64,000 nucleotides of DNA, taken from Chitinophaga pinensis. GTDB taxonomy: Bacteria > Bacteroidota > Bacteroidia > Chitinophagales > Chitinophagaceae. The position numbers were made by a program, and so were the translations under genes. The notes beneath the pieces were generated by a model that was not told where the DNA came from, did no database searches, and saw only the letters and a program-made list of their open reading frames with translations. The stretch lies in NCBI RefSeq assembly GCF_007896845.1, contig NZ_VOHS01000007.1, positions 202,547-266,546 of the forward strand. Direction: 5' to 3'. Shown here piece after piece: positions 1 through 64,000 of this stretch. Numbering within the stretch: position 1 is the first letter of the stretch; each line of letters opens with the position of its first letter.

Positions 1-1
1 A

Positions 2-1420
2 GCTTTCTGTCAGACTGCTGCTTCTGATAACAAAGAAGAAAGATACCTGCAGCCGGCTAACCCGGTTCAATCGCTGTGGAATGATTACTATACACCAAGT
101 AACCAGGGTACAGATTTGAACTATAATACCGGTAACGGTATTGTGGCCCAGTATCGTACGATGGAGCGTCTGTATCGTGAACTGCCGCTGGACGAACGTC
201 CAAACTTTACCATCTTCATGAAAGCCGGTCAGGCATTGTTACTGGACCAGACTGCACAGATGGTGGATATGTTTGGTGATATCCCTTTCACTGAAGCAGG
301 TTCTCTGGATATCGACAACACCATTTCCAATGCGAAATTTGATGATCAGCGTATGTTGTATGATACCGTACTGGTAGGTCTGAAAGACCTGGCTGACTGG
401 TTCACTGCAACAACTCCTAACGCGATCGCTACTGCTTCCTTCAATGCGCAGGATTACCTGATGAAAGGAAGTATTGACAAATGGCGCCGTTATATCAACT
501 CTATTCGTCTGCGTTACCTGATGCGTATCTCCAGATCAGATGTTGAAGAAGCAAGAGCAAAAACAGAAATACAGGAGATCCTGGCCAATCCGATCCTTTA
601 TCCACTGGTAGACGGTGATGGTATTGGTGATAACTACAGTCCTGCAAGTACTGACATCCTGTTGTATCAGCTGACTAACTACACCAACACGCCGATGAAC
701 TCGTTTACAGAGATCAGAGCGCAGATGGCACCGGAGTACATGCTGAACAAGGTAATGTTACCATCCAACGACCCACGTATTCCTTTCATGTTTGATAAGA
801 ATACACGTACGGATAAAACACCAAACCGCTGGTATCAGGCAATGAGTCAGACGGAAGTACGTCAGACCGATAGTATGAATAACTATTCTATCTGGGATTC
901 TACTACTTACCTGACAAATGGAAAACTGCCAGGTATCTATATGTCTGCTGCAGAAGTGAACTTCCTGAAAGCGGAAGCATTTGAACGCTGGGGACTGACC
1001 GGCGGTACTGCACAGGGTAGCTATGAACTGGGTATCCGTCAGGCAATTGCATTCATCAACTTCCTGAACAAGCAGAACCCAAGTGCAAGAGAAGCGCTGC
1101 CACAGCCTTCTACTGCTACCGTATCTGCATTCATCAGTGGAGCGAACATTGCTTATACTGGTACTTCAACAGAAAAGCTGGAAAAGATATATATACAGAA
1201 GTGGCTGCACTTTAACATATTGCAGGGCCGTCAGGCATGGGCTGAGTACCGTCGTACCGGTTATCCACGCATTACTGTAATTCCTTCAGCGCGTGCTGGT
1301 TATGAGTTACCTCCTAACAGGTTCCTGTATCCTGCGAGTGAGACAGGTTATAACTCCAGCTATGAAGCGGTGAGAGCGAAAAATACACGTGACGCAAAAA
1401 TTTTCTGGATGGGAGAATAA
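2..1420 (+). CDS. SusD/RagB-family outer-membrane lipoprotein, 5' truncated by window edge
   Basis: The reading frame is open from base 2 to the TAA at 1420, so the true start and lipoprotein signal lie outside the window. SusD-like proteins sit on the cell surface as a lid on a SusC TonB-dependent channel and capture glycans or peptides. The sequence fits the SusD-like 2 branch: an N-terminal helical part with the segment DMFGDIPFTEA, the TPR-like helices typical of the fold, and the characteristic C-terminal PPNRFLYPASE segment. Its susC partner should lie just upstream, off the window. A strong hairpin follows immediately, so the sialidase-like gene downstream may be expressed separately. 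The substrate cannot be read from the sequence. Confidence 0.9.
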   Translation, partial: AFCQTAASDNKEERYLQPANPVQSLWNDYYTPSNQGTDLNYNTGNGIVAQYRTMERLYRELPLDERPNFTIFMKAGQALLLDQTAQMVDMFGDIPFTEAGSLDIDNTISNAKFDDQRMLYDTVLVGLKDLADWFTATTPNAIATASFNAQDYLMKGSIDKWRRYINSIRLRYLMRISRSDVEEARAKTEIQEILANPILYPLVDGDGIGDNYSPASTDILLYQLTNYTNTPMNSFTEIRAQMAPEYMLNKVMLPSNDPRIPFMFDKNTRTDKTPNRWYQAMSQTEVRQTDSMNNYSIWDSTTYLTNGKLPGIYMSAAEVNFLKAEAFERWGLTGGTAQGSYELGIRQAIAFINFLNKQNPSAREALPQPSTATVSAFISGANIAYTGTSTEKLEKIYIQKWLHFNILQGRQAWAEYRRTGYPRITVIPSARAGYELPPNRFLYPASETGYNSSYEAVRAKNTRDAKIFWMGE

Positions 1421-1454
1421 CAGACAGGATTTAAGAATTATAATTTAGATGGGG

Positions 1455-1507
1455 GGCAAGGCCACAAAGCTAACAATGGCAGACATTGTTATCTTTGTGG
1501 CCTTGCC
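1455..1507 (+). terminator. Long near-perfect hairpin between susD-like and sialidase-like genes
   Basis: A 15-bp perfect stem (GGCAAGGCCACAAAG with CTTTGTGGCCTTGCC), one C/T mismatch, then 8 more pairs (TAACAATG with CATTGTTA) close a 5-base GCAGA loop. A short TTTT follows. It sits 35 bases after the susD-like stop and 20 bases before the next start. It probably acts as a terminator or as an mRNA 3'-end stabiliser. Confidence 0.7.
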
Positions 1508-1526
1508 AGTTTTACACAGGTCTCAT

Positions 1527-2561
1527 ATGATGAAGAAGTACATGTTAATAGCGGCGTTGCTGGTAGTGTCATGTTACACAGTCCACGCACAACGCAAAGC
1601 CACCCTTGTCAGGGAGGAATTTATAATGGAAAAGCCGCCGGTACCAGCGGCACACGCCTCTACTATTACAGCACTGCCAGATGGGGATCTGCTTGCCTCA
1701 TGGTTTGGCGGAAGCCGGGAAAGTGCACCGGATGTGTGTATCTATGTGGCCCGTCTGCATAAAGGTAAATGGTCAGCTCCACAGGTAGTAGCCAGCGGTG
1801 TAATCAATGATACCACTCGTTATGCGGCGTGGAATCCCGTACTGATCACCACAAAAGCAGGGCGGGTGATATTATTCTACAAGGTCGGACCTAATCCCCG
1901 GGAATGGTGGGGACTCATGATCTCCAGTACCGATAATGGCCATAGCTGGTCAGCACCTGAACGTCTGCCTGATAATATACTCGGTCCAATCAAGAATAAA
2001 CCGGTACAGCTGGCTGATGGAACGATCTTACACCCTTCCAGTACGGAGAGTCTGGATGAGAAGGACTGGCACATTCATGTGGAACTGTCTGACAGCATCG
2101 GGCACCAATGGAAACGGGTGGCAATTGATTGTGATACCTTTGGTGTGATACAGCCATCCGCACTCTTTCATTCCGGTAAACGCTTACAGCTGCTTTGCCG
2201 TAGCAGACAGAATGCGATCGTACAGACCTGGTCCTCTGATAACGGACAGACCTGGTCACCACTGACAAAACAGTCAATGCTCAATCCCAATTCCGGAATA
2301 GATGCAGTAACTACCCGTAAGGGGCAACAGGTGCTTGTGTATAACCCGGCTGTGTCCGGAAAGGATTGGTGGAACGGTAGAAATGAACTGCGGGTAGCGG
2401 TATCAAAAGATGGCGAACACTGGAAAGATGTATATGTACTGGTAAAAGAAGCAAAGGGCGAGTTCAGTTATCCAGCCATCATACAGACCAAAGATGGATT
2501 AATACATATTACCTATACTTATGACAGAAAGAATGTGAAGTACGTGGTGTTGAAATTATAA
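1527..2561 (+). CDS. Sialidase/BNR-repeat family exported protein
   Basis: About 344 residues. I chose the ATG at 1527 rather than the more upstream in-frame start because it begins the signal peptide (MMKKYMLIAALLVV...VHAQ) and because the upstream codons lie inside a hairpin. At least three Asp boxes (S-x-D-x-G-x-x-W) are visible: STDNGHSW, SSDNGQTW and SKDGEHW, which mark a six-bladed sialidase-type propeller (BNR_2). The segment ASWFGGSRESAPDV near the N terminus is typical of the group. Related Bacteroidota proteins are annotated as exo-alpha-sialidases, but many have other glycan substrates. The position after a susD-like gene fits a glycan-utilisation locus. Sialic acid specificity is not proven. 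Confidence 0.8.
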   Translation: MMKKYMLIAALLVVSCYTVHAQRKATLVREEFIMEKPPVPAAHASTITALPDGDLLASWFGGSRESAPDVCIYVARLHKGKWSAPQVVASGVINDTTRYAAWNPVLITTKAGRVILFYKVGPNPREWWGLMISSTDNGHSWSAPERLPDNILGPIKNKPVQLADGTILHPSSTESLDEKDWHIHVELSDSIGHQWKRVAIDCDTFGVIQPSALFHSGKRLQLLCRSRQNAIVQTWSSDNGQTWSPLTKQSMLNPNSGIDAVTTRKGQQVLVYNPAVSGKDWWNGRNELRVAVSKDGEHWKDVYVLVKEAKGEFSYPAIIQTKDGLIHITYTYDRKNVKYVVLKL

Positions 2562-2584
2562 ACGCTTACAATTAATGGAGTAGT

Positions 2585-2618
2585 GGCAGTTCACCTTCTG
2601 GCGGACTGCCTTTTTTTT
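2585..2618 (+). terminator. Rho-independent terminator after the sialidase-like gene
   Basis: GGCAGTTCACC and GGCGGACTGCC pair around a TTCT loop with one mismatch and one G-T pair. Eight consecutive T follow. It lies 24 bases after the stop codon. Confidence 0.85.
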
Positions 2619-2644
2619 GAAAAGATCTTCCGTAATTCGTAGTA

Positions 2645-2652
2645 TAAATTTG
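2645..2652 (+). promoter_or_regulatory. Bacteroidota-type -7 element (TAAATTTG)
   Basis: TAAATTTG matches TAnnTTTG and ends only 5 bases before the ATG at 2658. Transcription would therefore start at or next to the start codon, giving a leaderless message, unless translation begins at the in-frame ATG at 2679. No good TTG box stands at the usual distance upstream. Confidence 0.45.
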
Positions 2653-2657
2653 TTCTT

Positions 2658-3155
2658 ATGGCTCAACCAGAAGTATGGATGCGCGGCACCCTTCCCGGAA
2701 TACCCGCTTTATTGCAACCAGTAGCACATGCGTTGTTACAGGCACAGGAAGAAATTCATGCGCTGTTACAGAACTTTCCGGATACATTGTTATGGCAACA
2801 GCCAGCCGGAGTAGCTGCTGTCGGATTTCATCTGCGGCATATTGCCGGTGTACTGGACAGATTAACCACATATGCTGCCGGACAGGCATTGTCTGAAGCG
2901 CAGCTTGCTTATCTGGCAATAGAGAAAACACCGGAGGAGGTATCGGCAGCCATGTTGCTGACAGCATTAGATGAACAGATCATAAAGACTATTGAAAAAC
3001 TAAAAGCAACAGATGAGACAACACTGACGGCGTTTCGTGGCGTAGGCAGGAAGCAATTACCATCAACTGTCATAGGTTTACTGTTTCATGCAGCAGAACA
3101 TACTATGCGACATACCGGGCAATTACTTGTAACAGTAAAAGTACTACAGTCGTAA
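2658..3155 (+). CDS. DinB-fold (DinB_2) family protein
   Basis: 165 residues, the usual length of the DinB/YfiT four-helix bundle family. These proteins use a metal held by three histidines and commonly act as thiol transferases or metal-dependent enzymes of unknown substrate. Candidate metal ligands are in FHLRHIAG in the second helix and HAAEHTMRHTGQ at the C terminus. The ATG at 2658 gives MAQPEVWMRG; the ATG at 2679 (MRGTLPG) is an alternative and would leave room for a leader after the -7 box. It stands alone between a terminator and a long promoter region. The function is unknown, and the name does not imply DNA polymerase IV. Confidence 0.85.
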   Translation: MAQPEVWMRGTLPGIPALLQPVAHALLQAQEEIHALLQNFPDTLLWQQPAGVAAVGFHLRHIAGVLDRLTTYAAGQALSEAQLAYLAIEKTPEEVSAAMLLTALDEQIIKTIEKLKATDETTLTAFRGVGRKQLPSTVIGLLFHAAEHTMRHTGQLLVTVKVLQS

Positions 3156-3820
3156 CCGTTAGTATGGTCAATTGTTAACCTTTTTTTATTTTTTTCAGGG
3201 ATGTTTATAAATTCTTTAACAAACAGTATTCGTGTGTTTTTTACTATAAAAAGTAGTAAAACGCCGAAAAAATAGATGTTGACAAATATTTCTCTACTTA
3301 TACTACTAGTTTTTGCAACTTGTTAATTGTTAACAGAGTTTTAAAATTGTTAATGCAAATTAAAATTAACAGTTAATATTTTGCTTTGTGAAAAAAGTCT
3401 CTATTTTTACCGCAGATTGCTAAAACGATTATGCAGATGAAGCTGTCTGAAAAGCCGTAAAACGTAATGGAAAAAAGGAAACATGCAATGCCAGCGAACG
3501 GTGTATGTCATGTGTGTATTCAAAAAAATAAACGTTATTGAACAAAAATAATTTCACTTGTTAAAAACCATTTGTTAATCGGAACCAGTGTCATTTTGCG
3601 AGAAACTATTATGAACTTATTTCCAGCTTTAGCTTAAGGAAATGTTTGATCCCGTATAACTGCGATATGCAGTGTATAGGGCGATTTAATTAACTCAGCT
3701 TTCATTACCGTAAGGTTAATGAGATAGGGAAACGCATGTTTGAATCCCGCTGTGCCACGTGCAGCGAGGAAATGGGGCCGTATTGCCAGATACGCTGCTT
3801 TAATACCAAAATTGAAATAT
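3156..3820 (+). promoter_or_regulatory. AT-rich upstream region of susC with six TTGTTAA motifs
   Basis: 665 bases without a supported gene. The heptamer TTGTTAA occurs on this strand at about 3172, 3320, 3327, 3347, 3558 and 3572; two copies extend to GTTAAC. The stretch is poly-T and poly-A rich. This is probably the control region of the following susC/susD operon. The in-frame codons from 3740 to 3820 look like untranslated leader, because the signal peptide begins at 3821. Confidence 0.45.
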
Positions 3821-6787
3821 ATGAAGAGAGGCTTCTCATTTTTTTCCCGGGTATGCCTGCACAGCTTATGGATGCTACTCCTGTCGCTGGTAGCATTTTC
3901 CCAGAACAAGGTCATTACCGGTAAAGTAACAGATGCGCAGGGGAATACTCCCTTACCGGGTGTGACAGTACAGGTGCAGGGTACGAGTAAAGGTACACAG
4001 ACAGGACCTGACGGAACTTATAAACTGGAAGCTCCACAAGGTGCTACTACACTGGTTTTCACATTTGTCGGATATAAGAAACTGGAACAGCCTATTAGTG
4101 CGTCAGGTACCACGAATGTAACCATGGCCGCTGATGTTACAGCATTGAAAGATGTGGTAGTAGTAGGTTATGGTACACAGAAGAAAACAGAGGTTACTTC
4201 TGCGATCACCTCTGTTACTGCTGATGATTTCAGACAGAGTGGTGCACGTAACGCAATGGACCTCGTACAGGGTAAAGTAGCTGGTTTACAGATCACACGT
4301 ACCAGCGGTTCTAACCCGAATAATGGTCCGGCTATACAGCTGCGTAGTGTTACTACCCTTAATAAAAATCAGGGGCCGTTAATCGTAGTGGATGGTATTC
4401 CTGGCGGTAATCTCGACCTGCTGCAACAGGATGATATCGAATCTATTTCTGTACTGAAAGATGGTTCTGCAGCTGCAATTTATGGTACACGTGCAAACGC
4501 CGGTGTTGTGCTGATCACCACCAAACGTGGTAAAGCAGGCTCTCCGCGTGTAGACTACAATACGTATTTCCGTAAGGAGTATACACAGCGTATGCCTAAG
4601 TTCCTTACTGCTGATGAATATGCAGCAAAGATTGCCAGTGGTGAAATTAAATCAGAAGACAAGGGGCACAGAACTGATTTTCCTGATCTGCTGATCAATC
4701 ATGACAACCTTACACAATATCATAACCTGGCATTCTCTGGTGGTAGCGAAAACACCAGTTACCGTGCCAGCGTATACTATTCTAATCTGGAAGGTGTATT
4801 AAAAGAGAACGAGCGTCAACAGTATGGTGGTCGTCTGAGTATTACATCAAAAGGTCTGGACAATCGTCTGACCGGCCAGTTCAACCTTGCTACCAACGTT
4901 AATAATGCAAATCTGCTGACGGATGGTGGTAATCTGGTAGGATACTTTACTTTCCAGCCTACTTATTCTCCTTATAATGATGATGGCTCATGGTATTTTG
5001 AACAGACGAGTACAAATGAACTGGCTCGTTTGCATCAGCAGACCTACAAACGTCAGCAGCAGACAACTTCTGCGGATGCAAAAGTATCACTGGACCTCGT
5101 GAAAGGATTGAAAGCATCCATCTTCGGTGCAGTAACCCGCGACAGCTGGACAGATGGTCAATATGCAGACCGTGCCTCTGAGTTATCGATAGAGTCCTAT
5201 CAGGGATCCGGCTGGGCTGCACAGAACAGTGAACTCAAATTAAAATATGCAGTAGAACCTACACTCGAGTATAATCTGACAGCAAATCAGCATACCATTT
5301 CAGCAGTAGCTGGTTACAGCTATCGTTATGATGTGGAACAGGGTTTTGATGGCAGCAACTATGGTTTTTTGAACGACAGATTTCATGAAGATAATCTGGG
5401 CGCCGGTAACCAGATCAAGTTAGGTAAAGCAACCATTGGCAGTTACAAAAACGACAATACACTGATCGCATTCTTCGGAAGAGTAAACTATGTATTCAAT
5501 GATAAATACATGGCATCAGCTATTATACGTCGTGAAGGTTCTTCCAAATTTGGTGTTAATAATAAATGGGGAAATTTCCCGGCTATCTCCGCGGGATGGA
5601 ATCTGCACAAAGAAGATTTCCTGAGCAATGTTAGTTTCATTGATCAATTGAAAGTAAGACTTGGTTATGGTGTAACCGGTAACTCTGATTTTGATAACTA
5701 TGCTTCTCTTGTATTGTTAGGAACAGGTGGTGCTTACCTTTATCCTGACGGTGTATGGCGTGAGACCTATGGTCCTAACACCAACCCGAACCCGGATCTG
5801 AGATGGGAAAAGAAAGCGGAGTGGAACTTTGGTATTGACTATACCTTCTTTAAAGGACGTTTAGGTGGTTCCATTGACCTGTTTAGCCGTAAAACAACTG
5901 ATCTGATCTCCACATTTAAATCTCAGGTGCCTTCACAGGTACAACAGGATATCTGGACCAACGTGGGTACTTTCAAATCAAAGGGTATAGAGTTGATGGT
6001 GAATGCGGTAGTAATGGATAAGAAAGATTTTCGCTGGAATACAGACCTGACTTTCAGTACAGCAAGTAACATCGTGTCTTCTTTCTCTAACCAGACATAT
6101 AAGATGACATTCCTCGACCGTGGTGATATCGGTGGTTATGGTGCACTTGGAAATGCGCTGAGAACATACGAAGGTGGTAAACTGGGTAACTTCTATGGTA
6201 AACGTTTCGCAGGATTCACGGACGATGGTAAATGGCGTTTCTATAAGAGAGATGGCAGTACCGGTCCGGCAGATGAGATCAGCCGTGATAATGATCAGGC
6301 GGTGATCGGAAATGCTATTCCTAAGTACTATGCGTCAATGACCAATAGCTTTAAATATAAAAACTGGGATCTGCGCATCTTCATGCGTGGTAAGTTCGGT
6401 TTCGACATTCTGAATACGAATGAATTGCTGTATGGTAATAAGGCTGCTTTGCCAAGTAACGTGCTGAGAACTGCATTTACCAAACACGCTAAACTGAATG
6501 ATAGCTTCCAGTATTCAGACTACTATCTTGAAAACGGTAGTTATTTAAAACTGGATGAGGTGACCCTTGGTTACAATGTTCCATTCAAAAATAAATATAT
6601 CCGCAACATGCGGGTGTACTTTACCGGCGGTAATCTGGCTACTATCACCGGTTACTCAGGTAATGACCCTGACTTCGTAAAAGATACAGGTCTGAATCCG
6701 GGTATTGATGCGTTAAACAACAGCGATGACCGCAGATCTTATCTGAGCACAAGGTCCTTCATGCTGGGATTGAATGTGGGCTTCTGA
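3821..6787 (+). CDS. SusC/RagA-family TonB-linked outer-membrane transporter
   Basis: About 988 residues. The ATG at 3821 is chosen because it opens the signal peptide (MKRGFSFFSRVC...LVAFSQ). It is followed by a carboxypeptidase-regulatory-like (CarboxypepD_reg) domain (GKVTDAQGNTPLPGVTVQV), the TonB-dependent plug beginning near VVVGYGTQKK with SVLKDGSAAAIYGTRANAGV, and a C-terminal 22-strand barrel ending in LGLNVGF. It imports a substrate captured by its SusD partner, using TonB energy. susD follows after 21 bases, so the two form an operon. No adjacent anti-sigma/ECF pair or hybrid two-component regulator is seen; control probably lies in the long upstream region. The substrate is unknown. 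Confidence 0.95.
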   Translation: MKRGFSFFSRVCLHSLWMLLLSLVAFSQNKVITGKVTDAQGNTPLPGVTVQVQGTSKGTQTGPDGTYKLEAPQGATTLVFTFVGYKKLEQPISASGTTNVTMAADVTALKDVVVVGYGTQKKTEVTSAITSVTADDFRQSGARNAMDLVQGKVAGLQITRTSGSNPNNGPAIQLRSVTTLNKNQGPLIVVDGIPGGNLDLLQQDDIESISVLKDGSAAAIYGTRANAGVVLITTKRGKAGSPRVDYNTYFRKEYTQRMPKFLTADEYAAKIASGEIKSEDKGHRTDFPDLLINHDNLTQYHNLAFSGGSENTSYRASVYYSNLEGVLKENERQQYGGRLSITSKGLDNRLTGQFNLATNVNNANLLTDGGNLVGYFTFQPTYSPYNDDGSWYFEQTSTNELARLHQQTYKRQQQTTSADAKVSLDLVKGLKASIFGAVTRDSWTDGQYADRASELSIESYQGSGWAAQNSELKLKYAVEPTLEYNLTANQHTISAVAGYSYRYDVEQGFDGSNYGFLNDRFHEDNLGAGNQIKLGKATIGSYKNDNTLIAFFGRVNYVFNDKYMASAIIRREGSSKFGVNNKWGNFPAISAGWNLHKEDFLSNVSFIDQLKVRLGYGVTGNSDFDNYASLVLLGTGGAYLYPDGVWRETYGPNTNPNPDLRWEKKAEWNFGIDYTFFKGRLGGSIDLFSRKTTDLISTFKSQVPSQVQQDIWTNVGTFKSKGIELMVNAVVMDKKDFRWNTDLTFSTASNIVSSFSNQTYKMTFLDRGDIGGYGALGNALRTYEGGKLGNFYGKRFAGFTDDGKWRFYKRDGSTGPADEISRDNDQAVIGNAIPKYYASMTNSFKYKNWDLRIFMRGKFGFDILNTNELLYGNKAALPSNVLRTAFTKHAKLNDSFQYSDYYLENGSYLKLDEVTLGYNVPFKNKYIRNMRVYFTGGNLATITGYSGNDPDFVKDTGLNPGIDALNNSDDRRSYLSTRSFMLGLNVGF

Positions 6788-6808
6788 TAACCTAATTAAA
6801 CAATTAAG

Positions 6809-8440
6809 ATGAAACGAGTTTCGAAAATAGCAACATATGCAGCGCTCGCATTACTTCCTGTATTTGGGAGCAGCTGTACCGATCTGACTGAAAATGTGTA
6901 TGACCAGATTGATACACGTAATTTCTATAATAATAAAGAAGAAGTAGTATCCGCAGTATTAAGACCATATACCCATGCGAATGCATGGTTAACGCCGGGT
7001 CAGAATGGATGGTGGCGTCTGAGTGAGTTATCCGCAGATCAGCTGGCATGGCCACAGAAAGGTCGTCATGGTTATGATGGTGGTAACTGGATCCGCCTGC
7101 ACTATCATACATGGCTGGTGGATGATGGTCCGATCCTGGACTGTTGGTATCTGACATGGACGGGTTTAGGTTTCTGTACTACTGCCATTGAAAACCTGGA
7201 GCGTCGTGAAGCCGGTGAGATGGGTATTACACAGGCAGAAAAGGATGCATATGTGTCTGAGTTAAGATTACTGCGTGCATTTCACTATCTCCGTATCATG
7301 GATATCTGGGGTAATGTACCTATCGTAACACAGGTAGGTATTCCGGTTAGTCCGCCTACAGCAACGCGTAAAGAGGTATTTGAATTTGTTGAAAAAGAGA
7401 TCCTTGATCATATTGAAGATGCTCCGGTACTGAGTAAGGCACTGATCGGACGTATGTCTAAAGCAGGTGCTTATTCAATGCTTGTTGAACTGTATCTGAA
7501 TGCGGAAAAATGGACAGGTACGCCAAGATGGGATGACTGTATCGCTGCTGCCAATAAACTCATCAGCGGTGAAGCAGGTGGTATGAATGGTGCGCTTGCA
7601 CTGGATCCGAATATCACAGATACCTATAAACCGGATAACGATCTGTCTAAAGAAATCATCTTTTCTATAGCATATGATTATCAGGTGGCAGACTTTACAC
7701 CACAGTGGACAGGCGATTTCTACCACTTTAATCAGGGTCTTATCAACGGTAATGATCGTAATGGTAATGATGGTGTGGTGGTAATCCCAGGTGTATACAC
7801 CACTTTCAGTGATGCAGATAAACGCAAGAAAGAATGGATATCAGAAGGACCACAGTGGAAATATGGTTCAAATGGTACTGATCCTGTAATATCAAGCGGT
7901 GGTAATGAATATAATGGTCAGCAGCTGGTATTTGTTGATAACATCCGTAAAAACAAACTCGGTAGCACTGTATCAGATATGACGCAGGGTGAAGAAAATA
8001 GCGGTGTCCGTTTCAATAAATATAAACTGGGTGCCATCAATGATCCTCATTACAGAAGCACTGACTGGGCTGTTTACCGTTTATCATGGGTATATTTTGC
8101 AAAAGCAGAGGCACTTATGCGTAAGAATGGCGGAACAGCTACACAGGAAGCGGTTGACCTGATCAACGCCTGTAAACAACGTGCTTTTGCACCAGAAGTA
8201 TGGGAAGCCAATAAGTACACTGTTTCTACACTGACTATGGATGAACTGCTGGCCGAACTGGGTCGTGAGTTTATCTTTGAAGGTTACCGTCGTCAGGAAC
8301 TGATCCGTTGGAATAAGTTTACCACTGCTTCATGGTGGGATCACAAACCTTCTGAGCAATTCAGAGAGCTGTTTGCCATTCCTCAGGTGCAGCGTGCATT
8401 GAACGTTAATCTGGAACAGAATCCGGGCTATCCTAAATAG
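6809..8440 (+). CDS. RagB/SusD-family nutrient-uptake outer-membrane lipoprotein
   Basis: 543 residues with a lipoprotein signal (LPVFGSSC, acylated Cys near residue 23). The N-terminal segment (NVYDQIDTRNFYNNKEE), the central LRLLRAFHYLRIMDIWGNVPIV and the C-terminal REFIFEGYRRQELIRW are standard SusD signatures. It is the surface-exposed binding partner of the SusC encoded 21 bases upstream. No degradative enzyme is encoded in the same operon, because two hairpins follow the stop codon. The pair may serve a locus whose enzymes are elsewhere, or a peptide or non-glycan substrate. Confidence 0.93.
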   Translation: MKRVSKIATYAALALLPVFGSSCTDLTENVYDQIDTRNFYNNKEEVVSAVLRPYTHANAWLTPGQNGWWRLSELSADQLAWPQKGRHGYDGGNWIRLHYHTWLVDDGPILDCWYLTWTGLGFCTTAIENLERREAGEMGITQAEKDAYVSELRLLRAFHYLRIMDIWGNVPIVTQVGIPVSPPTATRKEVFEFVEKEILDHIEDAPVLSKALIGRMSKAGAYSMLVELYLNAEKWTGTPRWDDCIAAANKLISGEAGGMNGALALDPNITDTYKPDNDLSKEIIFSIAYDYQVADFTPQWTGDFYHFNQGLINGNDRNGNDGVVVIPGVYTTFSDADKRKKEWISEGPQWKYGSNGTDPVISSGGNEYNGQQLVFVDNIRKNKLGSTVSDMTQGEENSGVRFNKYKLGAINDPHYRSTDWAVYRLSWVYFAKAEALMRKNGGTATQEAVDLINACKQRAFAPEVWEANKYTVSTLTMDELLAELGREFIFEGYRRQELIRWNKFTTASWWDHKPSEQFRELFAIPQVQRALNVNLEQNPGYPK

Positions 8441-8489
8441 TGAGTTTACCTGCACTACTTGCCGTGCGGTTTATATAAACGAACATCAG

Positions 8490-8527
8490 ATGTCGTCATG
8501 CCCTTCCGGCTGGCGACATTTGTGTTT
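8490..8527 (+). terminator. Terminator-like hairpin after susD
   Basis: ATGTCG (8490-8495) pairs with CGACAT (8514-8519), with a further GCC/GGC pairing inside. A T-rich tail (TTGTGTTTT) follows. Confidence 0.6.
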
Positions 8528-8532
8528 TATCT

Positions 8533-8563
8533 GCGCGGTACGCATTTATAATGCGTACCGCGC
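8533..8563. terminator. Second hairpin after susD, perfect 13-bp stem
   Basis: GCGCGGTACGCAT and ATGCGTACCGCGC pair perfectly around a TTATA loop. ATTTTAC follows. Standing only 14 bases after the previous hairpin, it forms a double terminator. Confidence 0.7.
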
Positions 8564-8993
8564 ATTTTACTTTGTATCCTATTGCCGTTTGTTAACACAA
8601 TGATCTTGGATGGTAACATTATCGTGCTATGTGTTTTTTGATTGGTAATCAGGACATTTGTTGAAGAAGTCTGAGTTTGCCCATATACCTGACAGATCTG
8701 ACCTGTTATGCATATTTTCCAATCTCAATTTTAGGACTTAGAATAAATTATTGTAGTACCCTGACAGTTGTAGCATTGTTAGTAAATTATTAGTGAATAG
8801 TTCATGTATCGCGGATCACCCTTATCATTAAGCGTCTATACTATCAGATGGTCAAGGTAACCCTGTGTAAATACATATATAAGTTAATGGTACTGACACA
8901 TGCCGGCCAATATCCCGGTAATATTGCGCTGTAAGAGGTTTTTATATAAAATATGTCATTATAAAATTTAAAATAAACAGATAAGCTATACCA
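8564..8993. other. Intergenic region without recognised gene
   Basis: 430 AT-rich bases upstream of the tail-fibre-like gene. One GTTAAC lies near 8591. I saw no reading frame with coding character and no exact TAnnTTTG box close to the next start. Confidence 0.5.
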
Positions 8994-10103
8994 ATGAAAG
9001 TATTTATTAAATCCGCAGCAGCTGCGATGTTTGTGATCAGTGCTGCTTTATCCGCGAATGCGCAATCATATATTCAGGATCAGACTACGAGTGCACAGAA
9101 TGCCAATTTCTGGATTTCCGGGTACGGAAAAACCAGTAATGGACTATGGCTGGCGAAGGACGGTGCTGATGTGGCTATTACGGGTATCCGTATTACCAAC
9201 TTCGCTGAGACGCGCGGGGCTAACTTTCAGCTGACCAATGGGTCTACACCCGGACTGGCAACATGGGTCCATGATGGTACTACCTGGGTGGAACGCATGA
9301 GAATTGCTTCCAACGGTTGGGTGGGAATAGGTACCACTACGCCCGGTGATCTGTTTGAAGTGAAAGGCGCTGTTGGTAGTATGAGATTTTCCAAAGATGG
9401 TAATGGTATTTCTTTCAACAGACCGAATGCAAACTATATCGTTGCAAATAACCCCGGTGGTTTCTTCATCTTCCAGACCGGTGGAGGGAACGAGCGTATG
9501 CGTATAGATAGTACCGGTAACGTGGGGTTCGGCGTTACGGTGCCGGTTGCGAAGGTTGACATTGGTGGCCTTGGAGAGCCATTGAGAGTTTCCCGTACTG
9601 GTGCCGGTACATGGTCTATGACGCTTACTCCTGATCCGACGGGTGCAGGTAGTAGTTTGCATATGAATTCACTGACATTGGCGAACAGAACATCTACCGG
9701 CGACTTTGCTATCGCTACGCAGTCAACCGGGCAACCGACATTTGTTGTTAAACAGAATGGTAATGTTGGTATCGGCACCACAGATCCCAAGGCTTATAAG
9801 CTCGCTGTAGAAGGAACTATCGGCGCCAGAAAGATAAAGGTGACACAACAGGTTGGCTGGGCCGACTTTGTATTTGAACCAGATTATAAACTCCCCTCTT
9901 TATCTGAAGTGGAACAATTCATTATTGCACATAAACACCTGCCGGATGTACCTTCTGCCAAAGAAGTGGCTAAAGAGGGTGTAGATCTTGGTGAAATGAA
10001 TAAGATCCTGTTGCAGAAAATAGAAGAACTGACACTGCATATGATCGAGCTGCAGAAAGAGGTGAAAGAGCTGAAGGCTGTTGCAGGAAAAGAAGCTAAA
10101 TAG
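8994..10103 (+). CDS. Exported tail-fibre/endosialidase-chaperone-like surface protein
   Basis: 369 residues with a signal peptide (MKVFIKSAAAAMFVISAALSANAQ). The body carries the recurring motif R-M-R-I-x-S-x-G-N-V-G-I-G-T-T-x-P (near residues 101, 165 and 255), which forms trimeric beta structures in phage tail fibres and bacterial surface proteins. The C-terminal 100 residues (WADFVFEPDYKLPSL, IIAHKHLPDVPSA) match a conserved Bacteroidota C-terminal module related to the S74 intramolecular chaperone. A final heptad-rich coiled coil (KILLQKIEELTLHMIELQ) would drive trimerisation. It stands alone with its own terminator. No phage genes are nearby, so it is more likely a host surface fibre. 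The partner is unknown. Confidence 0.75.
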   Translation: MKVFIKSAAAAMFVISAALSANAQSYIQDQTTSAQNANFWISGYGKTSNGLWLAKDGADVAITGIRITNFAETRGANFQLTNGSTPGLATWVHDGTTWVERMRIASNGWVGIGTTTPGDLFEVKGAVGSMRFSKDGNGISFNRPNANYIVANNPGGFFIFQTGGGNERMRIDSTGNVGFGVTVPVAKVDIGGLGEPLRVSRTGAGTWSMTLTPDPTGAGSSLHMNSLTLANRTSTGDFAIATQSTGQPTFVVKQNGNVGIGTTDPKAYKLAVEGTIGARKIKVTQQVGWADFVFEPDYKLPSLSEVEQFIIAHKHLPDVPSAKEVAKEGVDLGEMNKILLQKIEELTLHMIELQKEVKELKAVAGKEAK

Positions 10104-10149
10104 ACATTAAAATGCGCCAGCCGGCGCTGTCAGGTTAATATAGTTGAAC

Positions 10150-10179
10150 AAGCCGTCTCTATCTGTAAGGAGACGGCTT
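10150..10179. terminator. Bidirectional terminator between converging genes
   Basis: AAGCCGTCTC and GAGACGGCTT pair perfectly around an 11-base loop. It lies between the tail-fibre-like gene and the convergent DNA polymerase IV gene and has T-rich flanks. Confidence 0.8.
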
Positions 10180-10219
10180 TGTTGTGTACACTAAGTTTAT
10201 TCGGGCAGCATTGAGCTGG

Positions 10220-11337
10220 TTAAGGCAGTTCGTCAAACAGTGATAATTGTATCGTATTATCCGGCCGGTTATTGACCGGAACAATCTCCCCAAAATTAGA
10301 CAGAGATATTCCCAATAAGCGTACTGGTTTGTCTTCTGGTTCAGTTGCCAGCAATAGCTGTTTCGCGGTTTCCAGTATCTTCTCCAGATCACCGACAGGA
10401 AAAGGGAAGGACTGATTACGGGTGATCTGCCTGAAATCGCTGTATTTGATCTTTAAAGTAACCGTTCTGCCTTTCAGCCCATATCGTTTTAATCGTTCGT
10501 ATACCGTTACTGCAATCTTTTCCAGTTCTGCATTCATCTCTTCCGTGCGCGTCAGGTCATAAGGGAAGGTATCTTCTGCGCCGAGAGATTTTGTTTCGCG
10601 ATGTGGTTGTATTTCCCGTTCGTCAATGCCTCTGACAATCCTGTAATAGAATGCGCCTACTTTCCCGAAGTGCGTTTTCAGGTCATTTTCAGATAAGCGT
10701 TTCAGGTCTGCGCCGGTGTGCAGGCCCATTCGTTTCATCTTTTCTGCTGTGACTTTCCCTACACCAAAGAACTTCTCAACCGGTAATTTTTCCATGAAGG
10801 ATTCAATGGAAGAAGGACCGATGAAGGTGAGTCCGTCGGGCTTATTCAGATCGGAAGCAATCTTTGCGACGAACTTATTCACAGATACGCCTGCGGAAGC
10901 GGTGAGCTGTAATTCGTCTTTAATAGCCTGTTTGATGAGTTTTGCAATTTCGATGGCTGAACCGATCTGTTGTTTGTCTTCGGTGACATCCAGAAATGCT
11001 TCATCCAGAGAGAGAGGTTCAATGATATCGGTATGGCGGGAAAATATCTCCCGTATTTTGCGGGAGGCTTCTTTATAGACATCGAATCTTGGTCTGATGA
11101 AAATCAGTTCAGGACAAAGCTGTAAAGCTCTTTTGGAGGGCATGGCAGAGCGAACGCCAAACTTACGCGCTTCATAGCTCGCTGTTGCGACCACGCCACC
11201 TCTACCTTCGGGAGATCCACCTACTGCTATTGCTTTACCGCGATAATCAGGGTTGTCACGTTGTTCTACAGACGCATAAATGCATCCATGTCAATATGAA
11301 TGATCTTCCGTAGTTTCTTATTTGTTTCACTCTCCAT
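10220..11337 (-). pseudogene. dinB: DNA polymerase IV, broken by a one-base deletion near the start
   Basis: From the ATG at 11337 the protein reads MESETNKKLRKIIHIDMDAF and then hits a stop at 11266. Adding one T to the TTT at 11278-11280 restores the family sequence DAFYASVEQRDNPDYRGKAIA and joins it to the long downstream frame. That frame covers the palm, fingers, helix-hairpin-helix (VEKFFGVGKVTAEKM) and little finger, ending in the clamp-binding motif QLSLFDELP. Y-family polymerases bypass DNA lesions. The break falls exactly in the first catalytic motif (DMDAF), so a product started at the internal GTG (11194) would lack a catalytic aspartate. The photolyase gene ends 26 bases upstream, so the two probably form a DNA-repair operon. 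A sequencing error is as likely as real loss. Confidence 0.9.
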
Positions 11338-11363
11338 GTTAGCCGTAGATCTACAAAGCTACG

Positions 11364-12835
11364 TCAGTTTACCGAGGAATTGTTCTGCGTGGTGCAGGTG
11401 TGATTTAACACCTGTTTATCCATTTTATCCAGCATATTTACCAGCATACCCAGCCTTTGATTGTCTCCAGAAAATCCCTGTGCTGGTGCATGAAGCGCCA
11501 GAAAAGCCCATCCCATACCTGACACCAGTCCCCTTTCGGATAGTTGCTCATCTTCAGCACATAATTGCTGCTGCTGATATATGGTTTTGTGCTCATCAGT
11601 CCTCCATCAGCAAACTGACTCATCCCATATACATTGGGCACCATCACCCAGTCATATGCGTCGATATATAATTCCATGAACCACTGATAAATGGCATCGG
11701 GATCCAGTTCGCAGAGTAACATAAAATTGCCCAATATCATGAGTCGTTCTATGTGATGCGTGTATCCGTGTCTGAGTAATTTATGAATGGTCTGGTCTAT
11801 GGGAGGAATGCCGGTATCACCGGTATAAAAACTATCGGGCATTGGACGTTTGTGATCCCAGAAATTAGTCGTGCGTTGCCTGCTGCCTTCCCTTCTGTAC
11901 AGTATTCTGATAAACTCCCGCCAGCCGAGAATCTGCCTGATAAATCCTTCCAGTGAGTTCAGGGGTATTTTGTATGCAGGCGCCATGGTGATGGCTTTTT
12001 CCAATATCTGCATGGGCATCAGCAGACCGATATTCAAAGCCGGCGTCAACATGCTGTGATACAGGATGCTTTCCGTCTGAACGATCGCGTCTTCATAAAT
12101 ACCAAATTTATGGAAACGTTCTTCGATGAATTGTTCCAGCCAATGTTCTGCCTGTTGGTGTGTAACGGGATAGCGGCATGTTGCTGCATTTCCGGGGTTG
12201 TTTTTATAATGTGTCTGTACGTAGTCAATAGCTTCTTTTAAATACTTACCGGCTGAGGGGTAACGGATATCAGGAATACTTTCTCCTTTGGGGATCTTTT
12301 CCCGGTTATCTGCATCAAAGCTCCAGTGGCCGCCCACAGGTCCTTTGTGATCAATGAGTATCTGATGGGTTTTGCGCTGGTGAATGTAGAAGTCCTGCAT
12401 GAAATAGCGCTTCCGCTTGTCGAAGAAATCGGTCACCTCATCCGGACGATTGATGAAACCGGGATTGGTGTAAATGCGGGGTACCATATTATGCTGTCTG
12501 CAGTATCTGTTGATACGTCGTTCCAGCAGATAATCGTCGGTTTCTGCATAGTGCAGTTCGTATACTTTTTTGCCGTGCAGCCATTTAATGAGTGCAGCTA
12601 CTGTCGCATGTTTATCTGTGCTGTCGATGTAACTGACCTGATAACCCTTCTGCTCGAGGAAGTGCCGGTAATACTGCATACTGGCCCGGTGTAAGGTGAG
12701 CTTATGTTGGTGAAAAGGATATTGTGTGAAATAAAGCGCTTCTTCCACGAGGTATACCTGTCTGCTTTTGTCCAGAGCCGGATGTTGTTTGTACAACTGG
12801 TGTGGAAATATCAATGTGACCGCTTCCTGTGACAT
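11364..12835 (-). pseudogene. Deoxyribodipyrimidine photolyase-related (FeS-BCP/cryptochrome) protein, C terminus frameshifted
   Basis: The open frame runs from 12835 to a TAA at 11438. The family sequence continues in another frame: adding one A at about 11461 changes the end ETIKGWVCW to ETNQRLGMLVNMLDKM and extends to a TGA at 11364. The N-terminal Rossmann antenna domain (VTLIFPHQLYKQ) and the C-terminal FAD domain (DAYDWVMVPNVYGMSQFADGG, TKPYISSSNYVLKMS) are characteristic of bacterial (6-4) photolyases with an iron-sulphur cluster. Cysteines in LLCELDP and GDWCQVW are candidate cluster ligands; I cannot assign all four. It would use light to repair UV photoproducts. The polymerase IV gene lies 26 bases downstream on the same strand. 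Confidence 0.88.
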
Positions 12836-12991
12836 ATGGGGTTATTTAAAACAAGAGCAGCAAAGAACATACCCTTTCCCGATAGGGAGACAATCGCCAA
12901 AAAAATGTTAAAGTGGTCTCTTCATTTATGGAAAGAACGAATTTACTGCATCATACCGAAAACATTCATTTACCCTAAATTCTATTTTGCT

Positions 12992-14376
12992 ATGCAGTAT
13001 GCCTTACTTTTCCTTGCAAGTTTATCAATACCTGTGTGGCTGAGCTCCGGTGTGGGGTTCTCCGGTCGTCGTACGGAGAAAATAGCTTCCGCGCTGACAG
13101 ATGATAAAAGGTCATCGATTGGTATGTAAAGCCGGGTAACAATTGGGTATATCAGAATGGCAGCGGCGATTGCTATCTGTATGTCAATATCAAAAGTGGG
13201 GAAGGAGAGGCTACTAAACCAAGGGTGCCGCTGAATATATCACTGGTACTGGACAGAAGTGGCTCTATGAGTGGTGAGAAGATCAGGTATGCCAGACAGG
13301 CGGCTAAGTTCCTGATAGACCAGCTGAATAGCGCAGATCATTTGTCGATCGTCAACTATGATGACCGGGTAGAGGTGACAAGTCCCTCTCAGGCGGTTAA
13401 GAATAAAGAGGCCTTGAAAGCATCCATCGATAAGATCAACGACCGTGGTTCCACTAATCTTAGCGGTGGTATGCTGGAAGGATATACACAAGTAAAAAGT
13501 ACCCGCAAAGAGGGGTATGTGAACAGGGTACTGTTGCTGACAGACGGATTGGCCAATCAGGGGATTACCGATCCGCAGGCACTGAAAAGACTGGCAGAGA
13601 ACAAGTATAAGGAGGAGGGGATTGCGTTATCCACATTTGGTGTGGGAGCGGACTATAACGAAGACCTGCTGACCATGCTGGCTGAAAACGGAAGGGCGAA
13701 CTATTACTTTATCGACAGTCCGGATAAGATCCCGCAGATATTCGCCAGTGAGTTAAAAGGGCTCTTAAGTGTAGTGGCACAGAACGCATGGGCGGAGATC
13801 AGTATTCCACAGGATATGGAATGTACTTATGTGTATGGTTATCCTTATGAAGTGAAGGGAGGGAAGGTACTGGTCCGTTTTAATGACCTCTATGCGAACG
13901 ATGAAAAAGCCATCCTGATCAAGCTGAGAAGTAAAGGAACGTATACCACCAATCTGCGTTTTGATTGTACACTGGGTTATACAAATGTTTCCTCATTTGA
14001 ACAGGTAAAAGAAAGCAAACCGGTGCAGATAAAGATCACCAACGATAAGGAACTGGTAGCAAAAGGAGAAGATAAGGAAGTACAGGAAATGCTGGCGCTG
14101 TTTGAATCTACCCAGAGCTTTGATGATATCATGGCCGATGTGGATAAAGGTGAGTACGATGCTGCCCGTAAAAAAGGACAGGCAGCCGTAAATGTGCTGA
14201 AGGAGAAGCAGCTGCGGTATAATTCTCCTAAACTACAGGAGCAGGTGACTAAAATGTCATCATACGTACAACAGATGGATTCTGTACGGGTGATGCGGGA
14301 GTCTGATAAGAGTATGTATCAGAAGATGAATAAGTCTTCCAACTACAACGTGAAAAAGATGAAGAGTATTAAATAA
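12992..14376 (+). pseudogene. Exported von Willebrand factor type A protein, one-base frameshift near N terminus
   Basis: The signal-peptide start (MQYALLFLASLSIPVWLSS at 12992) is out of frame with the main body. Adding one A to the AAAA run at 13106-13109 joins SALTDDKK to VIDWYVKPGNNWVYQNG and the VWA domain. The metal-ion adhesion site is intact (LDRSGSMSGE, DRGSTNLSG, LLTDGLANQG). About 460 residues in all, with a C-terminal charged helical part (YDAARKKGQAAVNVLKEKQ). It resembles YfbK-type secreted VWA proteins. Its ligand is unknown. The GTG at 13225 gives a shorter product lacking the export signal and is probably not the real start. Confidence 0.82.
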
Positions 14377-14398
14377 TAACGGTCACCATCAATAAGAG

Positions 14399-14425
14399 AA
14401 CGCCTGATCATTATGATCAGGCGTT
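14399..14425. terminator. Terminator between VWA and DinB-fold genes
   Basis: AACGCCTGATCA and TGATCAGGCGTT pair perfectly around a TTA loop, between convergent genes. Confidence 0.75.
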
Positions 14426-14487
14426 GCTGTCTTATTTACTGTAGTGCTTAGTCTACCATAACGAGCACCTACACGATAATACTTACT

Positions 14488-15000
14488 TTATGCTTTCTCC
14501 AGTACTTCGAATTGTTCATCTGCACTTGGACCATAGCTACCCGGAATCGGAACGTCCAGCAGGCGGAGGTATACACCTAATTGCGCTCTGTGGTGTACGA
14601 TCTGGGAATAGCTGATACGGATGAATTCAGCTTTGGTGGATTTGCTATAGATATCTTCACCATTTCTGAGGATCCATTGTTCATCCAGTTCAGGCAGCTG
14701 TGCTTTAGCCAGTCTTGCTTTTCCTGCAGCCAAAGTTTCTTCAAAATAGGCTAATAATTCTTTTACGTTGTTGATCACTTTAGGATCGTAAGGAGCAGTA
14801 GCGAAGTCCAGTTCCTCTGTATCCAGCACCATGTTTACCCAACCCGGGAGTTCGCCGATGTGTGTAGCCAGTCTGATCACAGACATGCTCTTTGGGTGCG
14901 GCTGCCAGTTGAACTTGTCTTCAGGAATAATGGAAAGCATCTTACGGGTGGTTTGTGCTTCCTGTTCCATTTCTTTAAGGAGAGATTGAATGATTTCCAT
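14488..15000 (-). CDS. DinB-fold family protein
   Basis: 170 residues from the ATG at 15000 (MEIIQSLLKEMEQEAQ). An upstream in-frame ATG adds 17 residues that look non-native. Candidate metal-binding histidines are in LATHIGELPGW and QIVHHRAQLGVYLR, as expected for DinB/YfiT-like four-helix proteins. The family includes thiol-dependent transferases; the substrate here is unknown. It lies 90 bases downstream of the end of the large Kelch-winged-helix regulator on the same strand and could be read through from it. Confidence 0.85.
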   Translation of the reverse strand: MEIIQSLLKEMEQEAQTTRKMLSIIPEDKFNWQPHPKSMSVIRLATHIGELPGWVNMVLDTEELDFATAPYDPKVINNVKELLAYFEETLAAGKARLAKAQLPELDEQWILRNGEDIYSKSTKAEFIRISYSQIVHHRAQLGVYLRLLDVPIPGSYGPSADEQFEVLEKA

Positions 15001-15090
15001 GATTGCGTTGTTTTGTGATTCTGAAACAAAGTAACAGCTGCCTTGTGACAACCCTATGTCAGTAGCCTGTCAACAAACTGAAAATTTTTT

Positions 15091-17657
15091 CTAATCTACC
15101 AGCAACGCCTGATATTCTTTCTCAAAAGACTCTCCATAAATGTGTTCATATTCCTTTGCAAAACTGTTATAAACCGCTCTGGCGGCTGCATGTTGTCTGA
15201 GGGCAACCAGTGCCCTGCATTTAAACATGACAGCATCTTCGCTAAGCGGATCAAAGTTGAGGATGCTATTGGCGATAGCGATCAGTTGTCCGGGGCATAT
15301 TTATGTGTATTCCTCTGCAGCTGGTGCAGGAAAAGGGTGGTAATACCGGTAGAGATGTCTGACTTGAACTTATCCAGCCAACCGTATTCGGTTTCGGTCA
15401 GCAGGCCTCCCCGGGCAGTAAGGGTTACCAGTGTGGAGATCTGCTCGGGGATATCGGTAGCTGCCTTTTCAAAGTACTGTAAGAGGTCAATGCTGACCTG
15501 TTCATCATTGAAATAGAGCAGCCATTTGTCGTTAACCTTTTCCAGTGTATAGGGGCCGACTTTGTCAAGAAGGTTCTTCAGTTTGACAATGTTGACAGAG
15601 CGGTTATTTCTGGCATCTTTTCCTGAGCGTCCGGGCCAGAGCACTTCATTGATCCTGTCAGATGTAATCCCTTTTTTGTCGGGTATGCTATGCAGCAGGA
15701 GGAGCAGGAACAGTTCTTTCAGCAGGGGACTGAATAAACGGGTGATATTATTGCCTTCATTGTCCAGTACGGTGAATTGTCCAAATAGAAAGATAGCTGG
15801 TCCGGCAGGAGAAGCGACAAGCGTTGTTTCGGTGAGGTCTTTACTGATCGTCAGCATAAGCGGTACCGGCGTGACTATTGTCTGATCAGCCGGAGGAGGA
15901 GTAGACATAGAGGGGCCCATGGTGCGTCGCATACTGAATAAGATACCCAGACAGAATAACACACCGATGCCTGTTGACAGCCATAATACCCAATGACTGG
16001 CAGGCGTGGTCTCCTCCGGTGCGACAAGCAGGGCCGGTGGGAAAGGATGGTATAAATACGGATCTGGGTAACATGATTTTCAGGGGTATATAATACAACA
16101 GCGATTAGTTTTTGTGCTTTTTCGTAGTAAAACAGCTCGGCTCTTGACCGGATATCGAAATAGCGGAAGGGAATGGCGGATGCTAATGGTGTGTATGTTG
16201 GTTGGGTCAGGGAACCTTTGATCAGTTGCAGGGAAGACTGCATTTTGTCATTGGCGAAGGTCAGGGCATAATAGCTTTTTTCCTTTGTATCGATGACCAT
16301 GGAGTTGCCGAAAGCAAAAGGGTGTTCAGGTGCCGGCAATTCATATATTTTTTTGAAAGCCCCTGTTTTTGCATCAAAAAGGTTCAGGTCATAGAGGTTG
16401 TGAGGATTGAGCAGTTGATCGCCATTGACGCTGCCCCGGCCACCGATGATATAAGCGGAATCGCCGGCTGCAGTCGTACCGAGCGCCGCCTGATAGCGGG
16501 GTGTGTAGGTATCCCCACTGGTATTGAGTAGCTGCCATTGGCCGGTGGCGATGTTGTATCGTTGTACCTGATTGGTGTAGCGGTAGTTGCCATAACCGCC
16601 TATGACATAGATGGCACTGTCAAAGCCGGCGTAGAACCGGTTGGCATGCCAATACTTAGTAACGCTGTCATTGTCTACAGAGAGGTTCCATGTGTGATTG
16701 GCGGTGTTGTAGGTGCTGACCTTTTTCAGGTCGGTCAGGAAATTGTAGAGCCGATTACCGCCAAAGACGGACTGATTTCCGGCAGGCAGACCATGCGCCT
16801 GTGTCAGACTATCCGCACGCAGGAGGTTTTTGTTACAGTCATAGCGGAACATGGTATCGCGGGCACAGATATATAAGACCACTTTCTTTATCGAAGGCGA
16901 CACTGGCGTTGCCCATGGTGGTGAAGTCCGTTGCCTGTTGCCAGTTGCGATAGACGTGCGCCAGCCAGATCGGATGGTCTATTTCGGCTACCTGCTGATG
17001 GATAATGTCGGTGTCTTTATTGCCGGTATACTGGCGTAAGGGCCAGTGGTGTACGAGGGTCTCTTCCCGGTACAACTGAATGTCCCGTAGCCGCATAGGA
17101 GGGAGGTCAAAGGTCTGTGCCCGGTCATACCGGTTGGCGCCAAAATAGAGTCTCCATTCCTTTCCCGGTGTAAAATGCAGGGGGGCCTTGCCGACCACCT
17201 GACCGTTCATATGCAGGGTCAGGGAGTGCTGTAAATGATTCACATCCAATTGCAGCTGCTGCCAGTCATGAATGAAAGGAGCGGGTGCTGTCTTCAGGGA
17301 GATCCCTGAATATTCATCCCCGGCTATCAGTTCAAAGGACTGTGTACGGACATTATATACGAGATCAATATGCTGGTCTTTTTCATCGGTGAGACGAAAC
17401 ACATATCCGAAGTAAGAGGCAATATTGGGAATAAAAGAGATGTCGAATCTGAGGCTGAATTGTTTTCCGGCAACGAAAGGCTTATCGGGAAACATGTTCA
17501 TACCGGTCCTTGCATCCGGGTCTATATCCTTACTGGCGAATTCAAGTCCGTATTTTTCCTGGGCAAACAGCAACCCGGGCATTATAATTAACAATGCTAA
17601 TAATGTGTATCTATGGAGGCGTTTCTTCAATAAAATATGTTCACCGGCAACCCACAT
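15091..17657 (-). pseudogene. Membrane-spanning regulator: LamG-like + Kelch sensor, TM helix, winged helix, TPR-like; three frame breaks
   Basis: Four overlapping frames form one gene of about 855 codons. Order: signal peptide (LLALLIIMPGLLFAQ, 17657 end); LamG/concanavalin-like region with WRLYFGANRYDRAQ; Kelch repeats (AIYVIGGYGNYRYTNQVQRYN, SAYIIGGRG); one membrane helix (HWVLWLSTGIGVLFCLGILF); then a cytoplasmic OmpR-like winged helix (FGQFTVLDNEGNNITRLFSP, RSVNIVKLKNLLDKVG) and a helical end like the activator domain of SARP regulators. Breaks: about 16870 (an AT unit lost or one base gained), about 16048 (one base lost), and the C run at 15290 (one C lost). It would sense a glycan outside and bind DNA inside without phosphotransfer. 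It diverges from susC/susD/phosphatase, the likely target. DNA binding is inferred. Confidence 0.72.
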
Positions 17658-17908
17658 TGTTCCCTGTTTTGAGACAGCAAGTTATATTCTTTCTGCGCAA
17701 CGTAGTGTTAACTTTTCTTTAACAGTGACTATTTGGCTAAACTATAAACGAATGTTATTCAGTCTATTAATGTGTTAACATACATAGATTAATAAGATTA
17801 GTCAACCCCGTTAATCCCCTGTTAATGCCCCTGTTTATACCCCAGACCTTCCTTTGCGGGACATTAACGCTATTTCCAATTATTACAAACAATCACAACA
17901 GAAACATC
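17658..17908. promoter_or_regulatory. Divergent control region between the Kelch regulator and susC
   Basis: 251 bases. GTTAAC occurs at 17707-17712 and 17774-17779, 67 bases apart, with related TTTAAC and GTTAAT variants between and beyond. This would be the natural binding region for the divergently encoded regulator. Assignment of the motif is inference. Confidence 0.4.
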
Positions 17909-20900
17909 ATGAAAAGATGGTTATGCGTCCTCTTACTGACTTGTTGTGTTTTTAGCACTTATGCGCAATCGCGTATTGTTAAAGGCCGGGTCACTGACGA
18001 AACGGGGCAACCTGTGATCGGTGCAACAATTAAAGTATCGGGGACCACCAACGGGACGGGGACAGATGAAAAAGGTAATTTCCATCTGAACACAACTGAC
18101 AAACCTGTGCTGATCTTCAGCTCTATCGGGTACAGAACAGACACTTTACCGGTTACTACACAGTCAGACATTCATATGGTATTGCGTAGCAATGTAGCGG
18201 CGCTGAATGATGTGGTAGTAGTGGGGTATGGTACAACGAAAAAAGTAAACCTGACCGGTGCTGTATCACAGGTATCCGGAAAGGTGCTGGAAAACCGTCC
18301 TATTCCTAACCTGAGTCAGGGCCTGCAGGGGGTAATTCCCAACCTGAATCTGGTGATGGGAGATGGTAAGCCGATCCAGTCGCCGGCATTTAATATCCGC
18401 GGTACGACTTCCATTGGTCAGGGAGGTAATGCCCTTGTACTGATCGATGGAGTAGAAGGTGATCCGAGTATGCTGAATCCGGCGGATGTGGCCAGTATCT
18501 CTGTACTGAAAGACGCTTCCTCAGCTGCTATTTATGGCGCCAGAGCAGCTTTTGGTGTAGTGCTGATCACCACCAAAACACCTGTTAAAGACAAACTGAC
18601 GGTTAATTACTCTTCCAACTATTCTGTAAAGAAACCGACCACCGTACCTGATATGGTGACCAATGGTTATGAGTATGCGAAGAACTTCAATGAGGCGTGG
18701 TCTGCCTGGAATGACTATTCCCAGACGCCGCAGAATATCAACAAAACCCAGAAATTCTCACCTGCTTACCTCGAAGCACTGAAGGCGCACAACGATAATC
18801 CATCCCTGCCGAAGACGGAGCTGGACGGAGCGGTAACTATGTATATTATGGTAATACGGATTGGTATGGCCTGTTGTACAAGAACCGCACAACCGCGATG
18901 GATCAGAACCTGTCTGTATCCGGAAGCAGTGGGAAAGCAAGTTATGCCGTATCCGGCCGTTACTACGGACAAGACGGTCTGTTCCGTTTTAACTCGGATG
19001 ATTACAGCATGTACAACGTACGCGCTAAAGGTAATATCCAGCTGACCGACTGGTTACAGGTGTATAACAATACTGAATATTCCAGCAGGGAGTATCATAA
19101 CCCCCTGAACGTTGGTGAAGGTGGTGGCATCTGGAGAAACATGGCGGATGAGGCGCATCCTTCTTCTATGTTGTTCAATCCAGATGGTACACTGACTTAC
19201 ACGGCGGCTTACACAGTAGGCGATTTTGTATATGGCAAGAACGGTATTGATTTCAACCGTGCGTTATTCCGTAATACAACTGGTTTCATTGCCAACGTAT
19301 TCAAGAATAAGTTCAGACTCAGAGGAGACTTCACTTATCAGAGCATTGCAGATAAACAAAAACGTCTGCGTGTACAGGTGCCTTACAGTGCTGCGCCGGG
19401 CGTAGTAGCTTATGTGGGTACCGGTTACAATGACCTGATGATGAAAGACTCTACCAACAGGTATTTTGCCTCCAACGTGTATGGTGAGTATGAAAATACT
19501 TTTGCCGGCGGTCATTACCTGAAGGTACTGGGAGGTTTCAACTATGAGCAGGCCACTTATACCGGTCTGGCGGTAACAAGAAATGGTCTGATCTACAGTG
19601 ATGCAAAAGACCTGAACCTTGCACTGGGTAGCAACATTGTTACTGCTGGTGGTTATGAGAAATGGGCGATTCAGGGTGAGTTCTTCCGTGTGAACTATGG
19701 ATACAAAGATCGTTACTTACTGGAGGTAAATGGCCGGTATGACGGTTCTTCCAAATTTCCTTCCAATCAGCGTTATGCATTCTTCCCGTCTGTATCTGCA
19801 GGTTGGAGAGTATCGCAGGAATCTTTCTGGCATGTACCCTCTAAGATCATGTCTGACCTGAAGATCCGTGGTTCCTATGGTTCACTGGGTAATGGTAACA
19901 TCAACTCTTATGCTTTTCAGGAGCAGTTCCTGATTGCGCAATCCGGTCGTGTTATCAATGGTATCAGACCACAGACGACCAGTCAGCCGAATGTACTGCC
20001 AAATGGTCTTACATGGGAAACATCTACAACTACCAACGGTGGTATCGATATGGCATTCCTGAACAGCCGTCTGACAGCGAGCGGAGATGTTTATCTGCGC
20101 AGAACGACAGACATGTTCACTGTAGGCCAGACATTGCCGGCGGTATTTGGTACAGATGTACCTAAGGGAAACTATGCTAACCTGAAGACTATCGGATGGG
20201 AAGCGACTATCTCATGGAGAGATCAGTTCAAACTGGCTGACAAACCTTTCCATTATGGTATTACAGCGGTGATATCCGATTATACGGCGACTATCACAAA
20301 GTATAACAACACTAACAATAAGCTGTCTGATTATTATGCAGGTCAGAAGCTGGGAGAGATCTGGGGATATGAAAATGATGGCTACTGGACTGCACAGAAT
20401 GTTGGTCAGGCGAAAGCTGCACAGGCTTTATTCAAAGCGTCCAACAGTGGTACATGGTTACCGGGTGATATCAAATTCAAAGACCAGAATAATGATGGCG
20501 TCATAAACAATGGTGCAAATACTGTAGCTGATCATGGAGATATGAAGATCATCGGTAATTCTACACCACGTTACAGCTATGGCCTGACGCTGGATGCCAA
20601 CTGGAATAATTTCTTCTTCAGCACTTTCTTCCAGGGTGTTGGTAAACAGGATTGGTGGCCGGGTGCAGAATCAGATGTATTCTGGGGACAGTACAACAGA
20701 CCTTACAACTTTATGCCTAAGTCTCAGGTAGGAAAGATCTGGTCAGAGCAGAACCCGGATGCATACTTCCCACGTTACCGTGGTTATATCGCGCAGAATG
20801 GCTCCGGTGTATTGAATGCAAAGCAATCCAAATATCTGCAGAACGCGGCTTATATCCGTCTGAAGAATATTCAGGTAGGTTATAATCTGCCGAAGACATT

Positions 20901-21108
20901 TATCAGTCGTGCGAAATTGTCTGCAGCCCGTGTATTCCTTTCTGCAGAGAACCTGTGGGCACACTCTCCTATGTTTAAGGTAACAAAAGACCTAGATCCT
21001 GAGAGCATTGGCAGATCAGATACTGTCACTGATTCCGGTAACTCCGGTAATGGTAACAACTATCCTATCCTGAAGAGTATGACCCTTGGTCTGAATGTTA
21101 CATTCTGA
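17909..21108 (+). pseudogene. SusC/RagA-family TonB-linked transporter, one-base frameshift
   Basis: Starts at the ATG at 17909 with a signal peptide (MKRWLCVLLLTCCVFSTYAQ), then a carboxypeptidase-regulatory-like domain (GRVTDETGQPVIGATIKVS), plug (DVVVVGYGTTKKVNL, ISVLKDASSAAIYGARAAFG) and barrel ending LGLNVTF. The frame breaks at about 18830: after ELDG one base is missing before GGTAACTATGTATAT, and adding it gives GNYVYYGNTDWYGLLYKNRTT. About 1066 residues when repaired. It is the channel partner of the SusD encoded 25 bases downstream and lies divergent from the Kelch-winged-helix regulator. The intact flanking genes suggest a sequence error. Confidence 0.9.
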
Positions 21109-21133
21109 TAAATAACACAATCAAAAGATAGTA

Positions 21134-22939
21134 ATGATACAACAATATTTTTCCCGGTTACAGCGCGTGATGATGATCGCAGGTGTGGCGGCTTTATTGA
21201 GCGGCTGTGCGAAGAACCTGGATCAGACGCCGGTAGCAACTGCTGATAAGGATGCTATTTTCGGTAGTGAAGCAGGTATGAAATTATATACCAACTCTTT
21301 TTACGATGTGCTGCCATCGATGGGAGATGTGTTCAGAAAAGATGCGATGGCGGACTACAGTGCGGTGAGTGCAGTGCCTGATTTCCTGAGAACCGGTGCG
21401 TATAATGCACGTGTGGCTGATGGATGGGACTGGAAGCAGTTGCGTAATATCAACTATTTCATCGTCAACTGTAACAATCCTGCAATAGACTCAACTACCC
21501 GTAACAACTACGTTGGTCTGGCGCGTTTCTTCCGTGCATACTTTTATTTCGAAAAGGTAAAGCGTTTTGGTAATGTGCCCTGGATTAACAAGCCACTGGA
21601 TATTAATGATCAGGAAGGATTGTATGCAGGCAGGGATAACCGTACGCTGGTGATGGATTCTGTGATTGCGGATCTGGATTATGCAGCAGATCACATTACC
21701 TTAAAAAGTGATGCAAGCGCGAGCCAGATCACGAAATATGTGGTATATGGCCTGAAATCGAGAGTGTGTCTCTTTGAAGGTACTTTCCGTAAATACCAGA
21801 CTTCCTATAATCTGGCGGGTACAGCACCGGCACTGTTACAACAGGCGGCTGATGCGGCAAAGAAGGTAATGGATGAAGGCGGTTTCGCGATCAATCAGAC
21901 CGGAGGTGCAGGCGCTTCTTACCGTCAGCTGTTTATCAGTGCGGCGCCGGTGGCTACAGAAGTGATGCTGGCAAACGTGACCAGCAGTACATTAGCGGTA
22001 TTCAATGACGCTAACTGGTATTTTACCTCTGCTACCTATGGTAACCGTCTGAGCTTTACCAGAACCTTCATTAATACCTACCTGAACATTGATGGTACAC
22101 CGTTTACCAATGAAGCGGGACATGAAACGCAGACATTCGCGCAAGAAACACAGGGCCGGGACATGCGTTTGCAGCAGACCATCCGTATGGGATCCTATAC
22201 CCGTACCGATAATGGAAAAACCGTTGCAGCTCCGCCTGTATTTTCTTATACTTACACTGGCTATATGCCGATCAAGTTTACGCTGGATGATACATATTAT
22301 GACGGCGGTACAACCGGTACGAACTCCATCACGCTGATGCGTTATGCAGAGATTTTGCTGAACTATGCTGAAGCGATGGCAGAACTGGGTAAACTGTCTG
22401 ATAATGATTGGGCGAAAACAGTAGGTGCACTGCGTGCGCGTGCTGGTATTACCGGTGGTATTACGGCTAAGCCGACGGTGGCTGACAACTATCTGAAAAC
22501 AAATTATTTTCCGGATATTTCAGACGCAGCCTTGCTGGAGATACGCAGAGAGCGCGGTATAGAACTGGTATTAGAAGGTTTCCGTTTTCATGATCTGATC
22601 AGGTGGAAAGCAGGTGATCTGCTGACGAAGCCATGGGTTGGCATGTATGTGCCGGCACTGGATACACCTATGGATCTGAACGGAGATGGTGTACTGGATG
22701 TATGTTTTTACAAGACGGCGCCCGCTGAGCAGGTAAAGGGAGTTACGTATATCAATGTAAGTCCTGTACTGAGCAGTGGTACAAATCCGCAGGTATTATC
22801 AGATGATACACACGGTGAGATTCATTGGCTGGACAATGTATCCCGCGAATGGGATGATTACAGGTATCTTTACCCGGTGCCTTATACTGACCTGCAACTG
22901 AACCCTAAACTGGGACAGAATCCGGGTTGGGAGCTGTAA
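21134..22939 (+). CDS. RagB/SusD-family nutrient-uptake lipoprotein
   Basis: 601 residues with a lipobox (LLSGC near residue 24). Signatures include ARFFRAYFYFEKVKRFGNVP, TLMRYAEILLNYAEAMAEL and RGIELVLEGFRFHDLIRWK. It is the surface binding partner of the preceding SusC. The endonuclease/exonuclease/phosphatase gene begins 33 bases later, so all three are probably one transcript ending at the hairpin near 23950. Confidence 0.93.
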   Translation: MIQQYFSRLQRVMMIAGVAALLSGCAKNLDQTPVATADKDAIFGSEAGMKLYTNSFYDVLPSMGDVFRKDAMADYSAVSAVPDFLRTGAYNARVADGWDWKQLRNINYFIVNCNNPAIDSTTRNNYVGLARFFRAYFYFEKVKRFGNVPWINKPLDINDQEGLYAGRDNRTLVMDSVIADLDYAADHITLKSDASASQITKYVVYGLKSRVCLFEGTFRKYQTSYNLAGTAPALLQQAADAAKKVMDEGGFAINQTGGAGASYRQLFISAAPVATEVMLANVTSSTLAVFNDANWYFTSATYGNRLSFTRTFINTYLNIDGTPFTNEAGHETQTFAQETQGRDMRLQQTIRMGSYTRTDNGKTVAAPPVFSYTYTGYMPIKFTLDDTYYDGGTTGTNSITLMRYAEILLNYAEAMAELGKLSDNDWAKTVGALRARAGITGGITAKPTVADNYLKTNYFPDISDAALLEIRRERGIELVLEGFRFHDLIRWKAGDLLTKPWVGMYVPALDTPMDLNGDGVLDVCFYKTAPAEQVKGVTYINVSPVLSSGTNPQVLSDDTHGEIHWLDNVSREWDDYRYLYPVPYTDLQLNPKLGQNPGWEL

Positions 22940-22972
22940 AGAATTAAATTAAATGATCATTATAAATACGAG

Positions 22973-23905
22973 ATGCAGATGAAAAGAAAGATGCTCCTGA
23001 TGGCTGTTTTTACCGTGCTGAGTTACGCTGTAATGGCGCAGAGAATGACGGTGGCCACTTACAACATGCGTAATGACAATAACAAGGAAGACGCTGCTCA
23101 TGGCAACGGTTGGAAACAGCGGTATCCGGTGATTGCTTCCATGATCCGCTTTCATGGTTTTGATATTTTCGGAACACAGGAATGTATGCACCATCAGCTG
23201 GAAAACCTGAAAGATAGTCTGCCGGGTTATGCATATGTAGGGATAGGCCGTGATGACGGAAAGGAAGCTGGCGAGTATTCTGCAATCTTTTATAATGGTG
23301 TAAAGTTTAAATTGCTGGAACACGGAGATTTCTGGATGGGTGAAGAGACAGACAAGCCAAAGAAGGGGTGGGATGCTGTATTGCCAAGGATCTGTACATG
23401 GGGTAAATTCAAAGAGATCAAAACAGGGTTTACTTTTTATTTCTTCAACCTGCATATGGACCACGTAGGTGTAAAAGCACGTGCGGAGAGTGCGAAGCTG
23501 GTGATGGATAAGGTGAGAAAAATGGCGGGCAACATTCCGACTATTCTGACAGGCGACTTTAACGTGGATCAGCAAAGTGAATCTTATACATTGATCAATA
23601 CTTCCGGTCTGTTGAAAGATGCGTATGAAACAACCGCTATCCGTTATGCGGAGAATGGTACTTTCAATGCATTCAATCCAAACAGTAAGACGGACAGCCG
23701 TATTGATCACATTTTCCTGACTAAACAATTCCGTGTGGAAAAGTATGGTATACTGACGGATACTTATCGCGGTCCGGTGGTAACAGAAAATGGCGACGAC
23801 AAAGTGAGTTCGGCTGATTTCCCAAAAGAGGTATCACTGAAGAAGTACGTGGCACGTGTGCCATCTGATCACTTCCCGGTGATGGCGATTATTAGCTGGA
23901 AGTAA
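22973..23905 (+). CDS. Exported endonuclease/exonuclease/phosphatase-family hydrolase
   Basis: 310 residues; signal peptide KRKMLLMAVFTVLSYAVMAQ. All family motifs are present: TYNMRNDN, FGTQE (metal-binding Glu), NLHMDHVG (catalytic His), LTGDFNVD (Asn/Asp), SRIDHIF and the terminal SDHFPV (Asp-His pair). The fold cleaves phosphodiester or phosphomonoester bonds in nucleic acids, inositol phosphates or sphingomyelin. Export and linkage to susC/susD suggest that it removes phosphate from, or cuts, an imported phosphorylated compound. The substrate is not readable. The second ATG (MKRK, 22979) is an equally good start. Confidence 0.9.
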   Translation: MQMKRKMLLMAVFTVLSYAVMAQRMTVATYNMRNDNNKEDAAHGNGWKQRYPVIASMIRFHGFDIFGTQECMHHQLENLKDSLPGYAYVGIGRDDGKEAGEYSAIFYNGVKFKLLEHGDFWMGEETDKPKKGWDAVLPRICTWGKFKEIKTGFTFYFFNLHMDHVGVKARAESAKLVMDKVRKMAGNIPTILTGDFNVDQQSESYTLINTSGLLKDAYETTAIRYAENGTFNAFNPNSKTDSRIDHIFLTKQFRVEKYGILTDTYRGPVVTENGDDKVSSADFPKEVSLKKYVARVPSDHFPVMAIISWK

Positions 23906-23927
23906 ACAGCATCATACGTTATCATAC

Positions 23928-23965
23928 AAAAAGCTCCTGTTGGTATCATCCGGCAGGAGCTTTTT
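23928..23965. terminator. Terminator of the susC/susD/phosphatase operon
   Basis: AAAAAGCTCCTG pairs with CAGGAGCTTTTT around a 14-base loop. The stem ends in a T run. Confidence 0.85.
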
Positions 23966-24281
23966 GAATTTTTTCTGAAAATATTTTTTTTAGTGCAAGT
24001 ATAGTTAGGAGAGCCTGAATGCCGCTATTGGTAAGGCGTATATGTAGTCTGGATAATAGTTGTTAACAGATCTTATTTTTTCTTTCTATAACAAGTAGTA
24101 GTACTCACTTGTGTTTCAATGAGTACATGTTTTAGGGGATGCTGATTAGCAATTAGTTGAAGGAAAAGCGAAAATGGAAGCTGTTGGAACACGCAATTAA
24201 CGGGCTCCCTACTGAAACTGTCAGGATATATATTGCGTATGTTTATTATGTATTAACACGCTTAAGCTTTCGTAATTTTTT
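23966..24281. other. Intergenic region, nothing recognised
   Basis: 316 AT-rich bases before a small membrane-protein gene. I saw no repeat, RNA gene or clear promoter box. Confidence 0.4.
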
Positions 24282-24650
24282 ATGATGCACTTACCTGAAA
24301 ACATAATCATGACTGTAGTATTTGGATTAATGCTGGCGCTCATTGTTTTTCTGCTGACCAGACATAATTTTTCCAAACATGGCAAGACAGACTATCAGAA
24401 GAAGATAGAGATTGCCAACAACGAAATGCTGTATTCCATCAGGCCTTTACTTGTTGAAAAGAAGGTGCCTTCGAAGGAAATCCTTGGAGCAGTTCGTTAC
24501 TCAACCGCAAAGAAGTATGGAGTGGAACAAAATGACCTTTACGATGAATTTTCTCTGACGAGCGACTTAATTAATGAAACGATTGCCAATTCATTTCTGA
24601 CTTCAGATGAGAAGCTGGAGTTCTGTAGTCTGCTGCAGTCTATTAAATAG
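24282..24650 (+). CDS. Small single-pass membrane protein of unknown function
   Basis: 122 residues. One membrane helix (about residues 8-26, IIMTVVFGLMLALIVFLL) is followed by a charged, helical soluble part without Cys pairs or known motifs. The start may be either of two adjacent ATG codons (24282 or 24285). I do not recognise the family. It converges on the TPR gene and shares its terminator. Confidence 0.6.
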   Translation: MMHLPENIIMTVVFGLMLALIVFLLTRHNFSKHGKTDYQKKIEIANNEMLYSIRPLLVEKKVPSKEILGAVRYSTAKKYGVEQNDLYDEFSLTSDLINETIANSFLTSDEKLEFCSLLQSIK

Positions 24651-24672
24651 AAGCAATCTGTTTTTTGCCGGC

Positions 24673-24706
24673 AAATGCCTTCTAAGTTAATTCTTAGAAG
24701 GCATTT
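24673..24706. terminator. Bidirectional terminator whose loop holds the TPR gene stop codon
   Basis: AAATGCCTTCTAAG and CTTAGAAGGCATTT pair perfectly around TTAATT (24687-24692). That loop contains the stop codon (24687-24689, minus strand) of the convergent TPR gene. Confidence 0.85.
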
Positions 24707-25775
24707 TGCTTGCTGGCTTTTTAGTATTTTTTGCCGCTGTAGATTTAGAGGAGTTTGATTTATCAGTATCCGTTTTTGTTTTGGAAACTGTTTTAGCGGT
24801 TGTTGGTTTGCTGTTTGTTGCTTTTTCTGCGGATGTTTTTGCAGTAGCGGGTTTCGGCATAGTTGCCTTTGGCACCGGCTTCTTGCTGTTGATCCTTTTT
24901 ATTTCTGTGCTGGCGAGGTCTTTTGCTTCCTGATCGCCGTATTTCAAGGTCTGCTCGTAGTACATCACTGCATGCTCATCATCTCCTTTTTTAGCGTAGA
25001 TATTAGCGATGTTGTTCAGTACAATATAATCTTTTGGCGCGATAGCATTTGCTTTCAGGAAGGTTTTCAATGCATTGTCTGTATCTTCTTTCAGAGTGTA
25101 TGCCAGACCGAGGTCGGAGAGGCTTTCCACGTGTTTAGGATAATATTTCAGCACAGTTTCAGAGATCAGCTTGATGTTGTCGGCCTGGCTTTTACCTACG
25201 TTGTAGATCTGGGCAACGTATTCCTGCACAGCATTCAGCATGAACTGTTCTGGTTTTTCCAGTGCTTTGTTATCAGACCATTTCCATTTATTGTCGATCG
25301 TGTGACCGTAGTTGATAGCGGACACCAGTTCTTTGGTCAGATAGGTATAATTATAGTTTTCACCCAGCATATAGATTTTGCCGAAGCGCATATCCAGACG
25401 GTTGGGGAATTTGGAGATACCGGTATTAATATATTTAAAACCTTTTCCCAGTGGTTCTTTCTTGTAACCTACCTCACTGGTATAACCGGCAGGGTCACCA
25501 TTTTTGCCAGCTTTGAGGGCATTGGAGCCGTTGGCAGTATGGTTGATGGTCACTACTTCTGTTTTACTTTTGGAAACGTAATAGTTGAAGTATGCGATAT
25601 AGAGTTCAGCGTCATTGGGCTTCGCTTTCTCCCATTTCGCCAGCAATACACGTTGTTTGGTAGTGTCGCCGCTAGTGCTTAACTTTTCGAAATCCTGCTT
25701 ATAGTTTTGGGCAATAGTAGGGACAGAGAATGCTGTGGACAGCAATAAGAATGTAGAAAATCTTTTCATATTCAT
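24687..25775 (-). CDS. Exported TPR protein with low-complexity Lys/Pro/Ala/Ser/Thr tail
   Basis: 362 residues. The signal peptide is best read from the third residue (MKRFSTFLLLSTAFSVPTIAQ, start 25769). TPR helices are clear at about residues 210-290 (VESLSDLGLAYTLKEDTDNA, IVLNNIANIYAKKGDDEHA). The last 60 or so residues are almost entirely Lys, Pro, Ala, Ser and Thr, a flexible basic tail that could touch cell wall or polyanions. The function is unknown; TPR domains generally mediate protein binding. The stop codon lies in the loop of its own terminator. Confidence 0.85.
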   Translation of the reverse strand: MNMKRFSTFLLLSTAFSVPTIAQNYKQDFEKLSTSGDTTKQRVLLAKWEKAKPNDAELYIAYFNYYVSKSKTEVVTINHTANGSNALKAGKNGDPAGYTSEVGYKKEPLGKGFKYINTGISKFPNRLDMRFGKIYMLGENYNYTYLTKELVSAINYGHTIDNKWKWSDNKALEKPEQFMLNAVQEYVAQIYNVGKSQADNIKLISETVLKYYPKHVESLSDLGLAYTLKEDTDNALKTFLKANAIAPKDYIVLNNIANIYAKKGDDEHAVMYYEQTLKYGDQEAKDLASTEIKRINSKKPVPKATMPKPATAKTSAEKATNSKPTTAKTVSKTKTDTDKSNSSKSTAAKNTKKPASKMPSKN

Positions 25776-25877
25776 AGGATTGGAATAAACGGTACTACGC
25801 CGTTGATATAAAAAATCGAACCTTGTTCTTACTGGTTAGACCAGACCTTGGAGTACAAAGTTACTGAGATAATACTA

Positions 25878-26510
25878 TTATTTGCCATATTTTGACCTGA
25901 CGGTCATAAATAAGTTGCTTTCATAGATGCTTTGCGGTGAGATAACCGTTTCATTTACAGGAAGATTGTCCCCATAACGTTCACGGATAATCTCTTTCAC
26001 TGGTTCACTGCTGAGATCAAATTCTTTCATCTTCTGCAATTTGCCCACTTCTACGCCAGCGGCTCTCTTATAGATCTTCCATATCAGCTCTGAGCAGTAT
26101 ATTTTATCGTCGGACCATTCGAAGTAAGCATCATAGGATTTGCCCAGCATTTTTTTGCCTTCGGCTTCCATCTTTTGCAATACCTGCGGTGTCAACTGTT
26201 TATCTGCATTTTTCAGCCGGCGTACTACATATTTTTTCCCTTCCCCATGTGAGATCCATTCGTCCAGTGGTGTCATCCGGACTGGTTGTACAGCCTCCAG
26301 TACATAGTCTTCATTTCCCACTTTCCAGATCAAGCCGCAGTGACTGAACTGCGAATGTGTGGCGAGTCTTACCGCGTGGCATTGCGGAGACATAGACGTC
26401 TGAAAAATAAGGTCCCCTGAGCGCAGCGGCGCTTCCTCTCTAAAGCCATACAATAATGTAAGTGTACTTAATGAGGTAATAACCAATCCTGTTGTGAGTA
26501 TCTTCTTCAT
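25878..26510 (-). CDS. YiiX/YebB-like NlpC/P60-superfamily cysteine hydrolase
   Basis: 210 residues with a hydrophobic N-terminal signal (MKKILTTGLVITSLSTLTLLYG). The permuted papain-like core shows LRSGDLIFQTS, then QFSHCGLIWKV with the likely catalytic His, and a later YCSELIWKIYKRA carrying the likely nucleophile Cys. Families of this type cleave peptidoglycan peptides or lipid amides. It appears monocistronic. The permuted order (His before Cys) agrees with the YiiX branch. The substrate is uncertain. Confidence 0.82.
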   Translation of the reverse strand: MKKILTTGLVITSLSTLTLLYGFREEAPLRSGDLIFQTSMSPQCHAVRLATHSQFSHCGLIWKVGNEDYVLEAVQPVRMTPLDEWISHGEGKKYVVRRLKNADKQLTPQVLQKMEAEGKKMLGKSYDAYFEWSDDKIYCSELIWKIYKRAAGVEVGKLQKMKEFDLSSEPVKEIIRERYGDNLPVNETVISPQSIYESNLFMTVRSKYGK

Positions 26511-26735
26511 ACGTAATCGGGAAACTGGATATAAGCGCTTACGTTATACACATATAAATTTAGTTAATTTTATCGCTACGCAAATGTTAAAATACTGGAA
26601 ACAGGACTATTCCTATTGTATTTTAACCCCTTTTTATGCTTTTTTACCTCTTTGGGTGAGGAAAATTGATGAATGGTAGGAATTTGCTGAGTGCCACTAC
26701 TTACTGTTTTAAGTAGCTATTGTGCTATTTGGCGC

Positions 26736-27203
26736 TTATACTTTGCATTTTGCTTCGTGGTGCACCGGGAACTTCACTGAGTTGGCGATAAAGCAAAGCT
26801 GGTTTGCTTTTTCATGTAGTGCGTTCGCCCTGTCAATCATGGCAGCATCTTTCACCGTTACTTCCGGATACAGGGTAACTCCGGAGAAATGACCGCCGCC
26901 ATCTGCTGTTTCTACCATCGTTCCGGTGGCATGATCCACATAATCAACTACTACGACGCCGGCTTCTGCGCAAAGGTGCAGGTACCAGAGCATATGGCAG
27001 GAAGAAAGGGAAGCTACGAGCATTTCTTCCGGGTTATAACGGGTTTTGTCTCCCCGGAAGCTGGGATCGGAGGAGCCTGGAATTTCCGGCTTGCCATCGG
27101 TCTGTAAGATGTGATTGCGTTCATAAGCCTGATAGGCAGCAGTGCCGGCACCTGTATTGCCGGTCCAGCGGGTAGTCATCTTATAATGGTGCGTTCCTTT
27201 CAT
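26736..27203 (-). CDS. OsmC-family peroxiredoxin-like protein
   Basis: 155 residues. The two redox cysteines of the family are in LSSCHMLWYLH and NQLCFIANSVK, and the RYNPEEMLVASLS turn is conserved. OsmC/Ohr proteins reduce organic hydroperoxides with dithiol donors. It lies 23 bases downstream of marR on the same strand, suggesting a marR-osmC operon controlled by the peroxide- or drug-responsive repressor. A second OsmC protein is encoded at 46.0 kb. Confidence 0.9.
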   Translation of the reverse strand: MKGTHHYKMTTRWTGNTGAGTAAYQAYERNHILQTDGKPEIPGSSDPSFRGDKTRYNPEEMLVASLSSCHMLWYLHLCAEAGVVVVDYVDHATGTMVETADGGGHFSGVTLYPEVTVKDAAMIDRANALHEKANQLCFIANSVKFPVHHEAKCKV

Positions 27204-27226
27204 AATGATATCAGATAAGTGCCTGT

Positions 27227-27661
27227 TTAACCATTGTATTCCGCGAGCCGCTGCAAAAGCGGAAGAAAAGCCTCTATCAGTGCCAGTTCTTCGGCAGAGA
27301 AGAGCTTATCCATTGCTTTTACCAGCCATTCTTCTTTAATCCGTCTGTTTTCATACAGGTGCCGGATGCCCTTTTCTGTCAGAGATACCACCGATTTCCT
27401 TTTGTCGGTTTCATCCATCACGCGGTTGACGCAACCCACTTCTTCCAGCCGGTTGAGGATCTGAGAGATGGCCTGTGCCGATATACGCTCCATTTCTGCC
27501 AGAGCGGAGGGTAGCAATTTGCCGTGCTGGTCGAGCAGGCCCATTGTGAGTAACTCAGCATTGGAGAAATCGGAGCTGATGTTTTGTTTGCGTAGCTGCC
27601 TGACCAGACGGGTTACCGTACTGCGCAGGGAAGCGGCTACTTCATAAGTGTTTGCGGACAT
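27227..27661 (-). CDS. MarR-family transcriptional regulator
   Basis: 144 residues with the winged helix-turn-helix (ALAEMERISAQAISQILNRLEEVG) and wing (VMDETDKRKSVVSLTEKG). MarR repressors respond to phenolics, oxidants or drugs. It is divergent from an MFS exporter and upstream of osmC. A 14-base sequence (AAAGTTACTTTACA) stands before its own start and, inverted, before the MFS start. The copy here overlaps its -7 box, so autorepression is likely. Confidence 0.9.
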   Translation of the reverse strand: MSANTYEVAASLRSTVTRLVRQLRKQNISSDFSNAELLTMGLLDQHGKLLPSALAEMERISAQAISQILNRLEEVGCVNRVMDETDKRKSVVSLTEKGIRHLYENRRIKEEWLVKAMDKLFSAEELALIEAFLPLLQRLAEYNG

Positions 27662-27678
27662 AATACAGAATCAATTTA

Positions 27679-27686
27679 CAAAGTTA
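27679..27686 (-). promoter_or_regulatory. -7 box of marR (TAACTTTG)
   Basis: Read on the minus strand, TAACTTTG matches TAnnTTTG and lies 17 bases before the marR start codon. It is embedded in the proposed MarR operator. Confidence 0.6.
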
Positions 27687-27693
27687 CTTTACA
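27680..27693 (+). promoter_or_regulatory. Proposed MarR operator, marR side
   Basis: AAAGTTACTTTACA contains the dyad AAAGT-N-ACTTT. Eighteen bases separate it from the marR start codon. The same 14 bases recur inverted at 27852-27865. Confidence 0.65.
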
Positions 27694-27845
27694 TTTTTGG
27701 AACTAACGCATTCTGAAGGGTTGATTGTCTGCTGAAATGCTATTTTCGGCTACTGACGGGCGTTTTATGTCTCCGGTAGGTGTTTTTACGGTCTTTTAGG
27801 AGCAGACGGGCAGGAAGAGAATGGCTGTGTTTCATAAAAAAGCTG

Positions 27846-27853
27846 TACTTTTG
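27846..27853 (+). promoter_or_regulatory. -7 box of the MFS gene (TACTTTTG)
   Basis: Exact TAnnTTTG match, 30 bases before the ATG. The proposed operator begins at its last two bases and covers the expected start of transcription. Confidence 0.65.
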
Positions 27854-27865
27854 TAAAGTAACTTT
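27852..27865 (-). promoter_or_regulatory. Proposed MarR operator, MFS side
   Basis: Reverse complement of the marR-side site (AAAGTTACTTTACA on the minus strand). Exactly 18 bases separate it from the MFS start codon, mirroring the other side. Confidence 0.65.
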
Positions 27866-27883
27866 ATTAATTTACTTAATCAA

Positions 27884-29128
27884 ATGTCAGTATTTCGTTC
27901 ATTAAAACACCATAACTTCAGACTTCACTTTATAGGACAAGCCATATCACTCATCGGGACGTGGATGCAACGCGTAGCTATCAGCTGGCTGGTATACCGC
28001 ATCACGGGTTCTGCTCTTCTACTTGGACTGGTGACTTTCCTCAGTCTGATACCTTCATTAGTGCTGGCTCCTTTTGCCGGCAGTTTCATTGACAGACATA
28101 ATAAGTTCAAGGTAGTCATGGTCACCCAGATCGCATTGATGGTGCAGGCGGGTGTACTGGCGGCTATGGTCTGGTTGAATTATTACAGTATGATCTGGAT
28201 CTCGGTATTGAGTCTGGCGCAGGGCCTGATAAACGCCTTTGATACGACAGCAAGGCAGGCACTGATGGTCGATCTGGTAGATGACAAAGAAGATCTGCCG
28301 AATGCCATTGCGTTAAACTCTTCTGCATTCAATGCTGCGCGACTGGTAGGACCGGCATTGGCGGGTATCATCCTTAGTTCATTCGGAGAGGATATCTGTT
28401 TTCTGATCAACTTCCTGAGTTTCATAGCGGTGATCTGTTGTTTGGTGATGATGAAACTGGCGCTGATACCAGCTTCCCGTTCAGATGTGAATATCTGGGC
28501 CGACCTGAGAAAGGGATATGAATACCTGAGAGAGTCCCCTGATCTTTCTTCACTCATAATGCTGTTGGCAGCTTCCAGTTTGCTGGTAATACCTTATACG
28601 ACCTTACTGCCTGTTTTTGCCAAAGACGTTTTCCATGGTGATGCTACAACCTTTAGCTGGTTTGAAAGTGCTGCCGGATTGGGCGCATTGTTTGGCGCTG
28701 TGTTTATGGCTACTTTAAAGCCCGGCCGTGATCTTATCAGACTGACCATACTTTCCAGCACTGTGTTTGCAGTAGCCTTACTGGGACTGGCAGTATCTTC
28801 TTCTATTGTACTGGCGTTGGCAGCTACTGCTGCTACCGGCGGCGGATTGATGATCCAGAACTCCGCAATTAATACTTATCTGCAGACGCATGCTTCTTCT
28901 GAAATGCGTGCCAGAACACTGAGTTACTACATAATGTCTTATCAGGGAATGTTACCGATCGGTAGTCTGGTAATCGGATATCTCGCCCATTATTTTGGCG
29001 TGGGAGTAGTGGTGTTTGCGGAAGGGATTATGGGTATACTGATAGTCTTAGTATTTATGTTGCATCAGCGGGGTATCAGTCACTGGATAAGAGTCCTGCA
29101 TGTCATCAGACTGCGTTACCTGCGATAG
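27884..29128 (+). CDS. Major facilitator superfamily transporter, EntS/MFS_3-like
   Basis: 414 residues, mostly hydrophobic, with 10-12 predicted membrane helices. The N-terminal FRLHFIGQAISLIGTWMQRVA and the conserved loop SFIDRHNKFKVVMV after helix 2 are typical of the EntS-like exporter branch. Proton-driven export of a small toxic or siderophore-like compound is likely. Divergent from marR with a shared operator sequence, so induction by an exported compound is plausible. Confidence 0.88.
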   Translation: MSVFRSLKHHNFRLHFIGQAISLIGTWMQRVAISWLVYRITGSALLLGLVTFLSLIPSLVLAPFAGSFIDRHNKFKVVMVTQIALMVQAGVLAAMVWLNYYSMIWISVLSLAQGLINAFDTTARQALMVDLVDDKEDLPNAIALNSSAFNAARLVGPALAGIILSSFGEDICFLINFLSFIAVICCLVMMKLALIPASRSDVNIWADLRKGYEYLRESPDLSSLIMLLAASSLLVIPYTTLLPVFAKDVFHGDATTFSWFESAAGLGALFGAVFMATLKPGRDLIRLTILSSTVFAVALLGLAVSSSIVLALAATAATGGGLMIQNSAINTYLQTHASSEMRARTLSYYIMSYQGMLPIGSLVIGYLAHYFGVGVVVFAEGIMGILIVLVFMLHQRGISHWIRVLHVIRLRYLR

Positions 29129-29144
29129 TTGCATGTAATAAAAA

Positions 29145-29187
29145 AAGTGTTCAGCCTGGCGCCGCAAACTACCAGACTGAAACACTT
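29145..29187 (-). terminator. Hairpin with minus-strand T run
   Basis: AAGTGTTCAGCCTGG pairs with CCAGACTGAAACACTT with one bulge and one G-T pair. On the minus strand the stem is followed by TTTTTT, so it ends transcription of the unknown gene at 29350-29862. Confidence 0.65.
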
Positions 29188-29349
29188 ATAGGAAAACAAC
29201 AATGGAAGCAAGGCCAGGCATAGATTATGTAAAAGGCCGGTCAGACAAACAATGGGGTTGGGGATATCAGTGCAAGCAGCAGGCGCCTTGCCACTATGCA
29301 CTGACGGAGACCGCGGCTCCTGACAACATAATGGATGAGTGCTTCGGTA

Positions 29350-29862
29350 CTATTTGATGAGTACCACGTTAAATGCTCTTACGATTGTCTGCACATCACT
29401 GTTAGAGCGCTTAGTATTTTTGAAACGGATGGCAGTGAAATTATTTTCGTTTACATCCGGGAGATACACATACAATGTTTTCACTTCTCCGGTGGAAAAA
29501 AAGAGGGTACATATGCCTTCGTATGAAATAGCAGCAGGTTGCAGCTGCATATCAATTCTGAATGTTACATTACTTTGAGAGAAAGCCTGATCAAATAGCA
29601 CAAGCTCCTGATGCTGATCTCTTTCATCGCCGAATACCATTACCAGATCATCTTGTGATGTGGATAAAGGATCAATGTTATCTATTGAACCAAAAGAGGA
29701 TATCTGCAATAATCCATCTGAATTTTTCAGTTCTCTGTTATCGATAGTCGCTACCGTTGTCACGGAGCCACCGGAAGAGAGCTGGGCTGGCCTGGATAAA
29801 TAACCGGGATTACCATTATTAAAATAGGTTGCTACAAATTGGTTCATTCTTGATTTCAGCAT
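29350..29862 (-). CDS. Protein of unknown function
   Basis: About 170 residues from the ATG at 29862 (MLKSRMNQFVATYF); another ATG 15 bases on is possible, and an upstream start adds 21 less plausible residues. No signal peptide or membrane helix. The predicted content is mainly beta (VTFRIDMQLQPAAISYEG, VKTLYVYLPDVNENNFTAIRF). I do not recognise the family. It is followed by a terminator and preceded by about 600 bases without genes. Isolated position next to another poorly conserved protein suggests accessory DNA. Confidence 0.55.
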   Translation of the reverse strand: MLKSRMNQFVATYFNNGNPGYLSRPAQLSSGGSVTTVATIDNRELKNSDGLLQISSFGSIDNIDPLSTSQDDLVMVFGDERDQHQELVLFDQAFSQSNVTFRIDMQLQPAAISYEGICTLFFSTGEVKTLYVYLPDVNENNFTAIRFKNTKRSNSDVQTIVRAFNVVLIK

Positions 29863-30004
29863 AGTATATAAAAGATATTTAAGTCGTATCTGTAATGGCT
29901 GCATCGTTATGTCATGCAAGGGCATGAGCAGGGCTTGTCGCCACAGGATGCAACTCAGTTAATTGCTGCCGGCAAGGCAGTAAAATGAATGTGTTCTTGA
30001 AAGT

Positions 30005-30039
30005 GGCGCCTGCACTAAGCATGCGAACATGCAGGCGCC
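30005..30039. terminator. Perfect GC-rich hairpin in a gene-poor stretch
   Basis: GGCGCCTGCA and TGCAGGCGCC pair perfectly around a 15-base loop. No T run follows, and there is no adjacent gene end, so it may be a structural element rather than a terminator. Confidence 0.4.
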
Positions 30040-30521
30040 GTTAATCAGGAGTTTACATAGTCAAAATGTATTGCTTAACAAGATTGTTTCATGAGCTGAG
30101 GTGAAAAGAGTAATTACATAACCAAAGATTTGTACGTTACAAGATTGATTTTTAGTTGTTCAGAAGCATATTGATTGCTGCTGAACAGGGTTTTATATTC
30201 AATAGGAATGGTGTTTTATTTGTTTGATCTTCATGATTACCCTACAAAGATACAGGTGCATTACGCAGCCATCATGCGTAGTGAAAATAGCCTGAAAATA
30301 TTCTGTAAACAGGTACTGCCGATATCGCAAACGTGGACTTGATATGGAGCTTGTGCTGAGTGGTGTTGTATGCTGTGAAATGTAGGTCTGATGTGGCTTT
30401 AGAGGTGTTCAGGTAACGCGGCAATAGCCGCCGGAGGTACCGGCAGCGATAAGAGGTATTTCAGTATAAAAAGATAAGATTCACATGATTATAAACAGTG
30501 TACAATACGATGGCAAAAATA
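30040..30521. other. Intergenic region, nothing recognised
   Basis: 482 bases downstream of the DUF6266-like gene. I saw no coding frame or RNA structure of note. Confidence 0.4.
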
Positions 30522-31286
30522 CTATTCGCGTTGAATAATAGTACGCACTGACTGATGATGAGATGTGATGAATGGCAGTTGTGCTGCATGATGCGCCGTG
30601 ATCGTTTGTGTGGAGAAATATCGATGTATTACTGCCGGTATCTGCGGTGCCTGTATAGCAATGATATCGGCTACAAGATGTTGTTTGTTTGCCGACAAAA
30701 TGGCTCCGTTAAAGGCTCTTATCTGTAAGGTGATGATCAGTGTACCTATACCGGCAACATCCACAGGAAATATTGTTCCTTCAAAAGGAACGGTAGCATC
30801 AATACTGCAAGTGCTTGTTTGTGTGCCCATCACGCGGCGTGTTGTACAATCAATCCGCGTAGCGATCATTTTTATTTCCAGTGCTGTAATGCCTTTGTAT
30901 TGCCGCAATGTTTGTGCGGGTATATGCAGTGCATGATCCGCAGCAAAGAAAGGACTTACAGGGAAGAAATGATCAGTACCGGCGCACTGATTAAATCGAA
31001 AACCTTTTATCGCGTTGATTTGATGGCCGGCGGATGGAATGAGTGTCTTTGTCAGCCGGTTGACATGCGTGCTGTCGCAATGCACATCCAATGCTGTATA
31101 GATAGCATGACGGATAAATGCTGCCTTTTTACTGGCCATACCGAATCGTTGTGCGGCGCGTTTTGTTGCAACGGACTGACGTATCGTATCCGGTGTGCCA
31201 CGCAGGAAATGTGCACTTTTGCGGCGATAGCCGACTATGTTTCCCAGGCGGCCGGTGAATTGAATAACAGATGTTTGTTTTGCCAT
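30522..31286 (-). CDS. DUF6266-like protein of unknown function
   Basis: 254 residues. The N terminus (MAKQTSVIQFTGRLGNIVGYRR) follows the pattern of a Bacteroidota family beginning MAKQ-x-G-x-x-x-G-x-x-G-x-x-x-x-Y, followed by basic helical sequence (SVATKRAAQRFGMASKKAAF) and a beta-rich C-terminal half. No signal peptide. Members are often strain-specific. The function is unknown. The family assignment rests on the N-terminal pattern only. Confidence 0.55.
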   Translation of the reverse strand: MAKQTSVIQFTGRLGNIVGYRRKSAHFLRGTPDTIRQSVATKRAAQRFGMASKKAAFIRHAIYTALDVHCDSTHVNRLTKTLIPSAGHQINAIKGFRFNQCAGTDHFFPVSPFFAADHALHIPAQTLRQYKGITALEIKMIATRIDCTTRRVMGTQTSTCSIDATVPFEGTIFPVDVAGIGTLIITLQIRAFNGAILSANKQHLVADIIAIQAPQIPAVIHRYFSTQTITAHHAAQLPFITSHHQSVRTIIQRE

Positions 31287-31508
31287 AATAATGTATACTG
31301 TTTGTATGTAAATATAGCATTACCAGCTGCTGTCGGGAGACGGACAAATTGTGGATTGTCTAATGGTATTTCGGGTGTATCTGCGGATTATTTAAAGGTA
31401 ATTCGGGTCGTGTTGAATAAGCGTTAACGTGTGTCGGGTACAATGTAGAGAATAACGAAAAATATAAGTGGAAAGGCAAGGCAGTAGCCAATTTGAAAAA
31501 TAATAAAA

Positions 31509-31528
31509 GGAGAAATGGATATTTCTCC
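31509..31528 (-). terminator. Terminator closing the Ro60/Y-RNA array
   Basis: GGAGAAAT and ATTTCTCC pair around a 4-base loop. On the minus strand TTTTATTATTTTTC follows. It lies 61 bases after the last Y-RNA-like element. Confidence 0.75.
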
Positions 31529-31589
31529 CCGGTTAACAAAGAATGAAAACTACAGCTTTTACGAAAAATTCACATGCATAAGAAAGATA

Positions 31590-31700
31590 AATCAGGGTTA
31601 AATCAGCAAACGCTTTGCTCCCATGTGAGCGTCTTTGTCCGCCGTGACGGACGCAGATGGAATCGAACCACGAAGTAACGCTTGTCTACGACACCTGATT
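31590..31700 (-). ncRNA. Y-RNA-like RNA 5 (Ro60 partner), variant tRNA-like module
   Basis: About 111 bases. The basal stem AATCAGG/CCTGATT opens into an internal loop with TGTCGT on the 5' side and GATTTAAC on the 3' side, then a second stem (CAAGCGTT against AGCGTTTG). The apical part has a T-arm-like TGG-TTCGATT-CCA, a strong GTCCG-CGGAC hairpin where the acceptor should be, and a D-arm-like GCTC-ACATGG-GAGC. It contains GTTACTTCG like elements 2 and 4. The most divergent tRNA mimic of the set. It is last in the array, 13 bases after element 4. Confidence 0.75.
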
Positions 31701-31713
31701 AAAAAGGTGAAAA

Positions 31714-31851
31714 ATAGCAGGGTAAAAAGTTGGAAGCGACCATTCTAACGCTCTACCAACTGAGCTACCTGCGACAATGTCAGACAGGGGAGGGCTCGAA
31801 CCTCCGACCCATAGATTTTCCGAAGTAACGCTTTCCTACGACACCTGCTAT
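31714..31851 (-). ncRNA. Y-RNA-like RNA 4, canonical permuted tRNA-like module
   Basis: About 138 bases. Basal stem ATAGCAGG/CCTGCTAT; internal loop with TGTCGT opposite AACTTTTTAC; inner stem GGAAAGCG/CGCTTCC with one bulged A. Then a circularly permuted tRNA: T arm GGAGG-TTCGAGC-CCTCC, a closed acceptor hairpin (CCTG..TGAC-ATT-GTCG..CAGG), and D arm GCTC-AGTTGGTA-GAGC. The T loop and the GG of the D loop are exactly those of true tRNAs, so an elbow contact can form. The anticodon arm is replaced by the Ro60-binding stem, as known for bacterial YrlA RNAs. Confidence 0.88.
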
Positions 31852-31861
31852 AAGCACTTAT

Positions 31862-32009
31862 AAGAACGGGGTAATATCAGAGAAATAATTGTTTGGATCT
31901 CTGCCTATGCACTCGGCCACCCGTCTTGCGACGGAGGGGGATTTCAACCCCCGTAGGAGATTTTGTCGGTTTGGAGTCGATGTATTATTTCTCTACGACA
32001 CCCATTCTT
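31862..32009 (-). ncRNA. Y-RNA-like RNA 3, class II (Leu/Ser-like) tRNA mimic
   Basis: About 148 bases, the longest. Basal stem AAGAATGGG/CCCGTTCTT; loop with TGTCGT opposite GATATTAC; perfect 11-bp inner stem AGAGAAATAAT/ATTATTTCTCT. T arm GGGGG-TTGAAAT-CCCCC; acceptor hairpin CCGTC-GCAA-GACGG closed by a GNRA tetraloop; D-arm-like TGGCCGAGTGCATAGGC resembling tRNA-Leu/Ser. An extra stretch before the T arm (TCG...CGA) can form a small variable-arm hairpin. It is the only element lacking ACTTCG. Confidence 0.85.
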
Positions 32010-32021
32010 AAAAATTTAAAA

Positions 32022-32108
32022 CATAAACAACAGAGGTAACAGCCGGAAGTGTTTGTAGTTCTACCTAAAAGAGCGAAGTAACACTTTCCCACGACACTCG
32101 TTGTTATG
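32022..32108 (-). ncRNA. Y-RNA-like RNA 2, minimal form without tRNA-like module
   Basis: About 87 bases. Basal stem CATAA..CAACGAG against CTCTGTTG..TTATG; internal loop with TGTCGT opposite GGCTGTTAC; inner stem GGAAAGTGTT/AACACTTCC with the same bulged A as element 4. The apical part holds only ACTTCG and a small hairpin (GTAG-AA-CTAC). There is no T or D arm. It keeps all features expected for Ro60 binding but lacks the effector module. Confidence 0.8.
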
Positions 32109-32115
32109 TTGGATT

Positions 32116-32247
32116 AACAGGATAAAAACCGATAAACCTTTTTCAAATACGTGCGCTACTATTGCGCTACCTGCCTTGCGACAAGATGGGATTTGCACCC
32201 ACAACCCCGTATTCCCAACGAAGTAAGATTTATCAACGACACCTGTT
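32116..32247 (-). ncRNA. Y-RNA-like RNA 1, first of five after Ro60
   Basis: About 132 bases. Basal stem AACAGG/CCTGTT; loop with TGTCGT opposite GGTTTTTAT; 12-bp inner stem TTGATAAATCTT/AAGGTTTATCGG. The tRNA-like module has T arm GTGGG-TGCAAAT-CCCAT, acceptor hairpin CTTG-TCG-CAAG and D arm GCGC-AATAGTA-GCGC. The D loop lacks the usual GG, so the mimicry is looser than in element 4. It starts 12 bases after the Ro60 terminator hairpin, leaving little room for its own promoter. Confidence 0.85.
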
Positions 32248-32258
32248 GTCCGGTTATA

Positions 32259-32287
32259 ATACATCTCTCCCTTTTGGAGGGATGTAT
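32259..32287 (-). terminator. Hairpin after the Ro60 gene
   Basis: ATACATC pairs with GATGTAT, and CTCC with GGAG inside. On the minus strand it lies 25 bases after the Ro60 stop. No long T run follows (TATAAC), so it may be leaky, or it may be a processing site that lets the Y-RNA array be co-transcribed. Confidence 0.6.
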
Positions 32288-32312
32288 GAATCAGGTTAAC
32301 AAGCATGAATTG

Positions 32313-33839
32313 CTATAGAGCAAGACCGGCAATTTCAGTGATAGCGTCACCTCCCCGGTCAATCGCGTCCAATATTCCGAAGATCTTGTCGCTCCATCCC
32401 GCAATGAGGAAAACATCATCCTGACGCACATCCAGAGGTACGGTGTTGTAACCCGCCAGATTGAACAGGTACAGCTTTGCGTTTGGCGCTATCTGCTTGT
32501 ACTTTGCCCATTTAGCTGACATACTGTTGGATGCAGCGGCGTTGCCGGTGTTGCTATCCCACAGCTGTCCGTCGGTAAATAGCATTATTTTGTCAGCTAC
32601 ATATCTTTGATTGATCAGATCATCCAGCACGAGATAGCCGTTAGTGGAGTAACCCACTTCACCTTCTCTTCTGTAGAACTCATCGACATTACCGAGAATA
32701 TTATCAGGAGACATGCTCACTCTTTTCCATGTATCACCGAACATACCTGTGATGACGTGTTGGCACTTATGCTGTAACAGCATGGCCAGTAACAGTCCGA
32801 TATCATACAGTAGTACGGTACTCTTTGGAGATACAGGTTGCTGCATAGAACCGGATACGTCACATGCGATGACTACTTTTGTATGCTCGTCAAATCCTTT
32901 CAGGTGTTCAACACTGGTCTGCAATGCTTTTTCCAGTGCTCTTTTCAATTCAATGATATTACCGTGCTGTATGTTCCTGATTTCTCTGTAAGCAGACAGG
33001 TAACGGAATGGCAACTGCTTTGCATGCATGACCGCCTTTTTATCGGCCAGCATCTCAGATACCTTCATCAGGTATTTTGTATCGACATTGTAATCAAGCA
33101 TGTTACGCAGGTTTCGCAATGCCGCCATGTATCCCAGTTTTCCGCTTTCTATCAGTTCAGTCCATACCCATCTGAATGCTTCTTTTTTAGCATATTCAGA
33201 ATCGTATTTTGCCTGACCTGCTGCAGACAAGGCCGTTTCCCATGTATAAGGCGTATCCAGATTATCCTGTACGATCTTATCGAACAGCGCCTGCTGCTTG
33301 TCATCCTTAGCTTTCGGATGTACAATGAAGAGGGCATCTTTTAATGTGATGGCCGTCTTACGGTTATATTTAGCGAACTGGTATTCATCAAATTTATTGA
33401 AGGCGACAGCAAGTCCTTTCTGCAGCTGTTTACTCAGATTATTGAGCTTTTTAGTCTCTTTTCTTTCGTTTGCCACCGCATAGTAAGCCAGTACTTCTGT
33501 AATTTCGTCGGCCCGCTGGATAACGCGTCCAGTCAGTTTTCCTACCAGATCGTCTCCTTTGTGCACCTTTGCCAGTTCTACTGTCAATACCATTGGTACT
33601 GAACGCAGATACATCTTTTCTCTGGTGTAAACTGCCAGTCTTGCTACGAAGCCGGGATCATTTTTAGCGATCAGTGTACGCAGGCGTTCCAGCTTCTCTG
33701 TGCTTTTTTCATAAAACTGGTCTTGCAGAGAAGCGGTGACTACAGCACTGTACAGTTCCATTTCAGGTGTCAGGGTGTATGCCGCTGCTCCTTCGTGGTT
33801 GACTACTTGTTTGATAGTTTTGAGCTTGTTGAATCTCAT
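32313..33839 (-). CDS. Ro60/Rsr ortholog, TROVE plus VWA domain RNA-binding ring protein
   Basis: 508 residues from the ATG at 33839 (MRFNKLKTIKQVVNHEGAAAY); the open frame extends further upstream but without coding character. Residues 1 to about 300 form the HEAT-like TROVE ring that holds misfolded RNA ends and Y RNA on its outer surface. The C-terminal VWA domain has an intact metal-ion adhesion site (ACDVSGSMQQ, LFTDGQLWD). In Deinococcus and Salmonella the ortholog works with a Y RNA that tethers it to polynucleotide phosphorylase for RNA decay and rRNA maturation. Here five Y-RNA-like genes follow on the same strand. No rtcA or rtcB genes, frequent neighbours of rsr in proteobacteria, are adjacent. 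Confidence 0.95.
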   Translation of the reverse strand: MRFNKLKTIKQVVNHEGAAAYTLTPEMELYSAVVTASLQDQFYEKSTEKLERLRTLIAKNDPGFVARLAVYTREKMYLRSVPMVLTVELAKVHKGDDLVGKLTGRVIQRADEITEVLAYYAVANERKETKKLNNLSKQLQKGLAVAFNKFDEYQFAKYNRKTAITLKDALFIVHPKAKDDKQQALFDKIVQDNLDTPYTWETALSAAGQAKYDSEYAKKEAFRWVWTELIESGKLGYMAALRNLRNMLDYNVDTKYLMKVSEMLADKKAVMHAKQLPFRYLSAYREIRNIQHGNIIELKRALEKALQTSVEHLKGFDEHTKVVIACDVSGSMQQPVSPKSTVLLYDIGLLLAMLLQHKCQHVITGMFGDTWKRVSMSPDNILGNVDEFYRREGEVGYSTNGYLVLDDLINQRYVADKIMLFTDGQLWDSNTGNAAASNSMSAKWAKYKQIAPNAKLYLFNLAGYNTVPLDVRQDDVFLIAGWSDKIFGILDAIDRGGDAITEIAGLAL

Positions 33840-34095
33840 GACCGTTTGTTTTTGTTTGATGATACAAAGTTGGATGGCATATGCGCACTTTTTTTGCGCA
33901 CTAAAAACTTTTTTGTGATTTCTTTTAAAAAAAATGTGGCTATGGCTTGTCTGCGGGTATATAATATAGATACAGGAATCGCCTGCCGGGGAAAAATGTA
34001 CAAGACATAGGGAAGAGTATCCATTTTCCGGCGATGGACTTTGTTGCAATTTTACATCGTCAATAACGACAAACACACACATCAAACATAAAAAA

Positions 34096-34632
34096 ATGAA
34101 AACGTTCAATGTTCCATCAAGAGAAGAAGTAAGTGCCAACAATCAGACACTGTTTGACAATCTGAAAAAAGGTCTGGGTAAAGTACCTAACCTGTATGCG
34201 ACAATGGCTTATTCCGAAAATGGTCTGGCTACTTACCTGGCATTATCAAACGGAAAAACATCATTGAAAGCAAAAGAGAAAGAAGTCGTAAATCTGGTAG
34301 TAAGTCAGGTGAATGAATGTGATTACTGTCTGGCGGCGCATACCTTTATTGGTAAACTGAATGGCTTTTCTGATGAACAGGTGATAGAGATCCGCAAGGG
34401 CGGTGCTTCTTTTGATCCTAAATTGAATGCACTGGCTGCACTGGTTAAGAATCAGGTGGAAAATAAGGGTAAAGTAGATCCTGCGTTGCTGGATGCGTTC
34501 TTTGCCGCAGGTTTTACCAACGAGAATCTGGTAGACGTGATCGTTGTGATAGGTGATAAGATGGTGACTAACTATCTGTATGCTGCGACAAAAGTACCGC
34601 TTGATTTCCCTGCTGCACCAGCATTATCTTAA
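34096..34632 (+). CDS. Carboxymuconolactone decarboxylase/AhpD-like protein
   Basis: 178 residues. The motif NECDYCLAAHT gives the redox Cys pair and distal His of the AhpD branch, which acts as an alkylhydroperoxidase in the antioxidant defence. The remaining helical sequence is full length for the family. Divergent from the Ro60 gene with 256 bases between, so the two could respond to the same oxidative stress, but no shared operator is visible. A terminator follows. Confidence 0.9.
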   Translation: MKTFNVPSREEVSANNQTLFDNLKKGLGKVPNLYATMAYSENGLATYLALSNGKTSLKAKEKEVVNLVVSQVNECDYCLAAHTFIGKLNGFSDEQVIEIRKGGASFDPKLNALAALVKNQVENKGKVDPALLDAFFAAGFTNENLVDVIVVIGDKMVTNYLYAATKVPLDFPAAPALS

Positions 34633-34658
34633 TAATTCTGTTTAATCATATATAGACG

Positions 34659-34694
34659 ACCGCGGGTCCTTTTACAAAGGGATTCGCGGTTTTC
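34659..34694 (+). terminator. Terminator of the AhpD-like gene
   Basis: ACCGCG pairs with CGCGGT, with further pairing of GTCCTTT to AAGGGAT inside. TTTT follows. Confidence 0.7.
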
Positions 34695-34720
34695 GCGTTT
34701 ACAGACTTTATTAAAAGAAA

Positions 34721-34749
34721 AAGGCCCCCTCGTATAAACGAAGCGGCTT
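34721..34749 (-). terminator. Probable terminator of the lipase-fold gene
   Basis: On the minus strand AAGCCGCTTCG can pair with CGAGGGGGCCTT imperfectly around a 6-base loop, followed by TTTTTC. Confidence 0.5.
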
Positions 34750-34778
34750 TACTTCCTGATTAACATAACCATAGTGAA

Positions 34779-35654
34779 CTAATATCTTCTTCGAAAACTT
34801 AATTTCTTAATCATGACGTCATCGTCTATATCGGAGATAAGGCAATTCTCGCTCAGCACTGTGTTAGCAGCGCCAAGCATGTACATGTATGTTCTGAGGG
34901 AATGAGTACAATCAGGTAACCACCCGAGGGAGGCATCCCCCAGTGAATCCAGGGGTATGCCATTGTGCACATGGTCATAACCAAATGCATCCAGCAGTGT
35001 AGGTATAAGGTCAGGCAGATTGTAATACCGTTCGCTGGTTGTGATCAGCGAATTGTGAAAAGAAACAAAAGCAGCGTCACCCACACAAGGCGATCCGAAT
35101 GTGTATAAGCGGCAGGGATGCAGGGTGTAAGCATCTCCGACAGCAAACAACGTAGCCATCGCCGCACCCAGACCGTGACCGGTACATACCATAGGTTGCG
35201 TGTCATCTTCTGACTGCATATTGGTATAATGGATGCTATATCTGATATATTTCAACAGCCCTTTGGGTTTTGTCTGCCCGGGCTCAGAAAAGGTCATTCC
35301 ATTGTACATATCCAGAAATCCGGATACGACATTTCCACTGTTATTACCAAAAGGGCTGGGAGAAGGGAGTATATCGAGCCGCTCTGCCCAGTCAAGAAAT
35401 TCGGCGGAGCCTCTTAGTGCCAGCACATAAGTAGCAGGTGCATCCGGTGAAAAGTTACTTCTGGCCAGAAAACCACTGTACGTAAGTCCTGCCTTGCCTT
35501 TACCTGTATCTTTTCTGTGGATATTATAGACCAGTGTATAACCCGGTGGAAAAAAGGGGTATTGTTCCTGTAAGGGACTTGATTCCTTTACCTCGTAGGC
35601 AGCGTCTATAAAATGAGCATATTTCAGTGCTATGGCCTGTGTTGACTTTACCAT
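34779..35654 (-). CDS. Class 3 lipase-fold protein with Ser-to-Gly nucleophile change
   Basis: 291 residues resembling fungal-type (class 3) lipases: YVLALRGSAEFLDWAERLD in the strand before the lid, a nucleophile elbow at residues 159-163, FGSPCVGD, the acidic YYNLPDLIP and a C-terminal HVHNG. The elbow reads GHGLG rather than GHSLG: codon 161 (35172-35174) is GGT instead of AGT. Without the serine, normal ester hydrolysis is not expected. No signal peptide is visible. It may be a binding-only pseudoenzyme, a recently inactivated gene, or a base-call error. Confidence 0.8.
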   Translation of the reverse strand: MVKSTQAIALKYAHFIDAAYEVKESSPLQEQYPFFPPGYTLVYNIHRKDTGKGKAGLTYSGFLARSNFSPDAPATYVLALRGSAEFLDWAERLDILPSPSPFGNNSGNVVSGFLDMYNGMTFSEPGQTKPKGLLKYIRYSIHYTNMQSEDDTQPMVCTGHGLGAAMATLFAVGDAYTLHPCRLYTFGSPCVGDAAFVSFHNSLITTSERYYNLPDLIPTLLDAFGYDHVHNGIPLDSLGDASLGWLPDCTHSLRTYMYMLGAANTVLSENCLISDIDDDVMIKKLSFRRRY

Positions 35655-35754
35655 AAACCCTCTTGTTAATCAGTGAATATGCTGTGAATTTACCAGCATA
35701 TTCACTGATCAGGGGGCCAAATGGCATAAAATGAGCTTTTAGGGGTATAAGTGG

Positions 35755-36561
35755 TTAAACCTGCGACATGGCGGGTTGAGGCTGAGGGGTTGTTTTCTTC
35801 TTTTTCAGCAGGTAATGGGCGATAATGATCTCAATCAGAGGGATCGCCATCAGGAGGCAAAGCGTGATCAGTATACCTTTCTGTATGCCTTTCAGGAAAT
35901 GATCGATCTGGATCATGGCTATTTTGGCAAATAAGCCCATCCGGATAACCTCATCGATGCGGGACGCCATCAGTTCCTTGCTGACGTCTTCATCCAATCC
36001 CAGTTTTTCCTTCAGGAGTTTGTGAATGGTGTGTTTGGCAAACTGCGCCATCCCTTTTCCTTTGGTCAGTTTTACCAGCCACGGTAAGATGACATTGCTG
36101 CCCTGTTGTAAAGTCTGCTGGTGTGCAAGCAATGAATCGTATTGTGTATAAATGACTTCAGCTACGGCGTCTATCAGCTGGTCTGTAGTAAGGGTAGACA
36201 GATCTGCTTTATTGTCCCGCAGGAAACCACTTACAGCGGCTGATGTCTTTGCGTCAATTGACGAGGGGATATGTTCTATATAAACCGTCGTGTGTGCTTT
36301 GATATCTTTCCGCAGCCCATTAAAGAAACCCCATTTCATACCGAAAAAGCCGGCGAGGAGCGGTAAGAGTACAAAATAACTATAAGCCAGTATGCGAAGG
36401 GCTGTGTACCTGCGGGGAACCAATACTTTCTTACGGAAGACGATCAGCAGGATCAGTACCAGTAATAATGCACCTATTCCATATAAAACAGCACCTGTGA
36501 TGATAGTGGCGGGATTAACAAAATCGCCAAGCTGGGATAGGGTTTTAAACATTTCTTTCAT
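35755..36561 (-). CDS. Membrane protein of unknown function with three predicted helices
   Basis: 268 residues. Membrane segments near residues 20-42 (ITGAVLYGIGALLLVLILLI), 57-75 (LAYSYFVLLPLLAGFFGMKW) and 225-252 (GILITLCLLMAIPLIEIIIA). The large soluble loop between them is helical. A basic, Pro/Gln-rich end follows. I do not recognise a family. It stands 84 bases downstream of trxA on the same strand and might be co-transcribed. Confidence 0.6.
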   Translation of the reverse strand: MKEMFKTLSQLGDFVNPATIITGAVLYGIGALLLVLILLIVFRKKVLVPRRYTALRILAYSYFVLLPLLAGFFGMKWGFFNGLRKDIKAHTTVYIEHIPSSIDAKTSAAVSGFLRDNKADLSTLTTDQLIDAVAEVIYTQYDSLLAHQQTLQQGSNVILPWLVKLTKGKGMAQFAKHTIHKLLKEKLGLDEDVSKELMASRIDEVIRMGLFAKIAMIQIDHFLKGIQKGILITLCLLMAIPLIEIIIAHYLLKKKKTTPQPQPAMSQV

Positions 36562-36644
36562 ATTACAATGCTACAATGTGAAGTACTAAGATATATTAAT
36601 TCTCTTCATACTTCATATTGCAGCATCGTTTATTATTGAACGGC

Positions 36645-36941
36645 TCAGGCATTCTGTCTGACAATCTGTTCAAGGTTATTAGCCGGTACTACGCCAGATT
36701 GACGCCATACAATTTTGCCTTGCTTAAAAAGGATGAGGGTAGGTACACCCTGTACATTGTATGCATTGGCTGCAGCCGGGTTTTTGTCTACATCTACTTT
36801 CAAAATAGTGGCGGCATCACCTATCTTCTGCTTCAACTGATCCAATATCGGCGCCTGCATTTTACAAGGGCCACACCATGTAGCGAAGAAGTCAACCAAT
36901 ACGGGTTTATCACTGTTTATAATTTCTGAAAATGTTGCCAT
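36645..36941 (-). CDS. trxA: Thioredoxin
   Basis: 98 residues with the active site WCGPC at residues 22-26, the cis-proline loop [10 protein letters not shown] and the usual fold order. A general cytoplasmic disulphide reductase that serves ribonucleotide reductase, methionine sulphoxide reductase and peroxiredoxins. No signal peptide. Slightly short but complete. Other thioredoxins are likely elsewhere in the genome. Confidence 0.93.
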
Positions 36942-37161
36942 GATCTATAACTGTTAGTCTGTATATGGTATCACAAAAAATATGCAAAAGTGCCATTCCC
37001 TGTAGTTGTGGCAGTCCCTGCTATTTTTTGAGATAGCCGGGAAGGGAGCGTGATTTCCTTTAAATTTACAGATATATCTGTAAAAAGTACAAAGGCTGAA
37101 AATCATGTAATTATGACCTTTGTGCAGCTATCTAATTCTTTAATATTTTAACGTGAATAAA

Positions 37162-38205
37162 ATGGAATACAGATTTTTAGGAGGATCAGGATTGCAGGTA
37201 CCGGTATTGACATTCGGTACGGCTACATTCGGCGGTAGTAATGAATTTTTCAAGGCGTGGGGTAGTACACAGGTGGAGGAAGCGACAAGGATGGTCAATC
37301 TTTGTCTGGATGCCGGCGTTAATTTGTTTGATACAGCGAATACTTATTCTGATGGTTTGTCTGAGGAAATCCTTGGAAAAGCCATTGAAGGAAAGCGGGA
37401 TAAGGTGTTAATATCCACAAAATCAACTTTTCCGATGAGTAATGCATCCGGCGCCAACTATCAGGGTTCGGGCCGTTCGCAGCTGATTAAAAATGTGGAA
37501 GCGAGTCTTAAACGACTGAATACAGACTATATCGATATTTATCACATGCACGGTTTTGATGGTAATACACCTGTAGAGGAGGTATTACGGGGTTTGGATG
37601 ATCTGGTGCAGAGTGGAAAGATCCGCTACATCGCGGCCTCTAACTTTTCCGGCTGGCATCTGATGAAATCATTGTCGGTATCTGAGCGATATGGGTGGAA
37701 TAAATATGTGGCGCATCAGGTGTATTATTCACTGGTAAACAGAGAGTATGAATGGGAACTGATGCCGCTGGGTGTCGATCAGAAAGTAGGGGCGCTGGTA
37801 TGGAGCCCGCTGGCTGCAGGTATGCTGGGTGGTAAATACCGCCGTAATCAGCCTTATCCTGCCGACAGTCGTGTAGCCCAGGGTGGTAGTCCGGTACCAT
37901 CGTTTGCTGTACCGGATGAACTGTTGTATAACGTGGTGGATGCGCTGGATGAAGTAGCGGCCGAAACTGGCAAATCCGTTGCGCAGGTAGCCATCAACTG
38001 GCTGTTACAAAGACCGACCGTGTCCAGTATCATTATTGGCGCGAGGAATGAGGAGCAGCTGAAGCAAAACCTTGCTGCAGTAGGTTGGAACCTGACAACA
38101 GAGCAGGTGAAGAAACTGGATGCTGCCAGTGATGCACCAACGGTTTATCCGTACTGGCATCAGCGCGGGAATCTGAAATTGAACCCCCTGCCTGCGTTTT
38201 ATTAA
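37162..38205 (+). CDS. Aldo/keto reductase
   Basis: 347 residues from the ATG at 37162 (MEYRFLGGSGLQVPVL); a GTG nine bases upstream is less likely. The TIM barrel has the catalytic tetrad region DTANTYSDG (Asp, Tyr), KVLISTKSTF (Lys) and IYHMHGFD (His), and the NADPH-binding C-terminal segment SSIIIGARNEEQLKQNL. Members of this YajO/YghZ-like group reduce aldehydes and ketones or oxidised sugars with NADPH. It is monocistronic with a strong terminator. The natural substrate is not known. Confidence 0.92.
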   Translation: MEYRFLGGSGLQVPVLTFGTATFGGSNEFFKAWGSTQVEEATRMVNLCLDAGVNLFDTANTYSDGLSEEILGKAIEGKRDKVLISTKSTFPMSNASGANYQGSGRSQLIKNVEASLKRLNTDYIDIYHMHGFDGNTPVEEVLRGLDDLVQSGKIRYIAASNFSGWHLMKSLSVSERYGWNKYVAHQVYYSLVNREYEWELMPLGVDQKVGALVWSPLAAGMLGGKYRRNQPYPADSRVAQGGSPVPSFAVPDELLYNVVDALDEVAAETGKSVAQVAINWLLQRPTVSSIIIGARNEEQLKQNLAAVGWNLTTEQVKKLDAASDAPTVYPYWHQRGNLKLNPLPAFY

Positions 38206-38225
38206 TCGTTATGTGAATAAAAAAG

Positions 38226-38255
38226 GAAGCCCACGTAAGTATTTACGTGGGCTTC
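38226..38255. terminator. Strong terminator between convergent genes
   Basis: GAAGCCCACGTAA pairs perfectly with TTACGTGGGCTTC around a 4-base loop. Confidence 0.8.
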
Positions 38256-38275
38256 GCTGTTAATACCAGTACGAA

Positions 38276-39196
38276 TTATTTTACGTTTGAATTCGGTTTA
38301 TAGTTGGCGTACCATTGTCCTAAAGTCGTCAGTTTACCATCCGCAGCGATCAGTGACGAAGGCCATAACCTTGTGTGGGTGGGTGAACTGGAGAACCATG
38401 AATAACGGTGTACGAAAGGCAATTCTTCCAGTTTTGGCAGGAGACGCTGCATGAACGCCAGTACATCTTCAGGCTTATATATATTGGCTTCCATGGTGTT
38501 GGCATTGTGGTCGACAGTCGCAAATTCCGTGATCCAGATCGGTAGGTGGTATTTGTTATATAAATCCTGCAGTGTCTTCACGAAGTGTACATCGTCCGTT
38601 CCTACGTACATGTGTACGCAGATAAAATCTACACGGCGTTTCTGCTGTATCGCTTTATCCATGAATTCATAGGTCCAGCTTACATCAGGCCATACAGTAG
38701 CAGGGCTGCCTAATGGTAAGCCAATGCTTTCCAGCTGGGGCCAGAGGTCCAGTGCTTCCTGTGCGGTCATGTCGGACTGGTCTTTTGCGTCAGGTTCGTT
38801 GAAGCCTAATACATATTTGACAGTACCGGCTGTTTTTAGTTTTTTAATAGAGTCGATTACAGTAGCAGTGACATTGCCTTTGCCCCAGAACATGGGTACG
38901 AACTCGCAGTTTTGCGGAACTGTTTTAGCGGGCATCAGTGAGCCCCAGGTATAGAACCAGTGACTTTTCAGATTCACTACGTTACTGTACCATGTACCAA
39001 AGTCAACATCGGTACTGAAGTCAGCACCTTTTTTGTTGGCAGGTTTTACGTATACGACTTCGTTTCCGGTACCATTACCGTTACCATTGCCGTTACCATT
39101 ACCGTTTCCGTTTGTTGGGTTGTTGTCTTTGTCTTTGCCGCAGGATGCAAGGAACAGGGAGATGCTCATAAAGAGCGCAAGTTTCAATTTGGTCAT
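38276..39196 (-). CDS. Lipoprotein glycoside hydrolase, GH128/Asl1-like
   Basis: 306 residues. Lipobox LFLASC near residue 19, then a Gly-Asn linker of about 16 residues encoded by a tandem six-base repeat (39062-39110), and a TIM-barrel catalytic domain. LGFNEPD (acid/base Glu) and WITEFATVD (nucleophile Glu) and the strand DFICVHMY match the Glyco_hydro_cc/GH128 family, which cuts beta-1,3-glucans. The enzyme would be anchored in the outer membrane and displayed on the linker. The number of linker repeats may vary between strains. Confidence 0.85.
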   Translation of the reverse strand: MTKLKLALFMSISLFLASCGKDKDNNPTNGNGNGNGNGNGNGTGNEVVYVKPANKKGADFSTDVDFGTWYSNVVNLKSHWFYTWGSLMPAKTVPQNCEFVPMFWGKGNVTATVIDSIKKLKTAGTVKYVLGFNEPDAKDQSDMTAQEALDLWPQLESIGLPLGSPATVWPDVSWTYEFMDKAIQQKRRVDFICVHMYVGTDDVHFVKTLQDLYNKYHLPIWITEFATVDHNANTMEANIYKPEDVLAFMQRLLPKLEELPFVHRYSWFSSSPTHTRLWPSSLIAADGKLTTLGQWYANYKPNSNVK

Positions 39197-39485
39197 TCCA
39201 GGATTTTTAAGTTGGCATTCAGAATATGGTTGTACTTGGTAATACAGTACAATGATATTACATTTTAATATTATTTTATGTTAAGCCGTGAAATTTATAC
39301 TGAATGTTGTAGTATCTCACCTTCATTGGTGGTGTATAACTACCACATTAGGTAGCAGACGTGGGGCAAAGCGCGTGGTAACTTTGCGGGAGATAAGGTA
39401 CAAACTATTTTTTGAAAGATACAACCATAGCTATATCCTCATTGAAGAACACGGTGCTGACAAAAAACACAGAGGCACATTATGC
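39197..39485. other. Intergenic region, nothing recognised
   Basis: About 290 bases upstream of the GH128-like gene, presumably holding its promoter. I saw no clear coding frame. Confidence 0.4.
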
Positions 39486-39511
39486 AGAAGGCCGGTCATG
39501 ACCGGCCTTCT
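39486..39511. terminator. Perfect palindrome terminator of the oxidoreductase gene
   Basis: AGAAGGCCGGT-CATG-ACCGGCCTTCT is fully self-complementary and sits just after the stop codon of the minus-strand oxidoreductase gene. Confidence 0.75.
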
Positions 39512-39513
39512 TA

Positions 39514-40389
39514 TTATTCAGCAAATTTATTTTCGAGGTACTGATAGATGGCGCTCATGTCTGAGGTCGCCAGTCCTTGTGTGAGTGCATCCTGCAGGGT
39601 TTCAAAGAGGGCATTGCCGATAGGCGTATCTAAACCCTGACCTTTTGCCAGTCTGATATCTTTGGCCAGCAGGCCTAACTGAAACGCAGGTGTGAAATCA
39701 TGGTTAACGATGTTCGTTGCTTTCAGGTTAGTAATGGCGCTACCTATTGGTCCGTTGTTGATCAGCGGAAGGAATTGAGCGGGCGGTATACCATTATTCT
39801 GTGCAAATATCACTGCTTCTGACAATCCCTGTAAAGTAATACCGAGGAAGGTATTGATAGCCAGTTTTGCATAGTTGCCTGCTCCGGTTTCACCCAGTAA
39901 GTGTGCTGCTTTACCGAGGGCGTTAAAGATGGGTTTAGCGCGTTCGAAATCTTCTGTTCTTCCGCCCACCATAATCACCAGCTGGGCTTCCTGCGCAGGT
40001 TTTACGCTACCAGACACAGGTGCATCCAGATACCAGAGGCCTGCTGCTTCGCATAAGGCCGCCAGTTGCCGGGTTGTATCCGGAGATACCGTGCTCATAT
40101 CGATGGCCAGCATATCCCGCTGTAATGTAGCGGAGAGAATGCCGTCCGTTCCTTCATAAATTTCTTTTAATGCTGCGTCATCTGTCACCATGGTGATAAT
40201 GACGTCTTTGTCTTCAGCCAGTTGTCTGGGAGAATGTGCCACTTTAACGCCCAGTTTCTCCTGCAATGCAATGGCCTTGTCTGTCGTACGATTATATACT
40301 GTTACGTCAAAGCCGGCTTTGACGAGGTTTGTTACCATGGGAACGCCCATATGGCCTAAACCTGCCCAACCTATTTTCAAATGATTCAT
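39514..40389 (-). CDS. NAD(P)-dependent oxidoreductase, 3-hydroxyisobutyrate dehydrogenase family
   Basis: 291 residues. The Rossmann motif GLGHMGVPM at the N terminus, the substrate-binding DAPVSGSVKPAQEAQL and the catalytic-lysine helix GAGNYAKLAINTFLG define the beta-hydroxyacid dehydrogenase superfamily. Members oxidise 3-hydroxyisobutyrate, tartronate semialdehyde or succinic semialdehyde derivatives. The exact substrate is unresolved. It follows the response-regulator gene's region but is on the same strand with 87 bases between, so co-transcription is possible. Confidence 0.88.
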   Translation of the reverse strand: MNHLKIGWAGLGHMGVPMVTNLVKAGFDVTVYNRTTDKAIALQEKLGVKVAHSPRQLAEDKDVIITMVTDDAALKEIYEGTDGILSATLQRDMLAIDMSTVSPDTTRQLAALCEAAGLWYLDAPVSGSVKPAQEAQLVIMVGGRTEDFERAKPIFNALGKAAHLLGETGAGNYAKLAINTFLGITLQGLSEAVIFAQNNGIPPAQFLPLINNGPIGSAITNLKATNIVNHDFTPAFQLGLLAKDIRLAKGQGLDTPIGNALFETLQDALTQGLATSDMSAIYQYLENKFAE

Positions 40390-40476
40390 AAGGCTATGTT
40401 TGATGGTCTACATAAAGCTAGGAAATATATCTACGTTTTCCATGAACGGAAGGGCCTGTCGGAAAAACAGCGGGTA

Positions 40477-41226
40477 TCAGCGGTTATCAAGCCAGTGCAG
40501 GAATTCTGTGGCTTTGTTTTTTCCAATGATGATCTTTTCAGGAGTGGCTGTTTTCAGGTGTACGAGCAGCTTACGGCCGAAGTAATGCTCTACTTCGTGT
40601 ACCGCGTTGAAGTTGATAAGATACTGGCGGTTAATGCGGTAAAACTGTTCGGGTGGTAACTGGGCACTGATGGTATCCAGCGACTGATTAAGCGTATACT
40701 CCTTTCCGTCAAAGGTCACGATAGCCGGGAAATCGTTTCTGATATAGAAAAACGAAATGTTATCCACAGAGATGACCACATACTTGTTCTCACTGAATAC
40801 GAGAAAGCTTTTTTTGCCTTGCTGCAGGGGCAAAGGATAAATGGGTTTTTCTGTCTGCTGTGTGAGTGAACGGCGTAAGCGGTCTACTTTTTTAAAAGCA
40901 GCAGCGAGTGTTTCTTCTGTGAATGGTTTGAGTATATAGTCGATACCATTGGCTTTAAAGGCTTCTATCGCATATTCATCATATGCGGTGCAGAAGATCA
41001 CCGGTGCTGTCACCGTTGCTTCTTTAAAGATCTCAAAGCAGGATCCGTCGGCCAGCTGTATATCCATGAATATCAGATCGGGAGAAGGGTGTGCAGACAG
41101 GTATTCAATAGCGGCACTGGCGGTTTGCAGGGAGGCTGCAATCTCCGCATCCGGATCAATGGTGTTGATCAGTTTTATCAGTGCCTTTGCTGTTTTGATC
41201 TCATCTTCTATCACGAGTATCTTCAT
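40477..41226 (-). CDS. LytTR-family response regulator
   Basis: 249 residues. Receiver domain with the acidic pair VIEDEIK, phosphoacceptor DLIFMDIQL, and later conserved Thr/Lys (FCTAYDEYA, YILKPFTEE). The C-terminal LytTR DNA-binding domain starts near QQGKKSFLVFSENKY and ends in the typical YRINRQYLINFNAVHEVEHYF pattern. It overlaps the sensor-kinase gene by 26 bases, so the two are translationally coupled. Targets are unknown. Confidence 0.93.
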   Translation of the reverse strand: MKILVIEDEIKTAKALIKLINTIDPDAEIAASLQTASAAIEYLSAHPSPDLIFMDIQLADGSCFEIFKEATVTAPVIFCTAYDEYAIEAFKANGIDYILKPFTEETLAAAFKKVDRLRRSLTQQTEKPIYPLPLQQGKKSFLVFSENKYVVISVDNISFFYIRNDFPAIVTFDGKEYTLNQSLDTISAQLPPEQFYRINRQYLINFNAVHEVEHYFGRKLLVHLKTATPEKIIIGKNKATEFLHWLDNR

Positions 41227-42238
41227 GGAGCACCGGTAATTTAACTTTAAAGGAATGACTGTCTTTGATGATTTCCATCTGTTGCTGCTGCAGGGATTGA
41301 TAACGCTGTGCGATATTGGTAAGCCCCAGACCAGTAGATGCTTCCGGTGTACGTTTTAGCTGCAGATTGTTTTCAACGACAATAAACGCGCCATCTGAAA
41401 AGATGTGGATATGTAGTGGTTGTCCGAGTGAAACGATATTGTGTTTAATACAGTTTTCCACTAACAGCTGTAAGGTAAAAGGTGGTATGAATGAAGCATG
41501 GTGTGCATCGCTGATAGCTACGGTCAAGGAGATGCCATCTTCAAAGCGGGCCTTTAACAGGAAGATATAGGCATGCAGTGTGGATAACTCTTCCTGCAGA
41601 CTGATAAGATGCTGTTTACGGGTCTCTAATGAAGAGCGATAAAAGTCAGACAGCATGACGATGAATCTGGCGGAATGCTGATCCTGCATTTCTACCATTG
41701 ACTTCAATGTATTCAGGCTGTTAAACAGGAAGTGGGGATTGACCTGTTGCTTCAGTAGTTCAAATTGTGCCGACAGGTTATCCGCTTTGGTTTTTTCCAG
41801 TTCAACACTGATCAACTGTGTGATATGATGTTGATAAATGAGGTGCAGAAACAGGTAGATGGTCAGGTTGATGACCAGTCCTCTGAACTCGTACATCAGC
41901 ATCATGGACTGAAAATGATACTGTGGCAGAATGAGCTGATAGGCTACCACTAATATCGCCATGATCAATGTGCCTGAAGCCAGGCTACCTGCAAGACGTT
42001 TGCTGGCGAACCTGGCTGGTGCTGCCCCGGCCCTGAAGGTGGGTAGCATGTATATATTAAAGTACCAGATCAGTATGGAAAAGCTGGTGGCTACCGAGAT
42101 ATCCGCCAGCAGTTCCCACGTCGTAATGTGTATGCGTAATATTTTGGGTATCGATGCCAGTAGACCGATGAATATAGCACTTGCCCATATGACGGCATTT
42201 GATACCCTGAATGTGCGTATGTTTCTGGATATGTACAA
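41201..42238 (-). CDS. LytS-type sensor histidine kinase
   Basis: 345 residues with four predicted N-terminal membrane helices, then the His_kinase dimerisation motif QVNPHFLFNSLNTLKSM with phospho-His, and the degenerate ATPase ending TGLGLTNIAQRYQ. No extracellular domain, so the sensor is probably in the membrane helices. It is 12 bases downstream of the haem-binding protein gene and overlaps the LytTR regulator gene. All three form an operon. Confidence 0.92.
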   Translation of the reverse strand: MYISRNIRTFRVSNAVIWASAIFIGLLASIPKILRIHITTWELLADISVATSFSILIWYFNIYMLPTFRAGAAPARFASKRLAGSLASGTLIMAILVVAYQLILPQYHFQSMMLMYEFRGLVINLTIYLFLHLIYQHHITQLISVELEKTKADNLSAQFELLKQQVNPHFLFNSLNTLKSMVEMQDQHSARFIVMLSDFYRSSLETRKQHLISLQEELSTLHAYIFLLKARFEDGISLTVAISDAHHASFIPPFTLQLLVENCIKHNIVSLGQPLHIHIFSDGAFIVVENNLQLKRTPEASTGLGLTNIAQRYQSLQQQQMEIIKDSHSFKVKLPVLHEDTRDRR

Positions 42239-42250
42239 TTGGTGGCCTGT

Positions 42251-43567
42251 TTAGTTAAAGATCACGGCAGCTTTCAATTGTGTAATATAGCCGATTCTAT
42301 CCGGACGGAGGGTCGCGTCTGTCTTCTTCCAGCCGGGTGACTGATATTGTTCATATGCCGCATCAGCGTCTATTTTCACTACTTCTACAGACTGCAGGTG
42401 TTCAGGTACTTTTGCGCCAAACCAGTGTGCATCATCCTGCTGTGACCACGTAGCCAGCGTCAGTACGGCACCCGCCGGATAAGGACCAGCTGCCCCGCTT
42501 CTGGCGTGTTGCACAGCGATGCTGTTACCATACAATACGCTGTGTGTATGTTTGTTCTTATCAATGGTGGCGGTGATCAGTTGTCCCTGTGGCTGCCCGG
42601 TGATCTTTTCTGGTCTGTCGTCGTCAGTCAAAGGCTCGGTGAATACATAGTCGTTATTTTTCATCGGATGGTGACAGTTCACACATTCCTGCGAGAAAGT
42701 GAGCGTTTTGCCGTAAGGTTTCAGGTCATTGCCTTTCCATCTGGCCCAACCCCAACCGGCGGAGCTGGCGAATTTCTGTTCGTCTCTGATCATGAATTCC
42801 ACCTGTTTCAGTTCTCCTGAAGTGGCTATTTTGCTGCTGTCTGTCAGTTGTTCCCATGCTACTTTCGCGAAAATGGTACCGTCAGGCCATGGATTGGTCT
42901 TGTGTTCATGGATGGCCTTCATGGCGATGTCATTGCCCAGAATGACCCGCATGGTGCCGTTATCGTATCTGTCGGATATATTTACGATCTGCCAGTTGCG
43001 ATAGCCTTGTATATAAGCGATGCCATTCAGCACCGGACTAACCTGTTGCACGGTGGGCAAGGTACCGGCTGTCCATTGGGCAAACTGTTTTCCGGCTACA
43101 GAGAAGCGGCTGGTATCAGATACCTTTACCGGAGCAAGGCTGTTTACATACGTTTTAAGCGTATTGAGGGCAGCAGGAGTCAGTTTGGCTTCCGGATGGA
43201 AGGTAGTATAGGATGCCAGCGGCATTTCGCCAAACATCGCCTGATTTACAGAGAGAAACAGGTTCCCTTTCTGATCGCCTGCGGCGAGACTATCCCAGTT
43301 AGAGAAATTGAGGATTTTACGGCCATCCCGGATATGCTGTGCCACCAGCCATGAGGCGGGGGCTATCTGGTCAAACCATTTGAGCTGTGTCTGATTGGAA
43401 TGGCAGTCATAGCAGGAGGCACGCAGGATCTGCGCTACATCGTCCGGTACTTTGATCTCGCCGGTTACGGGCGGATTGGAGATGCCCGGTCTGATAAACT
43501 GGATGGCAATCCCTACTACTACAAGGAAGAGTCCGATTACGATCCATTTCTTGCTGGATACACGCAT
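42251..43567 (-). CDS. Membrane-anchored haem-binding/cytochrome P460-like protein
   Basis: 438 residues. An N-terminal anchor (WIVIGLFLVVVGIAIQFI) precedes a haem-binding domain with CYDCHS (CxxCH) near residue 52, and a second domain like cytochrome P460 with another CxxCH (ECVNCHHP) near residue 310. Two c-type haems in the periplasm are expected, in a redox or sensory role. It is first in an operon with the sensor kinase and regulator, which suggests redox input to that pair, though no physical link is shown. Confidence 0.85.
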   Translation of the reverse strand: MRVSSKKWIVIGLFLVVVGIAIQFIRPGISNPPVTGEIKVPDDVAQILRASCYDCHSNQTQLKWFDQIAPASWLVAQHIRDGRKILNFSNWDSLAAGDQKGNLFLSVNQAMFGEMPLASYTTFHPEAKLTPAALNTLKTYVNSLAPVKVSDTSRFSVAGKQFAQWTAGTLPTVQQVSPVLNGIAYIQGYRNWQIVNISDRYDNGTMRVILGNDIAMKAIHEHKTNPWPDGTIFAKVAWEQLTDSSKIATSGELKQVEFMIRDEQKFASSAGWGWARWKGNDLKPYGKTLTFSQECVNCHHPMKNNDYVFTEPLTDDDRPEKITGQPQGQLITATIDKNKHTHSVLYGNSIAVQHARSGAAGPYPAGAVLTLATWSQQDDAHWFGAKVPEHLQSVEVVKIDADAAYEQYQSPGWKKTDATLRPDRIGYITQLKAAVIFN

Positions 43568-43733
43568 ATTCCGTCAATTTATTGTTCGGGGCAAAGATGC
43601 CTGTACTAAAGACCAACAACAAGTGGAATTTGTTGTATGCGGCGAATAAATAGCTGAAAGTGGCAAATCGGGGGTTGGAGAGATTAAGAAACCGCCAAAG
43701 ATGGCAGAGCTATCAGCAGCTGAGCCTTTTTTA

Positions 43734-44705
43734 TTAATAGTAGCTGATTGTTCTGATAATAACACCTGTGATGACATCTCCTGCGCCATGTACAGTGGCT
43801 TTGGTCCAGTTGCCCGCAGTATCGTATTCATAGCTTGTGGAAGTGGCATCCGAAAGTGTACCGTCAACCGGATTGACACTCGCCTGTCTGATAACAGAGC
43901 CGGATGAATCGTATGCTATCTGTTGTATATTCTCTCCTTTACCCTGTTGCAGGATGGATAGGAGTACGGGTAATCCCTGTGCATTAAAATCTGTTTTCTT
44001 CCGGTATATCAGGTCTCCGTTGATAGCATATTGTGATTGCTCGATCATATGTCCTATACTGTCAAATTTCCATGTGATCTTTCCGGCAGGTACTTTATTC
44101 ATTAAACCTTCCTGTTCTACCAGTACGCTATCATTATCATAAGTGTTCAGGTACTCAACGATATTGTCTCCTGATGACTGACTGACAAGGCCTCCGTATC
44201 GGTCAAATCCGGTGAATACCTGTTTAGGCGTACTGCTGTCTTTGTTGCGTTGTCCTTCTTCTACCAGATTGCCCTCCGGATCATATACATTATATGTCCT
44301 GAAACTGAATTGTCCCTTGCTGTCATAATACAGGATATCAGTCAGTTTGCCTTCAGCATTGTATTTGTGTAATGCCTTTGTCGAAAATATTCCTTTATTA
44401 TACACGATGCGTTCTGCGAGATTGCCGGTACTGTCAAACAAGAGGTATTCTTTTGTTTCATAACCGGATGTGGACGTATCTGCAGCAGCTGTACTAAAGG
44501 TGAACTGAGCAATGTTTTTCACATGGCCATGCAACCTGTATGTGTGCCAGTTCCGGCGGTATGCATTGTCTATCTCATTTCTGATAAAGGCCCGCTTCTG
44601 GGGATTCGGGTTGAACTTTGGCGTCGGGGACTGACAAGCCACAATGCCCGTCGTACATGTAAGAAATAGGATGAGATGTTTAAACATAGCCAGTTGTTTA
44701 TGCAT
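43734..44705 (-). CDS. Lipoprotein with YD/MORN-like beta repeats
   Basis: About 323 residues from the ATG at 44705, or 317 from 44687 (MFKHLILFLTCTTGIVAC). Upstream in-frame codons lack coding character and run into the TetR gene. Repeats of the form Y-x-x-x-G-x-L-x-x-x (YNAEGKLTDILYYDSKGQF, YDPEGNLVEEG, YEYDTAGNWTKATV) resemble YD repeats and YwqK-type proteins. Surface or periplasmic location likely. The function is unknown. Divergent from tetR with about 140 bases between. Confidence 0.65.
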   Translation of the reverse strand: MHKQLAMFKHLILFLTCTTGIVACQSPTPKFNPNPQKRAFIRNEIDNAYRRNWHTYRLHGHVKNIAQFTFSTAAADTSTSGYETKEYLLFDSTGNLAERIVYNKGIFSTKALHKYNAEGKLTDILYYDSKGQFSFRTYNVYDPEGNLVEEGQRNKDSSTPKQVFTGFDRYGGLVSQSSGDNIVEYLNTYDNDSVLVEQEGLMNKVPAGKITWKFDSIGHMIEQSQYAINGDLIYRKKTDFNAQGLPVLLSILQQGKGENIQQIAYDSSGSVIRQASVNPVDGTLSDATSTSYEYDTAGNWTKATVHGAGDVITGVIIRTISYY

Positions 44706-44804
44706 GCGATATGTTCGCCTGATTGATGCACAAGATAATAAAAATCCGGGGTCGCCTGATAAGGGACCGGTATATGTCAATACATCCATCAAAAATAAAT
44801 ATAG

Positions 44805-44818
44805 ACAGACTTGTCTGT
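44805..44818. promoter_or_regulatory. Proposed TetR operator
   Basis: ACAGAC-TT-GTCTGT is a perfect 6-bp inverted repeat. It lies 19 bases before the -7 box of tetR and between the two divergent genes, typical of TetR autoregulation. Confidence 0.65.
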
Positions 44819-44836
44819 TTTTAAAATAAATCCCTT

Positions 44837-44844
44837 TACCTTTG
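44837..44844 (+). promoter_or_regulatory. -7 box of tetR (TACCTTTG)
   Basis: Matches TAnnTTTG. It ends 4 bases before the ATG at 44849, so the message should be leaderless or nearly so. Confidence 0.6.
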
Positions 44845-44848
44845 TACC

Positions 44849-45388
44849 ATGAGCAAAGAAACATTACAACCCAGAGAAAGGATACTGGACACTGCTTACC
44901 GTCTGTTTTTAGGACAGGGCTATAACTCTACCGGTATCAATCAGATCATTGAAGAAGCTGATGTGGCAAAGGCCAGTTTTTATCAGCATTTCAAATCAAA
45001 AGAAGATCTGTGTGTGGGTGTATTGGAGAAACGACATCAATATATAGAGAAACAGGCGCAGGCGCTGAGTGCCCAGAAGAGAAGTCCTAAAATGAAGGTG
45101 CTGGCAGCCTTTGATCTGATCTCATTGCTGAATGAAAAAGAAAGCTTCAGAGGATGTGCGTTCCTTAATATCCTGTCAGAGATTCCTGCTGATAATGTAA
45201 AAGTGAGAGACGTCATATACGATCATAAAAGTAATATCCGTCAGAACTTCAAAAACCTGCTGGATAACGCGGAGCTGGCCGATCATGTTTATATTTTGTA
45301 TGAAGGTGCTTTTGTAGAAAGTCAGTTGTACAGGGATCAATGGCCGGTAAACCGTGCTAAGAAAATAGTTAATTCATTAATCAATTAA
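44849..45388 (+). CDS. TetR/AcrR-family transcriptional regulator
   Basis: 179 residues. The N-terminal helix-turn-helix (LDTAYRLFLGQGYNSTGINQIIEEADVA, KASFYQHFKSKEDL) is standard. The C-terminal ligand domain contains FRGCAFLNILSEI. A palindrome stands upstream of its promoter. The NTF2-like gene starts 11 bases after its stop, so both are one unit; an electrophile or small aromatic is a possible signal. Confidence 0.92.
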   Translation: MSKETLQPRERILDTAYRLFLGQGYNSTGINQIIEEADVAKASFYQHFKSKEDLCVGVLEKRHQYIEKQAQALSAQKRSPKMKVLAAFDLISLLNEKESFRGCAFLNILSEIPADNVKVRDVIYDHKSNIRQNFKNLLDNAELADHVYILYEGAFVESQLYRDQWPVNRAKKIVNSLIN

Positions 45389-45399
45389 AATAATATACT

Positions 45400-45810
45400 A
45401 TGGAAAAGAGATATCCGTTGCCGCCGTTTACATTAGAAACGGCGAAGGAGAAAGTACAGCTTGCTGAAGATGCATGGAATTCACAGGATCCTGAGAGGGT
45501 TTCATTGGCCTACAGTGTAGATACAGAGTGGAGGAACAGGTCTGTCTTCCTGAATGGACGTGAGGCTGCCAAAGCATTCCTTGCGGACAAATGGAAAAAG
45601 GAGTTTGATTATAAACTGAAAAAAGAGCTGTGGGCATTTACAGATAACAGGATAGCGGTACGGTTTGAATATGAGTATCATGATAAGAATGGACAATGGT
45701 TCAGGGCATATGGTAATGAGAACTGGGAGTTTGATGAAAATGGACTGATGCAGCGGAGATTCGCCAGTATCAATGATCTGCCGATTGAGGAGTCAGAAAG
45801 GAGACTATAA
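45400..45810 (+). CDS. DUF1348/NTF2-like protein
   Basis: 136 residues of the nuclear transport factor 2-like fold, DUF1348 branch: [77 protein letters not shown]. These small proteins form a conical pocket and are often enzymes or binding proteins of unknown substrate. It is coexpressed with the upstream TetR regulator. Confidence 0.9.
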
Positions 45811-45920
45811 TATACAACGTGGCGCATGGTTCTATGGTTGGATTGTGTGCCACTACCCATTGTTTTGTTTGGAAAAAGCGGAGGGGGGTAAAAAGTACAA
45901 TAAGAGTCGCCAAATGTGCA

Positions 45921-45951
45921 TTGCTCACCGTGTATGTCCGCCGTACTTTTG
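45921..45951 (+). promoter_or_regulatory. Promoter of the osmC-like gene
   Basis: TTG (45921-45923), 20 bases, then TACTTTTG (45944-45951). This is an almost ideal Bacteroidota housekeeping promoter. The start codon at 46006 leaves a leader of about 50 bases. Confidence 0.7.
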
Positions 45952-46005
45952 TATCATCAGTTCAATGATAAACAAACAAGCAAAACACTTAAAACATTTA
46001 ATAGT

Positions 46006-46422
46006 ATGAAACGTACAGCATCAGCCATCTGGAATGGCACCATCAAAGAAGGAAGTGGTAACATTACTACCCAGAGTACCGTTTTAAATAAAACACAGTA
46101 TTCTTTCAACAGCCGTTTTGCGGAAGGTGTTGGTACCAATCCGGAAGAGTTGATGGCAGCCGCACATGCGGGTTGCTTTAACATGAAGCTGACACTGGAT
46201 CTGGAAGCTGCGGGTTATAAGGCTGATACGCTGGAAACAACAGCAGCGGTTACACTGGATAACGGTACGATTACACGTTCTGATCTGGTGCTGAAAGCCA
46301 AAGTGCCGGGTATCACTAATGAGCAGTTTCAGGAGATCGCCGCCGGTGCTAAAGCTGGTTGTCCTGTAAGCCGTGCTTACGCTGCTATTGAAATTTCCCT
46401 CCAGGCAGAACTGGTAGGATAA
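46006..46422 (+). CDS. osmC: OsmC-family peroxiredoxin
   Basis: 138 residues from the ATG at 46006 (MKRTASAIWNGTIKEGSG), chosen because earlier in-frame codons overlap the promoter. The two redox cysteines lie in AAAHAGCFNMKL and AGAKAGCPVSRA, and the segment FAEGVGTNPEELMAA is diagnostic of OsmC proper. It reduces organic and fatty-acid hydroperoxides. Monocistronic, with its own promoter and terminator. Confidence 0.93.
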   Translation: MKRTASAIWNGTIKEGSGNITTQSTVLNKTQYSFNSRFAEGVGTNPEELMAAAHAGCFNMKLTLDLEAAGYKADTLETTAAVTLDNGTITRSDLVLKAKVPGITNEQFQEIAAGAKAGCPVSRAYAAIEISLQAELVG

Positions 46423-46462
46423 TCTAAGGGGTTCAACAATCAATATATATTCCTTTTTCTTG

Positions 46463-46494
46463 CTCCTCACTGGTCGGCCAGTGAGGAGTTTTTT
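46463..46494 (+). terminator. Terminator of the osmC gene
   Basis: CTCCTCACTGG and CCAGTGAGGAG pair perfectly around TCGG. Six T follow. Confidence 0.9.
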
Positions 46495-46536
46495 ATTAGT
46501 ATTTATTTGAATATTATTAACTTCCTCCCCTGAAAT

Positions 46537-47004
46537 ATGATTATGATGGACAATCTGGATGAAACGTCAAGCATCTTTGACGAGAGTTTTAATGCGGGGC
46601 TGCCGGTACGCAGACGTAAGCTGCTGAGCACCATATTGCGGGTGTTCGTTTGGATTGGTATGTTGCTCAGTGGATTAATTTCATTGCTGGTTTTTATCAA
46701 CATGGTGAATATCAGGGATGTTATGGACCGTGTCCCGGATTACAGTGCAATTTATGTTGCTGGTCTGTTGCTGGCCTGTCTTATACCGGGGGCGATTTTA
46801 TTTCTGATGACGTTTCCCGTGTGGATGGAAGCGAGATGGGCGATCAACTTCAATGTTGTACTGGCGGTCATGTGGGCATTTCTTTTATTGACGTTAGTGT
46901 TGTTTCTGGGAATACCTTCTATTATGTTAATGTTGCCCAGCGCGCTCTATCTTGTGCCTTACTGGATATTATTGTTTAGTATCAGGAAGAAGTGGAATCA
47001 GTAG
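46537..47004 (+). CDS. Four-helix membrane protein of unknown function
   Basis: 155 residues with four predicted membrane segments (VFVWIGMLLSGLISLLVF, IYVAGLLLACLIPGAILFL, FNVVLAVMWAFLLLTLVLFL, IMLMLPSALYLVPYWILLF) and a short charged N terminus. The ATG at 46537 or the next ATG codons may start it. I do not recognise the family. The following lipoprotein gene begins 27 bases later and may be its partner. Confidence 0.65.
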   Translation: MIMMDNLDETSSIFDESFNAGLPVRRRKLLSTILRVFVWIGMLLSGLISLLVFINMVNIRDVMDRVPDYSAIYVAGLLLACLIPGAILFLMTFPVWMEARWAINFNVVLAVMWAFLLLTLVLFLGIPSIMLMLPSALYLVPYWILLFSIRKKWNQ

Positions 47005-47031
47005 GCTTTCTCAGTATAATACCTTTTACCT

Positions 47032-47553
47032 ATGAAATGGCTGTTGCCGTTGTTATTATTGCTGATGTCTTGTGCAACAGCGAACAAAGATGCCACCAAA
47101 GTATCTCCCCCAAAAACACATCCAATAGATGGTGTGTACCGGAACCTTAGCACAAATGGGACATCTTCCTTATGGCATTATCTGGTTGATACTTCTCACC
47201 TGCGTATACCAGCAGCAGGAATGGTAACATTGACTGTCATTGATAAGAAACGCATGGCGTTAAGTTGCCACTCGAATGATACATTGCTTGCCATCGATAC
47301 AATCAAATGCAGAGCATCTTTAAATGGTCTGTTTTTAAGCAGGCATAGCAAGACAAGCTGGGAGGCAGGGCCTTTTCTCTGGTATAATCAGACTGACCGG
47401 AAAACAATGGGTGTTACCGAAGCTCATCAACTACTTGCCCGTGAGAAGCCCTCAGGTATCATGATGGCCTTGTTTATGCCATTGATGGCAGTTGCGCCGG
47501 AATATACTCACCTGTATGATCGTATTACGCCGACAGCTGAACAGGCCAGATAA
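47032..47553 (+). CDS. Small lipoprotein of unknown function
   Basis: 173 residues with a lipobox (LLLLMSC, Cys near residue 14). The mature part begins with a Ser/Thr/Pro linker and then a compact beta-rich domain (GMVTLTVIDKKRMALSC). I do not recognise the family. It follows the four-helix membrane protein gene closely. Confidence 0.65.
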   Translation: MKWLLPLLLLLMSCATANKDATKVSPPKTHPIDGVYRNLSTNGTSSLWHYLVDTSHLRIPAAGMVTLTVIDKKRMALSCHSNDTLLAIDTIKCRASLNGLFLSRHSKTSWEAGPFLWYNQTDRKTMGVTEAHQLLAREKPSGIMMALFMPLMAVAPEYTHLYDRITPTAEQAR

Positions 47554-47583
47554 TTTGTAATGCAGATTTTTTTTGTACTTTTG
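47554..47583 (+). promoter_or_regulatory. Promoter of the ABC-F gene
   Basis: TTTG (47554-47557), 18 bases, then TACTTTTG (47576-47583). Transcription would start near 47589, giving a leader of about 115 bases before the ATG at 47703. The leader contains a start-stop pair (ATGTGA) and a weak CCGG stem. Confidence 0.65.
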
Positions 47584-47702
47584 CACCCATCATCAAACCC
47601 GATAGTACACTAATGTGAGATTTAATTTCTTTCAGAACAGATAAATAGACCTGCCGGCGCAGCCCGGTAAGTGTCATTATTCATTCTTTAAAGAAGGAAA
47701 TT

Positions 47703-49289
47703 ATGCTCATTCTTCAAGGTGTAACCTATACCCATCCCAACAGAGATATACTTTTTTCTGATATCCATCTGACTGTTAATAAACAGGATAAAATCGCTTT
47801 GATCGGCAATAACGGCGCCGGTAAATCTACTCTTTTAAAGATCTTAGCCGGGGAATTACTCCCTGCTACCGGGATCATCAAAAAAGATGTAATACCCTAT
47901 TACATACCACAGCTATTTGGCCAGTATAATGATTATACAGTGGCACAGGCACTTCGTGTAGATATGAAAATACACGCGCTCCGGGAGATCCTTGCAGGGA
48001 ATGTAACGGAAGCGCATATGACATCGCTGGATGATGACTGGACGATTGAAGAGCGTTGTCAGGAAGCGTTTGCACACTGGCAGCTGGAAGACGTGGATCT
48101 GATGCAGTCAATGCGTACGCTGAGTGGCGGACAAAAGACAAAAGTCTTCCTTGCCGGCATTGCTATACATCAGCCTGTACTTGTGTTGCTTGATGAACCA
48201 AGTAATCATCTGGATGTGCAGGCGAGGCATATTTTATATGACTATATATCTTCTACGACAGACACACTGGTTGTAGTAAGTCACGACAGAACTTTGCTCA
48301 ATCTGCTAACCACTGTTTTTGAATTGTCTAAACGTGGGATTACTATTTATGGCGGCAATTATGAGTTCTATACTGAACAGAAGATGATTGCCAGCGAGGC
48401 CTTGAATCAGGATGTAAAGAGTAAGGAAAAAGAATTGCGCAAAGCCCGGGAAACAGAAAGGGAATCTATGGAGCGCCAGCAAAAGCTGGATGCCCGTGGA
48501 AAGAAGAAACAAGAGAAAGCCGGATTGCCAACGATCTCTATGAATACTTTCAGGAACAATGCAGAAAAGAGTAGTGCGCGTATGAAAGGCGTCCATACCG
48601 AAAAGGTGGGTAACATCTCTGACGAACTGAATCAGTTGCGTAAGGAGCTGCCTGATATGGACAAAATGAAAATGGACTTCGACAATTCTTCTTTGCACAA
48701 AGGAAAGATTCTTGTTACGGCGAAAGCCGTGAACTTCAGCTACGGTGATCGTTTGGTCTGGTCTTCACCGCTTAGTTTTCAGATCATCAGCGGAGAACGC
48801 ATTGTTATTCGTGGGCATAACGGATCAGGGAAGACTACGCTTATCAGAATGTTGTTGGGAGAACTGATCCCGCAGACTGGTACCATTGAAAAAGCGGCGG
48901 TAAAGACCATTTATATTGATCAGGATTATTCTCTGATAGATAATACCCTGAGTGTCTATGAACAGGCGGCACAGTATAATAAAACCGGTTTACAGGAGTA
49001 TGAAATAAAGATACGGCTGACCCGCTTCCTGTTTACGAAAGAATACTGGGATAAACCTTGTCAGGCTTTAAGTGGTGGAGAAAAAATGCGCTTAATGCTT
49101 TGCTCACTGACTATTGGTAATCAGTCGCCTGATATTATTGTGCTGGATGAACCTACCAACAATCTGGATATTCAGAATATAGAGATATTAACTGCAGCAG
49201 TCAATGAGTATCAGGGTACGCTGATCGTTATCAGCCATGATGAATACTTTTTGAGTGAGATCAATATAGCACGGGAAATACAATTGTAA
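47703..49289 (+). CDS. ABC-F family ATPase
   Basis: 528 residues, two ATP-binding cassettes without membrane segments. First: Walker A GNNGAGKST, signature LSGGQKTKV, Walker B VLLDEPSNHLD. Second: GHNGSGKTT, LSGGEKMRL, IIVLDEPTNNLD. The linker between them is long and highly charged (EKELRKARETERESMERQQ), as in ribosome-binding members. ABC-F proteins bind the ribosomal E site and rescue stalled or antibiotic-bound ribosomes. Whether it gives resistance cannot be told from sequence. A leader of about 115 bases could carry attenuation. Confidence 0.93.
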   Translation: MLILQGVTYTHPNRDILFSDIHLTVNKQDKIALIGNNGAGKSTLLKILAGELLPATGIIKKDVIPYYIPQLFGQYNDYTVAQALRVDMKIHALREILAGNVTEAHMTSLDDDWTIEERCQEAFAHWQLEDVDLMQSMRTLSGGQKTKVFLAGIAIHQPVLVLLDEPSNHLDVQARHILYDYISSTTDTLVVVSHDRTLLNLLTTVFELSKRGITIYGGNYEFYTEQKMIASEALNQDVKSKEKELRKARETERESMERQQKLDARGKKKQEKAGLPTISMNTFRNNAEKSSARMKGVHTEKVGNISDELNQLRKELPDMDKMKMDFDNSSLHKGKILVTAKAVNFSYGDRLVWSSPLSFQIISGERIVIRGHNGSGKTTLIRMLLGELIPQTGTIEKAAVKTIYIDQDYSLIDNTLSVYEQAAQYNKTGLQEYEIKIRLTRFLFTKEYWDKPCQALSGGEKMRLMLCSLTIGNQSPDIIVLDEPTNNLDIQNIEILTAAVNEYQGTLIVISHDEYFLSEINIAREIQL

Positions 49290-49306
49290 TACCGACATAC
49301 AAGCTA

Positions 49307-50727
49307 TCAGGGCCGCAGATAGTCTGTGGAAGGAAAGTTCCATTCGGATCGCCATAGCTGTCCGGGATTGATGCTACCGTCGAATTCATTGCTAAAGATC
49401 GTGTGAGATCTGCCATAGCTTACATATGTAAAGCGTAGTCTTAGTTTTGTTTTAATAGCACCACTATATGCGGGCGATGTCAGGTGAAGATAATGACCTG
49501 ACCGTAAGGTCATGTCACTAAAGCCGTTGCCACAACCCCGTGCGATGTCTTCTATGTCGCGCCAGTCGCCGGTATTTGTCTTCGCCTGCATGCGCATGAG
49601 TAGGCCATGGTCATAAGTATTGAATGTAATGGCCTGTCCTGAGCGATTAGCGAGGATCGTACGGTAGCCGCCGGCATTAGAAAACCCATTTTCGGCTTCC
49701 CGGATATCCGGCATTACTGTCAGACTGAACACACCTGAAGGAAGTGCTTGTTTGCAATGATAGACCGGTGCAGGATCATCTTTTATGGGATAATATCCCA
49801 TAAGCTGATAATCGATATCATAGTGATGTGGAAGGTCTGCTGTTTTAGCGAACTGCCATAGTACATACTTTCTTTCATCCATATAGTAGGCGTCACCGTG
49901 GCGTACGTTGAGAGTGATACCATTACCCATATCCACGAGATATCTGCCGTCGATCAGGTGGCCTTTGGTCCGCTCGTTGACAGGAATCTTTTCATAATAT
50001 GCTTTTAAGGCATTCGCGTCCTGAATACCTGCAGGAGGTGTAATACGTTTGCCAGCGGTATCCAGCAGTACCATGTTGTTACCATCCTGATCGCCGGCTA
50101 TGGTCAGATTATTTCTGAATGGGTAGATGCTCTTGTAGATAGTGTCTATGACGAGTACGCCTTTTTTATTGATCACACCGGGTTTGCGGGAGGCGGTTAT
50201 TACCATCGCGAGGCCTTTTGCAAAAGGGCCTGCCTGCAGGAAAGGATGTTTAAAAGAGTGTTTCCTTGTCTGTCGATATAAATAGGTAAGCCGTCTTTAT
50301 ACACTAATCCGGTATTATCAGAGAACTCCGTAGCGAAGTCATAGCTGGGTGGAATAACGAATTTTCCTGTCTTATCGATGTATCCATAATAGCCACCCGA
50401 GCGTGCAGCTGCCAGTCCTTCTGAGAAGTCTCCGGCGGTCACGAAGGTGGGCGCTATAACCGTGTTACCATCTCTGTCGATGTAGCCTGTGCGCATTTTC
50501 TCCCGTATTCTGAAAAGCGGATAAGGATCGGAGATGGATGGTGCATCTGAAACAATTGCATGGAGTAGTGCAGGCTCAAATGCGGGCGTATATTCTTTTG
50601 CATACTCCGGCATAACATTTTTACAGCCTGCGATGAGTATGGTAAGGGCGAAAAGCTGTGGATGCCACTGAATATGCATAGGCTGATACATTGCGGGTGA
50701 TAGCGAAATCAGTACCTGAAAAGTCAA
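49307..50727 (-). pseudogene. WG-repeat lipoprotein, one-base frameshift
   Basis: Two overlapping frames belong to one gene. Adding one A to the AAA at about 50250 changes LLNILSCRQ to LLKHPFLQAGPFAKGLAMV and joins both. The signal and lipobox (LTILIAGC) fit a start at 50679 or the ATG at 50691; 50727 is the limit of the frame. WG-type repeats follow (TGYIDRDGNTVIAPTF, YGYIDKTGKFVIPPSY, IYIDRQGN, PGVINKKGVLVID). The C-terminal 200 residues form a further domain I do not recognise (HHYDIDYQLMGYYPIK). A surface or periplasmic binding role is likely. Confidence 0.8.
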
Positions 50728-50856
50728 TACTAATATACGCTGATTTTGATGAGACCAGATCAGGAGTGGACTATATATTTGTTAATAAAAGCGGCTGGCC
50801 CGGTTTGGGAATCCCCGGTTTTTGCTTTAATTTTTACCCTTTATAAATGCTAACCC

Positions 50857-52112
50857 ATGATGAGAATAATTCCCGCGTTTATTGGTGGTTGTATTGCTTT
50901 GGTCACCTCACTGACAGCAAGATCACAGGATGGGCCGCCGCCCATTTTTTTCCAGAGCATAGATGTTAGTGCCTATAAAGGTGCCTCCTATACCATAGAA
51001 TGCTGGATGTATGCGGAGCGTAAAGAAAATAATTCAGGTACTGCATTGATGGCGTTGGGATACAATCAGCAGACACAGGTTAGTACCGCTATTGGCAAAC
51101 TGAGTATGGAAGACTTTAAGGCGGGGGAATGGAACCGGCTGACGGTATCTGGTAAAATTGACAAGCGTACACAATCGCTTTTTATTGGGGCGCTGTATTC
51201 CGGGAAAGCGAAGTTCTTTTTCGATGATATAAAATTGTTCCTCAACAAAAAGGAAGTGCCCGTGAAAAAGCTGGTTTTGAAGATGCCGATCTGACTGCAT
51301 GGAAATTCATCAATCAGCCATCTGCAGTAAAGGTTTCGGTGACTGATCAGCTGGTGCATGGAGATAAACAGGCGTTGTCTATCGATGCTACCGATATTAT
51401 TTCCCGTGATTATGGTAATAATGAAACGACGGGGAAATATGCTACGATCAATGGTAACAGGATTTATTATGAAACGTATGGAGAAGGCGAACCGCTATTG
51501 TTATTGCATGGTGCATCGGAGTCTATCCGTCATTATGCAAAACAGATACCTGCTTTATCTGCATCCTTTAAAGTGATAGCCGTTGATACCCGTGGACATG
51601 GTAAGTCTACGGCCGATACTACCGGCTGACGTATGAACTGTATGCAGACGATATGTACAAGCTGCTGAATGAGCTGAAGCTGGATAGTGTACATGTATTG
51701 GGTTGGAGTGATGGCGGTATTACCGGACTTATACTTGCGATGCGTCATCCGGAAAAGTAAAAAACTTGCTGCAATGGGTGCTAATCTTTATCCTGATACA
51801 ACTGCTTTATATGGTGGCTGATGATACGGTTCAAAACCAGATCAAGGTAATTGAGGCGCAACACAAACATTCCGATGATTTCACATTACGGGTCATCGTT
51901 GTTTGCTGGAGGAACCACATATAGATCCTGCCGCATAAAAACGATTCACTGTCCTGTACTGGTGATGGCAGGAGAGCATGAAGTCATTAAGGAAGCATAT
52001 GCGACTCATGCAGCAAGTATTCCCGGTGCGGAGTTGGTGATATTTAAGAATGCTTCACTATGCGCCCAGTGAGATACCAGATGAGTTTAATAAACAGGTG
52101 AGATATTTCTGA
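50857..52112 (+). pseudogene. Exported alpha/beta hydrolase with N-terminal carbohydrate-binding-like domain, several frameshifts
   Basis: The N-terminal frame (signal peptide IIPAFIGGCIALVTSLTARSQ, beta-sandwich FQSIDVSAYKGASYTIEC) ends at 51294, but the sequence continues in other frames: GFEDADLTAWKF, then GNRIYYETYGEGEPLLLLHG and DTRGHGKST, the nucleophile elbow VLGWSDGGITG, and the His-containing end. At least five single-base losses are needed (about 51277, 51625, 51757, 51810 and 52060). With them repaired the catalytic Ser and the order of strands are normal, ending at a TGA at 52112. The density of losses points to poor local sequence quality. Confidence 0.75.
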
Positions 52113-52129
52113 AAAAGCCCTGCTGCGTT

Positions 52130-52451
52130 TCATAGCTGATCTTTTAATGAAGGAGGGGCATGCAATTCAAGCTCCCATTCTTCAAATGCCGGATAGGCTT
52201 TATAGTCGGGTAAGCAATATTCTTTCAGATATTCGGCCGCACGACATTCAGCATTTTGCATTCAATCATAGCCATTTTCATCCAGTTTGATCACATTGGC
52301 ATAGATAGCAAAACCTGTTCGATAGCACTTGGTTCGTTACCATACAAAGGCAGATAGTCCCACACCTTCCAATGCATAGTGTGTGCGCGTGCATAAATAA
52401 GCGAAAGTGCGTAAAGCTCCGCCTAAAAGAAGCGCTTAGTTGTCTGGTCAT
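52130..52451 (-). pseudogene. Degraded or misread gene for a protein of unknown function, about 107 residues
   Basis: From an ATG at 52451 (MTRQLSASF) three frames carry pieces of one apparent protein: ALEGVGLSAFV, GNEPSAIEQ, FAIYANVIKLDENGYD, and a clear C-terminal part AEYLKEYCLPDYKAYPAF ending in a TGA at 52130. At least three single-base changes separate them. I do not recognise the family with confidence. Confidence 0.45.
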
Positions 52452-52601
52452 TGTCGAACTGTTTTAGGAGATAAATATAGGTATAGGGATAAGAAAGATG
52501 ATAAAAGTATAGGGATACCAGCGATATTACAGGTATGCAATACGCTGGAAAAGTGTTATGCTTTTCTGTTTATCAGATAGCTGACGGAAGCTGTGAAGTA
52601 T

Positions 52602-53271
52602 CTATATGTTGAAGTACCCAAGGTTCTTCCGCTTCGTATTTTGCTGCTCTGTTTTAAGCCCCAGACTGTAATTCAGTTTGAATGCGAGGCCATTCTTCAG
52701 TTCATATGCGGCAACGAAGTTCAAACCCAGATCAATCGGTGTCTTGATAATTTATGTCATATTGATCGAGATCCCCGGGAGTTATTTTACGTTTGTACTT
52801 TAAGTCAAACTTACGTACAACTATCTGTCCATCACGATGATCATCTATCACCCGTGAATTTCCACCAAGTCCGCGGGCATATATCCGCCGGCTCCTGCGA
52901 TCAGCTTTCCTTTTCCCAGTGGTTGTTTATACATACATTAACAGGTAGCTCCAGAAATGTGGCGTGTCCTTTAAATTCGTTTTGCTTACAGTAGGGTCAT
53001 ACTTAAAGTCATAATATTCCGCGTGTCCTTTTACACTAAACTGCAACTGTGGTTGCAGATAGAATCTGCCTGTCGCGGTATATCTGCCAGTATGCCTGCC
53101 TGCCAGGCTGGAGAGAAGCTTTTTTGGCCGGGTTAGAGGGTGCTCTATCCTGATCATAATAGGAAAAAGTCTTGTTCCATGTCCGAATCCTGCGGTAATT
53201 CCAAAGCGCGTCTGCGCATGGGCAGAGGAAATACCAATAACCAGCAGGGCTAACCATGTGATTTTTTTCAT
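52602..53271 (-). pseudogene. PorT-like outer-membrane beta-barrel protein, frameshifted (copy 1)
   Basis: Start MKKITWLALLVIGISSAHAQ (signal peptide) followed by TRFGITAGFGHGT. The original frame ends at 52927, and family sequence goes on in another frame: YKQPLGKGKLIAGAGGYM, RKFDLKYKRKITPGDLDQYD, and LGLNFVAAYELKNGLAFKL to a stop at 52602. About 223 residues with alternating barrel strands. Closely related to the next gene, so a tandem duplication. At least two or three single-base losses are present. Confidence 0.75.
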
Positions 53272-53449
53272 GGTAGTTAGTAGAGGGATTAAAGTGAGAT
53301 GAAAGGACGGTTGGTGTCAGGCAACAAAATTCCTGCCACATGATTGTTGTGGTAAAAGCAAGGCCTCCGTTTAAAATAATTATGTTGCTTAAGCTTTTGA
53401 AGTGAATTTTTTGAGCATGTATGTTGCTGACAGACCAAAGAGCTGTTTC

Positions 53450-54131
53450 TTACTTTGGCGTTATTGACAGTCCAATAGTCCATTACCATGGACGGAATTG
53501 AAATGCTTCTGAGTCCGGACTATAAGTCAGGTTTAATCCTATACCATTCTTAAATTCATATCCTGCAAGGAAATTAAGTCCAGATCTATTGGCCTGTAGT
53601 AGTCAGTTTTGAGGTATTCCTCATTTGTGATTTGTTTACCTTTTTAAATTTTACGTCTTTGTCATATACATAGTCTTCTCCGGTAGTACGTGTCTGACCT
53701 GTTGTTTTACTATGACCACCAAGACCATATGCAATGTACCCACCTGCACCAGCAATGAATTTTCCGCTTCCAAGAGGAAGTTTATATAATACATTTACAG
53801 GCAGTTCCAGATAGGTGAACCTTTCTTTAAAATGCAGGTTGATCGGTTGGGAATCAGGCCCATCAGCGGCGGCATAGTAGTTATGATTACCTTTACTGCT
53901 GATCAACAATTGCGGTTGGATATAAATTTCCCGATCAGTTTTTCTCTCTGCTATTATACCGGCTCGCCAGGATGGATGAATCTACCTGAAGAACTGGAAC
54001 CACCGTCTACTTTATCGGCGTCAGGGTAGTATAATTTTGATTTCCGAAGCCGGCGGTAATGCCGATTGAAGTTTGGGCATGTGTGTATAGGTAGCCCAGG
54101 TTAAACAAGCTAGTAGTACAATTTTCTTCAT
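53450..54131 (-). pseudogene. PorT-like outer-membrane beta-barrel protein, frameshifted (copy 2)
   Basis: Begins MKKIVLLACLTWATYTH, then after a shift AQTSIGITAGFGNQNYT. The middle frame (53586-53909) reads FTYLELPVNVLYKLPLGSGKF and IAGAGGYIAYGLGGHSKT; the end reads TIGLSITPK in another frame with a stop at 53450. It shares ELPVN, GKxIAGAGGY and the YRPIDL-type C-terminal strand with copy 1. The intact protein would be about 227 residues. Outer-membrane location is likely; the function is unknown. Confidence 0.75.
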
Positions 54132-54337
54132 GGATGGTGTGAATTTATAGCAGCAATTTATGAAGAAAAAAGCCGACAAATACACGATAAGTTATTTAGG
54201 TTTTATTTAACGATAATGATTTATTGGGTAGTTTGGTCTGCTGACAGGATAAAATGATATCCCTGAATAACTTTTTTTTATAAAAGTTTGTAAGGTTTTG
54301 GCAGGCAGGTGTACTAATGAATAAAACGATTTCAAAA

Positions 54338-55232
54338 ATGAAACACTAAACTGCCTGAAGCATTGTTATCAGCCCTTGTTTTTTATTAGTGGCCTTTAAT
54401 CCTGTATCTGCGCAGCAACAACCCAAAGGTCTTCTATGGGAGATCACCGGCAAGGGGCTTTCTAAACCGGCGTATCTGTTTGGTTCTATGCATATCTATG
54501 ACACAGGAAGTTATCAGCTGCCACAAGTACCTTTTGATCTGCTTGATAAGGTAGATAAATTGTATCTGGAATTAGATCTGGGCAAGATAGATCCTAAAGA
54601 AATGATGGATGCATGTACATTACAGATAGCGCATCGTATATTGACAAGCAACTGGATGAGTTATCTATGGAAAAGATGAGAAGATTTGTTCAGTCTGCAC
54701 CTCTGTCGTTAATGATGGGGAATAAGCTCTATGCTATCAAACCCATGTTGTTAATCTCTATGTTAACCGGGAGTGCCGGAAAAGCCGCGTCGGTTGATTT
54801 TGAGTTATATAAAGCTGCGAATAGTAAAAATCTGCCGGTAGCGGACTGGAAACTGTAAAGGAAGAGATGGAGGCACTTAAAGCGATAAGCTTATCGTCAC
54901 AAATGGATATGTTACGTCAGGTGTTAGATCAGAATATACCTCCGGTAGAAATGTTGAGAAGAATGACTGCCAGTTATACCAGACAGGATATTGAAGAGCT
55001 GTTGAATGAGATCAATTACAATATCATCAGCAGCTGGTGCAAACGATGCATTGCTGGTAAAAAGAAATATAGTGATGGCTGACAGGATTGACTCGTTATT
55101 AAAGCAGGAGCACCCGTTGATAGCTGTTGGTGCAGCGCATCTTGGCGCCCGCACAGGACTGATTGAATTACTGAGACAAAAGGATATACGCTTGCTAATG
55201 TCCCTTTTACCATCAAAAAGTCACATGAGTAA
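54338..55232 (+). pseudogene. TraB/GumN-like exported protein, several frameshifts
   Basis: Pieces in several frames make one TraB/GumN-family protein: a signal region (ALLSALVFLLVAFNPVSAQ), KGLLWEITGKGLSKPAYLFGSMHIYD with the conserved GSxH, LYLELDLGKID, then NLPVADWKL, MLRRMTASYTRQDIEELL, and the C-terminal HPLIAVGAAHLGARTGLIELL with the second conserved G-A-x-H. At least four single-base losses. The family is a metal-dependent hydrolase clan (Tiki-like). The stop TAA at 55230-55232 overlaps the ATG of the sigma-factor gene, so the two were translationally coupled. Confidence 0.78.
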
Positions 55233-55723
55233 TGACCAAAGCAGCATTTCTGGAACATACAATGCCGCATCAGGGAATTGTTTATAAGGTAGTGAATATG
55301 TATGCTGATAGCAAAGAGGATAAAGAGGATCTATTGCAGGAGATCTGGCTGCAATTATGGTTGTCTTTTCCCCGCTTCCGGTCTCAAAGTAAAGTGTCTA
55401 CCTGGATGTATCGGGTTGCATTAAATACGGCACTGACTTATTCAAGAAAATCAGCGGTGCATAATAAACATGTACTTAATATTGCAATGACACCTGCCAT
55501 ACCGGAAGACGATCATGTGCAGCATGAACAGGAGCGTCTGTTATGGGAAATGATCCGGTCCCTGCCCAAAACAGAAAAGGCATTGATACTTTTATATATT
55601 GAAGGTGTCAGTTACCGTGAAATAGCAGATATCACCGGAGATTCTGAGAATAATGTCGGTGTCAGACTGAGTCGTATCCGACAGAAGCTGAAGCATGCAA
55701 TCACCTCTAAAAACACGCAATAG
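55232..55723 (+). CDS. ECF-type RNA polymerase sigma-70 factor
   Basis: 163 residues. Region 2 (VVNMYADSKEDKEDLLQEIWLQLW) and region 4 (LPKTEKALILLYIEGVSYRE, ISDITG-type turn IADITGDSENNVGVRLSRIR) are complete. The start ATG overlaps the stop of the TraB-like gene. The next gene encodes a short cytosolic N terminus plus two membrane segments and may be the anti-sigma factor. ECF factors usually direct RNA polymerase to a few stress or envelope genes. Targets are not visible. Confidence 0.9.
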   Translation: MTKAAFLEHTMPHQGIVYKVVNMYADSKEDKEDLLQEIWLQLWLSFPRFRSQSKVSTWMYRVALNTALTYSRKSAVHNKHVLNIAMTPAIPEDDHVQHEQERLLWEMIRSLPKTEKALILLYIEGVSYREIADITGDSENNVGVRLSRIRQKLKHAITSKNTQ

Positions 55724-55724
55724 T

Positions 55725-56315
55725 ATGGAGCCAATAGATGATTTTGAATCCCTGCTCAGAGGGGCTGCCGGAAGGTATAATAATGACCTGCTTACTGAGC
55801 AGTCTGTGAGCAAGATATTGGACGAACGTCTTGCAGAGAGCAGGAAGAAACTGACATCTGATTTATTACAGAGATCTTGCTGGTGCTGGGGGCCTTAGTG
55901 TTTAATATACTTTTTTTATGTATTAATATTTCCGGAAGGACGTTGGGAAACAAGATGCAATTATGATAAGCAATGTTATTTATGTGGTAGGAATAATAAC
56001 CTGCTGACCTGTCTGTTCATGTTCATCCGATTGATGCGTCTGTCTCTTTGCAACGAGATACCTACATCAAAAGTTATATAACAGACCTTTATAAACGTAC
56101 ACGCAGGACATTGAATATTTATCTCTGGATATCAACGCTCACGTGGTTGCTGGTGCTTATGGTAGTTTTATACTATTAAAAATGAATTGGTACTGGATGA
56201 TTCCGGGTATCGTATTTGCGGGCTAAGTGGATATTATCTCAATATCTGGTACATAAGAAAACGGTTTGGAAAATGGTTGGATGAGATGAAAGCATTGATG
56301 ATGGAATTCAGCTGA
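55725..56315 (+). pseudogene. Frameshifted membrane protein, possible anti-sigma partner
   Basis: Starts at the ATG at 55725, one base after the sigma-factor stop (MEPIDDFESLLRGAAGRYNN). The first frame ends at 55898; family sequence continues as EILLVLGALVFNILFLCI (membrane helix), then RRTLNIYLWISTLTWLLVL and a final helix-rich end (RKRFGKWLDEMKALMM) with TGA at 56315. At least three single-base losses. The location and topology suggest an anti-sigma or accessory membrane protein. There is no zinc-binding HCC motif, so the role is uncertain. Confidence 0.6.
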
Positions 56316-56341
56316 AATGATCTTTTTTATCGTTTATAAGT

Positions 56342-56369
56342 GCAAAGCCCCGGTATGCCGGGGCTTTGC
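56342..56369. terminator. Bidirectional terminator
   Basis: GCAAAGCCCCGG and CCGGGGCTTTGC pair perfectly around TATG, between the convergent membrane-protein and GNAT genes. Confidence 0.85.
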
Positions 56370-56377
56370 TTATTCTA

Positions 56378-56902
56378 TCAGATGCATTGTTTACAATAAA
56401 TCAGCAGATCTGCTTCTTGTCCGATGCGCATAAATCCCGCACTTTCGAGGAGTTTTCTGCTGGGAAGATTGTCTTCCGCTGTTTTTGCAATAATGGTCTT
56501 CAGTTCATCATGGGTAAATGCCCAGTTGCTGATACTGATCAGTGCTTCTTTTGCATATCCTTTGCCATGAAAATTCTTATCCAGCATAAATCCTGTTTCT
56601 GTTTGTCCGTTGTCGTCTGGATAGCCAATGAATCCGATGCCGCCGATAGCCAGCCGTTCTTTTTTCAAAACGATTTCCCAGTTGGTATACCATTGGTATC
56701 TGTCGGGATAGGTAGCTGTCATAGGAATCCAGAAATTTGCAAGGGCATCTTCCAGTTCAACTATATAAACAGGGTCGATACACATAGCAGATGTATTGAG
56801 TCCGATTTTCGCTTCCATAGCGGCGCGATCCTGTTGACAAAGCGTAAGCATATCATGGGGGAGGGGAATCAGCTGTAGCCGTTCCGTTTCTAAGAAAAAC
56901 AT
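56378..56902 (-). CDS. GNAT-family N-acetyltransferase (RimJ/RimL-like)
   Basis: 174 residues. The N-terminal FFLETERLQLIPL start, the acceptor loop, the strand RLAIGGIGFIGYPDDNGQTETGF and the coenzyme A loop NFHGKGYAKEALISISNWAF are clear, followed by AKTAEDNLPSRKLLESAGF. Such enzymes acetylate N termini of proteins or small amines such as antibiotics. The substrate is unknown. It is monocistronic. Confidence 0.9.
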   Translation of the reverse strand: MFFLETERLQLIPLPHDMLTLCQQDRAAMEAKIGLNTSAMCIDPVYIVELEDALANFWIPMTATYPDRYQWYTNWEIVLKKERLAIGGIGFIGYPDDNGQTETGFMLDKNFHGKGYAKEALISISNWAFTHDELKTIIAKTAEDNLPSRKLLESAGFMRIGQEADLLIYCKQCI

Positions 56903-57088
56903 GTTTGTGTTTATTTTGATTTATATACATAGTGATTACAGCATCGCAGGAATTGCGATGAAAAGACGGGTTATAAGGCACCCGTTAGTATACAAATCCA
57001 GGCAATGTATGATGCCTGTATGGCAAGAAGAATTGCAGAGGCAATGATTTATTGCTGCTAAGGTAGTTGATTTTTCAGATACCGGTAT

Positions 57089-58459
57089 TTACCAGTTTAC
57101 TTCGATATAGTCCTTGAATAGTTTACCTGCCAGTTTTTCGCCTTGCATGCCCCTGTAAATAGGGTCATAGATCCTGGCGGCTGCATCATCCAGCATAAGC
57201 GGCGGAATAATCCCTTTTTCTTCCAGACGGGTACGTTTCTCTATCGGATTGCCGGTTGATACCCATCCTACGTCAACGCTATTCATGTAAATTTCATTGT
57301 CTGCATAGTCCCGGCCGCTGGTTCGGGTCATCATATTCAGGGCCGCTTTAGTCATGTTGGTATGCGGGTGGAAGATGGTTTTGCCTTCATAGCTGAATTG
57401 CCCTTCGGAAGAACTGACATTGATGATATACTTATCATGGAATGAAGACTTCATCAGCAGTGGTTTCAATCTGCTGTTCAGCATAAAGGGTGCGATATTA
57501 TTCACAAGGTTGGCAGATAATACCTCGGCGGTATCAATCTCTTCCAGTTTCATCGTCCATGAGTTACTGTCGCGCAGATCAAGGGGCTGGTCAAAGAAAT
57601 CTGTCTTATGTGCCGGAAAGAAAGTCTGTGCCGCGAGTAAAGCCTCGTTGGATTCCAGTTTCAAAGGTACACCTATCATCGGATTAGCCAGTATACGTGA
57701 CTGGTCTTCCGGTGTAATTGTGTCTAACTGAAATTGCTTGTCGATCAATGGTTTATAGTAGGCGGCAGGATAAGAGATGGTCTGTGCCGCATTATTGATA
57801 ATAATATCGAGACCGGAAAAATTCTCCTGTACATATTGCAGGAACATTTCCACCTGCGGAATGGAAATAAGATCCAAACTGTAGATGAACAGGCGGTGTT
57901 TCCAGTGATGGAAGTCGGGTTCTTTGCTGTAGCTTAACAGGGCATCTGCTGCAAACCGGGTTGTAGCTATCACTGTAGCACCATCCCGCAATAGTTTGAG
58001 CGTGGTGACGTAACCAATCTTCATACGGGCGCCGGTAACGATCGCGGTTCTGTTGTGAAGATCCAGCCGTTGCGCCTTTTTCTCTACATGAATATCGGCA
58101 CATTCCGGACACAGGCGATGGTAATGGTGATGCAGCTGTGTATATTGTCTTCTGCAGGCATAACAGACAATCGCATTTGGGATGGTCTGTTGCAAGGGAA
58201 TCGCTATCACATTTTCAGGCGCCTCATTGACGGAGGATTGCCTTGCTTGTCTGAAGACGGCTGTTTTTTCAATGGCATTGAGACTGACAGTCCTGCGTTC
58301 GTTTGCGGCTGTCAGTTTGATATCTTTTTTGGCTGTTTTATAAATTTTGGTGACCAGACCTTTCAGGCGGTTGGTATCGGGAGAGTCGAAAGGATGTTTA
58401 CCCAGGAACTGTAAAATCTCATAAAACTTGTCCCATTCCTGCTGCGAAAATTCCTGCAT
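57089..58459 (-). CDS. Short-chain dehydrogenase fused to a zinc-ribbon-containing N-terminal region
   Basis: 456 residues. Residues 1 to about 95 are helical; then a zinc ribbon with C99-x2-C102 and C117-x2-C120; then an SDR Rossmann domain from about 135 (TAIVTGARMKIGY, DIIINNAAQT). The catalytic serine is in INVSSSEGQFSY. The usual Tyr-x3-Lys is replaced: the lysine is in HTNMTKAAL, but a Thr stands where Tyr should be. Large-insert SDRs of this type occur widely and are uncharacterised. The ribbon suggests protein or nucleic-acid contacts. Expressed alone. Confidence 0.82.
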   Translation of the reverse strand: MQEFSQQEWDKFYEILQFLGKHPFDSPDTNRLKGLVTKIYKTAKKDIKLTAANERRTVSLNAIEKTAVFRQARQSSVNEAPENVIAIPLQQTIPNAIVCYACRRQYTQLHHHYHRLCPECADIHVEKKAQRLDLHNRTAIVTGARMKIGYVTTLKLLRDGATVIATTRFAADALLSYSKEPDFHHWKHRLFIYSLDLISIPQVEMFLQYVQENFSGLDIIINNAAQTISYPAAYYKPLIDKQFQLDTITPEDQSRILANPMIGVPLKLESNEALLAAQTFFPAHKTDFFDQPLDLRDSNSWTMKLEEIDTAEVLSANLVNNIAPFMLNSRLKPLLMKSSFHDKYIINVSSSEGQFSYEGKTIFHPHTNMTKAALNMMTRTSGRDYADNEIYMNSVDVGWVSTGNPIEKRTRLEEKGIIPPLMLDDAAARIYDPIYRGMQGEKLAGKLFKDYIEVNW

Positions 58460-58488
58460 GGAGAAATGCTTATAAATACTGGAAATGA

Positions 58489-58561
58489 TCAGGGGACAAG
58501 GATTCGAACCCGTAACCTTCTACTTGCATAGTAGAGGCTCTTCCACTTGAGCTACCCCCGA
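58489..58561 (-). tRNA. tRNA-Ala (UGC), unusual: A33, extra base in T arm
   Basis: Acceptor TCGGGGG/CCCCTGA with the alanine identity pair G3-U70; D arm GCTC-AAGTGGAA-GAGC with GG; anticodon stem TCTAC/GTAGA with loop TATGCAA, anticodon TGC. Three oddities: position 33 is A where U is almost universal, the T arm ACGGG-TTCGAAT-CCTTGT has one extra T, and the base after the acceptor is T. CCA is not encoded. It lies 29 bases upstream of the SDR start on the same strand. Either a tRNA with two sequence errors, a divergent isoacceptor, or a pseudo-tRNA. Confidence 0.7.
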
Positions 58562-58741
58562 CCGCCGCGAAGGTATGACGTATTATGTTATTTTATACGT
58601 AAACTTTTTGTTCTCATTTGTTTACCATTGAATTGGCTGTTCAATGTGTTATCAGGCAATTTTTAGCTTTTCTTAACATGGCTGTTTATGGAATTTTTTC
58701 CATTGGAGAATCCTGTGCGGTATAACCAAAATTGATTTCCC

Positions 58742-59284
58742 ATGAGCCAAAAGCACATTTCCGTTGTAGCGAAGCTGATACTCGGTTTAGTCTTCTCTAC
58801 ATTATCTGTAGCCACCTATGCACAAGATAAATACAGCTATGTTTACTTCAACAAAATGACAGAAGTTACTGGAACAGAATATGTTATTGCCAGTATATAT
58901 GATATGGGTAAGACGTTCATGGCCCGTGACCCGCGTCTTTTATTTATCAATACGAAAAACGGGCATACGAAGCAGGTAGAATTCCCCGGAGGGGGATACT
59001 GGCATTCCATCACACAGGTCAGGATAGACAGTCTGCAGATAAACAGGATCGTACTTGAAGCGCAGACAGTCGATCTGGATCACCGGAAAGGTATCAGCTG
59101 GACTGATCCTACTCAGTTGGTAGTTATATCGCCGGATGGGGAAGAAAAGGTGCAGTTGACGGAGGATAGTTTTTTTGTACGTACCTGGATTGTAAACAAT
59201 CAGACGGGCACTGTCACTGTTACAGGCCATTATGACACAAATGATAATGGTAAATATGATAAAACGGACAAAACCAGATCCTGA
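58742..59284 (+). CDS. Exported protein of unknown function
   Basis: 180 residues with a signal peptide (SVVAKLILGLVFSTLSVATYAQ). The mature part is beta-rich (RLLFINTKNGHTKQVEFPGG, PTQLVVISPDGEEKVQL) and ends in HYDTNDNGKYDKTDKT, which resembles a calcium-binding loop. Similar exported beta proteins of unknown role are frequent in Bacteroidota. It ends before a long perfect palindrome. Confidence 0.65.
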   Translation: MSQKHISVVAKLILGLVFSTLSVATYAQDKYSYVYFNKMTEVTGTEYVIASIYDMGKTFMARDPRLLFINTKNGHTKQVEFPGGGYWHSITQVRIDSLQINRIVLEAQTVDLDHRKGISWTDPTQLVVISPDGEEKVQLTEDSFFVRTWIVNNQTGTVTVTGHYDTNDNGKYDKTDKTRS

Positions 59285-59358
59285 TTTATGATTTGAAAAC
59301 GTTTAAATTGGTGGCAAGAATATAGAATCGGGACTGGTATTATTAATAAATACTGTTT

Positions 59359-59426
59359 TGATCATAGTCATCCTTCGTTGATCCTTCGTTCATGAACGAA
59401 GGATCAACGAAGGATGACTATGATCA
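59359..59426. repeat. 68-base perfect palindrome between convergent genes
   Basis: Two 34-base arms without any mismatch, centred on TTCATGAA at 59389-59396. Each arm contains the tandem direct repeat ATCCTTCGTT, ATCCTTCGTT. It lies between the ends of the exported-protein gene and the AraC gene. It could be a bidirectional terminator, but the stem is far longer and less GC-rich than the others in this window, and no T run follows. Confidence 0.9.
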
Positions 59427-59446
59427 GATAAAGAATAGACCGTTTC

Positions 59447-60298
59447 TTATTTCAGATCTTTAAACGCCGACGGCGTCATCCCTGTATGAGACTTAAAGAA
59501 TTTGGAGAAATTAGCATGATCATAAAACCCGAGGCTAAATACGATCTCTTTTACTGTCATGGATGACGTTTTAAGCAGCCTTTTTGCCTCCAGCAGCACT
59601 CTGTCCTGTATCAGTGAGGATGCGGCGACATTTAGCTGTTTTTGGCATACCATATTCAGATAATTGGGAGAGATATTGATGGCATGTGCATAGAAAGCGA
59701 CAGAACGTTGTTCTTTAAAGCATTTATCAATCAGCCCGATGAACTGTGAAAGGATAGCATTGGAATTGTAAATGTCAAAGTCGCTGAAGCGCTTCTCTGC
59801 TGTTTTGCTGATCAGTAACCCGATGATACCACAGCGGGCTTTAACCAGTGCTTCGAAAGGCTCGTTTTTTTCAAGTTCTTTCTGTACACAACGGAATTCG
59901 TACAAGAGGGAATCATATGCACCTTTCTTCAATGTCATCACGGGGTGACGTTGATATAGCGCAGATGAAAAACGCAGGTTGGGAAGAAAGGATTCGAATG
60001 CTTCCTTTTCTATCATCAGCTGATAACCTACGGTTTCCTTTTTTATTTTCCATTGATGTACCTGTCCGGGAAAGACCATGTGTAATTGTAGATGTGCAAT
60101 AGGATGTTCCACAAAATCGATGGTATGTATTCCACGTCCTTCTTCGAAGAGTATAGCGATGAAGAAGTCATGTTTATGAGCTTCATCGATTGATCTTTCT
60201 CCGCGTAGTTCATGAAACAGTACAGTGCAGTCTTCGGATTTACCCTGACTGAACTCCTGAATGCTCAATACCGGAAAATGATCTTTCTGATAATTCAT
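59447..60298 (-). CDS. AraC-family transcriptional regulator
   Basis: 283 residues. An N-terminal cupin-type sensor (HDFFIAILFEEGRGIHTIDF, HMVFPGQVHQWKI) is followed by two helix-turn-helix motifs (SVAFYAHAINISPNYLNMVC and VKEIVFSLGFYDHANFSKFF) and the terminal GMTPSAFKDL. An activator that senses a small ligand. The gene upstream on the same strand (amidohydrolase) ends 137 bases away; this could be its target, but no binding site is visible. Confidence 0.92.
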   Translation of the reverse strand: MNYQKDHFPVLSIQEFSQGKSEDCTVLFHELRGERSIDEAHKHDFFIAILFEEGRGIHTIDFVEHPIAHLQLHMVFPGQVHQWKIKKETVGYQLMIEKEAFESFLPNLRFSSALYQRHPVMTLKKGAYDSLLYEFRCVQKELEKNEPFEALVKARCGIIGLLISKTAEKRFSDFDIYNSNAILSQFIGLIDKCFKEQRSVAFYAHAINISPNYLNMVCQKQLNVAASSLIQDRVLLEAKRLLKTSSMTVKEIVFSLGFYDHANFSKFFKSHTGMTPSAFKDLK

Positions 60299-60435
60299 CT
60301 GGCTGGAACGTATCGTTTGCGATAGCGCCTGTGGGCTAAATTAATGAAATAACCCAGCCCTGTCAACGATAACTGCTACACTATCAGTATCCGGGGATGT
60401 TGCTTATGATCAGAAGACAACCTTACCCTGATGGA

Positions 60436-61744
60436 TCAATGACCTGATAGAGATATTCTGGACACTGCTTCAGCTGAGCAACTGGCATCTATCAGCACGA
60501 TATTGGCATCATCTCCTTTCTTTGGCCATTGCTGCTGACCTTTATCATCGAGTGGCAGGATGTTGTAAGTAGCCAGTCTGAGACTGCGTGACAGGAGAAA
60601 TTCTGTAGAATATCCGTATAACTGTGCCATCAGATTGGCTTTCTGCAGTACGCTTCCCAGTCCCCATGTATTCCAGTGGTCAATGATACTGTCATTACCG
60701 GTGCCTACGGTTACGCCATATTTGTAAAGCGTGGGGATGGGCATGATCAGTCCGCCGAAAGGAATGGTGGACATAATCCCGATCTGTGCCTGCGCCAGTT
60801 TATCTGCTATTTCTTCCTGTTTAGCTTTTTCCAGTTTGCCTAATACAAAGCAATGGCTAAGGAAGGTTTTCCCTTTCAGTACCGGATTTTCATTGACCCT
60901 ATCGATCAGGTATTCGACGGTCTTCAGTCCGGAATCTCCTGATTCATGCAGGTGAATGTCAATGCCTTTATTGTTATCTAATGCCAGTTTAACGATGAAG
61001 TTCATTGGTTTGGCAATCTCTCCGTCCAGTGAATAAGGGTCCACACCTCCAATGAAATCAATATCCATTTTTGCGGCTTCTTTCATCAGGGAAGTGGAGT
61101 CTGTGTAATACAGCCCGTGTTGTGGAAAAGCGACCAGTTCTGCGCCAAAGGAGTCTTTTTTGTTTTCCAGTGCTTTCTGTAAGTTTTTGAGAGAGTCCAG
61201 TCTGGAGGTAGGTTCAATATTTACATGGCTTCTGGCAAAGCTGGAACCACATGATTGCAGCAGTTCTACCAGCTTTTCTGCATGATCAGTGGATGTTTTC
61301 AGCATTTCGGGAAGGATCTGCTGTTCCAGTGCGATCATGCCTTTTACGCCACCTGTTTTTTTTCTCGCAGCTTTCCATGGCCCACCATAGAAGGTTTTGT
61401 CCAGATGGATATGCATGTCTTTGAAGGCCGGCAGCATCAGGAGACCTTTGGCATCAGTTGCATTGGCTTTGGGGGCATTGGGCAGCACGGCTGTGATTTT
61501 ACCGTTGGCTATTTCAATACAGAATAGTCCGGTTTTGGTAGCGATCACTTCATCCCCTTCATATTCAAATCCTGTTTCCAGCCGTACATTTTCAGTTTCA
61601 GATTCTTATTACCAGCGATAACTTCCGTTTCGTGGGGGTTGGCAGCTTTTGCATCCGTCAGCAGGAGGGCGTGATACCTAGTCCTAGTGTGGCGAGGGCA
61701 GAATTTCTGATAAAATCTTTTCTGGAAATGTTTGTAGAACGCAT
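60436..61744 (-). pseudogene. Exported amidohydrolase, cytosine-deaminase-like, N terminus frameshifted
   Basis: The main frame (61548-60436) carries the metal-binding motifs DMHIHLDKT, DIHLHESGD, LSHCF and TGNDSIIDHW. Upstream, MRSTNISRKDFIRNSALATLGLGITP (61744) is a Tat-like signal (SRKDF) in another frame, followed by LTDAKAANPHETEVIAGNKN and RLETGFEYEGDEVIATKTG. One base is missing after the signal and another near 61590. A full-length protein of about 435 residues results. The enzyme hydrolyses a cyclic amide, amidine or amine in the periplasm. The substrate is unknown. Confidence 0.85.
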
Positions 61745-61808
61745 GGTAATAAATCTTTGCATCAAAGATAAATTGCCATGCGTAGGGATATGAGTAGGTT
61801 TTATAACA

Positions 61809-62334
61809 TTACCTGTACGATTTATAATCGGCGGGAAGAGTACGAGATCTCCACTATCCGTTTCTGCTTCGCTATAGATCTCTTCTTCGGTTTCTTCATT
61901 ATAATCGACAATGTCTTTCATGACAGAGCTGTATTTGATCCTTACCAATCCTTTATCATATATATGGTGCCATTGCCTGTCATCTGGAATTCACCGGCGT
62001 CCGGAATGTCCAGCTTAAGAATGATGTATTCTTCAAATCATAGAAGTCATCTGATTCATTGATATTATCCGGAAAGGAGAGAAAAGCTTCATCGTTACCA
62101 CTTTCCCAGCTGAATGCTATTTCTCCTTTTTCTTTTACACGACGGATAATACGTTCTTTTACCTCCCATTCCACTTGTTTGAGTTTTTCGTTTCTCCCTT
62201 TCCCATCTGGCGAGGAAGTTATTGGTTTCTTCGGTATTGTGTTGACCAGCAGGGGATTTCTTGTGGTTGGGGGGAATCCTGTTTACGTGTCCGCCACCAA
62301 AAAGTTTTTCTAAAAAGTTACTGAGTAAGCTCAT
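61809..62334 (-). pseudogene. Frameshifted gene for an acidic protein of unknown function
   Basis: From the ATG at 62334 (MSLLSNFLEKLFGGGH) pieces in three frames connect: NTEETNNFLARWEREK, then KLKQVEWEVKERIIRRVKEK and IAFSWESGNDEAFLSFPDNI, then EYIILKLDIPDAGEFQMTGN, then VMKDIVDYNEETEEEIYSEA. It ends at a TAA at 61809. About 175 residues after three or four one-base repairs. The start overlaps the end of the next upstream gene by 17 bases. I do not recognise it. Confidence 0.55.
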
Positions 62335-62583
62335 CTTTAATACTTTCCAATTGTTTTAAATCAGGGGAATATTGCCACCTATCGTTGAGTTTTACGTAGG
62401 AGAGCATTTCGTGTATGTTTGTTTCTTTCAGATAACCAGCCAGTTCCAGTGCATCAAGACCGAGCATTTCTTTCACCAGATATATTCCAAAATTGCTATG
62501 GTGATCATCAATGTGGATTTTATACCTGACATCAGCCATGGTCTTAGTACAAACTCTTTTAGTTTGCTATCAGCCGGATTCAT
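62318..62583 (-). pseudogene. Small protein of unknown function, one-base frameshift near start
   Basis: ATG at 62583 (MNPADSKLKEFVLR), then one base missing before the ATG at 62539, then MADVRYKIHIDDHHSNFGIYL and SYVKLNDRWQYSPDLKQLES to a TAA at 62318. About 88 residues. It overlaps the stop of the DUF6915-like gene by ATGA, and its own end overlaps the next start. Tight coupling suggests one functional unit. I do not recognise the family. Confidence 0.55.
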
Positions 62584-62900
62584 GGTTTGATAATATCCAG
62601 CACCTGTTCATCCACATATTTGAACCAGTGATGAGCGTGGGGACAACCCCCATAGATCTTCCTTGCAATGTTCGGCTGCAATGTCGCGGATCAGGACAGT
62701 CTGTTTATCTGTGTTGATCAGCGTTTCACCGAATTGCTGTATGCAGAGGTCAATACCATAGGTATTGTGTAAAAGGATCCTGTGCCGGTAATTAAAATAG
62801 AATAGTTTACTGCTATCCATGAATTTGTGGATATGCATGTAATCTTCTGTCTGGCCGTTAAATTTCTTTTCGATAACAGACTATGTTTCCAGTAATTCAT
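62580..62900 (-). pseudogene. DUF6915-like protein, frameshifted
   Basis: From the ATG at 62900 (MNYWKHSLLS), restored pieces read KKFNGQTEDYMHIHKFMDSSK, YRHRILLHNTYGIDLCIQQFG, VLIRDIAAEHCKEDLWGVVP and WFKYVDEQVLDIIKP. The pattern HIHKFMDSSK, HRILLHNTYGI, IRDIAAEH.KEDL is that of DUF6915. About 107 residues after three one-base repairs. Function unknown; His and Asp clusters (HIHKF, HNTYG, EHCKED) could bind metal. Overlaps the following gene by ATGA. Confidence 0.65.
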
Positions 62901-62962
62901 CAGTAAAAGGTCTTCGGGTACCTTGCAAGGTTGCTGTAATGTTTACTAAAGCGCTTTTTATT

Positions 62963-63591
62963 TTATGAATTGATATCCAGTATCAGGGAGAGCTGTTCTT
63001 TCTCATCCCTGTATACTTCAATTGTGCTTAAAGATAAGTCGGAAAGATCATGTCCCCATATACCATATTCCCGTCGGTGTTATTTCTGTTAATCAGCTCT
63101 TTTCTCTCATTCAGAGGAACTGTTTTGGTAACAGCTGATTGTTCTTCTTCTTTGTAGATCATATGATATTTGTCGCTGATGAATTGCAGGAGTTCTTTTC
63201 TCGTGAATCCTTTACCTGAAGCGGACAATTCAATATAGCGGGATTAGTCAGAGGATAATCAATGATCAGTCTGGCTTTTGTATAAGGCAGGACTATTTCA
63301 TCCGGATCGATCAACCGCTTAATTTCGGTATCCGTTTTTCTCAATATTTACCCATGGAAGGATACTATCGCCAGATGCCTCTCCGGGTGTTGCCTTTACG
63401 CTGCAATCAATAGAAAGTATCAATGTACCAAGTGTGTCGGCCTGAGCTGCCTGTTCCTGTGCGAGGGCCATAATGGAGTCAAGTTGTTCTTTGGGAATAG
63501 TTGATAGTGGATCCTGTGAGTTGCGTTGCCGGTTTTGCTGGCAACTGCAGATCAGCATGATCGCGATCGGGATAAATAATTTATAGTACAT
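62963..63591 (-). pseudogene. Lipoprotein of unknown function, several frameshifts
   Basis: Starts at the ATG at 63591 (MYYKLFIPIAIMLICSC, lipobox Cys). Pieces in several frames: EQLDSIMALAQEQAAQADTL, GDSILPWVNIEK, then TEIKRLIDPDEIVLPYTKA, then LSASGKGFTRKELLQFISDKY, then YGIWGHDLSDLSLSTIEVYR and QLSLILDINS to a TAA at 62963. About 208 residues. It starts the four-gene cluster and is followed by the DUF6915-like gene after 62 bases. Confidence 0.6.
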
Positions 63592-63745
63592 GCTACAGTT
63601 GATAGGTTGATTTAATCGTTTAAGATACAATTAAAAATAGGATTTCAGTATCAGGTAGCCGTAGATTGTTACTGTATTATTGTCCGCAGTGGGGTAAAAG
63701 GAAAGGGGGCGTAAAAGCAGGAAGCCGCATATTGAGGTGTAATAA

Positions 63746-63777
63746 ACAAGCCTGGCATTGGGAGATGCCAGGCTTGT
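63746..63777. terminator. Terminator between the lipoprotein promoter side and the EamA gene end
   Basis: ACAAGCCTGGCAT pairs perfectly with ATGCCAGGCTTGT around a 6-base loop. It probably ends transcription of the EamA gene (minus strand). Confidence 0.7.
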
Positions 63778-63857
63778 CTGAAAAAGAGCTTTATTAATAA
63801 GCATACCAGGCGACACCTTCGAGTACGTATCCTGCACGCAGGGTTACTGTTTAATGA

Positions 63858-64000
63858 TTAAGCGGCGTAAACTCGATAGGTAATACAGATAACTGCAATG
63901 ATGGCAAGGATAATACCTGCGTAATTATAGCGGTTGAGCTTTTCTTTAAAAATGATAATACCTGTCGGCTTTCCCACAATGATCACACCGAGATTCATGG
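63858..64000 (-). CDS. EamA/DMT-family transporter, C-terminal part, truncated by window edge
   Basis: The last 46 codons are present up to a TAA at 63858; the rest is off the window. The sequence GKPTGIIIFKEKLNRYNYAG and AGIILAIIAVICITYRVY is the final helix pair of an EamA or small drug/metabolite transporter (ends with the conserved F-x-E-x-L pattern). The substrate is unknown. Confidence 0.7.
   Translation of the reverse strand, partial: MNLGVIIVGKPTGIIIFKEKLNRYNYAGIILAIIAVICITYRVYAA

What the first reader, a model, noticed from the sequence alone, without database searches (positions are those of the whole stretch)
31590..33839. Ro60 gene followed by a tandem array of five Y-RNA-like genes
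Seen: on the minus strand, directly after a TROVE/VWA Ro60 gene, five RNA-like elements of 87-148 bases lie 7-13 bases apart. Each has a basal stem, then the invariant hexamer TGTCGT (minus strand; at 32236, 32091, 31995, 31838 and 31688) opposite a T-rich strand, then an inner stem. The five basal stems differ in sequence yet all pair (AACAGG/CCTGTT, CAACGAG/CTCTGTTG, AAGAATGGG/CCCGTTCTT, ATAGCAGG/CCTGCTAT, AATCAGG/CCTGATT), which is covariation. Known: bacterial Ro60 works with Y RNAs (YrlA) that carry a tRNA-like module and tether it to an effector such as polynucleotide phosphorylase. A family of five next to one Ro60 is, to my knowledge, unusual. Inference: one Ro60 ring could be given different effectors or RNA clients by swapping the Y RNA.
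Basis: partly seen in the sequence, partly recalled or inferred. Interest (0 to 1): 0.95.

Follow-up and report, generated by a model that had tools for sequence, protein, structure and literature searches.

The report
Five swappable RNA handles for Ro60
Next to a bacterial gene for the RNA-binding ring protein Ro60 lie five small predicted RNA genes that share one docking stem but carry different modules, at least two of them built like opened-up transfer RNAs, and they would likely let a single protein team up with several different RNA-handling partners.

Summary
Five Y-RNA-like elements follow a TROVE/Ro60 gene on its strand. All share the docking core (5 hits, 0 expected) and their stems covary. 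A covariance model of the docking stem tracks Ro60: 19 of 21 model-positive genomes in the family sample have TROVE. "Unusual" is wrong: 70 of 80 close Bacteroidota Ro60 loci have three or more downstream, though distant Ro60 genes often have 0-2.

Y1 and Y4 are tRNA mimics opened at the anticodon, the YrlA design; Y3 and Y5 resemble it by eye but failed the tRNA caller; Y2 is handle only. Members are old and distinct: 49 of 49 in nine Chitinophaga arrays match another species better than their own array.

Relatives show module swapping on the same handle: tRNA opened at the anticodon (172 modules) or D-loop (11), tRNA in normal order with the acceptor stem replaced, and a 23S rRNA segment in 5 Chryseobacterium loci. 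Expression, Ro60 binding and partners are untested.

The parts
32313..33839 (-). Ro60 gene (TROVE + vWA-like), 508 aa
32261..32285 (-). hairpin between Ro60 stop and Y1 (ACATCCCTCC-AAAA-GGGAGAGATGT)
   Evidence: read from sequence; a similar hairpin at the same place in L034-L039; role unknown
32116..32247 (-). Y1: Y RNA-like, anticodon-opened tRNA-like module
   Evidence: YrlA 32.6 bits at 32123-32230; fold z -2.9; ARAGORN calls a tRNA after rotation; R1 37.7 bits; ortholog L032 element 1, 89%
32236..32241 (-). docking hexamer TGTCGT of Y1
32026..32105 (-). Y2: short Y RNA-like element, handle with no tRNA-like module
   Evidence: R1 45.7 bits, but Y2 is one of the 57 model sequences; its best match in each of the 8 related arrays is a short element of 66-90 nt
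31862..32009 (-). Y3: Y RNA-like; module read by eye as T arm, acceptor hairpin, tRNA-Cys-like D arm
   Evidence: fold z -3.3; D arm closest to own tRNA-Cys (score 16, next 10); ortholog L032 element 3, 82%; NOT called by ARAGORN after rotation; R1 only 15.6 bits, misaligned
31714..31851 (-). Y4: Y RNA-like, anticodon-opened tRNA-like module
   Evidence: YrlA 30.7 bits at 31730-31834; ARAGORN after rotation; R1 50.1 bits; alifold of 7 orthologs gives basal, inner, T, acceptor and D stems, 32 pairs, 7 with double changes
31590..31700 (-). Y5: Y RNA-like; module read by eye as shortened T arm, acceptor hairpin, D arm
   Evidence: core match; fold z -2.4; related to L037 element 3 and L038 element 3, 75% and 72%; NOT called by ARAGORN and not hit by R1
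31507..31530 (-). terminator-like hairpin with T run after Y5; in the scanned 31300-34150 no terminator-like site on this strand between the Ro60 stop and Y5

Best explanation
This is a Ro60 gene followed by five tandem Y-RNA-like elements that share one covarying docking stem but differ in the module above it, and each is predicted to bind the same Ro60 ring and would likely bring it to a different enzyme or RNA client. Shown here: the array, the covarying stem and hexamer pairing, the tRNA-like module of Y1 and Y4, the handle-only Y2, the co-occurrence of the handle with Ro60, and the long separate descent of the members. Inferred: one transcript from Ro60 to the terminator after Y5, cut into single RNAs; binding of each handle to the Ro60 ring, as known for other bacterial Y RNAs; the tRNA elbow of Y1 and Y4 (and probably Y3 and Y5) docking proteins that normally read tRNA or tRNA-like RNA (PNPase in the known case; TruB and DusA act on YrlA), so that Ro60 delivers structured or damaged RNA to them; Y2 occupying the ring without a tRNA-like partner, as a gate or a competitor.
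For: Core 5 hits against 0 expected. Stem swap test on 386 downstream elements: total 39.0 against 27.0 with basal strands swapped between loci, better in 362 of 386; basal pairs 3-6 canonical in 381, 379, 371 and 351 of 386 with 4 or more pair types. 15 of 16 pairs with double changes in 57 short elements. Model R1: 281 matches over the 80 loci, every listed row on the Ro60 strand; 56 of the model's own 57 sequences come from these loci. R1-positive and TROVE-positive genomes: 21 and 21 of 294, 19 in both; 19 and 28 of 395, 17 in both; Fisher p 1e-25 and 1e-20, genomes taken as independent. YrlA hits. Rotation test: Y1 and Y4 called tRNA, shuffled none. 49 of 49 elements match another species better than their own array. 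Relatives put different modules on the handle.
Against: No expression, binding or partner data. Y3 and Y5 fail the ARAGORN rotation test, and R1 finds Y1, Y2 and Y4 properly, Y3 only as a misaligned weak match and Y5 not at all. YrlA scores lie far below Rfam's gathering score. Within the Y4 orthologs the T, acceptor and D stems show almost no double changes (one pair). In more distant Bacteroidota Ro60 genes the parser finds 0-2 elements, so an array is not needed for every Ro60. Four of six genomes of the genus in the family sample lack TROVE. One genome (G085) has a 4-element array and no TROVE hit.
Confidence: 0.6

Rival explanations
1. Dosage: the five RNAs are functionally equal copies that only raise the amount of Y RNA for Ro60.
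For: All five keep the same handle, and Y1 and Y4 (by eye also Y3 and Y5) carry a tRNA-like module of one design.
Against: Mean identity within arrays is 56%, and all 49 members in nine arrays are closer to another species' element than to their neighbours. One type has no module. Relatives carry rotated tRNA and 23S modules.
Confidence: 0.15
2. Decoys: the tRNA-like Y RNAs mainly compete for nucleases or other factors that attack or bind tRNAs, and their variety tracks different attackers.
For: The tRNA-like domain of Salmonella YrlA was proposed as a competitive inhibitor of an anticodon nuclease (PMC7790460, passages seen). D-loop-opened mimics in relatives keep a hairpin where the anticodon arm sits.
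Against: Y1 and Y4 lack an anticodon loop, because that is where the handle joins. Handle-only and 23S-like members fit poorly.
Confidence: 0.15
3. Structured 3' end: the elements are one long structured trailer that stabilises or regulates the Ro60 message and are not separate RNAs.
For: They follow the stop codon, and in the scanned stretch the only terminator-like site on that strand past Ro60 lies after Y5.
Against: Elements lie upstream of Ro60 in L080, L083, L091 and L095 (5-6 each) and away from any TROVE hit in G114 and G089. The handle looks like a Y RNA docking stem.
Confidence: 0.06
4. tRNA-derived repeats or decaying tRNA genes that spread beside Ro60 by chance.
For: tRNA-like arms; gain and loss between close relatives (no close counterpart of Y5 in L032, which has another member).
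Against: Covarying constant handle, co-occurrence with Ro60, a single strand in the 80 loci, conserved orthologs.
Confidence: 0.03

Closest known systems
YrlA / bacterial Y RNA (Rfam RF02553) with Rsr, the bacterial Ro60
   Same: Beside the Ro60 gene, basal docking stem with internal loop, tRNA-like module opened at the anticodon with T arm, acceptor hairpin and D arm in that order (Y1 and Y4).
   Different: Scores 32.6 and 30.7 against a gathering score of 69; five members rather than the two named in the Salmonella operon (rsr-yrlBA-rtcBA, PMC7790460 passages); no RtcB or RtcA domain in the 10 nearby proteins scanned; one member has no module.
Deinococcus Ro60-Y RNA-PNPase machine (RYPER; PMC8394870 and PMC8058203, passages seen)
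   Same: Ro60 gene with a Y RNA that could tether an enzyme.
   Different: One tether to one enzyme is described in those passages; here five handles with different modules; partners unknown.
Bacteroides thetaiotaomicron Ro60 RNPs (reported in the review PMC11277228, passages seen)
   Same: Same phylum; Y RNAs were immunoprecipitated with Ro60, so Ro60-Y RNA complexes exist in Bacteroidota.
   Different: The passages seen do not mention arrays or module types; the original paper was not held.
Human Y RNAs (several Y RNAs for one Ro60)
   Same: Several different Y RNAs, one Ro60; the review PMC4726728 (passages) reports a model in which Y RNAs regulate the target choice of Ro60.
   Different: No tRNA-like modules (recalled); bacterial Y RNAs are stated there not to be homologous to the vertebrate clades.

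Membership tests
Bacterial Ro60 (TROVE protein) | TROVE domain | tested here: met
   95.8 bits against cut-off 23
Bacterial Ro60 (TROVE protein) | vWA domain of the Ro60 type | tested here: inconclusive
   22 bits against cut-off 27.7, residues 321-485; DVSGS visible (that this is the MIDAS motif is recalled)
Bacterial Y RNA (YrlA) | encoded next to Ro60 | tested here: met
   co-occurrence
Bacterial Y RNA (YrlA) | paired ends with a conserved docking internal loop | tested here: met
Bacterial Y RNA (YrlA) | tRNA-like module opened at the anticodon | tested here: inconclusive
   met for Y1 and Y4; Y3 and Y5 only by eye, not called; Y2 has none
Bacterial Y RNA (YrlA) | Rfam RF02553 gathering score of 69 bits | tested here: not met
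   best 32.6 bits; no match in gathering mode. So not filed as RF02553 members, but as Y-RNA-like
Bacterial Y RNA (YrlA) | binds Ro60 in the cell and tethers an effector | not testable with these tools
   needs pull-down
rsr-yrlBA-rtcBA RNA repair operon | RtcB ligase and RtcA cyclase beside Ro60 | tested here: not met
   10 nearby proteins (25878-38205) scanned against Pfam, none is RtcB or RtcA; not every ORF there was scanned, for instance 30522-31286 was not
tRNA genes | recognised as tRNA in the given order | tested here: not met
   ARAGORN and Rfam gathering find only the tRNA at about 58487-58561 in the window; the permissive search gives one sub-threshold tRNA match, 20.1 bits, bridging Y4 and Y5

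The most novel reading that the evidence does not exclude
In Bacteroidota Ro60 is a general display platform: one docking handle is fused to an interchangeable set of RNA mimics, namely tRNA opened at the anticodon, at the D-loop or at the acceptor stem (so that a different face is free each time), a 23S rRNA H69-H71 segment, and no mimic at all. Each array is a kit that sends the same RNA-surveillance ring to tRNA- and rRNA-handling enzymes. The window holds a five-piece kit of this kind.
Probability: 0.45. Interest if true: 0.92.

Novelty: new variant of a known kind. Interest (0 to 1): 0.82.

Why it matters
Whether Y RNAs choose the partners and clients of Ro60 is, to my knowledge, an open question, and Ro60 is also a human autoantigen whose commensal orthologs are discussed as lupus triggers (PMC11277228, passages seen). 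Natural arrays with a constant handle and different modules give built-in single-variable comparisons: delete or tag one member at a time. The 23S-like member in relatives suggests a direct, testable link to ribosomal RNA; Ro60 in Deinococcus has been tied to 23S maturation (title of a cited paper seen).

Tried and rejected
Rfam in gathering mode finds nothing in the array; the permissive search was needed. It also gave a sub-threshold tRNA match that bridges the D arm of Y4 and the T arm of Y5 (20.1 bits, E 0.29), taken as an artefact. No phage record resembles the array DNA. tRNA isotype mimicry: the arms of Y1, Y4 and Y5 do not point to one host tRNA; only the Y3 D arm favours tRNA-Cys, so I make no isotype claim. 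My first labels P/T/S/O were too loose and were replaced by the ARAGORN rotation test. The D-loop class: of 17 elements my classifier labelled so, 11 were called tRNA after un-permuting and 6 were not; the label also catches what are clearly anticodon-opened ones. Label A also catches unrelated modules, so the normal-order class rests on Rfam tRNA hits, and those loci (L073, L099, L110) were picked because my classifier flagged them. Unrotated full elements: ARAGORN of 403, shuffled none; one of them, L057:6066, looks like a whole tRNA in normal order, and the other five were not followed up. The strict parser missed Y3 until its core was relaxed. The main bacterial Y RNA papers were not held, nor the commensal Ro60 paper or one more tried on RNA repair. 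What I say of Chen 2014 (Y RNAs near Ro60 in more than 250 species, at least one per species tRNA-like) is recalled, so prior notice of multi-Y loci is possible. Library searches listed no paper whose title or abstract start names Y RNA arrays, other tRNA openings or a 23S module; this covers only the held open papers.
Full report
What is there. The window lies in a Chitinophaga-like genome (Ro60 95% identical to Chitinophaga sp. YR627; own place G000:C7). A 508-aa TROVE protein at 32313-33839 (-) is followed on the same strand by five elements. In the scanned 31300-34150 the only terminator-like site on that strand downstream of Ro60 lies after the fifth, at 31530-31507. All five hold the core GTGTCGT-N6-10-TACWTCG, found nowhere else in the window and 0.00 times in 100 shuffles.

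Are the stems real? For 386 downstream elements (5 of the window, 381 of the 80 loci), the real pairing of basal and inner strands was compared with strands taken from elements of other loci, with the 3' partner searched anew each time: mean total 39.0 against 27.0 (basal strands swapped) and 33.3 (inner strands swapped); the real one was higher in 362 and 358 of 386. For the five window elements alone the sum is 200 against a maximum of 175 in 44 derangements. In 57 short natural elements (one from the window, 56 from relatives) RNAalifold gives 16 pairs, 15 with changes on both sides. One of them lies inside the 'invariant hexamer': its third base pairs with the opposite strand and covaries U-A/C-G.

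Is it tied to Ro60? A covariance model of the handle (R1) finds 281 matches at E<=0.01 over the 80 loci, every listed row on the Ro60 strand; 56 of the 57 sequences in the model come from these loci. Among 294 family genomes 21 have R1 matches and 21 have TROVE, with 19 in both. The two with TROVE only do hold elements by my parser, 5 and 2. Of the two with R1 only, G085 holds a four-element array with no Ro60 by tblastn in the 7 kb around it, and in the region of G181 the parser found nothing. In an even sample of 395 Bacteroidota genomes: 19 R1, 28 TROVE, 17 both; of the two with R1 only, G418 has a 130-aa Ro60 piece in a stretch that ends with its contig, and G427 shows neither Ro60 nor parser elements. 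R1 is not fully sensitive: in the window it finds Y1, Y2 and Y4, misaligns Y3 and misses Y5, and in the own-genome search it lists only Y2.

How common are arrays? The parser (score 24 or more) finds 381 elements downstream in 80 loci against 31 on the other strand of the whole loci and 18 in pair-shuffled loci; 70 of 80 loci have three or more downstream, up to 11. At score 29 or more the first two figures are 371 and 13. Of the other ten, four have 5-6 upstream (L080, L083, L091, L095), three have short flanks (L051, L056, L098), and L040, L046 and L055 have 1, 2 and 0 in a full 4 kb. These 80 are the best of 505 relatives, so they are biased towards close ones. In the phylum sample, 29 stretches had a Ro60 match by tblastn: all 13 with a full-length match at 55% identity or more have 3-7 downstream; L311 (53.5%) has 3; seven at 51.8-54.5% have 0-2 (R1 finds one each in G426 and G477 where the parser finds none); L325 (a 130-aa piece at 61%) has 1; the seven most distant (22-32%) have none downstream; no element lay on the opposite strand. 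So five beside this kind of Ro60 is ordinary, but arrays are not a property of every TROVE gene.

What are the modules? Rfam's YrlA model hits Y1 and Y4. ARAGORN, given rotated and trimmed modules, calls Y1 and Y4 tRNA in many of the variants and their shuffles never; Y3 and Y5 are not called. Alifold of seven Y4 orthologs gives basal stem, G-U/A-C pairs, inner stem, T arm, acceptor hairpin and D arm: 32 pairs, 7 with double changes, of which one lies in the module (T stem) because these orthologs are close. By eye Y3 has a T arm GGGGG-TTGAAAT-CCCCC, an acceptor hairpin and a D arm closest to the host's tRNA-Cys, and Y5 a shortened version; both are marked as read by eye. Y2 has no such module.

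Copies or types? In nine Chitinophaga arrays (49 elements) every element matches one in another species better than any in its own array; mean identity within arrays is 56%. Y1 to Y4 have clear counterparts in L032 (82-95%), Y5 does not, and L032 has another member instead. So the types are older than the species and are kept, with some gain and loss.

Swapping in relatives. All rotations of 351 modules (45-140 nt) were given to ARAGORN: 188 are called tRNA in some rotation, shuffled modules 0; the junction with the handle lies in the anticodon in 172, in the D-loop in 11 and elsewhere in 5. All ten loci with a D-loop-opened member also have an anticodon-opened one. Seven of the ten D-loop members printed begin with GG and reach GAGC within five bases, as the second half of a D loop does; then come an anticodon-arm hairpin, a short variable loop (AGGTC-like in several), the T arm, the acceptor hairpin, TA or TG, and GCTC or GCTT. 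Ten elements (nine of the eleven called by ARAGORN, plus L110 by my classifier; L084 and L172 left out) give 23 alifold pairs in the inner, anticodon-arm, T and acceptor stems, 19 with double changes; the nearly constant D stem and the basal stem were not among the pairs predicted. A third class keeps normal order with the handle in place of the acceptor stem: Rfam's tRNA model matches positions 7-64 in L099 (34.7 bits) and L110 (29.6; gathering 29), and the whole model in L073 (27.4, under gathering). L099 holds all three openings side by side; L073 does too, with the third under gathering; in L110 the D-loop member rests on my classifier alone. In 5 of the 14 loci titled Chryseobacterium, one member holds a stretch of 25-33 nt that matches 23S rRNA at 91-100% (33 of 33 in L104; E 2.8e-7 to 3e-13) inside the usual handle. 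Four other elements match the 23S at E 0.001-0.004, which is chance level: 3 shuffled elements fall under 0.01, and the best of 10 x 403 shuffles is 8.6e-5. That the stretch is H69-H71, a modified region, is recalled.

Mechanism. [quoted passage not shown] From that I infer that each member docks the same Ro60 through the handle and that the module decides the partner. The constant handle, distinct conserved modules, a handle-only member and non-tRNA modules in relatives favour choice of partner over dosage. None of it is shown biochemically here.

Novelty. Y RNAs beside Ro60 with an anticodon-opened tRNA module are known. Salmonella has two (rsr-yrlBA). I could not read the surveys that would say how many arrays were noticed before. 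The D-loop and acceptor openings and the 23S segment on the same handle did not appear in the titles and abstract starts listed by the library searches made. I rate it a new variant of a known kind.

Noticed in passing
L033:5829-6015 and L032 (near 5623, start cut), L043, L044, L047, L050, L056 (before the array); L066, L078, L101, L109 (elsewhere in the locus): A different conserved RNA-like element of about 190 nt: acceptor- and D-arm-like start, about 110 nt insert with AGTAGGGAAGCGTATTTA, then a T arm. The 18-base motif is in 11 of the 80 loci; in 30 genomes of the genus 4 near-full matches and 1 partial, own genome only a 27-base match; no Rfam match at E<=1 for the L043 copy.
   Followed up: partly
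28 of the 80 loci, e.g. L075:7774 onwards: A Y RNA type found once per array in 28 loci, GGGGAGGAATAGC...T arm CCGGTTCGACTCCGG...GCCCC; it has a T loop but I could not say what it resembles.
   Followed up: partly
L172 (G085), L174 and L177 (G114), L175 (G089): Y-like elements away from any TROVE hit: G085 has a four-element array and no TROVE match in a genome given as 99% complete; G114 and G089 have extra sets far from their Ro60.
   Followed up: partly
L197 and L202 (IMG/VR contigs): Contigs filed as viral carry a Ro60 (47% and 44% identical) with Y-like elements, eight by the parser and five by R1 in L197; whether they are truly viral was not checked.
   Followed up: partly
window 58487-58561 (-): A tRNA-Ala(tgc) call of only 30.4 bits, the weakest of 62 tRNA matches in the genome; possibly decayed.
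   Followed up: no
L156 (G000:C19:86050-86550): Three unusual tRNA-Trp(cca) genes in a row, unlike the other tRNA-Trp of the genome.
   Followed up: no
L034-L039, and window 32261-32285: A hairpin between the Ro60 stop codon and the first Y element recurs in relatives without a clear T run; possible processing site or partial terminator.
   Followed up: no
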